Shown here: positions 1 to 41,162 of the stretch, one piece after another
Position numbering within the stretch: the stretch's first letter is position 1
How the letters are laid out: the number at the start of each line of letters is the position of its first letter
IMG/VR virus record: IMGVR_UViG_3300032053_000175
Coordinates: 1 to 41,162 of that record
Strand: one strand, 5' to 3'
Length of the DNA: 41,162 nucleotides
Source of the DNA: a virus
The notes under the pieces: model-generated
What the model was told of the DNA's origin: nothing
What the model saw: the letters and a program-made list of their open reading frames with translations, nothing else
The model's database searches: none
Position numbers and translations under genes: made by a program

Positions 1-127
1 GGAAATCTTTGGGTATATGACATCTATTATGCCATCACTGCCACCATCAATGGCAGCTTCGAGGGTCCAGCCCATTACCGTCTCTATAGCCATTTCAATT
101 AGGTCATAGATGGTGTAATCATTGGAG
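1..127. repeat. Terminal overlap copy 1 (circular contig)
   Basis: This stretch is identical to the last 127 bases of the window. It lies inside a gene whose reading frame continues without interruption across the join. The simplest reading is an assembler overlap (127 is a common k-mer size) marking a circular or circularly permuted genome of about 41,035 bp, not a biological terminal repeat. Confidence 0.95.
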
Positions 128-558
128 GACTCATTGAAAGTGTATTGATATAGTGGTGCAGTACCTACAGCCACTACCTTCTGCTCTCGGAGGTACATCC
201 ACTCACCCTCACAGTATAGGTTACAGACTACCATGCCCTCAGTGGAAATAATCTCTTGCACCTTTACCCACATGGTCGGTGTTCCATCACTAGTGCCGTC
301 CCCACAATATTCATTACCAGCGCCGGTGGTGAATCCATAACCTGGTTGGAAGCTGAAACCTTGGAAATCAAGACTGTCAAAGTACCTATCGTTGTTCCTG
401 AATACCAATGTGGTTCGGTCTCTGTATGGCTCCTCAATATGCTCCACGAATAATAGCCTACTGGACAGGTCTACAGAGTTGATAACCACTCTAATGTACG
501 GGGTTTTCTTTGTCCCTGCCTGTGCTGTCAGCATTGTTGAGGAGATTGACCTAACCAT
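1..558 (-). CDS. Tail hub/baseplate-like structural protein, N-terminal part (split by window edge)
   Basis: Starts with ATG at 558 right after the stop of the lectin-like gene, with a TTGGAG ribosome site 6 bases upstream. The frame is open through position 1 and continues at 41035 down to 40520, giving one 357-residue protein. The N-terminal half reads as mixed beta structure (for example IRVVINSVDLSSRLL, then an EEPYRDRTTLVF segment), typical of tail or baseplate proteins. It lies in the late run of structural genes. Function is inferred from position and style. No enzymatic motif is visible. Confidence 0.8.
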   Translation of the reverse strand, partial: MVRSISSTMLTAQAGTKKTPYIRVVINSVDLSSRLLFVEHIEEPYRDRTTLVFRNNDRYFDSLDFQGFSFQPGYGFTTGAGNEYCGDGTSDGTPTMWVKVQEIISTEGMVVCNLYCEGEWMYLREQKVVAVGTAPLYQYTFNESSNDYTIYDLIEMAIETVMGWTLEAAIDGGSDGIIDVIYPKIS

Positions 559-1293
559 TTACGCTCCAAAAAGGTGTCGTTCTCGGTTGTACATGGTAGT
601 CCCTGTAGTAATGGCCTGATTGTAGACTTGAGTTATGCCCAGACTAGAAACAAGAGTTCCATAGGTGTTGTTCCCTATACGCAACCCAGTCCAGGCGTCT
701 GGAGCTCCTGTTTTAATTGATGCTCCGTCCTTAGTAATAGTTGCTCCATCAATTTTGAGTGAGCAGTTATCAATATCATTCTGCCCACTACCTGCAATAT
801 AGAGTTCCCAGAAGTGCCAGACGCCGTTAAGATATGCCGATACATCTACCCAATACTGGTAGTTAGCACCTCCAAGTAGAAGTAGTGGTGCAGTTCCTAT
901 CAGGGAAAAACCGATGGACGGAAATCCCCAAATACCTCCGTTCCCCGCAGCATGTGAGGATTTTAGCCAACGAGTAAAGGTGTGTTCACCCAGTGTTAAT
1001 CCAGTATCACAGTCTATTTTGTCGGTACCATCGAAGTCTAGCACCCACCACCCACTAGGAAGTCTTACCTTTGTTGCTCCAGTGATTGTGCCATGATTAC
1101 CACTACCGGAGAAGTCTACTATTTTGCCATCACCATTTATGAACTGTGGACTGACCAAATCCAGCACACAATCATCAGGCACTAAAAGCCCATGAGGTAG
1201 TAACTGCTTCTCCGGATATGCCGAGCCGTATTCGTGCCTGACCTGCTCGGAAATAAGTTCTATGCCTTTGTACCCGTTCACTTGGTTCCCCAA
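559..1293 (-). CDS. Virion protein with LamG/concanavalin A-like lectin fold
   Basis: 244 residues from a TTG start; a GTG four codons later is an alternative. From about residue 40 the sequence shows the LamG pattern: a polarity-alternating beta sandwich, a DFSGSGNHGTI segment, a WVLDFDGTDKI strand, and a WHFWELYIAGSG strand followed by a short LKIDGATI strand. Such domains in phages bind host glycans or trim fibres. It overlaps the preceding gene by 16 bases and is followed without gap by the hub-like gene, so it belongs to the late structural operon. A receptor-binding or adhesin role is inferred. Confidence 0.75.
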   Translation of the reverse strand: MGNQVNGYKGIELISEQVRHEYGSAYPEKQLLPHGLLVPDDCVLDLVSPQFINGDGKIVDFSGSGNHGTITGATKVRLPSGWWVLDFDGTDKIDCDTGLTLGEHTFTRWLKSSHAAGNGGIWGFPSIGFSLIGTAPLLLLGGANYQYWVDVSAYLNGVWHFWELYIAGSGQNDIDNCSLKIDGATITKDGASIKTGAPDAWTGLRIGNNTYGTLVSSLGITQVYNQAITTGTTMYNRERHLFGA

Positions 1294-1586
1294 TAGTTTA
1301 CTTCCAGAACGGCATCGGCACTGACTCGAAGGAATTTTAGGTTTGATAGGTTGTGCCTACCCCAAGCACGATACTTTTGACCTATATACCAAACTTCCCC
1401 TGCACTTGCGGATGGGTCAGTGGAGCCATCAAAAGTCGTATAGATGTTATTATCCTGGACATCAATATCAGCGTAGACTACTTGGTAGAAACCATCCCCA
1501 CGGGCTGTGTTGACTTTGGCTGCTGTGAGGGTTTTGACTGCTGTGGATACTGTTATTTGTTCTGTGGCTATATGATGGACTATCAT
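1278..1586 (-). CDS. Small virion-associated protein, unknown
   Basis: 102 residues, beta-rich, ending in AVLEVNYWGTK. I do not recognise a named family. The ATG follows a GGAGG site at a rather long spacing of about 11 bases. It sits between a small Cys-containing protein and the lectin-like protein, downstream of the capsid genes, so a minor structural or decoration role is likely. The 16-base overlap with the next gene suggests coupled translation. Confidence 0.65.
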   Translation of the reverse strand: MIVHHIATEQITVSTAVKTLTAAKVNTARGDGFYQVVYADIDVQDNNIYTTFDGSTDPSASAGEVWYIGQKYRAWGRHNLSNLKFLRVSADAVLEVNYWGTK

Positions 1587-1611
1587 TAGATGTGTTACCT
1601 CCTCTAATTAT

Positions 1612-1818
1612 TTACCTTTGTGTGCCTTCAGCTAAATCCTTGCCTGTCCTTTCCCTCGCCATGGAGTATATCATCCCGGCACACCTATTCGACTTCTCAC
1701 TGTCTGGGACACCTTCCATCGCCTCGCCCATGCATTGTTTCATGGACTTGGAAATCATTTGTCTAATGGATGGCATATCCGATTCAGGGGTTAAACCTTC
1801 AACGGGTAATGGACTCAT
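1612..1818 (-). CDS. Small conserved phage-type protein, unknown
   Basis: 68 residues, helical, with two cysteines (in KQCMGEAM and SNRCAGMIYSMA). It has a good ribosome site (AGGAGG, 5-6 bases before ATG). The segment from the first Cys to SMARERTG looks like a short domain I associate with uncharacterised phage proteins next to capsid genes. I cannot name it. Its place in the late operon suggests a virion or assembly role. Confidence 0.65.
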   Translation of the reverse strand: MSPLPVEGLTPESDMPSIRQMISKSMKQCMGEAMEGVPDSEKSNRCAGMIYSMARERTGKDLAEGTQR

Positions 1819-1827
1819 TGTTACCTC

Positions 1828-2127
1828 CTATACTGGTGCGAAGCCAACCAGCAATCCTTTCTTGAATGTGAATTTGAACCCACCAAGTATCTTCTCTCCT
1901 GTTAATCCTTGGCTACCATCGGTGGAGACTGTACCTGTGAAGTTGATGTCTCCAAGAATGGGGTGCAAATGTGTTGGTGCGGATTCCTCTACCCAAGCCC
2001 CATCCTTAAACTCATACCAAGTATGAGTGGTCTTACTGTAAAACACACAGAAGTTGGCAGAAGGCATGGACTCAGTAGATAGCGAAGGAGTATCACCTAC
2101 TATTACAATGGCTATACTTGAAGTCAT
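1828..2127 (-). CDS. Small fibre/collar-like structural protein
   Basis: 99 residues. It contains a tail-fibre-like stretch with SKTTHTWYEFKDGAWVEE, then THLHPILGDINFTGTV and a Gly-rich C-terminus (GFKFTFKKGLLVGF). These are common in minor structural proteins with short adhesin or trimerisation modules. A GGGAGG site precedes the ATG. A hairpin lies just upstream (2148-2181), so this gene may be expressed at a lower level than the capsid genes before it. Confidence 0.6.
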   Translation of the reverse strand: MTSSIAIVIVGDTPSLSTESMPSANFCVFYSKTTHTWYEFKDGAWVEESAPTHLHPILGDINFTGTVSTDGSQGLTGEKILGGFKFTFKKGLLVGFAPV

Positions 2128-2147
2128 AGTGTTACCTCCCTAAAGGG

Positions 2148-2181
2148 AAGGAGAGGACAGCCTTTCAACCATCCTCCCCTT
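2148..2181 (-). terminator. Hairpin between capsid-accessory and fibre-like genes
   Basis: On the minus strand a 10-bp stem (one G-U pair) is formed by 2172-2181 and 2148-2157 with a 14-base loop. It is followed by only a weak T-rich tail (TTCCCTTT). It may act as a partial terminator or mRNA-stabilising hairpin that lowers expression of genes downstream of the capsid pair. It overlaps no coding sequence. Confidence 0.45.
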
Positions 2182-2186
2182 ATTCA

Positions 2187-3008
2187 TTACGGGTCTACAG
2201 TCATGTAGAACCAGCCAGGTGCAGTACCATTGATGGCTAGGGCATAACCAGCAATCTGGTGGGAGTAGTTGGAATTTATCTTCTCATCAATAGGGCCAAT
2301 GGAGCCATCAGTATTCCAGATTACAGTCCTATCAGCATCAGTGGTAGTATCAGTACCGGCTCTGGCAGCAAAGGCTGGCCCCCAGGTCTGTACCCAACCA
2401 TAATACCCTGAGGTCATCTTCCTTGCCGGTGTTCCCAAGCAGGTATACATAGTACCAAGTAGTGTGTCACCCCAAGCCGTTATGGCACTGGCATACCTGT
2501 TACCAAGAATCTCACAGTTTACATCATTGGAAATGTCAAATGGTATTGGCTGCTCCAGGGTAAGAGCAACAGCGTAAGGACTGGTGCTTTCAGCAGCAAG
2601 GTTGCTCTCAATCCTCATAAGGATTCTTTCACTAGAACCTACACCAATGAGCAGGATGTATGCACCCTGGTAGTAGTCAGCCACGGGTGAACCAGCACTT
2701 GTACCGTCAATCTTTAGTACCTGGGCTCCTGCCACATGAGCGCCATAGGTATTTACAGCAGTTTTCAACATGGCCTGGTTGCTAAAAATACCTGCCAATA
2801 CATAGGCTATGGTCCCACCAGCCTTGAAGTAGTGGTAAACCCTTTCGTTATTGGCGAACCTGGTACCTATAGGATATATCTGAGTTGCATCCTCTTGGTA
2901 CACATTAGGTATGGCAAGGTTTGCCAAACCACTACCAGGATTTGGGGGTAGCCAGATTCCCTGACCGTTTCTGTTCCTGTAACTATAGTTAACCTTGGTA
3001 AAAGCCAT
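2187..3008 (-). CDS. Capsid-associated structural protein (possible decoration or minor capsid protein)
   Basis: 273 residues, beginning MAFTKVNYSYRNRNGQGI. It is directly downstream of the major capsid gene with an AAGGAAGG ribosome site. The composition is that of a soluble, Gly/Ala/Thr-rich virion protein without membrane segments or enzymatic motifs. The C-terminus ends APGWFYMTVDP. Its position suggests an abundant second head protein. This is inference from gene order. A tail-related role is possible. Confidence 0.7.
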   Translation of the reverse strand: MAFTKVNYSYRNRNGQGIWLPPNPGSGLANLAIPNVYQEDATQIYPIGTRFANNERVYHYFKAGGTIAYVLAGIFSNQAMLKTAVNTYGAHVAGAQVLKIDGTSAGSPVADYYQGAYILLIGVGSSERILMRIESNLAAESTSPYAVALTLEQPIPFDISNDVNCEILGNRYASAITAWGDTLLGTMYTCLGTPARKMTSGYYGWVQTWGPAFAARAGTDTTTDADRTVIWNTDGSIGPIDEKINSNYSHQIAGYALAINGTAPGWFYMTVDP

Positions 3009-3067
3009 TTTCGTTCAACCTTCCTTTAATTTATTTTGGCATTTCAGCCAATATGGGTTTCCATGGC

Positions 3068-4156
3068 TTAGGCGATTATTGCCGAATTGTCCACATCATG
3101 TATCCGGGCTAGACCCTTTGTGGAACTGAGCAGTACCGACCCATAACTGTCAAGCCTCATGCCTCCAGCGTTGTAGTCCTCTAGTCGGTCCCACGTCCAC
3201 AACTCATACAGGTCTCCCTCACCTTCAGTACCTCCATAAGCGAAACAGACTCCAGGCTGCTTAGCCAATGCATTACCGTACTTCATGCCAAAGAGGGAGA
3301 ATGTCCTGTCTGAACTGTAAACTGCCCTCTTGTTGCTGGTTGCTCCTGTGCCGGTATTGCTTTCCTCATCGACCAGGTAATCAGTTCGGACTATGGGTAC
3401 ACCGGCAAAGAACATGATTGGTCGACCTATCTCGTTCATGCCACGGGTCAACAGGCTGATGTCACCATGCACGATTGTTTGCAGGGTTTCACCGGTATCA
3501 GTCCTGAACCCGTACTCTCCATAGGCTGCATCGAAGCGGATACCTATCTCTGGAGGTACCCAAATTTCATCGGTGCCAAACAGCATGGCATCTAGCATCC
3601 TTCTCACTAAGGACAGCTGCAAGCCCTGGTCCTCATTGTCTAGGTTGAGGTCGGAGTATGCAACGACTGAGGCTGAGTTGGGTGTGCCTCTCTCAGCCAC
3701 TAATGCATGGAGACCATCCCATTGAGTTGGGGTGCCCCCATACGTGGTATCGGCATAGATTATCCGGTCACCACAACGCCGCTTTAGACCTTTCTCGCAC
3801 TCCAGCAACACCTGTGCCTTGTAGTCGTTGTAGGTGCCATAGATGTTCTGGACATAGCGGTCGAGTTTTCTCTGGATATAGAGGTATCTGAGGGTTGACT
3901 CCCTCTCAGTGTACTCTACATCTTCACCCCAGACCAATTGGTCACCAACACCAGCTTCAACCACAGCACTTTCGACGGTGGTGTTTTCCTGCAACCACTC
4001 GATTTTGAGGCCGGTACCAGCAGCCTGGGCTACAGGTAGTCTGTCAATGGGGTTATTTCTTTTGATGTCCTCTTCAAAGACACCAGGAATCTTGTGGGAT
4101 TGTGTTAACTTCTGTGCTTCCGCAAGGGTCTTCCAATGTCCCCCGCTACTTGCCAT
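3068..4156 (-). CDS. Major capsid protein, probably HK97 fold
   Basis: 362 residues with a GGAGG site 7 bases before ATG. It follows the scaffold gene by 12 bases, the classic order. The pattern fits phage major capsid proteins: helical N-terminus, a central alpha/beta part (LVRRMLDAMLFGTDEIWVPP), a segment describing an E-loop-like region (QENTTVESAVVEAG), and a C-terminal beta strand GLARIHDVDNSAIIA. No protease-processed prodomain is evident. The scaffold is a separate gene. I assign it by gene order and overall style, not by a diagnostic motif. Confidence 0.85.
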   Translation of the reverse strand: MASSGGHWKTLAEAQKLTQSHKIPGVFEEDIKRNNPIDRLPVAQAAGTGLKIEWLQENTTVESAVVEAGVGDQLVWGEDVEYTERESTLRYLYIQRKLDRYVQNIYGTYNDYKAQVLLECEKGLKRRCGDRIIYADTTYGGTPTQWDGLHALVAERGTPNSASVVAYSDLNLDNEDQGLQLSLVRRMLDAMLFGTDEIWVPPEIGIRFDAAYGEYGFRTDTGETLQTIVHGDISLLTRGMNEIGRPIMFFAGVPIVRTDYLVDEESNTGTGATSNKRAVYSSDRTFSLFGMKYGNALAKQPGVCFAYGGTEGEGDLYELWTWDRLEDYNAGGMRLDSYGSVLLSSTKGLARIHDVDNSAIIA

Positions 4157-4168
4157 AATGTTCCTCCT

Positions 4169-4789
4169 TTATACAGCTGCTTTAACATTTGAAACTTTAA
4201 CTATACCTCGTCTGGTTTCGGATTCCTCGATTATCCTCTTAGCTCTGTCTAGTGGATTCTCTGCTGGAGTACCTCCACCGCCACCACCATCATACTTAGC
4301 CTTCTTATTCCCATTTATGTTGAATAGTTTGGCGGCTTCCTCCAAATTCCTGAGTTGGTCAATGTTCTTGTCCTTGAGCTGTTCCTCGGTGGCACCATGT
4401 CCAACGAGGGCAACTCTGATTCTGTCACCAAGTTCCTTTTCATATTTGGTGACACTCTCCTTGTGGGAGCCTATGGTTTTTTCCAACTCACCCACCTTAA
4501 CCTTGGTGGCATCGTAGTCCTGGTACTTGGATAGCAACTGTTCTTTGGCAGCCTGCTCCTTCAAAAGGTTCTGGTGGGACTCCTCCCGGAGCCGATTAGC
4601 CTCAGCGAGTTGGGTTTGATATGAGGTTTCTTTCGTTTCCCATTCCTTTACCTTTGTCTCGGAGCCACCTTTCACAGCTAACAAGTCGGATTCTTTGACC
4701 CACTTGGCAGGCTTATTCTCGTCGCCAGTTGGTAGGTTGATAGAACCATCCTCGTTAAACTTGAAAGTTCCAGTGATGTCCTTACCCAT
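4169..4789 (-). CDS. Capsid scaffolding protein
   Basis: 206 residues. I place the start at ATG 4789 (MGKDITG), preceded by CGGAGG at 8 bases. The longer reading from a GTG at 4831 would begin inside the promoter -10 element. Residues about 45-125 form a charged coiled coil rich in E, K and Q. A run of six glycines (about 168-173) joins it to a basic C-terminal helix. Coiled coil plus basic tail, immediately before the major capsid gene, is the usual build of a scaffold that guides procapsid assembly and then leaves. Confidence 0.85.
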   Translation of the reverse strand: MGKDITGTFKFNEDGSINLPTGDENKPAKWVKESDLLAVKGGSETKVKEWETKETSYQTQLAEANRLREESHQNLLKEQAAKEQLLSKYQDYDATKVKVGELEKTIGSHKESVTKYEKELGDRIRVALVGHGATEEQLKDKNIDQLRNLEEAAKLFNINGNKKAKYDGGGGGGTPAENPLDRAKRIIEESETRRGIVKVSNVKAAV

Positions 4790-4819
4790 TTGTTTGTCCT
4801 CCGATTCTAGTCTATCCTT

Positions 4820-4848
4820 ATTGTAGCACACTTGAGTTAGCTTGTCAA
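4820..4848 (-). promoter_or_regulatory. Sigma70-type late promoter for scaffold and capsid genes
   Basis: Minus strand: -35 TTGACA (4848-4843), 17-bp spacer, -10 TACAAT (4825-4820). It lies in the only long gap of the late arm, between the giant gene and scaffold, about 30 bases before the scaffold ATG. The spacer ends in TCAAGTGTGCTA, which matches 11 of 12 bases of the phage 17-bp operator-like repeat, so this promoter may be repressed through that site. Confidence 0.8.
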
Positions 4849-4867
4849 GGGCTATACAATCCTAATA

Positions 4868-4891
4868 CAATATAGTATTAATCATAACACT
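4868..4891 (-). promoter_or_regulatory. Upstream late-promoter motif, copy 3
   Basis: Reads AGTGTTATGATTAATACTAT on the minus strand, 19 bases upstream of the -35 box. The same motif occurs twice in the divergent control region at 19.18 and 19.23 kb. It is AT-rich and could be an activator site, UP-element-like sequence or operator. Confidence 0.55.
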
Positions 4892-4897
4892 CTATAG

Positions 4898-7800
4898 CTA
4901 TTCCCTAATTCCATAGTCCCTTCTATACTGGCTGTAGAGTTGCTGTGCCTGAGTTGATAGAGTGGTACTGGTTATTTCAAAGAACAGGAGCCAGGCGTCC
5001 AGTTCAGGACTAAGCCTTCTCAGATTCTCGCCTGTCTGCCTAACAAGTTCCTGATAATATGAGATTAACTTTCTACCATTTGGTAACAGCACTTGTTGAA
5101 TTTCGTCCCGTTCGGTTGGGGAGCCAAATATCCAACGCTTAATTAATGCTTGTTGGTCGGTATCAAACTGTGTGGATAGGATGGCCTCCTGTCTTCTGTT
5201 GTAGCCTCTAAAATACCGGTGGCTGATTTCCCACCTCAACTTTTCAAGGTCAGTCATGTTCTTGGTGATTATGGCTACAAAGTCCTCCCGCTGGACACCT
5301 TTCAATGTATTTACTATGGCATCTATCTTGAGGAAGTAGCCATCCCAATCGTCTATCAAAGCTCCGGAGTTAGGGTCTACTACCTTCTCCAGTTGGATAC
5401 TGTAGTAGTAGTTGAGGAGTTCTTCTGCTGGATGCTGGATTGGAGGAAGCTGCTGCCTCTTCTCGGCTCTGGTTATTAGTCCTTCTCTGATTGTACCATC
5501 TGGTCTAGTAACATCATCCATGTCCAGGGCTACCCCTTTGTACCTCTCAGTTTCGGATAGGTCATTGAAGAAATTGGCGTATTTGGCTCTAAGGTCAGAC
5601 CGACTACGATTCCACTGTTCCATGCTTATCCAGCCTTCTGAACCTGTTGGCAGTTTTACTCTACGGTCTAAGTCCTCTTGCTCCGCCTTGACTTGGTCGG
5701 CATAATCTCTAATGGCTCGGAAGAACTCCCTACGAATCTTGTCCTCTTCTTGCCAGGCTGTAGGCATCAAAGTGCTGAACACTCCACTATGGTACTTGAC
5801 CGCATCCAGTTCACTGAGTACGTCCTGTTGTAATGGGTCTAGCATGGCATAGTCACCTATTCTAAAGCCATGACGGCGAATCCATAACTGGTCTTTCTCG
5901 GTATAGCCGGTCATTTCCTCGATTAGTTTGGCAGAGGCTTCCCAGGCTTCAAGTTGTTCCTCGGTTCTAATGCGTAGGATACCAGACTGCTCCATGAGGA
6001 CTCCACGCCAACCATAACCTTGAATTGCACGGGTCCAGACATCCTTTTCTTCGGTGGTTAAGTCCTGTCCTTGTTGCATTTTGTCCCAAATATCCATGCC
6101 ATTAAATAGCTTTTGTTCCCGTTGGCAGATGGCATTGGCTAGTTGGATGGTACCATAATTGCGATATGGTTCTGGAAGTATCTTGTCGAGCAGGACTTTG
6201 GCAGGTTTAGAATCTGGAAATGCAGCTATGTAGGCATTGAGTGGAGTCTTAATCCAGGCTGGTAGTAACTCACCTAACTGCAATCCTCCTCCAGCTGATG
6301 TACCACCAGTTAGTTTGAGAAGGTTCATCCAGGCTGCTGGGTAGAAGCCAAATCTGCTGTACCAGTCGAAGAACTCGGAGACTTGAGGAAACATATCGTA
6401 GTATTCGGGATAGTCCCTCTTAATGAGGCGGGTCATCCCACCCATGAAAATGGTGCCTCTCAGTGGATTGAACTCTAGGCTGGTTCCTGGTATATGGACA
6501 TAGCCATCCTCAGTGTTGTCCATGTAGGTACCCCAAGCCTTGAATATGCCAGGCATACGGATAGAGGCTCTGGGTAGCCAAAACAATCGGTGCAACTCAT
6601 ATGTCCAGAATGGATAAATACTTCGCATGATGGCAGTGGAGGCGTTTTCGTTGGTGTAGTCGGCCCAGTCCTTATAGTATTCTTTGGAGGCTTTATCTGC
6701 TGCGGACTGTTTGGACTTTTGGAAACTATCACTAAGTCCAACGACTTCATATTCTGCCTTTGCTTTTGTAGGCTTTATAACACCGGCGATGACCCTAATT
6801 TCGTCCTCTAATGCCTTAGCCTGTCTCAGAGCAATCCTCTTATTAGGAGCAGTTTTGACCTGTTTCATAACCTCATTAAATTGCTGGACCACAGGACTAT
6901 CCGGTTGTACCTTTTTAGCGGCCTTTAATAAGGCATTGTATTCTCTCTCTAAGGATTCGGTCAGTGGTTCAGCACCTACAGTAGTTTCTATAAATGGCAT
7001 CTTTGTAGGAACCTTGGTACCAAATTCAGAACTAAACTCCCTCTTTAACCTAACCTTCAACCCACTAGGTAAGTCTTTCCACTCCTTGTCAATATATGCT
7101 ATAGGTTCATCCCATTGTCCTATCACACGGCGCTTGGACATCATAGGAATAATATTCTTCCATACATCCGATTCGGATAATTCAATAGGCTTAGATGTGA
7201 ACTGCCATTTCTTACCTACAGATTCAACTGTCCACTTACCACCACTATTATCGGTGATTATCCAAAACCCTTCAACCTGTGGGTGTGCTTCCCAGGTAAC
7301 TGCGCCAACCAAATCTGCCAATTCGTCGGCAGTATACAATTTTTTGGTTGGCATAACCCTTTCACTCACAATCCTCTTGGTTACATAGCCTGGAGTTGCC
7401 TCTAGTTCATCTGCCAGGGTGGTAATGAACCTCTGGAAGTTGTCTGCTATACCTTCAGGCAACCCTTTAGTTCTGTATATGCTCCACAACTCGTCTTGTA
7501 GGGACTTTAACTCCATTAGATGAGGTTCCATAACACTGGCTAACTCAGGATTCATACGCATATCCCTCAGAGTGTAGTCATATACCTCACCAATGGCTTC
7601 ATCGGTCCAACCTAGCTGGGCAGCCGACTTTTTTACTCCTCTAGCCATTCGCTCTGCCTGAGCCTTGACCTCAGTAACGAATTCCTGTTTAGACTTCAAG
7701 GTCATGGTCTCCATGTTCATGACTGCTTGTGGCATTTGAGCTGGATTGCTATGAAACAAGGTGGCCACATCTACTTTGGAGAGCTTTCTACCAGTGGCAT

Positions 7801-10800
7801 CAATGATTGGTGGAGGTGGACCCGCCATACCTAGAAATTCGGATAGGGTATTGGATTGGTCAATCAGCCTCAGTTTCATTTGGGATTGGGTAGTTATCCT
7901 CTCATAATGGGCTTTCATCTGGTCGGCTTTGAAGGTTGACCAGGCAGTGGATTTCTGCTCACCACTAAGGGCTTTAATCCTCAGTATCTCTGCTGCCTCG
8001 GTTGTTCGGCGCTTTGCCCACCAGTCGGCAAGGTATCGTTGCTCGTCAGTCCAGGCTGATAGCCAGTTGTTGATGGAGGATTGTTCAGCTGGAGTGAATG
8101 GAAGTTTGCGTTGGGTCTTAGGGAAATACTCCTCAAAGAAAACTTTTGTTTTTGTATCCATAAAATTGGTGGAAGTCATACCTCTTGTATAGTTAGAAAA
8201 ATCAGTAGCGAATTCCTCAAATACATCCTCTGGTATCTGTCCAGCCCCAATAGGGAAATCCTTAACACTAGCATAGTTGGCAACAATATCCGTATTGGGA
8301 ATGGAATGTGCTAGTTCATGGTAGATAACCTCAGCATCAGTAAGAGCATCCCAATTTTTGGCTGACAATCTTCCAAGCTTTGGGTAATATCCAGCAGCCA
8401 AAGTTTGGTTTGGATTAAGCCACACTTCACGCAAATCCGACTTGATACTGACTGGTAAATCCTCTACAATCTTGGTAAATTTAGCCTTGACATTATCTGG
8501 TATGCCAGGACTAAACCTTACCTTACTCCAATCAATTATACTCTCAGGCTTGGTCATGGTCAACCTAAGCTTATCATCCAACTTATCCAAACTCTCCCTC
8601 ATCTGTTTGGTGTAATCCGCTAGTCCTTCATACACTCCACCAGGCTCCACGGTATACTTTGCCCTCCACTCGTTGAAGTCAAACCACTTCATACGTTTGG
8701 ACATTTCCGACTCTAACTCATTCATAGCCCGAATAACATCATCAGTGGAGCTACCATAGAACCTCTGCAACTCCTGTAGTTCCTGCATCATACCTAGAAA
8801 TTCATCTTTGGTTCTGGCCTCCATGCCCAAAATACCGTCAACCCTCTCCTGCAGCTTGGTTTTGTAGAACTCAGGTGTATGGACAAAGTAATCATACATA
8901 CCTGACTTGATATTGTCTGTGGCTTCATTTATCCCAAAGCCTTTGTTCTTCCATAATGAACCATCGCTAGCCGACTGGATTAGAACATCTTGAAAGGGTT
9001 CAGGAATGTTAGTGTATTTGCCTACTGCCTCGGCTACTCTACCACCGGAGATTTTGTCAGAGAAGGCAATGTCCTTGCTGATGCCTGGGTCCATCTTAAT
9101 CCTATCCGCTATGATGTCATCCAGCATACTTCGGGTGTTGGCTGGACCAGAGATGGCCCGCTCTAATAGTTCTTCCTTCAACTCATAGCGAGAAAGATTT
9201 AAAGCCTTTAACAGGTCATCACCCACAGCTTTTGAGGCATCGTCAATTTTCCTAGCTAGGGCAGAAACTACCTGACCAGCTTCCTCTTCTGGCAGCAAGG
9301 TCATGAACATCTTGCGGAGGTAGTCTGACCTTTGATATAGTCCTATCCTGCTGGGCCAATCAATGAAGAACTTGCCTATTGGACCACCGGACAGGACATT
9401 ACGCCATTTAGCAAGGTTCTTGGACGTTTTCTCGATACCAAGGAAACTAGGGACTTCTCCGGCCATTTCTATTCGTGGAGTGCCGGTCATAATTTCTAAT
9501 GGAATGTTAAGTCCTCCCATTAGCCTTTGCGCTCTGGCTGCGGGATTAACCACGGTGATGAGCTTGTTTTTCCTAAATGCAGTTATTGGATTGAGAGGAA
9601 CCTGCCTAGCTGATAGCTGCTTGATATAGCCTTCAAGGATATTGCCTGGCCCATAGGCACTAAACACCAGATACATTCTGGCACCTGGGGTAACTACCCA
9701 TCTATCCATAGTGTTGCGCCAGGTATTCATAATGGCATACTCAACCCTGCTGAACTGCTGGGCAATACGACCGGACATTTCAAGGTTGTGGGCAGCGGCG
9801 TGGAGGGCAGTATCCAAATATGCCTCTTGACTGTGGTTAAAAATGTTGGTTAATATCTCCGGAGTAACCTTAGCCTTGCCTAGCAGTTCATCCGATGTGG
9901 ATAGACTAACTCTGAGCAGTTTGTTGACCTCAGCAGTTGCTTTCCTAATTGCTGGTTTGGTATCGTCTATTCCTAATGTCCTGAGTAGGAATGGGACAGC
10001 TTCTTTCTTGGATAACATTCCCGCACCAGACTTGTCTATTTGACCATTAACTATGGAGGATACATTCAGCAGCATTTCTTTGGAAACTTCTACCTCAGAA
10101 CCCAGATTCTTGGCTATGGTTTTAACTGCATCCTCATCAATCAAGGTGGTTCTAAGCAGGGCTCTACCTGCATCAGCTTTGGCTCCTACTGCTCCAGGTC
10201 GTTTCAATACCAAGTCTCTGGCTTCAATTAGGAGCTTTTGTGCCTGAGTTAATGGTATCTTGGCTGGTAGTCTACCCATCGTAGCGGACTGTAGATACCT
10301 AAATGCAGCTATCATATCCTTGCCAGCGTAGGACTTAGAAGCCATCATAGGAGTTTTTGGTATTAGCTTACCTGCACTTTTAATCTTGTCAAATATCAGG
10401 ACGTCCCAGGCTTTCAACCAACCGGCTTCAAACTTGCCCACAACTGGGCCAACGTACTTACCTATCTTAGGTATGGATGTAGTTATATACTTAGGTACAC
10501 CAGTTCCTACCCAGGTGAGTGGGTCTGCTACCCACTCAAATATTAGGTGGTCACAGAGTCCAAGCTCTACATTCTCGAAGGCTTCGCCTCCAGCGTGCCA
10601 CCAATCAGTAGTATTTCGGGCTTCTCTGTATACTGCTAGAAACTCCTTCTCGCTCTTGGTAAGGTATTGCGGCTTCCATGCCTCCCATGCCTCTGCCCTC
10701 ATTCGGTATAACCATGCTCCCCAAGGAGCAGTCCATTCGTGGTACATTTTACCGGCTAAATCTAGGGCGGATAGGGCTGGCTGTGCCACAGTTTGCAACA

Positions 10801-11878
10801 GTATATCATCAATACCCATCTCTGGTAGTTTTGCTTCCTCTAGTCCTTGCTGAACGGCATCTTGATTGCTGGACAAGGTTGACCATAGAAGCTCGATTTG
10901 CCTAGTGTAGGCTTCTACGCCTTCCAACTCAGTTAATACTTCTGGTGGTACACCTGCCTCCTCATACATCTTTATGGCATCTTCTGGAGTGGATAGACCA
11001 GTCGGCAGAGTTGGCTCAGGACTAGTGGCAGACAGCATCTTGAGGATATTTTCTATTGTTGCCTTCTGTAGTGTGATTGGTCCTGTATACCGAGGCTCCT
11101 TGGCTAACAGGGCAATAGCCTCAGTATAGTTAATTTCCTCAGCCTTGGTTCCCTCAGGCAGTCCCAATGTAGCACTATAGACCTCATTGAATATCCGCTT
11201 TAGGTCTGGGTCGTCCTTGCCTATCTTACTGAACCAGGTAATGGATTCACCTTCCTCTGTTTTCATTTCAAACAGGTCGTCATAGGAAGTAACCTTACCC
11301 ATCTGGATAAACGCTGGTAATGCTTCATACATGGTTTGGTAGGTAATGGCTATGGATTTCTCTTTGGATATCTCCTGCAACCTGGTCACATAGAAATTGG
11401 ATTGTATTAGTGCCTTTCCATACAGTAGTGAGGCTCTAGGGTCTATAACATGACCGGGACGGCCTAGCCTTAGGTAGAAAAAGGCTGCAATACTGGTTAT
11501 TACGGTTGGGGCACCAATCTTATTCATCATGTTCTGGCGGAGGTAGATAGCCTTCTCTAGTTCTATTTCCTCACGAATCAGGTCAGCCTCATGTTGCTTC
11601 CAATATAGGTTACTCTTGGCTACACCTACAAATTCTTCTGGAACTTCACCAGCCTCTAGTTGCAGACGGAGTTCCTCAGCACCGGCTATCCTCTGGAAAT
11701 TCTCTACCAGGGACTGCTTAACCCTCAACTGTTGGAGAGGTAGACTAGTCTTAATCCTCTGTTCTGCTGGTAATTTATAGTATTCCTGTTCAGCCCTGGC
11801 CTGTGCAGCCTTTAGTTGCCGTTCAAACTCATCCTGTAGTTCTTTGGTAGGTGAAACAAATTCTTTACCATTAGGCAT
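4898..11878 (-). CDS. Giant virion-associated protein with zincin-type HExxH motif (polyvalent/internal virion protein candidate)
   Basis: 2,326 residues, 17% of the genome, between portal and scaffold, with GGAGG 6 bases before ATG. Mostly helical with long charged stretches. Residues 1187-1191 are HELAH, and about 30 residues later comes EEFATDF (E1221/E1222). HExxH plus a downstream Glu is the zinc-metallopeptidase (gluzincin-like) arrangement. Around residue 1756 is PFWTYELHRL, preceded by DYTNENASTAIMR. This resembles a motif (DY..lt..er..mrr..PFyTW) seen in very large phage head proteins and polyvalent proteins. Likely packaged in the head and ejected with DNA, or a head-completion protein occupying the usual minor-head-protein slot. 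Protease activity is inferred, not shown. Confidence 0.8.
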   Translation of the reverse strand: MPNGKEFVSPTKELQDEFERQLKAAQARAEQEYYKLPAEQRIKTSLPLQQLRVKQSLVENFQRIAGAEELRLQLEAGEVPEEFVGVAKSNLYWKQHEADLIREEIELEKAIYLRQNMMNKIGAPTVITSIAAFFYLRLGRPGHVIDPRASLLYGKALIQSNFYVTRLQEISKEKSIAITYQTMYEALPAFIQMGKVTSYDDLFEMKTEEGESITWFSKIGKDDPDLKRIFNEVYSATLGLPEGTKAEEINYTEAIALLAKEPRYTGPITLQKATIENILKMLSATSPEPTLPTGLSTPEDAIKMYEEAGVPPEVLTELEGVEAYTRQIELLWSTLSSNQDAVQQGLEEAKLPEMGIDDILLQTVAQPALSALDLAGKMYHEWTAPWGAWLYRMRAEAWEAWKPQYLTKSEKEFLAVYREARNTTDWWHAGGEAFENVELGLCDHLIFEWVADPLTWVGTGVPKYITTSIPKIGKYVGPVVGKFEAGWLKAWDVLIFDKIKSAGKLIPKTPMMASKSYAGKDMIAAFRYLQSATMGRLPAKIPLTQAQKLLIEARDLVLKRPGAVGAKADAGRALLRTTLIDEDAVKTIAKNLGSEVEVSKEMLLNVSSIVNGQIDKSGAGMLSKKEAVPFLLRTLGIDDTKPAIRKATAEVNKLLRVSLSTSDELLGKAKVTPEILTNIFNHSQEAYLDTALHAAAHNLEMSGRIAQQFSRVEYAIMNTWRNTMDRWVVTPGARMYLVFSAYGPGNILEGYIKQLSARQVPLNPITAFRKNKLITVVNPAARAQRLMGGLNIPLEIMTGTPRIEMAGEVPSFLGIEKTSKNLAKWRNVLSGGPIGKFFIDWPSRIGLYQRSDYLRKMFMTLLPEEEAGQVVSALARKIDDASKAVGDDLLKALNLSRYELKEELLERAISGPANTRSMLDDIIADRIKMDPGISKDIAFSDKISGGRVAEAVGKYTNIPEPFQDVLIQSASDGSLWKNKGFGINEATDNIKSGMYDYFVHTPEFYKTKLQERVDGILGMEARTKDEFLGMMQELQELQRFYGSSTDDVIRAMNELESEMSKRMKWFDFNEWRAKYTVEPGGVYEGLADYTKQMRESLDKLDDKLRLTMTKPESIIDWSKVRFSPGIPDNVKAKFTKIVEDLPVSIKSDLREVWLNPNQTLAAGYYPKLGRLSAKNWDALTDAEVIYHELAHSIPNTDIVANYASVKDFPIGAGQIPEDVFEEFATDFSNYTRGMTSTNFMDTKTKVFFEEYFPKTQRKLPFTPAEQSSINNWLSAWTDEQRYLADWWAKRRTTEAAEILRIKALSGEQKSTAWSTFKADQMKAHYERITTQSQMKLRLIDQSNTLSEFLGMAGPPPPIIDATGRKLSKVDVATLFHSNPAQMPQAVMNMETMTLKSKQEFVTEVKAQAERMARGVKKSAAQLGWTDEAIGEVYDYTLRDMRMNPELASVMEPHLMELKSLQDELWSIYRTKGLPEGIADNFQRFITTLADELEATPGYVTKRIVSERVMPTKKLYTADELADLVGAVTWEAHPQVEGFWIITDNSGGKWTVESVGKKWQFTSKPIELSESDVWKNIIPMMSKRRVIGQWDEPIAYIDKEWKDLPSGLKVRLKREFSSEFGTKVPTKMPFIETTVGAEPLTESLEREYNALLKAAKKVQPDSPVVQQFNEVMKQVKTAPNKRIALRQAKALEDEIRVIAGVIKPTKAKAEYEVVGLSDSFQKSKQSAADKASKEYYKDWADYTNENASTAIMRSIYPFWTYELHRLFWLPRASIRMPGIFKAWGTYMDNTEDGYVHIPGTSLEFNPLRGTIFMGGMTRLIKRDYPEYYDMFPQVSEFFDWYSRFGFYPAAWMNLLKLTGGTSAGGGLQLGELLPAWIKTPLNAYIAAFPDSKPAKVLLDKILPEPYRNYGTIQLANAICQREQKLFNGMDIWDKMQQGQDLTTEEKDVWTRAIQGYGWRGVLMEQSGILRIRTEEQLEAWEASAKLIEEMTGYTEKDQLWIRRHGFRIGDYAMLDPLQQDVLSELDAVKYHSGVFSTLMPTAWQEEDKIRREFFRAIRDYADQVKAEQEDLDRRVKLPTGSEGWISMEQWNRSRSDLRAKYANFFNDLSETERYKGVALDMDDVTRPDGTIREGLITRAEKRQQLPPIQHPAEELLNYYYSIQLEKVVDPNSGALIDDWDGYFLKIDAIVNTLKGVQREDFVAIITKNMTDLEKLRWEISHRYFRGYNRRQEAILSTQFDTDQQALIKRWIFGSPTERDEIQQVLLPNGRKLISYYQELVRQTGENLRRLSPELDAWLLFFEITSTTLSTQAQQLYSQYRRDYGIRE

Positions 11879-11896
11879 TTATATCCTCCATAGCTA

Positions 11897-13588
11897 CTAG
11901 ATTCTGCCTAGTCCTTCCTGAGGCGCTGTGGCTTCCCTGGTTGGAAAAGCCTCCCTCATTATGGATAGTTCTTCTGGAGTGGTTTCCTTCCTTTGCGTGG
12001 TCTGTTGTGGAGCCTGCCCAGTTATCTCGGCTTCGATGGAGACTGCCAACTTTTCGTACAGCGAGGCTGATTGCTCATCACCTAGCTTGGACATCAGCTT
12101 GGCGTGTTCCCGGTAGGCAATTACGGAATCAGCTAGGATAGCCTTAGGATGCATCATAGCTTCATCCTTTCTAGTCTCAGCCATGGCCCTAAGTGGGTCT
12201 CTCACCTCAGGGAAGAACTTATCCATAACAAGTCTGGTTGGTAATCTAAAGGTTGGGTCAAGCATACGAGCCACTGTAGCCCTCTGGATAAGATACCCTG
12301 GAATCTCGATGTCAGCTTGGACGTGGAAGCTCACACTATCAGGTAGTCCCTCAGGCATCTTGAATCCGTAGGGTCTAAATCCATTCACCTTTATCATGTT
12401 GAAGTGGTAGTTGTCCAGGTCTGATAGTAAGCCTTTGAAGGCATCATTGAATGGAGTCAGCACTTGCATAGCGGCACTAGCTACGTTAGCCATAGCCAAG
12501 TAGGACATTTGCTGCTGGATATTACCAAACACAGCCCATGGAAACAACCCTCTTTGCAACATATTGGAATACTCAAACATGATTGTCCGCAGCTCGACTG
12601 GTATGGCTGGAGGTATTAGAGGACCAACATCATCGTTTGGACCCATACGGAATATTGCACCCCACTTGTCCATATCCTCTTCTCTCAATATCTGGTTATC
12701 TCCGGACGATTTCTCATACCATCTATGCTGGGCTGCTGACCTGGTTGCCTGTTGGGCAAAGGACAGCATCTTATTATAGTTTTTGGTCATGTCCTCATTC
12801 GTTGCGACTATGGATTCACCGTAGCCTTTTTGCCAATCTTTACCTCTGGCTATGGCACCTCTATCAGGCAACCCTCCTACTGGAGAAGCAAACACAGGCA
12901 TGACAGGCTCACCTAGCTTCTGCATAAGGTTATTCAGGGCATAATCCTTAACCAACTCTTTAACCAGGTTGGTACCCAGGACTATACCATTTACCAAGTC
13001 ACCTTCATCATCATAGCCCCAGTAGTCATAGAGGTTGACATTGTGGGTATAGCCAGTTGGCCAACCCATCAGCTTACATTTCCTGTTAGCAGCCAACGGA
13101 CTCAATGGATAGATATGCGCTACCTCTATCATGCCATCGGAGCCAAAGTCTGGATAGACCTCAGCTGGATTCCATATCTCAGTCCATATGCGGTCTTGAG
13201 ATACCATACTAAATACTGACAACCACCCTGTAGCCAACATTAGACCTACTAGCTCACCAACCAGGCTTTGGCGGCCCATCCTTCGGTATCGGTTCTCCTC
13301 AGCAACCCACCTGTTGGTAATGTAGACCTCAAGTTGGCTGGTGGCGGATATCTCCTCAGCATTAAGATTCTCTATGTCTATCTTGTGGGCAATGATGCTG
13401 GAAGTCATAAGATGTTTGGCTAGGTTGTATCCTGTCTTAGGGTCGTTGGCAGTAACAGACTCCATGCCTTCCTGCTTTAGTTCATCCTTCAACATGAGGA
13501 TGTTATACCAGTCCCTAATCTTCTGGTCACGGACAGACCAGCTAGATTTTAATTTGCCACACTTCATTATAAGGTCTTTGGCATCCAT
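11897..13588 (-). CDS. Portal protein
   Basis: 563 residues with a strong AAGGAGG site. The sequence has the composition and layout of a portal: N-terminal helices, a wing region (WTEIWNPAEVYPDFGSDG, a typical portal strand pair), a long stem/crown helix region (EYSNMLQRGLFPW, QQQMSYLAMANVASAAMQ), and a helical C-terminus ending in low-complexity Thr/Gln/Glu. It follows terminase large subunit and two small membrane proteins and precedes the giant protein. It forms the dodecameric ring at the head vertex through which DNA is packaged and ejected. Confidence 0.85.
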   Translation of the reverse strand: MDAKDLIMKCGKLKSSWSVRDQKIRDWYNILMLKDELKQEGMESVTANDPKTGYNLAKHLMTSSIIAHKIDIENLNAEEISATSQLEVYITNRWVAEENRYRRMGRQSLVGELVGLMLATGWLSVFSMVSQDRIWTEIWNPAEVYPDFGSDGMIEVAHIYPLSPLAANRKCKLMGWPTGYTHNVNLYDYWGYDDEGDLVNGIVLGTNLVKELVKDYALNNLMQKLGEPVMPVFASPVGGLPDRGAIARGKDWQKGYGESIVATNEDMTKNYNKMLSFAQQATRSAAQHRWYEKSSGDNQILREEDMDKWGAIFRMGPNDDVGPLIPPAIPVELRTIMFEYSNMLQRGLFPWAVFGNIQQQMSYLAMANVASAAMQVLTPFNDAFKGLLSDLDNYHFNMIKVNGFRPYGFKMPEGLPDSVSFHVQADIEIPGYLIQRATVARMLDPTFRLPTRLVMDKFFPEVRDPLRAMAETRKDEAMMHPKAILADSVIAYREHAKLMSKLGDEQSASLYEKLAVSIEAEITGQAPQQTTQRKETTPEELSIMREAFPTREATAPQEGLGRI

Positions 13589-13598
13589 AACTACCTCC

Positions 13599-13706
13599 TT
13601 ACCAGGAAATTTCTATACCAATCATAATGTTTTTGTCGGTAGGGTCAATGTCTAGTAGGTGTATGGTTATTGTTATTAACCATAGCTTAATGATAAACTT
13701 TCTCAT
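13599..13706 (-). CDS. Short hydrophobic peptide, 35 residues
   Basis: Begins ATG at 13706 with GGGGAGG 6 bases upstream. The ribosome site is built from the last codons of the preceding 68-residue gene. The N-terminal half (KFIIKLWLITITIHLL) is a probable single membrane helix with two positive residues before it. The end (DIDPTDKNIMIGIEISW) is polar. Its stop TAA forms part of the ribosome site for portal. Such tiny membrane peptides near holin candidates may be lysis accessories. No function is proven. Confidence 0.6.
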   Translation of the reverse strand: MRKFIIKLWLITITIHLLDIDPTDKNIMIGIEISW

Positions 13707-13709
13707 GGA

Positions 13710-13916
13710 TTACCTCCCCTTAATAAGTAGTTTGGTTTGTAGCACCACAGCTAGGATGGTAATAATCAGAATAGCTATAGCCATGGACAGTTCAATAGGA
13801 TTCTTGCCATCATAGATGATGGTATTGCCTCCTACTAATAAAGCAAATAGGATAACAGCCAGGATGGAAGTGCCAATACCGAATACCAATGCAGCCCAGA
13901 CTATAAAGGTTACCAT
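13710..13916 (-). CDS. Two-helix membrane protein, holin candidate
   Basis: 68 residues with two predicted membrane helices (about residues 4-27 and 43-62) separated by a short loop NTIIYDGKNPIE, and a short basic C-terminus (KLLIKGR). Size and topology fit class II holins. It overlaps the end of the terminase large gene by 7 bases, so translation is probably coupled. No adjacent endolysin is recognised, so the holin call rests on topology alone. A small virion membrane protein is the alternative. Confidence 0.6.
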   Translation of the reverse strand: MVTFIVWAALVFGIGTSILAVILFALLVGGNTIIYDGKNPIELSMAIAILIITILAVVLQTKLLIKGR

Positions 13917-15499
13917 TTCCAGCCATGCCTACCAACATACCCACGTCGTTTTGGTTTCGGGTCTCCACACATTAGACCTATAGCCCATGCCATGAACAGG
14001 TCGTTGGCTCCAACTACTTCTACTTTATCACCTACTATCCTATGGTTGCGCATCTGCCTGACCAATTCTATGTCAAAACAGATGGAGTCTGGTAGGTATC
14101 TGTCCACAGCCTGTAACATAAAGTCCTTGTTCTTGGAGGTAGTCAACCAACCTGGCTCAAGGCTCTGCACTCCACTGACTATATCCTTTCTGAAATAGAT
14201 AGGTCGGTAGTGTTTGCCTAGCTCAGTGATAGCCAACCCATGACTATTTGCCTCCCAGACTATCATAGCCTTGTTGTAGTGCCTGGAGGCTTTGACAGCT
14301 TTATTCCAGGTGGTCTCTGGTCCATAGAGCCCTGTATCCCTAGCACAGAGCTTAGGGTGATAATTCCCATAATCATCAAGGTCAAAGCAGATAACGGCTA
14401 TGGCATCCTGACTTACCTTAGCCTGACCAGGGTCTATACAGACAAAGTAGGTTTTAGACTTTTCAGGTGGAAACCAGATACTCAAGTTGTCGAGGCTGGT
14501 AGGTGCAGGATAGCACTGGCTAGCCATCTTGTCCAGAGATAACCTATCAAACCGCATATCACCAGTAGACAAGAAACAGGATACATCGTCCTCAGGGAAC
14601 TCCTGCTGAAATAGTAGTACCATTTCACCTGAACGCCTTAGGCTCTCTTTTTCTCTAATCTTCCATCTGCGCCATCTAATCTGGTCAAAGGTCAAGTGAT
14701 AGTTCTGGACTAGCAGTTCTTCCTCTCTGGTTAGTTTGAAGGACTCTACATCGGTATCGGGGATGAACTTCTTGATACGGAAATCTCCCAATGGTATTGC
14801 ATATTCCTTGTGCATAAACCAGGAATAAAAGTGTGGAGTGAATACCGACTTGCCTTCTCTGGCTAGTTGGTACATATCATGGAAGTCATTCTCCTCACCA
14901 CAAGGTGTAGAGTATACATCTACTGTACCGGTCCCATCCTGAGGTACACGGTCTAATGCTGGTGAGACAATGTTCTCCATAGCTTTGGGTGGATAAAACG
15001 CTGCCTCATCAAACAACAGGTGATGGATTGTCTCGGCTCTACCTGCTACAAAACTCCTTGCACTAGCTATGTAAATGGAGCTGGTACTGTGGAGTCTACC
15101 ATTAACATAAAATCTAAAGGTTTTTTGGTAAGTACTGTCGTGGTGTATCTCTGGAAAGCCTGGAATACCCAAACCACTTAGATGGTTATAAAAGAAGTTA
15201 ACCTTAGCCAATAGCCGCTCAGTGATGAAGTCCTCGTACGCCACAAGGACAGTGTTAGTACCTGGGCTGGTCAGAGTGTCTTTCAACCTCTTTGCAATGC
15301 GCTCTGTGGAGAATCCTACCTGTGCTGGCTTGACCCAAATGTCCATACCAGTCTCGGTCTTGTCCACATCGTCCTGTATCTCATTGTAGGTGAATGGGAC
15401 AATCTGACGGGACTTATTCTCCAAAACGAACAGGGTCTCGATATACCTTCTATCATTGAGGATTAAGTCCGTAAAAGCCTCTTTGATATTAACTGCCAT
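13910..15499 (-). CDS. terL: Terminase large subunit (ATPase-nuclease packaging motor)
   Basis: 529 residues. ATPase part: Walker A-like KPAQVGFST (57-65), which has the K-x-x-x-V-G-x-S form of lambda gpA-type terminases in place of GKS/T; Walker B LLFDEA (161-166) with D164 and E165; coupling motif YSTP (196-199). Nuclease part: RNase H-like acidic residues at D356 (CIDPGQ), E416 (VWEANSHG) and D500 (NDLFMAWA). All motifs are in order, so it looks functional. It cuts the concatemer and pumps DNA through the portal. The start overlaps the preceding 81-residue gene by 11 bases with a GGAG site. Confidence 0.95.
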   Translation of the reverse strand: MAVNIKEAFTDLILNDRRYIETLFVLENKSRQIVPFTYNEIQDDVDKTETGMDIWVKPAQVGFSTERIAKRLKDTLTSPGTNTVLVAYEDFITERLLAKVNFFYNHLSGLGIPGFPEIHHDSTYQKTFRFYVNGRLHSTSSIYIASARSFVAGRAETIHHLLFDEAAFYPPKAMENIVSPALDRVPQDGTGTVDVYSTPCGEENDFHDMYQLAREGKSVFTPHFYSWFMHKEYAIPLGDFRIKKFIPDTDVESFKLTREEELLVQNYHLTFDQIRWRRWKIREKESLRRSGEMVLLFQQEFPEDDVSCFLSTGDMRFDRLSLDKMASQCYPAPTSLDNLSIWFPPEKSKTYFVCIDPGQAKVSQDAIAVICFDLDDYGNYHPKLCARDTGLYGPETTWNKAVKASRHYNKAMIVWEANSHGLAITELGKHYRPIYFRKDIVSGVQSLEPGWLTTSKNKDFMLQAVDRYLPDSICFDIELVRQMRNHRIVGDKVEVVGANDLFMAWAIGLMCGDPKPKRRGYVGRHGWKW

Positions 15500-15734
15500 G
15501 CGTCTCCATGATGGAACTACCTACAGGGAAGGTGGAGTTAGGTACAAAATTGATATAGACAAATTCTGGGAACATACCTAGAATCAGCTTCATGGTAGTT
15601 CTAGGCATTTCACCTTCGTGCATGATTCTCACAGTGGCTATGTTGGCATCCACGTATTGGACTGTATACTTTTTCTCCAGCCCAGCAAAGATGGCATCCA
15701 GGTCAGGTTTGTAAAGGTCAATGGACCATCCCAT
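15489..15734 (-). CDS. Small alpha/beta protein before terL, unknown
   Basis: 81 residues beginning MGWSIDLYKPDLDAIFAGLE, with a strong AAGGAGG site. It has a compact predicted alpha/beta fold, no cysteines and no membrane helix. It overlaps terL by 11 bases, so it is likely translationally coupled to it. Because it lies just before terL it may help packaging or head completion. No family was recognised. Confidence 0.65.
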   Translation of the reverse strand: MGWSIDLYKPDLDAIFAGLEKKYTVQYVDANIATVRIMHEGEMPRTTMKLILGMFPEFVYINFVPNSTFPVGSSIMETHGS

Positions 15735-15745
15735 AAATTACCTCC

Positions 15746-16843
15746 TTAAACTGCTACTCCTACAGGAATCTCGGCTATGTCCGCCACCGCAACTTCGGTT
15801 GTGCCAAACCAGATAGAGGACAGGTCGGTTGCTGTGATGGTACCTGTTCCTGCCCTGATGTTCTTGATGTTTGCCCAACCACCGGCCGTTTCTGTGCCTG
15901 AACCTTCGATTGATTGACCTCTATTGGCAGAAAGATTATAGGTTTTTTCTCCGGCTCCAAACTGGTCGTATTGTAGATAATAGAAGCCGGATAGTCCAGA
16001 TAACTTCCGTTCAATAGCCCCAGAAGTAAAGTAAACACCAGCAAGGTCACCCGATGTTACATCTGTGGCTATGGGATTTCCACCTGAGTCCAATGTAAAT
16101 GTTTGCTTGGAACCCGAAGTCACGTCACCAATCAGTTCTACATCACGACTGGTATATTTAGGTGCAGTCCCATAAAACGTACCTATCTTACAACCAGCCA
16201 GATTAGAATTTGCCCATATTGACCAGCTGGTTATAGTCCCTGTGCCACTGGCCGGATTAGTTAGTTGGAGATAAGTATAATCAGCAGCAGAGGTGCTATC
16301 TCCGTCCGCCGCTCCAGGCCCAATAGTAATCGTTCCCGGCTCTAAGGGTTGAGCTTCTCCAATAGATAAAGGTATACTAAGGACTCCCAGCCTTTGATTA
16401 GCCATCGCTATCAGGTCAACAAAGTCGGAGGTCAATACTTTCTTGTCAGTAAATGGGGTTTTAGTTCTCATAAATGGGGTTATTAAATAAGAACTATTCG
16501 GTTGCACTAAAGCGTTATCAAGTGTAGCTACCGTATCTTTGTCAAAGAACCTCGCCACATACTCAGCCACATCAGCCAACGCAAAGTTCTCTGGGACGAT
16601 TACAAAATGACAAATAGCAGGATTGAGACGCCAGATTTTAGGAACTCCAGCCCACCAGGCATCGTACTTGCTCTGGATAAGCTCACCGTCTTTATCAAAG
16701 CAGTTCTTTGGAACAGACTCAGTGGCTACCTGAATATGTTGCTGTTGGTATGTCTTGCTTGCAGGGTCATCAAGAAACAGGTCAAACCTGACCTTTAGAA
16801 AGCCTTTGTGGACATGAGTACCAGAGGAATTAAACTGTATCAT
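15746..16843 (-). CDS. Structural protein with beta-rich C-terminal half (fibre/spike-like)
   Basis: 365 residues. The N-terminal part (about 1-170) is alpha/beta with HVHKGFLKVRFDLFL at the start. From about residue 170 it is Gly/Thr/Ser-rich with repeated short strands (EPGTITIGPG, GTGTITSWSIWANS, LSGFYYLQYDQ), as in tail-fibre or appendage domains. The ATG overlaps the stop of the preceding gene (ATGA). It sits between the two terminase genes, an unusual place for a virion appendage. Confidence 0.65.
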   Translation of the reverse strand: MIQFNSSGTHVHKGFLKVRFDLFLDDPASKTYQQQHIQVATESVPKNCFDKDGELIQSKYDAWWAGVPKIWRLNPAICHFVIVPENFALADVAEYVARFFDKDTVATLDNALVQPNSSYLITPFMRTKTPFTDKKVLTSDFVDLIAMANQRLGVLSIPLSIGEAQPLEPGTITIGPGAADGDSTSAADYTYLQLTNPASGTGTITSWSIWANSNLAGCKIGTFYGTAPKYTSRDVELIGDVTSGSKQTFTLDSGGNPIATDVTSGDLAGVYFTSGAIERKLSGLSGFYYLQYDQFGAGEKTYNLSANRGQSIEGSGTETAGGWANIKNIRAGTGTITATDLSSIWFGTTEVAVADIAEIPVGVAV

Positions 16844-18021
16844 GCGTACTCCATTACCACCATTGAGGGATTCCAGTAGATAGTGTCAGCCGCAATCGCT
16901 GTCCCCAATACCTGAACCTGATTGCCTGTTACCTTAGTTGGCATGGTCTTGGTTATCAGCCCTCCCGTAGCTGCACTCAGATACACGGAGAGGCCTATAT
17001 CAAATGCCCAGGAATCGTCATGTGCCCAACCTCTTGTCAAGAACAGTCCAGCAGCGTTCTCAGCTATGGTAGCTATACAAAGATGGGTAGCAGGGATAGT
17101 TATTGCGGCATCATCGGCTAATGCTAATTCCATTTTACCGTCTGTCCCGACATAGCAAGCCTGACCAAAAGCTAATCCTGCGGCTACCCCTCCCGTCATG
17201 GTTACTACCTCTCCGTTGGCAGTATGGCTGGCGGCAGGTGTAGGGTCATGTTCTATGACTTTGGTATCTGCGAGAATCAATCCTGCGGCCTCTACGGCGT
17301 CTACAGAAGCCGCATCCATTGTCGCCTGTGATGGCATGGCGTGTTTGTGGTCTCGCCTAGCTGATACTACCGCTGTACCTGTTGCCGCAGCATCCGCTAT
17401 CGCCTGTGTACTTGGGACAGTAGCATCAAACAAGGCTTTGTTGGTAATGGCGGTTTCGCCGTTGGCTATTCCAAAGACATTGATTAAGCCAGCCGCAGGA
17501 GCGACAGCTTTCGGTGCTAATCCATGCTTGGTAGTGGAAGTATCGAGGTCGGCGTTGTCATCGCCAGCGGTCAGGTCGTCTATCTTGGTGGCGGTTATAT
17601 CGGCAGTCTTGGCTACCGTACCCGCCCCGACTCCGTGAACGCCGGTGGTGGCAGTCCCATGGGTTCCCACATCGTTGACACTATGGCTAGCTGTTATGGC
17701 CGCCTGAGCCACAGCCGATAGGTTGGCATCCACGGCAAGGTCGGTCACGGCAGCCAGTTGAGCGTTTTTGGCAGCAGGGTCATAGACAGCCTTGGTCATG
17801 TCACCTGTACCAGCAGTAGGGTCAAGCTCAATGGTGCTAGTCCCATACTTGACGATTAGCTTGCCACCAGTCAGGTACAGCACATCTACATCGAGACTAC
17901 CTTCTGGTGCCTTCGATAGGACTACATCATCATCGGCAATAGTCTTTCTGGTAACTACACCATCCGAGTAGGTGATTTCTAGCAGGTTATCTACCTTCTT
18001 AACTGAGGTAATTGTAGCCAA
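16840..18021 (-). CDS. Tail-fibre-like structural protein
   Basis: 393 residues from a TTG start with GGAGG 8 bases upstream. The N-terminus (TSVKKVDNLLEITYSDG) is a small beta module. The middle is Ala/Thr-rich with low complexity and contains GTHGTATTGVHGVG and AVVSARRDHKHAMPS. The latter RRDHKHxMPS motif is frequent in phage tail-fibre collagen-like or knob-joining regions. The C-terminus reads like a decoration domain (AGLAFGQACYVGTDGKMELA). It may be an appendage or capsid-decoration protein. It heads a pair of structural genes between terS and terL. Confidence 0.65.
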   Translation of the reverse strand: MATITSVKKVDNLLEITYSDGVVTRKTIADDDVVLSKAPEGSLDVDVLYLTGGKLIVKYGTSTIELDPTAGTGDMTKAVYDPAAKNAQLAAVTDLAVDANLSAVAQAAITASHSVNDVGTHGTATTGVHGVGAGTVAKTADITATKIDDLTAGDDNADLDTSTTKHGLAPKAVAPAAGLINVFGIANGETAITNKALFDATVPSTQAIADAAATGTAVVSARRDHKHAMPSQATMDAASVDAVEAAGLILADTKVIEHDPTPAASHTANGEVVTMTGGVAAGLAFGQACYVGTDGKMELALADDAAITIPATHLCIATIAENAAGLFLTRGWAHDDSWAFDIGLSVYLSAATGGLITKTMPTKVTGNQVQVLGTAIAADTIYWNPSMVVMEYA

Positions 18022-18023
18022 GG

Positions 18024-18206
18024 TTATCTCCTCCGCTTGGGCATTTTCCTTAATGTCATGGCTAGTCGGGCTCGCTTGCCTAATGTACCTCCAGCCTTAG
18101 CTGCTGACCTCAACCTAGCCACTGGAATAGTTTTGCCTGCAGGAACTCTCAACTGCCTATGCAAGGCACCTGGACTTTTGATTGCCTTCTGTATCCACTT
18201 AGCCAT
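18024..18206 (-). CDS. Small highly basic protein (conserved phage type)
   Basis: 60 residues, about one third Lys/Arg/His, beginning MAKWIQKAIKSPGALHRQL and ending MTLRKMPKRRR. The pattern W-I-Q-K-A-I-K-x-P-G-A-L, then a run on aliphatic-basic helices and KRARLAMTL, is common in short uncharacterised phage proteins. The charge suggests nucleic-acid or capsid-interior binding. The ribosome site AGAGGAGG is formed by the last codons of the preceding 38-residue gene. The next gene, starting at 18021, lies 2 bases away. Confidence 0.75.
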   Translation of the reverse strand: MAKWIQKAIKSPGALHRQLRVPAGKTIPVARLRSAAKAGGTLGKRARLAMTLRKMPKRRR

Positions 18207-18209
18207 TGA

Positions 18210-18326
18210 TTACCTCCTCTTTAGGTACTTCTGGCCCCGGACTCCAATGCGATTGACCTGAGCCTTTAACAAGTTCTTTTTACCGGCAGTTTTCTGTCTG
18301 GTCGAGGCTCTGTATCCTCTGGGCAT
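18210..18326 (-). CDS. 38-residue basic peptide
   Basis: Starts ATG at 18326, sharing its A with the upstream stop codon (TAATG), and ends at 18210. It encodes MPRGYRASTRQKTAGKK and then NLLKAQVNRIGVRGQKY plus LKRR; 14 of 38 residues are Lys or Arg. Start-stop overlap on one side and a ribosome site for the next gene on the other make it very probably translated. Together with the 60-residue neighbour it forms a pair of tiny basic proteins, perhaps DNA- or scaffold-binding. Confidence 0.7.
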   Translation of the reverse strand: MPRGYRASTRQKTAGKKNLLKAQVNRIGVRGQKYLKRR

Positions 18327-18601
18327 TATTTCACCTTCTGAGAGATTTGAAAGGTCATACCGAACATACTACCTAGTGGGATATAAACCATAGCCCTTGC
18401 AGCCTCACAAAGACCAGGAACTTCAAGGACATCACCACCAACCCATGCGGCTATACCAATCATCAGAATGGCGATACTACCCCACCAAGGTATTGGCGAT
18501 GTATGTATTGGGATGGGATTAGCCACCTGTGTTACAGTGGTTCTAGGATGCATAATGGATTGATAGGAACAGTGTAGTAGAATGGATAAGAACTTAGTCA
18601 A
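18326..18601 (-). CDS. Small membrane protein
   Basis: 91 residues from a TTG start with GGGAG 6 bases upstream, overlapping the terS stop by 8 bases. It has a short N-terminal hydrophobic patch, then a strong membrane helix (about 39-56, WWGSIAILMIGIAAWVGG) and a second hydrophobic stretch (about 62-85, LCEAARAMVYIPLGSMFGM). It could be a holin-like or membrane-anchoring late protein. There is no recognised family. It is the second gene of the late operon, so lysis timing is one possible role. Confidence 0.65.
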   Translation of the reverse strand: MTKFLSILLHCSYQSIMHPRTTVTQVANPIPIHTSPIPWWGSIAILMIGIAAWVGGDVLEVPGLCEAARAMVYIPLGSMFGMTFQISQKVK

Positions 18602-19121
18602 CCTGTGCTCCCTTCATAGTTGTAGTTTCCTTTCTTAACCTAATTTCTAACACGGTACGAGTGTAGTCAAAACCGTCACCACTGTTGCCATTACTGCCAG
18701 CCATTTGCTTAATCATGGCGTATTGCTGTGGAGTGTAGAACTTCCTAATCAGCTTGATGTAGTCCTGCTCAGGTTCAGTCAGTGTTTCACCGGTTGCATC
18801 CTTGAACAGGACGTTGAAATCCTTAGCCAGCACCAGCCTAAAGTTGCGGGTGAATTCTATGTCCACCAACTTATTGGACAGGTCATCCCTTAGGTCGGTC
18901 TTAGCCTTCTCCTCTAATGCAACAAAGACAGGGTCGTCCTCTCGCCATCTGTGAACCGTCTTGAGATGGATGTCAGCCAACTTGACAGACTCCATGATGG
19001 AAAACCCTGCTATGATGTAACTGAGGTATTTGGCTTTCTTGCTACCCTCAGTGTAGTAGGGTATCAGTGCCATGACTAAGGATTCTGTGGAAGTTGGCTC
19101 AGCTGGTACTATGTCTGACAT
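18594..19121 (-). CDS. terS: Terminase small subunit (putative)
   Basis: 175 residues, first gene of the late operon. Residues about 28-66 contain a helix-turn-helix-like segment with YIIAGFSIMESVKLADIHL followed by KTVHRWREDDPVF. The pattern 'recognition helix then H-R-W-x-x-D-P-x-F' is typical of phage small terminase subunits that bind pac or cos DNA. The rest is helical and charged, fitting oligomerisation and motor contact. It is separated from terL by seven small and structural genes, which is unusual. GAGG lies 4-5 bases before ATG, very close to the transcription start. Confidence 0.75.
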   Translation of the reverse strand: MSDIVPAEPTSTESLVMALIPYYTEGSKKAKYLSYIIAGFSIMESVKLADIHLKTVHRWREDDPVFVALEEKAKTDLRDDLSNKLVDIEFTRNFRLVLAKDFNVLFKDATGETLTEPEQDYIKLIRKFYTPQQYAMIKQMAGSNGNSGDGFDYTRTVLEIRLRKETTTMKGAQVD

Positions 19122-19139
19122 TTGTCCTCACTTGCTCTT

Positions 19140-19168
19140 ATTGTAGCACAGTTTGAGCCGATTGTCAA
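19140..19168 (-). promoter_or_regulatory. Main late promoter (leftward)
   Basis: Minus strand: -35 TTGACA (19168-19163), 17-bp spacer, -10 TACAAT (19145-19140), giving a leader of only about 12 bases before terS. The -10 is embedded in CTGTGCTACAATAAG, nearly the same as the scaffold promoter's GTGTGCTACAATAAGG, and it contains the TGTGCTA half-site of the phage operator repeat. Confidence 0.8.
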
Positions 19169-19175
19169 CCTATAC

Positions 19176-19195
19176 AGTGTTATAGCTAATAGTAC
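19176..19195 (+). promoter_or_regulatory. Upstream late-promoter motif, copy 1
   Basis: AGTGTTATAGCTAATAGTAC, just upstream of the leftward -35 box. It is repeated with few changes 57 bp to the right and once at 4.87 kb upstream of the scaffold promoter. Likely a binding site for a phage or host regulator, or bent AT-rich DNA. Confidence 0.5.
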
Positions 19196-19232
19196 AGTAA
19201 GTATAGACTAGGGCAATCCATGGAAGCTATTT

Positions 19233-19252
19233 AGTGTTATAACTAATACTAT
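19233..19252 (+). promoter_or_regulatory. Upstream late-promoter motif, copy 2
   Basis: AGTGTTATAACTAATACTAT, lying between the leftward late promoter and the rightward early promoter, about 30 bp before the early -35. Two copies 57 bp apart between divergent promoters could allow looping or co-operative binding that sets the early/late switch. Confidence 0.5.
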
Positions 19253-19281
19253 ATTATTAAATTACAGTATAGCCTGGCTAC

Positions 19282-19310
19282 TTGACAAGAATCAGCCTTT
19301 ATGATATAAT
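19282..19310 (+). promoter_or_regulatory. Main early promoter (rightward)
   Basis: -35 TTGACA (19282-19287), 17-bp spacer, -10 TATAAT (19305-19310), with an extended TG at 19302-19303. This is a near-consensus sigma70 promoter. It drives the first early operon starting at 19339 and points away from the late promoter 114 bp to its left. Confidence 0.9.
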
Positions 19311-19338
19311 CTATATATAAATCAGAGTTGGAGGTTGA

Positions 19339-19572
19339 TTGACTACAGGTTGGGGATTCTACATGCAGGGAAGTGACCAGATGGTCGAAGTTGATGAGTT
19401 GGGGTCGGAGTTGTCCACAGAACTTCATTGTCCGGTGCATTATCCAGCATTTGGCAAGAACCTGTTTGAGTGCCAGTGTGGAGTGATATTCCCAGTATAT
19501 CTGGTCAAGGGTAAGAACTGGGAGCTAATTAGACGGAAGCATGAAGAGGAAAGAAGGTACTCACTGGTATGA
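19339..19572 (+). CDS. Small zinc-knuckle protein, first early gene
   Basis: 77 residues from a TTG start at 19339; GGAGG ends 4 bases before it. The alternative ATG at 19363 lacks a good ribosome site. C31-P-x-H34 and C45-x-C47 could bind one zinc ion. The N-terminus is acidic, the C-terminus basic and helical (RRKHEEERRYSLV). First product of the early operon, so it may take part in host take-over. That role is inferred from position only. It ends in an ATGA overlap with the next gene. Confidence 0.65.
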   Translation: MTTGWGFYMQGSDQMVEVDELGSELSTELHCPVHYPAFGKNLFECQCGVIFPVYLVKGKNWELIRRKHEEERRYSLV

Positions 19573-19868
19573 TAGAAATAACAATTTATTACCCAATAGG
19601 TAGGAAAGTTGATGAACCATCAGGAGATAAGGTTAGGGTAGAATTTGTATTACCAAAAAGACCGTTCCTATTTTGGTCAGACGTGAGTATAGGAGAACAG
19701 GTCGTGTATCCAAAAGGTTTCGGTATAGCTTGGTATGACTTTGAAAGAGCCCGACTACTGTTTGCACCTATACCGTTCAACCTATTGGTTGGAGCATTGA
19801 TTTGGTCTTGGCATTGGGTAAGGTTTGGGCAAGCTGCTTGGTTTGAGAGGCATACTAAACACAAATGA
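19569..19868 (+). CDS. Small early protein with one hydrophobic helix
   Basis: 99 residues. The N-terminal 60 residues look beta-rich (MIEITIYYPIG, then KVRVEFVLPKRPFLFW). A hydrophobic stretch lies at about 65-82 (LLFAPIPFNLLVGALIWSW), followed by a basic, aromatic tail (WVRFGQAAWFERHTKHK). It could be a peripheral or single-pass membrane protein. The ATG overlaps the preceding TGA and its own stop overlaps the next ATG, so translation is coupled through three genes. Function unknown. Confidence 0.6.
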   Translation: MIEITIYYPIGRKVDEPSGDKVRVEFVLPKRPFLFWSDVSIGEQVVYPKGFGIAWYDFERARLLFAPIPFNLLVGALIWSWHWVRFGQAAWFERHTKHK

Positions 19869-20308
19869 CTATACCTAATGTAACAATAACCTGGTGCCAA
19901 AGAACTGCTGTCTGTCAATGGTGTGAACAACCTATAGAGGCAGGTACAGCCTTAGTTAAAGTTTTTTTCTGGAATAAAGGGGATGATGGTAGTAGGAACT
20001 GGAATACCACTCAATATTACCACTTTCCAGCCTGCTACTCTGCACAAGGCTTGGACTACCTCAGTCGTAATCCGTATGTAGCCAAGCACAAAGGTAATGT
20101 CAGCAAGTTGTCACCGGAGGATAGAAAAAAGCGTTACCTGCTGGTCAGAAGGTTTAATGAGTTGGTACAGAGGAAGAAAGAGATTAAGTTGCCATACCCA
20201 GACAGTATCCCATCCGAAATCCGACTCAATGACCGCATGGTTGAGGTAATGATGGAGATGGCTAGTTTAGGAGGTATACCTAAAAGATGGGTGGAGAAAC
20301 TAAGTTAG
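19865..20308 (+). CDS. Zinc-finger protein (phage type)
   Basis: 147 residues. Zinc-binding residues C11, C17, C20, H53 and C57 form a treble-clef or PARP-like finger: CQWCEQPIEAGTA, then YYHFPAC. The remainder is helical and basic (SPEDRKKRYLLVRRFNELVQRKKEIKLPYP). It resembles small early phage proteins that bind nucleic acid. It overlaps its upstream neighbour by 4 bases and the downstream one by 22 bases. No specific family is claimed. Confidence 0.65.
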   Translation: MTIPNVTITWCQRTAVCQWCEQPIEAGTALVKVFFWNKGDDGSRNWNTTQYYHFPACYSAQGLDYLSRNPYVAKHKGNVSKLSPEDRKKRYLLVRRFNELVQRKKEIKLPYPDSIPSEIRLNDRMVEVMMEMASLGGIPKRWVEKLS

Positions 20309-20529
20309 ATAGGCAGTATAGGGCTTACCTGGCCTCAGATGTCTGGAGATGCCCTGCTGCACCGATTGACAACCAAGTACCGCTGCAAGTTGAGTGTGGG
20401 ACTGGTGCCCACTACTGGTTGTCAAGGTGGTTTGGGGACAAGCTAGGTCAAGTGTTTTGTTGCAAGTATTGTTATGCCATTAGAAGGTTCGAGGTAGACA
20501 GGAAGGCTGAGAGGTCACCTTATTTCTAA
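20287..20529 (+). CDS. Small Cys-rich early protein
   Basis: 80 residues, overlapping the preceding gene by 22 bases. Cysteines at 22, 37, 58, 59 and 62 include a CKYC knuckle near the end (C59-x-x-C62), suggesting a small zinc ribbon. The start ATG at 20287 has GGAGG about 11 bases upstream, rather far. It is the last gene of the first early operon. A long non-coding region follows. Function unknown. Confidence 0.55.
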   Translation: MGGETKLDRQYRAYLASDVWRCPAAPIDNQVPLQVECGTGAHYWLSRWFGDKLGQVFCCKYCYAIRRFEVDRKAERSPYF

Positions 20530-20889
20530 TAACCTGGTTGCTATCCAAACATGAATACTGGTTGGCATGGATTTTTGGAAATTTTGGATTTTGAGAGTCC
20601 ACCTCGGAAAGAGCATGTCCATCTCATAATGTACGCACCCGTACCTCGCTGTCTCTCCTGCGTTGGTAGCACAAATGTACTAGAGGTCGAGGCATAGTAC
20701 AAATGTACTAGCATCCCACGTGTTAGCTGGAGTTAGTACAAGTGTGCTAGTTGGGTTGCTTGTTGTCTAGGTAGCACAAGTGTGCTAGGACACTCCGGCA
20801 AAAATATCGTGTGGCATACCTAGAGTGAGCGTGAGCGAGGTTGAACGAGCATGAGTGAACTAACTACTTGAGGTTGACTACCAACACAC
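20530..20889. other. Non-coding region with direct and inverted repeats; possible replication origin
   Basis: 360 bases without a supported gene. It holds four 17-bp near-palindromes (20667-20788) and a related pair of direct repeats, GAGCGTGAGCGA (20827-20838) and GAGCATGAGTGA (20847-20858). The first 130 bases show nothing beyond T-rich runs. Repeated palindromes beside an early promoter fit an operator array or an iteron-type origin. Neither is proven. Confidence 0.5.
20667..20788. repeat. Four copies of a 17-bp near-palindrome (operator/iteron array)
   Basis: Copies at 20667-20683, 20695-20711, 20734-20750 and 20772-20788 follow TAGYACAARTGTRCTAG, two 7-base arms (TAGYACA / TGTRCTA) round a 2-base centre. 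Starts are 28, 39 and 38 bp apart. Related sites occur at 21812-21828 (spacer 4), at 21882-21897 beside a promoter, and as half-sites over both late promoters. Dyad symmetry suggests binding by a dimeric repressor or initiator. Confidence 0.75.
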
Positions 20890-20918
20890 TTGACAAGCGT
20901 AGTACCTAGTGATATACT
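20890..20918 (+). promoter_or_regulatory. Promoter for the 191-residue gene
   Basis: -35 TTGACA (20890-20895), 17-bp spacer, -10 TATACT (20913-20918) with extended TG at 20910-20911. The spacer contains TAGTAC-CTAG, a partial match to the 17-bp operator. The transcript would have a leader of about 190 bases. Confidence 0.8.
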
Positions 20919-20924
20919 GTAGAT

Positions 20925-21116
20925 AGTTGAAGAAGAAGTGAGGATAGAATGAAACAAGGTACACTAGCTACAGGCTAGCAGTCCGGTGACAAAGAAAGTC
21001 TAGGCATCAACCAATCAAATGGTTGCTAGACAGAATAGATGGCTACTATTGGAGTAGCGAGGTGTTAAAAGCGGCAACGTTTAACACAACCAAAATAAAT
21101 TAAAAGGAAGTGTTAA
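20925..21116 (+). promoter_or_regulatory. Structured mRNA leader with four hairpins and possible start-codon switch
   Basis: Hairpins visible by eye: 20964-20978 (CTAGC/GCTAG), 20999-21030 (TCTAG...CAACCA/TGGTTG...CTAGA), 21042-21058 (GCTACT/AGTAGC) and 21062-21087 (GTGTTAAA/TTTAACAC). GTGTTAAA recurs at 21110-21117, across the ribosome-site spacer and first base of the ATG, so TTTAACAC could pair with either copy. That would let the RNA choose between an open and a masked start. The class of switch and any ligand are unknown. Confidence 0.6.
20949..20978 (+). CDS. Possible 9-codon leader peptide
   Basis: ATG at 20949 with GAGG 5 bases upstream encodes MKQGTLATG and stops at a TAG that is part of the first leader hairpin. 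Position and size fit a leader peptide that couples ribosome movement to hairpin choice. It is very short and could be chance. Confidence 0.3.
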   Translation: MKQGTLATG

Positions 21117-21692
21117 ATGGATTTCGAACTCTATAAGCAAGGAATGGCAGCCGCAATTGCCAACAATGACATCCAGGCCATCGAGAAGCTTAATGCCGAG
21201 TGGAACAAGGACAAAGCCGAGCGCCGGAAGGCACAACTTGAGGCTGAGCAGAAAGAGGCGGTGGCATTGGCTGGAGTCCGTGAGAAGGTGGCAATCGAGA
21301 TACATGAGAGGTTGATTGCCAACAAGCCTATTAATAACCTGGTTGCAAGGTTGCAAGAGGTTAAGGCTCACGGGTTCACGTTCAAGCTGGATGAGGACGG
21401 CATCACCTACAAGGCGGTGGCGTTGACTGTACCGACCATCAAGGCTAAGCGGGAAGGAACTGGCAATGGTGGGGGCGCAGGTAAGACCAAGGACGAATAC
21501 GGGATGAGCCTGCAAGAGGTATACGACAAGTTCCATACGGCTGAGGATGAGGTCAAACTAGCCGAGGCTAAGGCCGCCGACGAGGATGTTAAGGCAAAAA
21601 CAGGCAAGTCCAATCAGGTTAACCAATGGCGGGTGAAAAACTCGGTGAAGGTAAGGGTAATTGCGGACGGTACCCTTAAACCTCAGAAGTAA
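21117..21692 (+). CDS. Abundant early protein, coiled-coil plus basic domain, unknown
   Basis: 191 residues with an AAGGAAG site. Residues about 5-80 form a charged helix (AIEKLNAEWNKDKAERRKAQ). A Gly-rich hinge (GTGNGGGAGK, about 116-124) leads to a second helical region and a short beta end rich in Lys/Val (VKNSVKVRVIADGTLKPQK). Codon choice differs clearly from neighbours (more C/G in third position, CGC and CGG for Arg). It has its own promoter, structured leader and terminator, so it is a single-gene unit probably made in quantity. A DNA-binding or chromatin-like role is possible. Confidence 0.75.
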   Translation: MDFELYKQGMAAAIANNDIQAIEKLNAEWNKDKAERRKAQLEAEQKEAVALAGVREKVAIEIHERLIANKPINNLVARLQEVKAHGFTFKLDEDGITYKAVALTVPTIKAKREGTGNGGGAGKTKDEYGMSLQEVYDKFHTAEDEVKLAEAKAADEDVKAKTGKSNQVNQWRVKNSVKVRVIADGTLKPQK

Positions 21693-21706
21693 CTAGGTTC
21701 AAAATA

Positions 21707-21743
21707 GGGTGTGAGGATAGTTGCCTAACTCATACCCTTTTTT
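21707..21743 (+). terminator. Rho-independent terminator
   Basis: Stem GGGTGTGAG (21707-21715) pairs with CTCATACCC (21729-21737), 9 bp with one G-U, followed by six T. It ends the single-gene transcript of the 191-residue protein. Confidence 0.9.
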
Positions 21744-21897
21744 GTGGTCTCAGGACAAGGTAAATGGTAGTCGAGGGGATAGGACATCCTCCGGACATTC
21801 GAGGACAAAGGTAGTACACAATTGTACCTTAGATTTGTTATGTAAAGTTAGGCGAGACTGTGGCTGGCACGTTATGTAAACTAGCACAAATGTTCTA
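21744..21897. promoter_or_regulatory. Intergenic control segment with operator-like sites
   Basis: This gap contains an operator relative at 21812-21828 (TAGTACA, 4-base centre, TGTACC) and a site at 21882-21897 (TAGCACA-AA-TGTTCTA) that ends right at the -35 box of the next promoter. No gene is supported here. The site beside the promoter suggests repression of the second early operon. Confidence 0.6.
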
Positions 21898-21927
21898 TTG
21901 ACAGAATCAATACCACCATGATATAAT
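21898..21927 (+). promoter_or_regulatory. Second early operon promoter
   Basis: -35 TTGACA (21898-21903), 18-bp spacer, -10 TATAAT (21922-21927) with extended TG at 21919-21920. It drives the long run of small genes from 21957. An operator-like near-palindrome abuts the -35. Confidence 0.85.
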
Positions 21928-21956
21928 AGAGGTATAGCACGACATAAGGAATTGAG

Positions 21957-22214
21957 TTGGACTACCTAGACAACAAGGAAATACTGGAGCAGGCTAGCAT
22001 AGGCAATCGTGAACGGGTTGCAGTTGTGGTTGAGTCTGAATTTTACCCTGATGGTAGCCAATCAACCTGGAGCACAGGTTATTATGATTGTCCTAGATGT
22101 GGCAGCAACTATACCTACTATATTAGCATTATAGAGGAGTATACAGAAACTCATGGATGGTACTGTGAGGAATGTTTCCTACTTTGGGAATATGTAGAGG
22201 TGAGTGATGGATGA
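21957..22214 (+). CDS. Small zinc-ribbon protein
   Basis: 85 residues from a TTG start with AAGGA about 7 bases upstream. C45-x-x-C48 and C70-x-x-C73 (CPRC, CEEC) make a classic four-cysteine zinc ribbon. The N-terminal 40 residues are acidic. It is the first gene of the second early operon and is followed by another zinc-ribbon gene of the same style, perhaps an ancient duplication. DNA or protein binding is expected. Nothing more specific can be said. Confidence 0.65.
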   Translation: MDYLDNKEILEQASIGNRERVAVVVESEFYPDGSQSTWSTGYYDCPRCGSNYTYYISIIEEYTETHGWYCEECFLLWEYVEVSDG

Positions 22215-22434
22215 CCTCGAAGGACAGACAATCCATTCTTGTATTGGTACATTCCAATCCGAGGTGCTAAGCTGGGATGCAGTTGATACCAGAGCCCACA
22301 TCTGCCCGACTATCACTTGTCCTTATTGTGGTCGAACAGGGCAGTTCCAAATCATGGTAGGCAAGCACTATGCCAATTACTGTCCTGGTTGTGAGATAAC
22401 ATGGAGATGGAAGTTTGAAAGAAAGGAGGTATAG
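22207..22434 (+). CDS. Small zinc-ribbon protein
   Basis: 75 residues from ATG at 22207 (a GTG lies one codon before), with GAGG upstream and the start overlapping the previous stop region. C38-x-x-C41 and C59-x-x-C62 (CPYC, CPGC) form a zinc ribbon and C33 is extra. Aromatic-basic C-terminus ITWRWKFERKEV. It is the second of two adjacent ribbons and may work with its neighbour. Confidence 0.65.
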   Translation: MDDLEGQTIHSCIGTFQSEVLSWDAVDTRAHICPTITCPYCGRTGQFQIMVGKHYANYCPGCEITWRWKFERKEV

Positions 22435-22437
22435 CCG

Positions 22438-22623
22438 ATGGCTGAGTTTAATCCCCAGGCTATGGACAATGCCGCCGATGAGGCAGAAGAGGAACTAAAC
22501 ACCCTTGATGCAGAGGCAGTCAACCTCATAGCTAATTGGTGGTACAAGTGGTTCATGCAGGCTGGACATAAGAGACTAGGTAGAATACTGGTTCAGATGG
22601 CTAAGGAAATGGAGGATGAATAA
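22438..22623 (+). CDS. Small acidic helical protein
   Basis: 61 residues with GGAGG 8 bases upstream. Acidic N-terminal half (NAADEAEEELNTLDAEAV) and a helical aromatic centre (IANWWYKWFMQAG) ending acidic (QMAKEMEDE). No motif or family is recognised. Tightly packed between two small genes of the operon. Confidence 0.6.
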   Translation: MAEFNPQAMDNAADEAEEELNTLDAEAVNLIANWWYKWFMQAGHKRLGRILVQMAKEMEDE

Positions 22624-22625
22624 CC

Positions 22626-22841
22626 ATGTACACAGACCGCAATTATAAAACCAAGAAGGCACTCAAGGAAGACCTAGCCGCCGGTAAACACATTACAGTA
22701 TACCAGCCCAATGCTGACCTTACTGGAGCCAAAGTACCTACCAATGGCACAGTCTACCTCGAAGGCCCACACTATCCCTCGCCTCATACCTGGTACGCAC
22801 AGGTAGAGTTGAGGGACGGCATTATAGTTAAGGTGAAGTAA
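22626..22841 (+). CDS. Small conserved phage protein, unknown
   Basis: 71 residues with the distinctive text KKALKEDLAAGKHITVYQP and TNGTVYLEGPHYPSPHTWY. The N-terminal helix followed by a compact beta sheet is a pattern I recall from many uncharacterised small phage proteins. The family name cannot be given. GGAGG lies about 10 bases before ATG. It ends 1 base before the next gene. Confidence 0.7.
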   Translation: MYTDRNYKTKKALKEDLAAGKHITVYQPNADLTGAKVPTNGTVYLEGPHYPSPHTWYAQVELRDGIIVKVK

Positions 22842-22842
22842 A

Positions 22843-23034
22843 ATGGAAAAGATACCACCACACAGCAGTTGGCAACTACCAGCCACCGCCAAACAAAAGC
22901 GTGCCATAGCCCAACTTTGTACCTATCTCGGTTACCACGAACCAATCGAGGAAAAGCCTATGACCCGATGGGAAGCACGCAACATGATTGCAGGATTTAG
23001 AGAGGAAAGAAAAAGGAGGAAAGCCAATGACTAA
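22843..23034 (+). CDS. Small basic helical protein
   Basis: 63 residues. The segment ATAKQKRAIAQLCTYLG followed by EKPMTRWEARNMI recalls a short SAP/DUF3072-like helical module that often accompanies phage DNA metabolism genes. The C-terminus is strongly basic (REERKRRKAND). Nucleic-acid binding is plausible. The last 8 bases overlap the next start, and its AGGAGG serves that gene. Confidence 0.6.
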   Translation: MEKIPPHSSWQLPATAKQKRAIAQLCTYLGYHEPIEEKPMTRWEARNMIAGFREERKRRKAND

Positions 23035-23335
23035 TTACCAGGTAGTACAGGCATTTTGGACCAACAGTGATAAACCATGCCACAGCCGCTCACTCTCTTA
23101 TAAGGATGGCAAGTTGCTCAGTTACGATACCTGTATCCTACAACGGGTAAATGGTATGGTATTCGGTAACTACACCCAGTATTCCAGCACCACATCACGG
23201 CACCAATCCCAGGCTAGGATATATGATGCCGACAAAATCCTATACGGTGTACCCGTAGGAACCTCCAGCTTACTGTTCTTTGCCGAAATAGAAAGAGACA
23301 GGCTGGATGATATGATTAAGAAGGCTCTGTCATAG
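23027..23335 (+). CDS. Hypothetical early protein
   Basis: 102 residues starting at ATG 23027 (MTNYQVVQ), preceded by AGGAGG at 7 bases; an earlier in-frame start would overlap the previous gene without need. Beta-rich, with SSTTSRHQSQARIYD near the centre and a helical end (FAEIERDRLDDMIKKALS). No known family. The gap after it carries an AT-rich element resembling the late-promoter motif. Confidence 0.6.
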   Translation: MTNYQVVQAFWTNSDKPCHSRSLSYKDGKLLSYDTCILQRVNGMVFGNYTQYSSTTSRHQSQARIYDADKILYGVPVGTSSLLFFAEIERDRLDDMIKKALS

Positions 23336-23386
23336 TCTATTTATATATAGTATTATCTATAATAAAGTATAGACAAGGAGAGGTCA
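23336..23386. promoter_or_regulatory. AT-rich gap with motif like the late-promoter element
   Basis: Contains TATAGTATTATCTATAATA (about 23346-23364), similar to the reverse complement of the late-promoter motif, and a TATAAT at 23358-23363 without a good -35 box. It could be a weak promoter or regulator site for the next small genes. Confidence 0.35.
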
Positions 23387-23539
23387 ATGCGTTACCGAAT
23401 CAAGTGGATATCCAAAGGTACTACTAGGCTTGAGGCTAGGGATGAGCATGATGCTGAGGTAAAGTTTGAGGAGAAGGAGGACTATGAACTTGCTGAGGAC
23501 ATGGTTACAAGAGAAGTTGAGGAAATCGAGGAGATATGA
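23387..23539 (+). CDS. 50-residue acidic peptide
   Basis: ATG at 23387 with AAGGAG upstream. The N-terminus is basic and beta-like (MRYRIKWISKGTTRL), the rest very acidic (EEKEDYELAEDM, EVEEIEEI). Its stop lies 1 base before the next ATG. The clean spacing and ribosome sites on both sides show it is a real gene and that the overlapping frame starting at 23466 is not. Acidic peptides of this size may mimic DNA or bind host proteins. Inference only. Confidence 0.65.
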   Translation: MRYRIKWISKGTTRLEARDEHDAEVKFEEKEDYELAEDMVTREVEEIEEI

Positions 23540-23540
23540 C

Positions 23541-23711
23541 ATGGGCAAGGATATGGTCAGAAAGCGTAATGAGGAATGGGAAGGACTAGAGCAGACTATC
23601 ATTGACTTGGTGAAGGAATACTACCGACTCAGTGGGATGGTAGCCTACGAACCACTCGACCAGGACTGGGACAGCCTCGTTCAAGGAGATGACGATGGTC
23701 AGCCTATGTGA
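23541..23711 (+). CDS. Small helical protein
   Basis: 56 residues from ATG 23541, with GAGGAGAT upstream. Helical and amphipathic (EEWEGLEQTIIDLVKEYYRL), acidic C-terminus. No motif recognised. The gene overlaps the following Cys-rich gene by 17 bases. Confidence 0.6.
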   Translation: MGKDMVRKRNEEWEGLEQTIIDLVKEYYRLSGMVAYEPLDQDWDSLVQGDDDGQPM

Positions 23712-23934
23712 GGACTGCCTAGCTAACAAGACTTGTGAGGATGCTGGAGATAAGGTATCCAAGTGCAGTAGATACCATGTCTCATTCGTAGATAGGTTCT
23801 GTATCAACTGTAGCCACAATAGGACAATCAATACCATAACAAGGAAGGTGTCCCCTCATTGTGGAATCTACTCCTGTGACTGCACCACAGCTATACTTAA
23901 CCACAAATTTCCTCCTAGGTTTATAAAGCTGTGA
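23695..23934 (+). CDS. Nine-cysteine small zinc-binding protein
   Basis: 79 residues. I choose ATG 23695, since GGAG lies 6 bases before it; an in-frame ATG two codons earlier is too close to that site. Cysteines at 5, 8, 14, 24, 36, 39, 56, 61 and 63, plus histidines, could bind two zinc ions. The pairs CEDC and CINC are ribbon knuckles. It is basic near the end. Typical of the Cys-rich early cluster of this phage. Confidence 0.6.
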   Translation: MVSLCEDCLANKTCEDAGDKVSKCSRYHVSFVDRFCINCSHNRTINTITRKVSPHCGIYSCDCTTAILNHKFPPRFIKL

Positions 23935-24128
23935 TTATCCGCTGTGCCTGGTGTGGAAGGATAACTGGAAACAAGCCACCTTATGGAGGTAAATATGATA
24001 GTGAGGTAACTGATGGCATTTGTCCTCAATGTTTTGATAAGGAGGTAGGACACCTTGAGCAAAAGGAAAAATCGGGAGAGAGCAAACCAATTCATCTACA
24101 GGAATGGGACCAAGATACCGAGAGCTAG
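23931..24128 (+). CDS. Small zinc-ribbon protein
   Basis: 65 residues from a GTG start that overlaps the preceding stop (GTGA). C5-x-x-C8 (CAWC) and C31-x-x-C34 (CPQC) frame a short loop: the pattern 'CAWCGRI ... DGICPQC' is common in bacterial and phage small zinc ribbons. The acidic, Gln-rich tail overlaps the next gene by 74 bases, so its last third may be partly constrained by the other frame. Confidence 0.55.
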   Translation: MIIRCAWCGRITGNKPPYGGKYDSEVTDGICPQCFDKEVGHLEQKEKSGESKPIHLQEWDQDTES

Positions 24129-24285
24129 TTGGGATAAGTATCAAAAGGAACTAAGAGAGGTGGTTGAGGCTGAGAGGCTAGCTAAACTAGGCTTGGTTAG
24201 AGCCAAATCGAATATACTAACACCGGAAGAGGTGTTGAAGGAAAGGAGAGCAACTCATGGAAAGAATCTACATAGAATTCGATGA
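24055..24285 (+). CDS. Small basic protein
   Basis: 76 residues from a TTG start at 24055. The N-terminus KNRERANQFIYRNGTKIPRASW recalls short phage proteins that begin with a basic helix and a compact F-I-Y-R-N-G turn. A helix-rich middle (KYQKELREVVEAERLAK) follows. It overlaps the preceding zinc ribbon by 74 bases and the next gene by 29. No function assigned. Confidence 0.55.
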   Translation: MSKRKNRERANQFIYRNGTKIPRASWDKYQKELREVVEAERLAKLGLVRAKSNILTPEEVLKERRATHGKNLHRIR

Positions 24286-24550
24286 GAAATCAGGCAATTA
24301 CCAACTAAATTCCCCTTGTGTTAAGGTAATCGTATTCAAACCAGAGACACCCGAGGAGGAGGCCCTACCTGCAATCATAGCATTACAGGCTGGTAGGCTT
24401 GGAGATTGCAGTGACATGGTTGTGATGTACACTACCTACCACTTTGAGCATTGGCATTACAACGAGTCGGTGATAATCCGCAAGGCTATAAAACTATTTG
24501 ACAAGTTCAAAAGGAAAAGTTATAAACTTGCGGAGGCAGGTATTGATTAA
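24257..24550 (+). CDS. Hypothetical protein
   Basis: 97 residues with GGAG 8 bases before ATG. Alpha/beta, mildly acidic N-terminus (MERIYIEFDEKSG), later YHFEHWHYNESVIIRKA. No recognised motif. Its end overlaps the start of a 28-residue membrane peptide by 8 bases. Confidence 0.6.
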   Translation: MERIYIEFDEKSGNYQLNSPCVKVIVFKPETPEEEALPAIIALQAGRLGDCSDMVVMYTTYHFEHWHYNESVIIRKAIKLFDKFKRKSYKLAEAGID

Positions 24551-24629
24551 GCTATTTACTTTGCTAACTATCATAGCCATCATTGTATATATAGTTTACC
24601 AGATAGTTACCTCACCAATAATCAAATGA
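24543..24629 (+). CDS. 28-residue single-pass membrane peptide
   Basis: TTG start at 24543 with GGAGG 6 bases upstream. It encodes MIKLFTLLTIIAIIVYIVY followed by QIVTSPIIK, one uninterrupted membrane helix. Its TGA overlaps the ATG of the HTH regulator (ATGA), so the two are translationally coupled. The coupling on both sides argues that it is a real, expressed peptide despite its size. Perhaps it alters the host membrane early in infection. Confidence 0.6.
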   Translation: MIKLFTLLTIIAIIVYIVYQIVTSPIIK

Positions 24630-25063
24630 AGATAACGGCAAGGGAAAAAATCCTCAGAGAGCGTGGTCTGACCTTAACACAGTCAGCACCACACAAATCC
24701 AGGCGCATGGCTGTTAAGGTTGTCCCTGATAGGTCTAAGCCGAAAACCACGCTGATGAAGTATCTGGAACAGAAGTACAACCTAAACTTGGAGGATGTGC
24801 TGGTCTCTGCCTCACTGTCCATGGTGGCTAAGAAGTTAGGTGATGAAGTGGATGTAACAACACTGAGTAAGTGGATTAAGAGGCTTAAACTACGCTATAC
24901 TAAGGATAATTTGCCCGACTGTAGAGGATGCAGACAGTATGGAGTGGCGTGCGAAGGAGGCATCTGCTATGTGTTGATGAGGATGGAACTGTACGACCTG
25001 GTTGATATTAAAAAGGAGGAACTACTCAATGAAGGAAATCAGCCAACTAATCAAGGAGCTTAA
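24626..25063 (+). CDS. Helix-turn-helix regulator with C-terminal zinc knuckle
   Basis: 145 residues. Residues about 58-92 form a helix-turn-helix (LVSASLSMVAKKLGDEVDV, then TTLSKWIKRLKLRYT), typical of Xre/AraC-like regulators or phage activators. The C-terminal part has C99-x-x-C102 and C109-x4-C114, a likely zinc site. It begins coupled to a membrane peptide. Suitable candidate for binding the 17-bp operator or the late-promoter motif, which is a guess. Basic N-terminus (KITAREKILRERG). Confidence 0.65.
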   Translation: MKITAREKILRERGLTLTQSAPHKSRRMAVKVVPDRSKPKTTLMKYLEQKYNLNLEDVLVSASLSMVAKKLGDEVDVTTLSKWIKRLKLRYTKDNLPDCRGCRQYGVACEGGICYVLMRMELYDLVDIKKEELLNEGNQPTNQGA

Positions 25064-25196
25064 AAGATACCCACCGAATTGGTTCGTTCACCCCCTAGTT
25101 GAACCAGACGATAGACAAGGCTTGGTAGTGTCAACAGTGGATAAGGAGGAGAAAGACTTTATTGACCTTGGAGACAGGGATACCATCATCCTATGA
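25029..25196 (+). CDS. Small protein before the RecA-like ATPase
   Basis: 55 residues from ATG 25029, with AGGAGG 9 bases upstream; the longer frame from 25002 lacks support. Amphipathic helix (KEISQLIKELKRYP), then a Trp/Pro turn and an acidic end. It overlaps the upstream regulator by 35 bases and its stop overlaps the next ATG (ATGA), so it is coupled to the ATPase and may be its partner. Confidence 0.6.
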   Translation: MKEISQLIKELKRYPPNWFVHPLVEPDDRQGLVVSTVDKEEKDFIDLGDRDTIIL

Positions 25197-25978
25197 AGGG
25201 ACTGACTCCATCTGAACTAATTGCATGGACACCACCCTACAACCCTTACATCATAGCCAGTAATATCCTAATTAATCAAGGCACTATGATGGTCTACGGC
25301 AAGGAGGAAACATGGAAGTCAATGCTGATAGGACTGGACTTAGCCTTCAAGATAGCTAATGGACAGGCTTGGTTTGGCTACCGAACTATCATGTCTCCTG
25401 TCTATATCCTACAAACCGAGAATCCTCAAGCCTTCATGCGTGAAAGGATGATTAAGTACATGACAGGTAATAAGGTGAACTCCAGCCAGGTCTGGTACTG
25501 TAGTGAACTATATATAAAGATAGATAAAGGTTGGGGATTTGCCGAGTTGGAAAAGGAGATAGCTAGGACTCAGCCCAAAGTCCTCATCATTGACAATGTA
25601 TCCAGCTCGGTTTCGGGCAAACTTGTAGATGACTATGATGTTGGAGAGTTCGTAGGTCGCATGGATATGCTGAGGGCAAAATATCATGTGGCTATTATCC
25701 TGATACACCATACCAGGATAGCAGAACATAGTGAGGGGACGACATTCCACTATGGTACGGATGAAATATTCGGGTCGAGCAGATTTCCACGATGGCTGGA
25801 TACCATCATCTATATTGATAAGGTTGAGGACAATGAAACTACTGGGTTGGTGGGTATCAACTTAACCTTCGAGAAAACAAGGCATAGTGAGGTAAAGCTC
25901 AAACCACTCAGTCTGGTAATTAGAAGGTCGGACTTGGTATTTAATATAGGAGGGAACAATGAATCCAGTATGCCCTAA
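25193..25978 (+). CDS. RecA-like ATPase (RepA/DnaB-type replication or recombination factor)
   Basis: 261 residues. Walker A is VYGKEETWKS (34-43): the usual Gly before the catalytic Lys is Trp (W41), an uncommon variation. Walker B is VLIIDN (130-135). A motif IILIHHT near residue 170 matches the 'IHHT' sensor of RepA-like and AAA_25 ATPases. DEIFGSSRFPRW follows. Expected to use ATP to load or unwind DNA at the phage origin, or to assist strand exchange. It starts in an ATGA overlap with the previous small gene. Confidence 0.75.
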   Translation: MKGLTPSELIAWTPPYNPYIIASNILINQGTMMVYGKEETWKSMLIGLDLAFKIANGQAWFGYRTIMSPVYILQTENPQAFMRERMIKYMTGNKVNSSQVWYCSELYIKIDKGWGFAELEKEIARTQPKVLIIDNVSSSVSGKLVDDYDVGEFVGRMDMLRAKYHVAIILIHHTRIAEHSEGTTFHYGTDEIFGSSRFPRWLDTIIYIDKVEDNETTGLVGINLTFEKTRHSEVKLKPLSLVIRRSDLVFNIGGNNESSMP

Positions 25979-26150
25979 CTATCTAGCACCTAAACTCTAT
26001 CACAATGCTGCACTGGATGAGGACTTTGAAGGTTCAGCCATGTGTAGCTTGAGGGATACGGTATGTGGTGTGGAGTACGGTGAGGAGTGTGAAACGTACA
26101 AGGAGTATTTGAAGGAGGTAGAAGATGTGGAGACCAAAGGATTGGAATAA
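25959..26150 (+). CDS. Small Cys-containing acidic protein
   Basis: 63 residues with GGAGGG 4 bases before ATG, overlapping the ATPase by 20 bases. Cysteines at 5, 29, 36 and 44 within MNPVCPNYLAPK and DTVCGVEYGEECETY could form a metal site. Acidic C-terminus. No family recognised. Confidence 0.55.
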   Translation: MNPVCPNYLAPKLYHNAALDEDFEGSAMCSLRDTVCGVEYGEECETYKEYLKEVEDVETKGLE

Positions 26151-26370
26151 CCCTATGAACCCTAAGTCTGGTGTATTCCCAAGTGAGGAGGCATTGAATT
26201 GTGCCCACAGAGAATTCAAAGCATATGAGGACGGTGCCGATGCCATATTAGAGGCACTAAAGAAGGAAGGTGCGTATGGTAAAAAGTTTGATGGCTCTTT
26301 ACCATACCATGCACAGCAGCCAGTGAAAGGTTGGGCTGTATTTATCCCTGATGAACGGCAACCTGAGTAA
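26125..26370 (+). CDS. Hypothetical protein
   Basis: 81 residues with GGAGG 6 bases before ATG 26125. Trp/Pro-rich start (MWRPKDWNNPMNPKSG), helical middle (DAILEALKKEGAYG), and a beta end (KGWAVFIPDERQPE). No motif recognised. It overlaps its upstream neighbour by 26 bases and is the last gene before a new promoter. Confidence 0.55.
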   Translation: MWRPKDWNNPMNPKSGVFPSEEALNCAHREFKAYEDGADAILEALKKEGAYGKKFDGSLPYHAQQPVKGWAVFIPDERQPE

Positions 26371-26394
26371 ATGTGGCAAAAGCGTTATGTCAAC

Positions 26395-26423
26395 TTGACA
26401 AACTGTGCACCCTATGATACAAT
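26395..26423 (+). promoter_or_regulatory. Promoter for the ribbon-helix-helix operon
   Basis: -35 TTGACA (26395-26400), 17-bp spacer, -10 TACAAT (26418-26423) with extended TG. It stands in the only non-coding gap between the ATPase operon and the next genes and would start transcription about 35 bases before the ribosome site of the 47-residue regulator. Confidence 0.75.
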
Positions 26424-26462
26424 GATACTGTTGAACAGAATACCAGAAAGCAAGGAGGTATG

Positions 26463-26606
26463 TTGAATGAAAAACGACTCCACATAATGGTTGGTGGGCT
26501 AACAGGAGAACAAGTTAAGGCAATCAAGAAGGTTGCAATAGACGAAGGTAAGAGCTTGAGTAAGATGGTCAAGGAATTTCTATTAAGTAAAATAAGGGAG
26601 GAATAA
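26463..26606 (+). CDS. Ribbon-helix-helix (Arc/CopG-type) regulator, 47 residues
   Basis: Start TTG at 26463 (an ATG at 26460 is too close to GGAGG). The sequence LHIMVGGLTGEQVKAIKKVA, followed by DEGKSLSKMVKEFLL, shows a short beta strand, then two helices with the typical 'D-x-G-x-S-x-S-x-x-V' turn of MetJ/Arc/CopG repressors. Such proteins bind DNA as dimers through the strand. It has its own promoter directly upstream, so autorepression is likely. It could be the repressor of the 17-bp palindromes. Its stop overlaps the start of the next gene (TAATG). Confidence 0.7.
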   Translation: MNEKRLHIMVGGLTGEQVKAIKKVAIDEGKSLSKMVKEFLLSKIREE

Positions 26607-27346
26607 TGGCAGAGCTAAACCAACAAGAGGTACTAAGCCAACTAAAAACAAGAGGATTTGAAACCGGAGGATTCCGTAGTCCGCTAAGGTATTTCCGTGG
26701 CAAGATGGACAGCATCACGGGTAGCATGGTCCAGCGTGGACAGATGAAACAGGCAAGGCTGGAGGTAAACTACAACTTCTCGGATATTGAGGTGTTTGAA
26801 TCCACTGAGCCTTACCCATTCCCTGTGGCACAGGTTTCCATGATGCACTCTAACCGAACCAAATCTGGCATGGGTGTCCTCGGTGCCAGCATGGACAAGA
26901 TTATCAACGCCGGTCTGGATGAGAATTTACCGCAGGAAAAAACCAAGAACCAAGACTTTCTGATTGGCAAGGTTCAGGAGTGGAAGGTCACACCAGGACA
27001 TTTGATGCCTGCACAGGATGAAACTGGTGACTGGACTGAGAAGCCTAGAGAGGCATGGGAAGTGGTGTATGTTGAGGGTTGTGGTGGTGTTCCTCATAGT
27101 GGAGTAGCAGCCTCAACAATGTCTAGCCAGAAGGCACCGGCATCTGGAGTAACTCCAGCACAGGAAGCAGTCAATCTGCTGGACGGCAAAACCCAGCAAC
27201 AATGGAATAATGTGGTATTCCAGAACTCAGCGGTGAAGGGCAGCCCGGAACTAATCAATGCCATTATCAGTGGTACATTCCTACCAGCTATGGAAGCCAG
27301 TGGGCAGGTGACCAAGGATGCTAATGGAGTGTATCACAAACCTTAA
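26606..27346 (+). CDS. Putative DNA metabolism protein, unknown
   Basis: 246 residues with GGGAGG 5 bases upstream and coupled to the RHH gene. The N-terminal ~150 residues are alpha/beta with QEVLSQLKTRGFETGGF and a folded core (ARLEVNYNFSDIEVFES). A Ser/Ala-rich linker (about 170-185) leads to a helical C-terminal domain (AQEAVNLLDGKTQQQW). The layout of a core plus flexible linker resembles phage ssDNA-binding or annealing proteins, but no motif proves it. It precedes the structured RNA region. Confidence 0.55.
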   Translation: MAELNQQEVLSQLKTRGFETGGFRSPLRYFRGKMDSITGSMVQRGQMKQARLEVNYNFSDIEVFESTEPYPFPVAQVSMMHSNRTKSGMGVLGASMDKIINAGLDENLPQEKTKNQDFLIGKVQEWKVTPGHLMPAQDETGDWTEKPREAWEVVYVEGCGGVPHSGVAASTMSSQKAPASGVTPAQEAVNLLDGKTQQQWNNVVFQNSAVKGSPELINAIISGTFLPAMEASGQVTKDANGVYHKP

Positions 27347-27707
27347 CAAGTTAATAGCTTGCTGGTGTCTGTGGTGGGCGCAGATATAAATGGTTGAGAA
27401 TGTAATGACGACCAGCCAGCAAGCCTGCCAGCCACCCGAAAGCCGAAAGGCAACAGGGCACATGATGGTAGAACCTGATACGGACTACTGGCTGGCAGAC
27501 CTGAGCCGAAAGTAGGTTAGTATACCGTGAGTACTAGGCGGAAGGCTAATAAGCTAGAAGTTGTAGAAGCTCGGTAGGCTCAGGTAGTGGTAAAGGGTGG
27601 GGGTGCGAGTAGAGCGAACCACTTACTGGGTTGCTCCCAACTTGGTGAAGTTAAATGAAGTACCAAGCTTACAGCCCCCACCAGCCACTCAGTAAGAGGA
27701 GGTAAAC
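27347..27707 (+). ncRNA. Candidate large structured RNA (about 340 nt)
   Basis: 361 bases with no supported gene, GC-richer than the flanks. Perfect or near-perfect helices can be drawn: S1 27357-27366/27415-27424 (10 bp, one G-U), S2 27425-27434/27489-27498 (10 bp), S3 27499-27507/27577-27585 (9 bp) and S4 27586-27591/27618-27623 (6 bp). Each begins at the base after the last one ends, as in stacked multi-domain RNAs. Inside S2 is CCC-GAAA-GCC-GAAA-GGC-AACA-GGG. 27596-27603/27675-27682 (8 bp) and 27622-27628/27690-27696 (7 bp) would form a pseudoknot next to the ribosome site of the next gene. It does not look like tRNA, tmRNA, RNase P or a group I/II intron core. Confidence 0.7.
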
Positions 27708-28013
27708 ATGGAAGTTGAGAAACTAGCAGAAATAATCAGCCGGTGGCATGGGGAAAAAACTCCCTGTCCTGTATGTCTGAAAATTGCCCAGGAGATTGCT
27801 GGTTGTCTCCGGGTAGAGCCAGTCCAGCTTGAAGTGCTGGGGGATGAGGAAATCTGTAAATCTAATGGTTGTGCCATCAGTGCCAAAGTAGGTTTTACTT
27901 GCCCATATCAAGATAAGAGAGGTTGCTCTATATTTGGAGCAGGTAAACTAATCTCCCAGGCCACCATCGCATACAATGAGGCAAAGGGGCAGTTGTATAG
28001 GATGAAACTATGA
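27708..28013 (+). CDS. Seven-cysteine protein, possible metal site
   Basis: 101 residues with GAGGAGG 5-6 bases before ATG; this ribosome site is touched by the pseudoknot of the RNA region. Cysteines at 20, 23, 33, 50, 55, 65 and 73 (CPVC, CKSNGC, CPYQDKRGC) suggest two zinc or an iron-sulphur site. Helical C-terminus (YNEAKGQLYRMKL). No family recognised. Confidence 0.6.
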   Translation: MEVEKLAEIISRWHGEKTPCPVCLKIAQEIAGCLRVEPVQLEVLGDEEICKSNGCAISAKVGFTCPYQDKRGCSIFGAGKLISQATIAYNEAKGQLYRMKL

Positions 28014-28037
28014 GACCTATCAGACTGGAGGTGATAC

Positions 28038-28283
28038 ATGGAGGCTAAAGAGACTGTGATGATTACCGAAGGATGCAATAAATTCAGGGATGGCTCCTGT
28101 GTTAGAAACTGTTGTAATACAAGAGCTGATAAGGCCTTCAAGGCCGGAATCAGGGAAGTGGTGGAATTGCTAAAGCTCTATAACCCTGTAATTGGTAGTG
28201 ATGAGGGAACAAATTGCTATATGCTTGACATTCCTGTATGGCAATTCAAGCTCAAGGAATGGGGAATTGAGGATGCTAAATGA
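28038..28283 (+). CDS. Small Cys-containing protein
   Basis: 81 residues with GGAGG 6 bases before ATG. C13, C21, C25 and C26 (GSCVRNCCNTRADKAF) sit in the N-terminal third. The rest is helical (REVVELLKLYNPVIG) and ends in a compact amphipathic segment. Its stop overlaps the next start (ATGA). Unknown function. Confidence 0.6.
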   Translation: MEAKETVMITEGCNKFRDGSCVRNCCNTRADKAFKAGIREVVELLKLYNPVIGSDEGTNCYMLDIPVWQFKLKEWGIEDAK

Positions 28284-28501
28284 GACCCACCTTAAGAGAC
28301 CAAATTACTACAAGCAAACTGACGGATGAGGAATGTATACGGTTATTGGTCCCAAAATATTCCTTTTCTTTCTGGTTACACAGGCACTCACGTTTCCTCT
28401 ACTCGCTGCTATATTGGAACTGGTTTTGCATATGGTGTGGCAAAAAGCATTTTCGTTGGACGGACAAAAAATGCAAGGAGGTAACTGATGGAACTGACTG
28501 A
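28280..28501 (+). CDS. Small aromatic-rich protein with CxxC
   Basis: 73 residues. Central aromatic/basic stretch (YSFSFWLHRHSRFLYSLLYW) then C50-x-x-C53 and C65. It could be a zinc-binding peptide with a hydrophobic face. It overlaps the preceding gene by 4 and the following gene by 14 bases. The ribosome site AAGGAGG for the next gene is in its tail. Confidence 0.5.
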   Translation: MRPTLRDQITTSKLTDEECIRLLVPKYSFSFWLHRHSRFLYSLLYWNWFCIWCGKKHFRWTDKKCKEVTDGTD

Positions 28502-28856
28502 CGAGGAAATCTGGGACATAATCAATAAAGTCGAACAGGACAAGGATATTCACCCTGAGAACTATAGACCCATTTCGGAGTATAAGGCTATAGCCAAAGC
28601 CCAGCTCACCAAAGCCCAAAAGCATTATAAGGCAAAGATAGAGACAATAAGAACCGAAATAACCAAAATCAGTTTGAAACTGGATGACAGGGAAAAAGAT
28701 TTAATTGAAGCCAAGAGAGAGGAGCGGGAGAGGATACTTAAGGAAGTTGGAAAGTATTACAGAGATGAGGGCGGACTAGACCTACACTTTTCTTGGAGTG
28801 GCATAGTTATATACGAAGAGGATTGGCAAGCCCTCAAAGGAGAAGGGAAATGTTAA
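28488..28856 (+). CDS. Coiled-coil protein, phage type
   Basis: 122 residues with AAGGAGG before ATG. The opening (ELTDEEIWDIINKVEQDKD) followed by a Lys/Gln/Glu coiled coil (residues about 33-88) and a helical end is a pattern I know from many short phage replication-region proteins of unknown function. It likely oligomerises. It overlaps the nuclease gene by 7 bases. Confidence 0.65.
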   Translation: MELTDEEIWDIINKVEQDKDIHPENYRPISEYKAIAKAQLTKAQKHYKAKIETIRTEITKISLKLDDREKDLIEAKREERERILKEVGKYYRDEGGLDLHFSWSGIVIYEEDWQALKGEGKC

Positions 28857-29737
28857 ATTGGTTCAAATGCCCAGACGGTCAAATAACTACAGTTAAGAAC
28901 TGCCTAACCAAATGTAGAATGGATGAACGCTGCCTTACCCTGCCTACATTAAAGCTAATCTCCACTGAGCGCGAATGGAATGGAGTACCTTCAACCACAC
29001 AACTGCTTAATGGTACTATGCTGGAATTTCTCAAGCTAACTCAGCCTTACATGGTTGACCCAGACAGCCGTGCCTTCATGCTAGCTGGTACCAAGCACCA
29101 CCAAGCCTTAGAGGAGGTGGCAAAAGAGTTGGGGCTACCATCAGAAATAGCCCTCAACATTGACAGGGATATATTCGACCTGTTGGAGCAGGATGAGGAT
29201 GGTGGTCTAGTCCTCAGTGATTATAAGAATTGGGGTAGCTATAGGGTAGCCAAAGCCCTTGGCCTCATTGAGGTAGGTAAGAAACCTGACCCAACTGGAG
29301 CAGTATATAAGGTCAGTGGCAAGTGGGGCAAGGCAGGCTCACCTAAGATGGTATCGGTGTTTCAGATTATGCCTAAGGAAGTGGACAATTGGGAGGCTGA
29401 GTACCAACTCAACAGGTATCGGATAATGCTGGAAGAGCGTGGCATACAGATAAAGAGGATGCAGTTGCAGGTAACGGTTAGGGATGGTGGGTTGCAAGTA
29501 GCTACCAGCAGAGGACTTGACCGCAATACTTATAGGATAGCAATACCTAGACTGGATGACCAAACCATCAAGGAATACTTTGCTGGCAAGGAGAAGGCTC
29601 TACTAACAGCTCTGGAGCAGGGTAGTTGTAATACTCCATGTAATGAGAAGGAGTGTTGGGATGATGCCCGATGCAAGTCCTACTGTGAGGTGGCTAGGAA
29701 CTGCCCTAAAGGAATACTCTATCAACAGGAGAGCTAA
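28850..29737 (+). CDS. PD-(D/E)XK nuclease, Cas4/RecB-like with Cys clusters
   Basis: 295 residues from ATG 28850, with GGAG 7 bases upstream; the longer frame would start inside the previous gene. Nuclease signs: G80-T-K-H83-H84 (motif I region), D124-Y-K126 (motif II D-x-K), and Q186-x3-Y190 (RecB-type motif III). Cysteines at 7, 18, 22 and 28, then at 260, 264, 269, 275, 279 and 285, are placed at both ends, as in iron-sulphur Cas4/AddB-type nucleases. Expected to resect or process phage DNA ends together with the ATPases. Confidence 0.75.
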   Translation: MLNWFKCPDGQITTVKNCLTKCRMDERCLTLPTLKLISTEREWNGVPSTTQLLNGTMLEFLKLTQPYMVDPDSRAFMLAGTKHHQALEEVAKELGLPSEIALNIDRDIFDLLEQDEDGGLVLSDYKNWGSYRVAKALGLIEVGKKPDPTGAVYKVSGKWGKAGSPKMVSVFQIMPKEVDNWEAEYQLNRYRIMLEERGIQIKRMQLQVTVRDGGLQVATSRGLDRNTYRIAIPRLDDQTIKEYFAGKEKALLTALEQGSCNTPCNEKECWDDARCKSYCEVARNCPKGILYQQES

Positions 29738-29738
29738 C

Positions 29739-29963
29739 ATGGGTTATATTCGTGATGGCAGGTACATTGACATTAGGCACAGGACAACTCTATTCCAGTT
29801 GGAGATTGGCCATGAAGTCGAGAAAGCCTACGAGCACAGGTTTGGTAGGAAATTTACCACGGACAGGTTCAACAACCAACTCAGTAGTTGGGAACAAAAT
29901 GATATTATACTGGAGGCAAGCAAAAGGGTTCAAGATAGAAGGAAAGGAAGGCTAATAGAATGA
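29739..29963 (+). CDS. Small hypothetical protein next to nuclease
   Basis: 74 residues from ATG 29739, with GGAG 7 bases upstream. N-terminus MGYIRDGRYIDIRHRTTLFQ, then a helical region (EIGHEVEKAYEHRFGRKF) and a basic tail. It may be a small partner of the nuclease before it. No known domain. Its stop overlaps the next ATG (ATGA). Confidence 0.55.
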   Translation: MGYIRDGRYIDIRHRTTLFQLEIGHEVEKAYEHRFGRKFTTDRFNNQLSSWEQNDIILEASKRVQDRRKGRLIE

Positions 29964-30340
29964 GGGAGATTAAATTCAGGGCATGGAGTAGTGAAAGGAA
30001 AGAATGGTTGGAGAGAGATGGGACTAAAGAACTTAAACTAGAACTTGTTGACCCACATTTATCTAGCCAACCAAAACTTGAGCTTATGCAATACACCGGA
30101 CTCAAGGACAAGAACGGCAAGGAGATTTACGAAGGAGACATCACCAACTATGGTGTGGTTGAGTGGTGTGAGTGTTTGAACTGGGATAGTGGTGGAAGCA
30201 ATCATCCAGGATTTTACTTCAGGAATAAATATGAGTATGGTGAAAGGGGTAGCTTGTCCTACCATGATGGCTTTGATGAAGGAATTGAAGTCCTTAGCAA
30301 TATATATGAAAACCCAGAACTACTGGAGGTGAAGGAATGA
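29960..30340 (+). CDS. YopX family protein
   Basis: 126 residues. It starts MREIKFRAWSSERKEWLERD, continues with LMQYTGLKDKNGKEIYEGDI, and ends SNIYENPELLEVKE: these are the standard signatures of the YopX domain (PF09643), common in phages and plasmids. The molecular role of the family is unknown. The start and stop overlap both neighbours (ATGA), typical of the operon. Confidence 0.9.
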   Translation: MREIKFRAWSSERKEWLERDGTKELKLELVDPHLSSQPKLELMQYTGLKDKNGKEIYEGDITNYGVVEWCECLNWDSGGSNHPGFYFRNKYEYGERGSLSYHDGFDEGIEVLSNIYENPELLEVKE

Positions 30341-31128
30341 TTTGTGGTATCTGGGGGGAGGATAAATCAGCCAAAACTACCCTTGCCCTAACCTTCCCTA
30401 AGCCATTAGTATTCATGGAGTTTGACATCGGAGGATTTCACCGAGCTATTTACAGATTCCAGAAGGACTTTGACTCTGGTCTTATCCGCTATGAAGCATA
30501 CCCACTACCCATGACCTTTGGCAGGTTCGACCCTAGTAGCCTGACAATGAAGCCTAGCAAGATGGTTGTTGGCATGAAGGAGCTGTTCTATGAGTTTGCC
30601 ACCAATTATATCAAGCACCTACAGGATAAAGACCTTGCTACCATTGTCATTGATACGGCGACTATCCTTAAGACTGTTACGGATGATTGCTACCTACAAG
30701 AGTTGCAGGAGAAACAGTTACCTCTGGACCCTATCACCGGACTAGGTTCGGATAAGAAACAACTCAGGTCTAGCCTAATCCAGATTGAGTATAAGGAGCC
30801 GAACAACAGGACTAGAGGTATCTATTACAACGCCAAGAGTCATGGCAAGAATTTGGTACTGGTCCATCATGCCAGGGATGAATACAAACCTCAGTTACAA
30901 AGAGATGGTACTATAGCTAATTCACCAACTGGTAAGAGGGAGAGGTCGGGCTTTACCACTCTTGGTGATTCCGCAGATGTGATAGTACATACGTATTGGG
31001 ATGACAAGGCTATGAAACCTTATGCAAAGGTGGAGTTGGCAGAGGTCAAGGAGTTGGAGGGCATGGTGTTTGAGGCACCGACATTCGAGAAACTGGACAA
31101 GACCATCAAGATGTTGAAAGGACTATAG
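30337..31128 (+). CDS. RecA-like ATPase of the Sak4/AAA_24 type
   Basis: 263 residues. Walker A is GEDKSAKTT (7-15) with Ala (A12) where Gly is usual. Walker B is TIVIDT (102-107). Motifs such as NLVLVHHARDEY and GFTTLGDSADVIVHTYW match single-strand annealing partners and phage recombinases of the Sak4 class. A helper for recombination or replication restart. It lies between YopX and an HNH gene. It starts in an ATGA overlap. Confidence 0.8.
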   Translation: MICGIWGEDKSAKTTLALTFPKPLVFMEFDIGGFHRAIYRFQKDFDSGLIRYEAYPLPMTFGRFDPSSLTMKPSKMVVGMKELFYEFATNYIKHLQDKDLATIVIDTATILKTVTDDCYLQELQEKQLPLDPITGLGSDKKQLRSSLIQIEYKEPNNRTRGIYYNAKSHGKNLVLVHHARDEYKPQLQRDGTIANSPTGKRERSGFTTLGDSADVIVHTYWDDKAMKPYAKVELAEVKELEGMVFEAPTFEKLDKTIKMLKGL

Positions 31129-31130
31129 TA

Positions 31131-31544
31131 GTGTCCAGGGGTTTCAGCCAGGGTATGGCACTCAGGATACTAAGGCGTGATAACTACACCTGTACCTACT
31201 GTGGTAACATCGCTAATGAGGTAGACCATGTTATACCATACTCCAAAGGTGGTATAACAACTGAGGATAATGGAGTTGCTTGTTGTAACTCCTGCAATAT
31301 GAAAAAGAAAGGCAGCCTAATTGAGGAGTACATAGTTAAGGGATTAGTCCACCTAGCCAGGGCTGGTAGGGATATTAACTGGATTGATTCCCTCTACAAA
31401 GACAAGCTATATAGAATGACTCACGCTCAGGAGTATGCACTCAGAATCATGCTACAGAGCGAGCTATCACGCTCAGAAATAAGCTCAGTGTTGAACATCA
31501 GCAAGGATACACTAGAGCATATTATAGGAGAGTTGGAATTGTGA
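31131..31544 (+). CDS. HNH endonuclease
   Basis: 137 residues from a GTG start. C21-x-x-C24, D32-H33 (EVDHVIPYSKGG), N47 and C52-x-x-C55 form the zinc-backed ββα-metal fold; D32/H33 and N47 are the likely catalytic triad. The C-terminal half carries an HTH-like segment (SRSEISSVLNISKDTLEHI), so it may bind DNA sequence-specifically. In many phages such an enzyme helps terminase or acts as a homing nuclease. Here the early position favours a DNA-metabolic role. Confidence 0.85.
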   Translation: MSRGFSQGMALRILRRDNYTCTYCGNIANEVDHVIPYSKGGITTEDNGVACCNSCNMKKKGSLIEEYIVKGLVHLARAGRDINWIDSLYKDKLYRMTHAQEYALRIMLQSELSRSEISSVLNISKDTLEHIIGELEL

Positions 31545-32281
31545 CCATACTAATGGATAACCACGAACCACTGGAAATCAAGCTACTGATGGAACAGTCT
31601 GAGCCAGTAGTAATACCACAGCCTGGATTAAACAGTCAGGGATTTGCCGACTATATGTGGTTCTGCTGTGATGGACATAGGATACAGGTAGAAAGGAAAC
31701 AAACTGGGGAGATACTTGGTGGCATGGACCAGGTTGAGGAACAGTTACGGAGGGAAATGGACAATGGCGTGGAGGAGACTATCCTACTGATTGAGGGGAT
31801 TTTTGAACCAATAGCCGGACTAAAGATAGCTACACAGGACTGGCACAAAGCACATGGTAAACATAATGTGATGGTGCCTGGACGTTCCTACAATGTTAGT
31901 TATACTGGACTGCAGGCGTGGCTGAATCAACTGGATAAGGCTGGGGTTACCATTGTCCAGACATTTGACTACACGGCTACGGCCATGACCTTGATAGCAC
32001 TATATCAAAATGCCCAGAAGGAGGAACACAGAACTCTCAAAAGGTATATTAAGGACAGAATCCACATCGAGACCTATAACCCACACGTAATAACTTTGAT
32101 GGGGATTAAGAATGGAGGAGTCGGTGAAGAAGTAGGCAAGGCATTGATTGAAAGGTATGGGACAGCATGGTATACATTAAATCAGGAGGTGGAGGATTTA
32201 GCCGAGACAATAGTTGGGACAAAGAGGTTGGGACCACTCAGGGCAAAGAAATTATTAAAGGCAATAGGGAGGAACGTATGA
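31541..32281 (+). CDS. ERCC4-type nuclease with helix-hairpin-helix motifs
   Basis: 246 residues from a GTG that overlaps the previous stop; an ATG five codons on is possible. The XPF/MUS81 core is visible: D37-Y (ADYMW), then V50-E51-R52-K53, the catalytic ERK motif. The C-terminus has two helix-hairpin-helix elements (LMGIKNGGVGEEVGKALI and VGTKRLGPLRAKKLL). This is the architecture of enzymes that cut branched DNA. It may resolve recombination junctions or trim replication forks. Confidence 0.85.
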   Translation: MTILMDNHEPLEIKLLMEQSEPVVIPQPGLNSQGFADYMWFCCDGHRIQVERKQTGEILGGMDQVEEQLRREMDNGVEETILLIEGIFEPIAGLKIATQDWHKAHGKHNVMVPGRSYNVSYTGLQAWLNQLDKAGVTIVQTFDYTATAMTLIALYQNAQKEEHRTLKRYIKDRIHIETYNPHVITLMGIKNGGVGEEVGKALIERYGTAWYTLNQEVEDLAETIVGTKRLGPLRAKKLLKAIGRNV

Positions 32282-32523
32282 AGCTGTGGATAAGACAAAC
32301 CTCACAGACGCAAACCAGACTGGATGGTTTTGTTATACCATACAAAACTAGGAAAGTTGAAATGCTACGGGCATTACAAAAGCTATCAGAGCGTAGGAAA
32401 TACGCCATAGTGGGTAAACCTAAATTCTCCAGACAATTAAACCAAAGCACGGAATTAGGTATTGTGGATATTTATTGGGTTGAAGCTGAGGCAGCACCTA
32501 AGGAGGCAGCTAATGACGGATAA
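32278..32523 (+). CDS. Small hypothetical protein
   Basis: 81 residues from ATG 32278, with GGAGG 5 bases upstream, overlapping the nuclease stop (ATGA). It contains KLWIRQTSQTQTRLDG, then helices rich in Lys/Arg. C-terminal acidic tail (EAEAAPKEAANDG). No motif recognised. Confidence 0.55.
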   Translation: MKLWIRQTSQTQTRLDGFVIPYKTRKVEMLRALQKLSERRKYAIVGKPKFSRQLNQSTELGIVDIYWVEAEAAPKEAANDG

Positions 32524-32743
32524 CCAGCCAAAAGGTAGCAAATTCCACATTGGGCAACAGACCATGACCAACTTCTTCTGGGTTATGATTAGAGCCTATA
32601 GGTATTACAATAAAGGCACAGACCCAGAGGCTTTAGTCATGCCGGATATTAAGGAAGTGAATGGAGTGAAGATTGAGTACCCAAAAGAGGACACAAAAGC
32701 GGGAGTGGACACCAAGCCCAGAACTGGTAAAACAGGTAAGTGA
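32513..32743 (+). CDS. Small hypothetical protein
   Basis: 76 residues from ATG 32513, with GGAGG 6 bases upstream. The start text is MTDNQPKGSKFHIGQQTMTN and the tail is Lys/Thr-rich. The aromatic middle FFWVMIRAYRYYN may be a helix. Overlaps its upstream neighbour by 11 bases. Unknown. Confidence 0.5.
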   Translation: MTDNQPKGSKFHIGQQTMTNFFWVMIRAYRYYNKGTDPEALVMPDIKEVNGVKIEYPKEDTKAGVDTKPRTGKTGK

Positions 32744-32927
32744 GACTGTAAAGGATTTGGCCAATGCTAAGGGATATGTGAGTTATCCTGGCTACTATGA
32801 GGTGAAGTTGGTACTACAAGCTCTGTACCTGATAACTACAGCTATGGAGGTAATGAATGAACCTAAACGATGTGGGAAAAGAGCTACCAATGAAGGTGAT
32901 TATGTCAGTAAAAGCTCCGAACGGTAA
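32673..32927 (+). CDS. Small hypothetical protein in overlapping frame
   Basis: 84 residues from a TTG start with GGAG 6 bases upstream, in another frame over the last 71 bases of the preceding gene. The central helix (ETVKDLANAKGYVSYPGYYE) and KLVLQALYLITTAMEV are good protein-like stretches. It ends inside the next gene. Its reading is less certain than its neighbours. Confidence 0.45.
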   Translation: MSTQKRTQKREWTPSPELVKQVSETVKDLANAKGYVSYPGYYEVKLVLQALYLITTAMEVMNEPKRCGKRATNEGDYVSKSSER

Positions 32928-33033
32928 GCTCCTATTCCTATTTGAACGGCAGGATGGCAAACTAACTCAAACAGAGATTGGTAGGAATATCCAGCAACTA
33001 AAGATATTTATGAAGGCACACAAGGATGACTAA
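32857..33033 (+). CDS. 58-residue protein
   Basis: ATG at 32857 with GGAGG 6 bases upstream. Text MNLNDVGKELPMKVIMSVKA, then PNGKLLFLFERQDGKL and a basic helix ending AHKDD. It has a good ribosome site and a compact alpha/beta pattern. It overlaps the methyltransferase start by 8 bases. No family recognised. Confidence 0.6.
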   Translation: MNLNDVGKELPMKVIMSVKAPNGKLLFLFERQDGKLTQTEIGRNIQQLKIFMKAHKDD

Positions 33034-33823
33034 ACTATTCGCACCTGAATTTAACCGTGGTGAGAATGGATGGATAATCCTTCCAGACGATGTTTCATGG
33101 AGGAAGTCACTATTCCCAACGATGGTTATGAAACACCTAGCAAAGATGCAACTATACTTGGAGAAATCCATCATAGAATATGTGTCGGAGTGTGGCGATG
33201 TGGTTCTTGACCCTATGGCTGGGACAGGCACAGTAATGTTAGCTGCTGTTATGGGCAGGCCTACCATCTGTATCGAGATTGAAGGTATGTACCATAAAAT
33301 CCAATGTGAGGTACTCAATCATTTGAGACAGCACAACCCTGATATGGCAAATGTTTCACTGATTAATGGTAATTGTAAGGTAGTCCTGCCTATACAGTGC
33401 AACCATATTATTTTCAGCCCTCCTTATGCAGCAGCGTTCAAACCTAGCAAAAAGCTGTCCAAGATAGTGGCAGACAAGTATAGGGTGAACGAGGACGAAT
33501 ACACCGAGTATGCAAGGACTACAGGCAATGTGGGTCTAATGAATACCTTTCTTTACAATATGGAGATGGAAAAGGTCTACAAGTTGTGCTATAAGTCTTT
33601 GCAACCTGGTGGCACCTTGACTATAGTTACCAAGGATATAATTGAGAATGGTAAAAGGGTACTGCTGACTAAGTGGATTCAAAGCGTATGTGAACAGACT
33701 GGGTTTGTGTTGCAGGACTGGTTCAAGACTGAGCAGTTGGGTGGACCTTGGCAGGATATTAGAAGAAGCAAAGGGCTTGAGACGGTGAATGATGAGGATA
33801 TAACTATTTGGAGGAAGAAATGA
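33026..33823 (+). CDS. DNA methyltransferase, SPPY (N4-cytosine or N6-adenine) type
   Basis: 265 residues. S-adenosylmethionine motif D62-P-M-A-G-T-G68 and catalytic S131-P-P-Y134 identify an amino-group DNA methyltransferase. Serine at the first position is more common in m4C enzymes. There is no restriction partner beside it, so it probably marks phage DNA against host restriction. The GAAGG site is at 9 bases. The stop overlaps the next ATG. Confidence 0.85.
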   Translation: MTKLFAPEFNRGENGWIILPDDVSWRKSLFPTMVMKHLAKMQLYLEKSIIEYVSECGDVVLDPMAGTGTVMLAAVMGRPTICIEIEGMYHKIQCEVLNHLRQHNPDMANVSLINGNCKVVLPIQCNHIIFSPPYAAAFKPSKKLSKIVADKYRVNEDEYTEYARTTGNVGLMNTFLYNMEMEKVYKLCYKSLQPGGTLTIVTKDIIENGKRVLLTKWIQSVCEQTGFVLQDWFKTEQLGGPWQDIRRSKGLETVNDEDITIWRKK

Positions 33824-34101
33824 TTTGTACTTGCGGAATAGTTATAAACACCTACAATAGCTACAGCAAGGGAGTAACCAAAATTCTATGCTCATGTGGT
33901 AGTGTATATTATTGGAATGACAAAAGTAAATCCTATGAACTAGGTGAAACTACCTACAACAGAGTCAATCGTGTTGTTACTGCAATGCTGGATACCTACA
34001 AAGGTGTAAGTATAAGTGAAAATGAATACGTCAACCTAACATATAATACCATGAAGCAGTTGGTGGATATTATAGGAAATATAGACCGAAGGAAAGAATA
34101 G
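33820..34101 (+). CDS. Small zinc-knuckle protein
   Basis: 93 residues from ATG 33820 (GGAGG 5 bases upstream), overlapping the methyltransferase stop. C3-x-C5 and C24-x-C26 pair into a four-cysteine knuckle. The remainder is helical (YNRVNRVVTAMLDTY). It ends 2 bases before the DNA polymerase start. Perhaps a polymerase-linked accessory. Unproven. Confidence 0.6.
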   Translation: MICTCGIVINTYNSYSKGVTKILCSCGSVYYWNDKSKSYELGETTYNRVNRVVTAMLDTYKGVSISENEYVNLTYNTMKQLVDIIGNIDRRKE

Positions 34102-34103
34102 TA

Positions 34104-35822
34104 ATGTACTTTGTCCATGACCCTAACTCCCTCAGTTATTATCTAGGTGATGTGGAGCCTACGACAGGATTTGCCAAGGCACTGTTAGAGCAATCATACC
34201 CAGTCGTGGCTGTGGATACTGAAACCATCAGCCTCAAGGAGAGAGTGCCAATCGGTGTAGGTATAGCATTATCACCAACCATTGCTTTTTACTTCCAGCT
34301 ATTCCCTACCCAATCACCGTCAATTCCGTGGCGTTTGCTAAAGAATCCAGCCATCACTAAGGTATACCACAATAGCCTCTTCGATGAGGATGTTCTCCGT
34401 GAATATGATATTGACTACACCAATGTGCTGGACACTAATATTATGGCTAGGTTACTGTGCCACAAATTCACTGGTCTGCTTGAACTTTCGTGGCTACACC
34501 AGATGGAAGTGCATGATGTTAAGGAGTATATACCGAAGGGTGGGACAATGCTGGACGTGGAGCAGACTACGGTAGCTAGGAAATGCTGTCAGGATGCGAT
34601 GGCTACATTCAGGCTGAACCAAATCATGTATCCATCTATTGATAAGGACTACTTGGCTGTGGAAATGAAGATAATCCCAATCTGTATTGAAATGAGCCAT
34701 AGAGGGGTAGCCATTGACCAGGCATACAGGGCCGAGGTAGAGATTCTATTGCAGGAGCAGACGGATTTCTATCTTAACCTATGCACGGAGATGGGGTTTA
34801 ATCCAGGCTCACCTCAACAAGTGGCTTACACACTGGCTAAGCGTGGTGCATATTCGGTATTTACCAAGTTACCATTCACTAGAGGCTACGGCAAGAGGAG
34901 TCTATCAACTGGTAAAGAAACATTGGTAAAGATGGATGACCCCATGGCTAATATAGTGCTGGAGTATCGGGGTTATTCCAAACTCCTCTCTACCTATATC
35001 AAGCCTTGGGCTACGGCAGAAAGAGCATATACCAGATTCCACTTAGATGCAATTACTGGCCGACCATCTTCTACTTCGGGTGGTAATCCTGAGGAGTTCA
35101 GGAATATGCAGAACATACCAGGAAAGTTCAGGAAGGATGGAACTGAGTATCCTTGCAACTGTAGAGGTATATTGCTGCCGGATAATGGAGTATGGACCGA
35201 TGTGGACTGGGAACAGCTTGAGCCGAGAGTCCTTGCATACTTATCCGGTGATAAGGAAATGCAGTACATATTTAGTCAGCCTAAGTACCTACCAGATGGA
35301 AGTAGAAATGAGGCTGGTGACATACACTTACAGGTGGCACAGTTCCTAGACATACCCAGGCGACTAGGTAAACTGGTAAACTTGGCTATGACCTATGGTG
35401 CCACTGATGAAACATTGATGGAACAGTCAGGCATTAAGTCCATCTCTAGGGTGAAACAACTCAAGGATATGTGGGGCAGGAAATTTCCACAGGCTTGGGA
35501 CTGGATTCAGTCCAGACAATATGATGCCTTGAGGACAGGTGTGGCTAAGACTGTGTTTGGACGGAGTATTAGATTGCCGACTGAGGATGAGGAAAGTGCT
35601 GATGGTATCAAGCGCAAGGCTATTGACTACCCGTGTCAAGGAAGTGCAGCCGAGATATTGAAGCGTGGATTGATTAAGCTACAGGGACAGGACCTAGCCT
35701 TGCAGGTACATGACGAAATGCTGGTTGATGGGTTCATTCCAGCTTATGTGTTCGAAGGGTTGGAGGACATAGCGCCGTTTGGAACTCCTGTTGAGGTCAA
35801 GTATTTGGAGCGTTGGGAATGA
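34104..35822 (+). CDS. polA: DNA polymerase, family A, with 3'-5' exonuclease domain
   Basis: 572 residues. Exonuclease: D38-T-E40 (motif I), N90...D94 (motif II), D164 (motif III; the usual Tyr four residues before is Lys160). Polymerase: motif A D368-W-E-Q-L-E-P-R, motif B R419-R-L-G-K423-L-V-N-L427-A-M-T-Y431-G, motif C H536-D-E538. L427 matches E. coli Pol I residue 762. It lacks the 5'-nuclease domain and is about the normal length for phage enzymes. It copies the phage genome. Confidence 0.95.
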   Translation: MYFVHDPNSLSYYLGDVEPTTGFAKALLEQSYPVVAVDTETISLKERVPIGVGIALSPTIAFYFQLFPTQSPSIPWRLLKNPAITKVYHNSLFDEDVLREYDIDYTNVLDTNIMARLLCHKFTGLLELSWLHQMEVHDVKEYIPKGGTMLDVEQTTVARKCCQDAMATFRLNQIMYPSIDKDYLAVEMKIIPICIEMSHRGVAIDQAYRAEVEILLQEQTDFYLNLCTEMGFNPGSPQQVAYTLAKRGAYSVFTKLPFTRGYGKRSLSTGKETLVKMDDPMANIVLEYRGYSKLLSTYIKPWATAERAYTRFHLDAITGRPSSTSGGNPEEFRNMQNIPGKFRKDGTEYPCNCRGILLPDNGVWTDVDWEQLEPRVLAYLSGDKEMQYIFSQPKYLPDGSRNEAGDIHLQVAQFLDIPRRLGKLVNLAMTYGATDETLMEQSGIKSISRVKQLKDMWGRKFPQAWDWIQSRQYDALRTGVAKTVFGRSIRLPTEDEESADGIKRKAIDYPCQGSAAEILKRGLIKLQGQDLALQVHDEMLVDGFIPAYVFEGLEDIAPFGTPVEVKYLERWE

Positions 35823-36028
35823 GAGGACCATATTATAAGGATTTTGTACATTCCCTAAAGAAACAATATAACTGGACGTGTTCCAAGTGTGGCTATAAGG
35901 CACATCCAAAGGATAGGTGCAATATATTAGTACACCACAAAGACAGTAACCCATCCAATAACCATCCGGATAATTTGGAGGTAATATGCGATAATTGCCA
36001 TGCAAAAATTCATGGATGGAAAAAGTGA
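35819..36028 (+). CDS. Small HNH endonuclease
   Basis: 69 residues from ATG 35819, which overlaps the polymerase stop (ATGA); GGAG lies 8 bases upstream. C21-x-x-C24, H39-H40 (LVHHKDSNP), N52 and C57-x-x-C60-H61 plus H65 give the complete HNH core. It may be a free-standing homing-type nuclease beside polymerase or a helper for DNA repair. It ends 10 bases before the next gene. Confidence 0.85.
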   Translation: MRGPYYKDFVHSLKKQYNWTCSKCGYKAHPKDRCNILVHHKDSNPSNNHPDNLEVICDNCHAKIHGWKK

Positions 36029-36038
36029 AGGAGTGAAG

Positions 36039-36302
36039 ATGGAAAAGGATACATTTGATAATCTGGTTCAAACTGAGAGGCTAAGGCAGGACTACAAATG
36101 GGTAGAGCAGAACCACGACCCATTTATTTGGCTGGCGATTCTTGGTGAGGAGTATGGTGAGTTGCAAAAGGCTGTATTGGAGAAGCACTTTTGCGAGTTG
36201 TACCCAATTAGCCAAAGCGAAAAGGTTGAAGTAGAGTTGATACACGTGGCAGCTGTTGCCAAAGCCATGTATGAATCTGGTAAGCGTAATGGTTGGCTGT
36301 GA
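36039..36302 (+). CDS. MazG-like nucleotide pyrophosphohydrolase
   Basis: 87 residues from ATG 36039, with AAGGAG 5 bases upstream. It has the MazG signature EEYGEL within LAILGEEYGELQKAV, followed by EVELIHVAAVAKAM, where E-E-x-x-E and a later acidic/His residue bind Mg. Phage MazG enzymes remove nucleotides such as (p)ppGpp-related or altered NTPs. It is the last early gene, just before the convergent terminator. Confidence 0.8.
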   Translation: MEKDTFDNLVQTERLRQDYKWVEQNHDPFIWLAILGEEYGELQKAVLEKHFCELYPISQSEKVEVELIHVAAVAKAMYESGKRNGWL

Positions 36303-36342
36303 AATAAAGGGAGCAGAGGTTGGCAACTGTTCCTCTACTCCC
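36302..36342 (-). terminator. Terminator of the leftward late arm
   Basis: Arms GGGAG-c-AGAGG (36309-36319) and CCTCT-a-CTCCC (36332-36342) make an 11-position stem with one mismatch. On the minus strand it is followed by TTTATTT (36308-36302). It ends late transcripts and may also slow early transcripts from the left, though the plus strand lacks a T-run. Confidence 0.8.
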
Positions 36343-36395
36343 TACAGCCAGAGAGATTACCGCAAATAACTTACTTGCCCGGCTCTCCTAACTGC

Positions 36396-38006
36396 CTATG
36401 CTGGTTGCCTAGTAGGTATACTCGATGTTCTACGTCTGGACTCAGCCTTGTTCCTCAGGATTGCATGAAACTCATTCAACCTATTTATGGCCTCTGTCCT
36501 GAATCTGTCAGCCAGCACTAGATTACCATTCACAGCCTCAGCCCTCATCTGTGCCTCATTGATAAATCCATTAGCTATCTGGGTGTACCCACCAGATTGG
36601 TCAATATAGGTTCTGAGATTAGCCAGTCTTGTGGTTGCCTCACCAACTAACCCTGCGAATATTTCCAATGAGCTTCGGGCATAATCGGCGTAGTTCTCAG
36701 CTACCCTGGCACCTACATTCACAGCATCAATTTTATCATCACCATCAATAAGGTAATCATGTGCTGATGGAGGGGTTGAAACATGGGTTAGGTATGTGCT
36801 GGACTTATCCAAAACTGCACTTATGGCAGTCCTCAAACTAGCCGCATCACCTGTTATACCATACAATGTACCGGCGGCATCTGCCTGAACACTACTGACA
36901 AGGTTATTATTAAGGTACTTGATGGCATTGGTAAGTGCTGAGCCAAGACTGGTTAGGGCTGTACCTGCTGCCTGTTCATATTGCTGAGCCTCGGTCAATA
37001 GTACATAGCCACCAGCACCAATGGCGACCACTTCATCCAGGACTGAGGGGTAACTACCTGGAGCAGCCTCGCCTGGAGGCATATGCAGCCTTTCGTACCA
37101 AATAGCCAGGTGCTCGCTATCCACCAGTTCTTCTTGGGATTGCCCTGCCACCTTCGAGGCTACGTACATGAAGTCACCAACAATATTAAAGGATACAAAC
37201 TGCTGTGGATAGACATCTGCTGGGTACTGAACCTTTGTAATCTTGGTAACCACAGGCAACAATGCACTAATATTGATACCTAGCCTGGACTTGGTATAAT
37301 CAACTAGGATGGACTGTGCTGTGGTCATGGAGCCACCAGCAATAGGCTTGATTCTACCATTGGTGTAGTCCATGAGATAATCTGTACCTCTAGTATAGGT
37401 GATTGTGCCACCAGAATTGGTAACTGTCTCAGTCTCAGGTCTGATGGGTCTATAGGCCAGCCTTGACCAGGCATTGGTAGTGAATAGTCCGTAGCCTACG
37501 GAGGCTGTATCCCCAGCATGAGAGCCATAGTCTTGGTCCAGCTCCACTTCATAGACATACTTGAATTCCTGCTTGCCAACCAGAGTTTTGCTGTAACCTC
37601 GGGCATAATACAATGTTTCTTCTTGGTAATTGCCATCAGCATCCACACCTCTGATAATGAAGGCAGCCTGGTAAGTACTATTGTCGGCATCGGTAATAGT
37701 GATGGTCAAAGGTCTAGCCACATCAGGTTGTCCAGCTATGGTCAACAGCCCACCTGCTGCCACATCAATGGACTGGGCACTAACAATGGCTGTGAGGTTG
37801 GTAGTAGCGGGTAAGGTCACAGCCTCATCAGTAACCGTAAAGCTCAGTGTTTCCTCATGCACTTTTTCCCATGGAAAGTACCTACTTAGGTCATTGACTG
37901 CCCTTTCCACTGCCCTGTTCATTTCAGCTATGGACATTTCAGTACCAACTGTAACCTTCAAATCAGTGGCAAGGGCTGCTCTATAGCCTTGTAAATCCCA
38001 ACCCAT
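36396..38006 (-). CDS. Head-tail adaptor/neck-like protein with long C-terminal helix region
   Basis: 536 residues with GGAGG 7 bases before ATG. The start MGWDLQGYRAALATDLKVTV, then IAEMNRAVERAVNDLSRYFP, is like the N-terminal helices of phage head-to-tail connector (gp6/adaptor) proteins. A beta-rich middle (YRPIRPETETVTNSGG) and an Ala-rich helical C-terminus (LTNAIKYLNNNLVSSVQ, GEATTRLANLRTY) follow. It is the last late gene. Larger than plain adaptors, so it may add a tail-sheath-like or fibre-joining module. Confidence 0.65.
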   Translation of the reverse strand: MGWDLQGYRAALATDLKVTVGTEMSIAEMNRAVERAVNDLSRYFPWEKVHEETLSFTVTDEAVTLPATTNLTAIVSAQSIDVAAGGLLTIAGQPDVARPLTITITDADNSTYQAAFIIRGVDADGNYQEETLYYARGYSKTLVGKQEFKYVYEVELDQDYGSHAGDTASVGYGLFTTNAWSRLAYRPIRPETETVTNSGGTITYTRGTDYLMDYTNGRIKPIAGGSMTTAQSILVDYTKSRLGINISALLPVVTKITKVQYPADVYPQQFVSFNIVGDFMYVASKVAGQSQEELVDSEHLAIWYERLHMPPGEAAPGSYPSVLDEVVAIGAGGYVLLTEAQQYEQAAGTALTSLGSALTNAIKYLNNNLVSSVQADAAGTLYGITGDAASLRTAISAVLDKSSTYLTHVSTPPSAHDYLIDGDDKIDAVNVGARVAENYADYARSSLEIFAGLVGEATTRLANLRTYIDQSGGYTQIANGFINEAQMRAEAVNGNLVLADRFRTEAINRLNEFHAILRNKAESRRRTSSIPTRQPA

Positions 38007-38018
38007 GTTTTGCCTCCT

Positions 38019-38627
38019 TTAACCTAGCGCCAACTCATTCGTAGGAACTGAGAAATAGTGTAGTCCCATACAGACCGTAACAGAGGCCGTTTGACCTACA
38101 CAGGATGCAGAGATGGCCGCTGTCGGTGGGATTATGATTTTGCCATTGACCAGAGCCTCGGTCAAAGAGCCGGGAACGGTAGCAGTAACAGAGGTGGAGT
38201 TCATTCCCCAGGGAAACCAGCCATTGTCATTAACCGAAGCACCATTGTCAAAGATACCTTCAGTACCGGCACTTAGACCACTAGTACTGTTCCTGATGGT
38301 AATGTCGTTGGTTGGTGCGGTCATGCCGATAGGATGGACACACAGCCAGATACCGAATTGTCCGTTAGCGATGCTGACCAGGTTGTGGGCAAACACCCTG
38401 TCAATAACAAAGTTCTTGGCGGTGTTGTTGTAGAAGGTTATGATGGCAGTGGTAGATGGTCTCACAGTTAGACAGGCTACTGCTGAGGTTGCCATAGCTT
38501 GCCAGCCATAGCCTTTTGCCGTCCAGATTACAGAATGTGGCATGGTCTCAAGTATGCCACCCTCCGAAGCCTTTACATAGGCTTCATCCCCAGAATAACT
38601 CTTGGTTGCTTTGATTGGTTTATTCAT
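38019..38627 (-). CDS. Structural protein, unknown
   Basis: 202 residues with AGGAGG 7 bases before ATG. Beta-rich (IIPPTAAISASCVGQTASVT) with Thr/Ser and several Trp near the centre, and the end HYFSVPTNELALG. It appears to be a virion protein between fibre-like and adaptor-like genes. No known domain. Confidence 0.65.
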   Translation of the reverse strand: MNKPIKATKSYSGDEAYVKASEGGILETMPHSVIWTAKGYGWQAMATSAVACLTVRPSTTAIITFYNNTAKNFVIDRVFAHNLVSIANGQFGIWLCVHPIGMTAPTNDITIRNSTSGLSAGTEGIFDNGASVNDNGWFPWGMNSTSVTATVPGSLTEALVNGKIIIPPTAAISASCVGQTASVTVCMGLHYFSVPTNELALG

Positions 38628-38637
38628 TTAACTCCTC

Positions 38638-39534
38638 CTATTTTACTAACGCAGTTGGCGAACCTAAACTGTCAATCTGATAATGGACATCTACCTCTAG
38701 CAGGTAGGCACTCTTGCCATCATAGGTATCTAGTGCATCACTGGACCTCCTCTGTAACTTACAGATAAGCATGGAGGATATGAGTTTATTAACACCATCA
38801 GGATTGCCGTCTATATCAGCGAAGTAGGCAACCCTATGGGCATCAGTTGTGGTTCCACAGGCAGCGGCAATATAGACTGTAGTAGCGGTTGGAAAAGCTA
38901 CGTCTATATTTGCCCAAGAGTAGGTAAGCATCCAGTAAACATCACCACCAGCATTATCCTCTGGTGTGAAATGGACATGGATTGAAATGTCAGTACCCTC
39001 TTTGTAAGTGTGTGGCATTTGCAACTGGAAGAATACGTGTTCCTCATTCCCTTCAATTGCCTGGTCGGAGAAGGCTAGAACCTCACCACTCTTATATGTG
39101 GTCCAGGTAGGTGGTTTAGTTCCAGACAACTTTAGGGAATTTATTGGAGTTCTTAAATCATCATAGGTAATGCCTTTACCTGATAGAAGCAGTTGTCCTG
39201 TCATGGTCCCGCCCTCTTTCTCCAGGAAACGGTCAAGACCATCTTCTACCAACTCTTCAATATCCTCTACATCAACATCTTCCCAATCAAAGTCATCCCA
39301 GCTAAATTCGTCCTCACAAATGGCGTTCATTATACCCTTGAATAAGTTTTTACCTATGGCGATGTCTTCTTCCACATCAACAGGAACACCGGACAATCCA
39401 TCAAGGTTAAATTCATCTGCACCATCTTTCTGATGTTTAGTACCATGCAGAGATATTACCGTGCTTTCTCCGGTACTTAACTGCCTTCGTGGTCGGGGTC
39501 TACCTTGTTCTCTGACCTCTATGAATTTTGGCAT
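38638..39534 (-). CDS. Tail-fibre/receptor-binding-like protein
   Basis: 298 residues from ATG 39534 (MPKFIEVR), overlapping the previous stop; GGGAG lies 8 bases upstream. An upstream TTG could add six codons but is less likely. It has the fibre-joining text HGTKHQKDGADEFNLDGLSG, an acidic helical stretch (DDFDWEDVDVEDIEELVED), and GGTMTGQLLLSGKG. The C-terminal part with IHVHFTPEDNAGGDVYWML and YSWANIDVAFP matches a domain I know from phage receptor-binding proteins. Confidence 0.75.
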   Translation of the reverse strand: MPKFIEVREQGRPRPRRQLSTGESTVISLHGTKHQKDGADEFNLDGLSGVPVDVEEDIAIGKNLFKGIMNAICEDEFSWDDFDWEDVDVEDIEELVEDGLDRFLEKEGGTMTGQLLLSGKGITYDDLRTPINSLKLSGTKPPTWTTYKSGEVLAFSDQAIEGNEEHVFFQLQMPHTYKEGTDISIHVHFTPEDNAGGDVYWMLTYSWANIDVAFPTATTVYIAAACGTTTDAHRVAYFADIDGNPDGVNKLISSMLICKLQRRSSDALDTYDGKSAYLLEVDVHYQIDSLGSPTALVK

Positions 39535-40520
39535 TATAGCAACTCCCACCAAGGTTTTTGATTGCTGGACTTAATAGTTCCACCTGGTATTGTGTAGGTT
39601 CGTTCCTGTTCCGGCTCGGCTTTTATCTCTCCGCCAGGTACAATGTAGGTAAGCTCTTTTGGCACCACTGCCTTGATTGTACCTCCAGGTATTACATACG
39701 AGCGTGTTGCAGGCTTAGATGGTATGTTTGATAGCCCAGGTGCTTTGGGTATCATACCCTTAATCAGTTCTAGGAATTTGCCACCGCCATCAGTTTTTGT
39801 TTTGGCAACGGCTTTTGTAACCTGCTCGGCTATCCTCTTTGCACCATCCTTCACAACCTGCTCAGCAACCTGCTCTGTGCTTTTTTCAACTGAACCACTG
39901 GCTGTAATCAAGCTCATGGAAGGCATCCCAACATTCACATCTACCTCACCGAGACCTATCTCAAGGGTGTACTCGCCAGTATTCCTGTTATATCTATGGA
40001 TTAGACTGGTAACTCTGGTAATGGCTAGTGTTGGGAAAACCTTACCAGAATATGTCTCAAACATAAAGTCATAGTTGGCTAAGGAATACCAATCATCTGT
40101 CCACCCATAACAGACATTGCCACCAGTATATGTAGGTGCGGTAGTATCCTCCCACCAATTGAGCGTGCCATCTGCTCCAGTATTCTGCAAGCCTACCACT
40201 ATGGCGTATTTGGTACTTGCCGCCAGTGTGTATGATGCGGAGAATATAATCTCCCGCCATTCGCTGGTTACATCACTTACAACAAGAGTGTCGGCATTGG
40301 TTGTGCCTGAGCATAAATCTGCTCCAGAAGGTAGGTTACTAACCGTAGCCTTTATACTTACGGTTATTGTGCCTGGGGTATCATATCTGGATAGTTTCAA
40401 CTTGACACTGGAAATACTATAGGATACAGATGTGGTAAATGTCTGTGCCCTCAGATTGTTCGAAGTTATCGTCTCAAAGTAGTCCTCACCAGTATTGTAG
40501 GAATCACGTAGAGTACCCAT
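39534..40520 (-). CDS. Adhesin-like virion protein with three 17-residue C-terminal repeats
   Basis: 328 residues with GAGG 6 bases before ATG, coupled to the hub-like gene. The N-terminal 150 residues form a carbohydrate-binding-like beta sandwich (QTFTTSVSYSISSVKLKLSRY, WREIIFSASYTLAASTKYAIV). A helical coiled coil (VEKSTEQVAEQVVKDGAKR) follows, then three repeats of Y-x-[IV]-P-G-G-x-I-K at 274, 291 and 308, exactly 17 residues apart. A shaft or attachment tag. Confidence 0.7.
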   Translation of the reverse strand: MGTLRDSYNTGEDYFETITSNNLRAQTFTTSVSYSISSVKLKLSRYDTPGTITVSIKATVSNLPSGADLCSGTTNADTLVVSDVTSEWREIIFSASYTLAASTKYAIVVGLQNTGADGTLNWWEDTTAPTYTGGNVCYGWTDDWYSLANYDFMFETYSGKVFPTLAITRVTSLIHRYNRNTGEYTLEIGLGEVDVNVGMPSMSLITASGSVEKSTEQVAEQVVKDGAKRIAEQVTKAVAKTKTDGGGKFLELIKGMIPKAPGLSNIPSKPATRSYVIPGGTIKAVVPKELTYIVPGGEIKAEPEQERTYTIPGGTIKSSNQKPWWELL

Positions 40521-41162
40521 TATAAACCTCTATTATCCTCAACCCGAATCTTGTCATACAATTCTACCCTGCAATCATGTGGGACTACGGTTCTACCTGC
40601 TAGGCTCTCAGATTTTAGCTTGGTCATTATGGCTGAGGCTAGCAGGTCAGCAGTCCCTTGGGATGTAACCCAAGGATATAGGTGAATCTCCGCTACCTCA
40701 TCATAGTTACCAGTGTATGCTCCTGAATCACCGAGGATGGCTGGTGGAAAGGCTGGCCATGGTTCACCATCGTCAAAGCCTGGGTGATTTGCGGCCACAT
40801 AAATCCTGTTGGGCACTACTTCATTCATCCTCTCCATATGCTCAGTGAAAGGATGTCCATCCACACTTGAACTATAGTAGGTTTCATCCACCTCATCGTT
40901 CTCTTGTGGGTAGACCAGCTCCCAGTTGGTAGCTGACTTTTGTCTCAGGTAGCATTTGGTCATGGATATTAGGCTATACAGGAACTCGGCGTAACTGTCC
41001 AAGGTAACCACATTGTTGGTATAGCTGACATTGACGGAAATCTTTGGGTATATGACATCTATTATGCCATCACTGCCACCATCAATGGCAGCTTCGAGGG
41101 TCCAGCCCATTACCGTCTCTATAGCCATTTCAATTAGGTCATAGATGGTGTAATCATTGGAG
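40520..41162 (-). CDS. Tail hub/baseplate-like structural protein, C-terminal part (split by window edge)
   Basis: Continuation of the gene that starts at position 558. Bases 41036-41162 are the duplicated overlap. The internal Met at 41128 is not the real start, because the frame stays open upstream through the join. The C-terminus contains a segment beginning VVPHDCRVELYDKIRVEDN, which resembles the end of phage hub or late-control-type tail proteins where a domain describes a local co-ordinate loop. That likeness is from memory and weak. The stop codon overlaps the ATG of the next late gene (TAATG), so translation is probably coupled. Confidence 0.75.
   Translation of the reverse strand, partial: SNDYTIYDLIEMAIETVMGWTLEAAIDGGSDGIIDVIYPKISVNVSYTNNVVTLDSYAEFLYSLISMTKCYLRQKSATNWELVYPQENDEVDETYYSSSVDGHPFTEHMERMNEVVPNRIYVAANHPGFDDGEPWPAFPPAILGDSGAYTGNYDEVAEIHLYPWVTSQGTADLLASAIMTKLKSESLAGRTVVPHDCRVELYDKIRVEDNRGL
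41036..41162. repeat. Terminal overlap copy 2 (circular contig)
   Basis: Exact duplicate of positions 1-127. Joining position 41035 to position 1 restores one open reading frame of 357 codons on the minus strand, which supports circular closure. It should be removed once before counting genes or genome length. Confidence 0.95.

Follow-up and report, generated by a model that had tools for sequence, protein, structure and literature searches.

The locus analysed here raises the question of what occupies a long gap between two genes of a virus genome. The window, i.e. the whole stretch of DNA analysed (41,162 nt), covers positions 1 to 41,162 of the IMG/VR record IMGVR_UViG_3300032053_000175, and the gap extends from 27347 to 27707. 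These 361 bases had been described in an initial annotation as gene-free and as a candidate new structured RNA made of directly abutting helices, and no sense open reading frame of at least 60 residues overlaps them.

Fold of the intergenic RNA

The minimum-energy fold of 27347-27707 has a free energy of -134.6 kcal/mol (z -4.57), and none of 100 dinucleotide shuffles was as stable. The antisense strand is likewise stable when compared to dinucleotide shuffles (z -3.64), which is to be expected for long inverted repeats. The following features, all on the + strand, were assigned:

27357-27424 (+): arm 1, closed by helix P1 at 27357-27366/27415-27424 (in DNA letters GCTTGCTGGT/GCCAGCAAGC); z -4.36 when folded alone
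27368-27373/27379-27384 (+): hairpin H1 of arm 1 (UCUGUG/CGCAGA), then UAUAAAUG
27392-27396/27409-27413 (+): hairpin H2 of arm 1 (GGUUG/CGACC), which follows UAUAAAUG, then AG
27425-27498 (+): arm 2, closing helix CUGCCAGCCA/UGGCUGGCAG (in DNA letters CTGCCAGCCA/TGGCTGGCAG at 27425-27434/27489-27498), with a nested CCC-GAAA-GCC-GAAA-GGC-GGG motif inside; based on fold and covariation
27499-27585 (+): arm 3, closing helix ACCUGAGCC/GGCUCAGGU (in DNA letters ACCTGAGCC/GGCTCAGGT at 27499-27507/27577-27585); based on the fold, with A-U and G-C outer pairs in relatives
27586-27689 (+): arm 4, AGUGG/CCACU at 27586-27590/27685-27689, then GGUGGGGGU/GCCCCCACC at 27596-27604/27674-27682
27697-27702 (+): AGGAGG, the Shine-Dalgarno sequence for the gene that starts with the ATG at 27708, assigned from sequence and located outside the arms in the fold

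The first three helices of the initial annotation are present, abut one another and all belong to the minimum-energy fold, as does the nested motif that it had pointed out in arm 2. Its two further proposals, a 6-bp helix at 27586-27623 and a pseudoknot of 8 and 7 bp onto the ribosome site of the next gene, correspond to segments that are indeed complementary. Nevertheless, both the fold and the covarying closing helix favour one nested arm 4 (AGTGG/CCACT plus GGTGGGGGT/GCCCCCACC in DNA letters), for which the short helix and the pseudoknot were rejected, and the 7-bp contact with the ribosome site was kept in none of the relatives inspected. The reading of 27347-27707 as an untranslated, sense-strand, multi-domain RNA composed of separately folding and abutting arms is well supported.

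Search for known RNA families

No match at curated cut-offs was obtained when the window was compared to Rfam 15, whose families include ROOL, GOLLD, tRNA, tmRNA, group I and II introns and the known ribozymes; only chance-level matches appeared at E values up to 10. Eleven relatives and the pseudoknot core described below gave no family match either, with the real tRNAs of one relative (L316) as the only RNAs detected, and the canonical core had no Rfam match even at E 10. The presumed unlikeness to GOLLD and ROOL was thus borne out as far as Rfam's models of them go. A description of the core motif was not found in the literature searched, the coverage of which was incomplete, and it was not seen by eye in the T4 species 1 and 2 RNAs.

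Relatives of the RNA

The protein encoded directly upstream (p246, gene at 26606-27346) was used as a bait independent of the RNA. A first protein search yielded five loci, four of them with a diverged arm set after p246, and a wider search yielded 56. Among 46 distinct loci a long helix was found within 190 nt after the p246 stop codon (mean score 10.4 vs 7.9 in shuffled sequences). The helix of the window, CUUGCUGG/CCAGCAAG, is common to some of these loci, and others carry quite different ones such as TGTTAGTCTGGCAGGGTTG/CAATCCTGCCAGACTAATA or ACTGGGTAGGAAT/ATTCCTACCCAGT. Plain long hairpins replace the arms in remote p246 loci, and in a few (e.g. L221 and L259) the arm RNA is absent after p246.

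Further loci were added by junction and arm sequence patterns. One pattern scan gave mostly chance matches, and BLAST of the window RNA against the phage collection gave none. Among genome contigs, with one genome per species, the single match was L220, from a Dehalococcoidia assembly, and genomes of the class Dehalococcoidia gave one match in 294, again the already known L220. The arm-1 pattern matched once per record in most of 36 records. Arm order is constant (1-2-3-4) among relatives and arm number is variable, with gaps between arms of mostly 0-3 nt and at most 10 nt in the parsed set:

arm 1 only: L172, L173, L177, L190, L211
arms 1-2: L002, L184, L199, L175
arms 1-2-4: L015, L019, L027, L202
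arms 1-2-3-4: window, L005, L012, L037, L220

The window displays the features of this multi-arm family, i.e. the leader described below, abutting arms 1-2-3-4, covarying closing helices and the position behind p246.

Additional arrangements were observed in individual loci. In L187, a second long structured stretch with an arm-2-like GCCAGCCACCCGAAAGGG...GATGGCTGG is located 3' of arms 1-2 and ahead of the next gene. A subgroup with conserved flanks after p246, AAGGAGCCAG...GGGAG and CUCCCUCUGG, comprises L007, L250, L260 and L272-L275; these flanks could form an outer helix enclosing one or several arms, and a Shine-Dalgarno-like AAGGAG precedes it. In L211 (4262-4330), arm 1 sits between AAAGGAGGAA and an ATG. 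A homologue of the small gene ahead of it occurs in L177 without arm 1 behind it, and the L177 copy of the arm is placed elsewhere (positions 4962-5026 and 6712-6894 of L177). Judging by these two loci, arm 1 seems to be mobile.

Covariation of the arms

Some letters are set in advance by the search patterns, and covariation was therefore assessed chiefly at pattern-free positions or in loci found by other means. Compensatory changes were present in each closing helix that was tested, namely those of arms 1, 2 and 4. For arm 1, a hand-trimmed, gap-free alignment of P1 and P2 from 27 relatives with the pseudoknot core contained seven pairs that vary on both sides, with a covariation score of 0.183 vs 0.074 in shuffled alignments and at most 0.053 when the partners were slid. 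In hairpin H1 of the window-type arm 1, strands from the same phage pair better than strands combined across phages (9 sequences, p < 2e-5), the variants being UCUGUG/CGCAGA in the window, UCUCAG/CUGAGA in L187 and UCUGCU/AGCAGG in L026. In the arm 2 closing helix, 6 of 11 pairs vary on both sides (score 0.267 vs 0.151 shuffled). The arm 4 strands of 14 phages scored 9.9 with their own partners and 5.9 when swapped between phages (p < 2e-5). The outer pairs of arm 3 are A-U or G-C among relatives, as read without a formal count. G-U occurs among the standard pair types of the arms, which fits an RNA of the sense strand. Together with the missing Rfam match, the compensatory changes in arms 1, 2 and 4 and the arm-1 pseudoknot of the relatives uphold the proposal of a new structured RNA.

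A pseudoknot core in arm 1

Arm 1 of many relatives is a pseudoknot of the form P1 - UG - UCCNN (5' strand, PK) - A-rich - AACUAUCGG (P2) - loop - NNGG (3' strand, PK) CGAAA - CCGAG - P1', with NNGGCGAAA in the core loop, followed by CCGAG and P1'. The pairing of UCCNN with NNGG in the P2 loop is phage-specific (p about 1e-4 or less by swapping). A search for the core with any P1 retrieved 47 contigs, many of them with unrelated P1 sequences. The core alignment (30 sequences) was made with MAFFT on motif-chosen sequences, so that its invariant letters are partly imposed and those of P1 and the outer PK are not; changes on both sides were found in 14 of its 17 pairs (7/7 in P1, 5/5 in PK and 2/5 in P2), the other three P2 pairs being invariant, and the covariation score was 0.55 vs 0.144 shuffled and at most 0.097 slid.

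A covariance model of the core (R1) gave 37 matches at E values up to 0.1 among 38 loci. A looser pattern, the core minus CCGAG, selected 71 stretches and added 44 contigs, in which R1 matched three times at E up to 0.1 and only in L396 and L397 at E values of 0.01 or less; R1 is therefore selective. The core also occurs alone in diverse phages, and the neighbourhoods of its copies gave no match or partial matches in the phage collection. L397 has two copies (14421-14489, + strand, and 9981-10056, - strand), and L273 has one away from p246 (6108-6180, + strand).

The window arm 1 lies outside the core as modelled by R1 (P1, PK and P2 with UGUCC, AACUAUCGG, CGAAA and CCGAG): its 14.9 bits come from P1 and UGUC only, P1 being retained and the pseudoknot replaced by two local hairpins. 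It is tied to the core family through intermediates that occupy the same position, in L003 (23.5 bits), L026 (21.5 bits), L188 (21.1 bits) and L007 (19.0 bits).

Position in the operon

Three features precede arm 1 in the window:

26395-26423 (+): near-consensus extended -10 promoter of the sigma70 type, TTGACA-17-TACAAT with TG before the -10, about 0.96 kb upstream of arm 1
26606-27346 (+): p246 gene (246 residues), likely an OB-fold/DUF669-type ssDNA-binding protein
27344-27357 (+): leader TAACAAGTTAATAG, comprising the p246 stop codon and a conserved linker; two frames stopped in the window

A promoter of this kind was located within 700 nt upstream of p246 in 31 of 37 loci, when 0.054 was expected for each from the frequency elsewhere on the same strand. 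Between this strong early promoter and the RNA lies the first gene of appreciable size, and the rest of the operon comes after the RNA. Other near-consensus extended -10 promoters in the early region of the window are found at 19282-19310, 20890-20918 and 21898-21927 (+ strand) and at 19168-19140 (- strand), and only the one at 26395 precedes the RNA. The structural genes of the window include an open reading frame of 2326 residues (4898-11878, - strand).

No Pfam or PHROG match was obtained for p246. Its AlphaFold2 model (pLDDT 77.5) matched a viral DUF669 protein by Foldseek (E 2.2e-4) and, more weakly, the ssDNA-binding OB protein PrgE (E 0.016) and SSB (E 0.10), so that the predicted structure makes an OB-fold/DUF669-type ssDNA-binding protein likely. 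Most loci have p246 as the upstream gene, and its place is taken by ERF in L034 (Pfam, 1.7e-27), RecT in L050 (9e-11) and an SSB-type gene in L040 (PHROG, 1.6e-4); where assignable, the upstream genes are, by these sequence matches and the p246 model, of ssDNA-binding or annealing types. The upstream protein of L331/L332 gave a model too poor for structural reading (pLDDT 38). An obligatory association with ssDNA-binding genes, although seen for p246, ERF, RecT and SSB, was discarded as a general rule because it fails for many lone core copies.

The family consensus of the leader, UAACAAYUGAAUAG, carries additional stop codons, and all three frames are stopped in 12 of 23 relatives vs 0.8 in shuffles, these sequences being related and not independent. 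The spacing from the upstream stop codon to arm 1 is most often 11 nt, which, given the size of the ribosome footprint, places the terminating ribosome at the edge of arm 1.

Terminators and tRNA arrays

Other settings were found in some relatives. L175 and its twin L193 contain a promoter, a terminator, arms 1-2, a second terminator and an HNH-type gene in that order; a strong terminator comes after arm 2 of L292 and L294, and about 23 nt separate a promoter from the start of arm 2 in L301/L308. Strong promoters immediately followed by an intrinsic terminator were observed upstream of arm 1 in L173 (about 2200), L177 (4640-4716) and L175 (9284-9355).

Core copies adjoin tRNA genes in L314 (0 nt), L341 (0 and 4 nt), L344 (5 nt), L339 (6 nt) and L352 (12 nt). 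A second, weak core-like arm lies directly before the tRNA-Tyr gene of L344 (2190-2250, - strand). The window has no tRNA, and a program-called tRNA-like unit in the slot of the RNA was found in L220 and L231 only. The former (1037-1124, - strand) is a leucine-like tRNA of class II whose anticodon loop has 6 nt (ARAGORN 'tRNA-???'); it lies 2 nt ahead of arm 1, the acceptor-stem sequence being the same. The latter (3792-3939, + strand) is a 148-nt tRNA-like RNA with a T-arm and an encoded CCA (28.1 bits with the Rfam tRNA model, cut-off 29); the leader UUAACAACNRAAUAGCUUGCUG is repeated in this locus, before the tRNA-like RNA and before arm 1, and the tRNA-like RNA looks like an insertion into the array. 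A tRNA origin of all arms was also considered. It is real in L220 and near the threshold in L231, but T-arm motifs behind p246 are not enriched (one sense, one antisense), and a general tRNA origin is therefore not claimed.

Possible functions of the arms

The reading that we prefer, tentatively and from sequence and position, is that the arms may act in cis, free of ribosomes, to protect the upstream mRNA or to set its end. Ribosomes would finish the upstream gene about 11 nt short of arm 1, with the extra stop codons as backup, and by halting there would leave the arms folded. The compact arms could bar exoribonucleases or form a processed 3' boundary of an abundant p246 mRNA, and p246, probably a stoichiometric ssDNA-binding protein, would thus be produced in larger quantity than the proteins encoded after the arms; a higher number of arms, or arm 1 in its rigid pseudoknot form, might make a stronger barrier. 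This proposal is consistent with the long helix after p246 in the 46 protein-found loci, often with an entirely different sequence, with the position after p246, ERF, RecT or SSB-type genes behind near-consensus promoters, and with a leader that excludes ribosomes. The tolerance of arm number and the exchange for plain long hairpins also fit a barrier, and the arms of L175, L292 and L294, which run straight into an intrinsic terminator as in a 3' UTR, agree with the proposal too. A precedent exists in the RNase E processing site of T4 gene 32 (PMC3014915). However, the conserved unpaired letters of the core (UGUCC, AACUAUCGG, CGAAA, CCGAG) exceed the needs of a passive barrier. In addition, the arms of L175 and L301/L308 follow a promoter with no intervening gene, so that there is no upstream mRNA to protect; the same applies to several copies in tRNA arrays, and many lone core copies are not behind an ssDNA-binding gene.

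Somewhat more doubtful is a broader reading in which the pseudoknot core would be a new, host-independent class of functional RNA, an interchangeable phage module used by itself, within tRNA arrays or at the head of the abutting arms that mark off mRNAs of ssDNA-binding proteins. Under the same broader reading, it might, for example, block exonucleases as a knot, cleave itself as a ribozyme or serve as a substrate in tRNA processing.

By analogy with put of phage HK022 or the EAR element of Bacillus, the nascent arms could bind the elongating polymerase and allow processive antitermination or anti-pausing, with readthrough of a long and partly untranslated operon. The arms lie 0.2-1.3 kb behind strong promoters, occur only in the sense orientation and exclude ribosomes; an intrinsic terminator comes right after them in L175, L292 and L294, they are present in untranslated tRNA arrays, and the wide range of phages would suit a universal partner. 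For comparison, the distance from PR to putR is about 270 nt, and each put RNA consists of two stem-loops of about 70 nt (PMC9378689). Nevertheless, the 2.2 kb that follow arm 1 in the p246 operons are free of intrinsic terminators, the window has no + strand terminator with a convincing U-run after 27.7 kb, the terminators of L173, L175 and L177 include one before the arms, and arm number and sequence are far more variable than in put. This mechanism appears rather unlikely.

Release of the arms, by excision or separate transcription, as small stable trans-acting RNAs like ROOL, GOLLD or T4 species 1 is also an improbable reading. The core copies next to the tRNA genes of L314, L341, L344, L339 and L352, the tRNA 2 nt ahead of arm 1 in L220, the tRNA-like RNA in the same slot of L231 and the short distance from promoter to arm 2 in L301/L308 would agree with it. 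On the other hand, in most loci the RNA exactly occupies the space between two translated genes, with no promoter or terminator of its own, and the lack of T-arm enrichment behind p246 does not favour it.

Very low probability is given to the core being, or descending from, a small self-cleaving ribozyme that would cut the polycistronic or tRNA transcript, with the window arm 1 as a decayed copy. Its length (about 55-80 nt), pseudoknot, many invariant unpaired letters and free P1 sequence match the candidate-ribozyme criteria used in PMC10085705, but no cleavage was seen in that work when ten motifs chosen by such criteria were tested, the core matches no Rfam ribozyme family and the window arm 1 is a variant that lacks the core.

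Regulation of the next gene in cis, by a riboswitch-like mechanism or at translation, is equally hard to sustain. In many loci the RNA ends 5-25 nt from the next Shine-Dalgarno sequence, and the initial annotation had offered control of the 101-residue Cys-rich gene as one option. The downstream gene, however, is not conserved and varies between phages while leader, arms and upstream gene class persist, which argues against regulation of the 101-residue gene in particular; moreover, the arms of the window neither overlap the Shine-Dalgarno sequence nor compete with a terminator, and the proposed ribosome-site pseudoknot is not kept. A role at the DNA level, as a replication origin or as hairpins for packaging or recombination, is scarcely credible despite the usually single copy per phage record and the replication and recombination genes nearby, as the G-U pairs suit a sense RNA and are mismatches on the opposite strand, the orientation is always sense to the flanking genes and ribosome exclusion has no meaning for DNA.

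Relation to known systems

The arms form a new RNA family of a known kind, structured phage RNA of unknown function, and its distinctive features are a row of interchangeable abutting arms and a widespread core. As in put/EAR, a short series of stem-loops lies close to where a phage operon begins, in sense and presumably acting in cis, and the family differs in the absence of a sequence or Rfam match, the pseudoknot core, the presence of up to five arms and the downstream terminators, which are mostly absent. ROOL and GOLLD are also phage-encoded structured RNAs of unknown function that are often near tRNA islands (PMC12286853), whereas the arm RNA is far smaller, has a variable number of modular arms in an mRNA gap and matches no Rfam family. 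Another phage RNA without a known function is T4 species 1 RNA (rnaC), which belongs to a tRNA cluster and has a T-arm as in some relatives, but it lacks by eye the AACUAUCGG/CGAAA/CCGAG core.

Structures between genes that set unequal expression are known in bacteria as intergenic mRNA stabiliser or processing hairpins, and the arms resemble them in their location; to our knowledge, these hairpins have no conserved pseudoknot core or copies in tRNA arrays. In T4 gene 32, which encodes a phage ssDNA-binding protein, the mRNA likewise has an autoregulatory pseudoknot and is processed at a conserved RNase E site where the ssb coding sequence ends (PMC3014915). However, the pseudoknot of T4 precedes the start codon of its gene and the arms come after p246, on its 3' side, which places them apart from gp32-type sites, characterized by a pseudoknot upstream of the ssb start.

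A phage RNA that is backed by covariation, recurrent across diverse phages and yet absent from Rfam is a clear experimental target. Its location behind ssDNA-binding genes and in tRNA arrays links it to two basic tasks of phages, and the core is small and easily made, and can be assayed in vitro for cleavage, nuclease resistance and antitermination, which makes the question of this orphan phage RNA directly testable.
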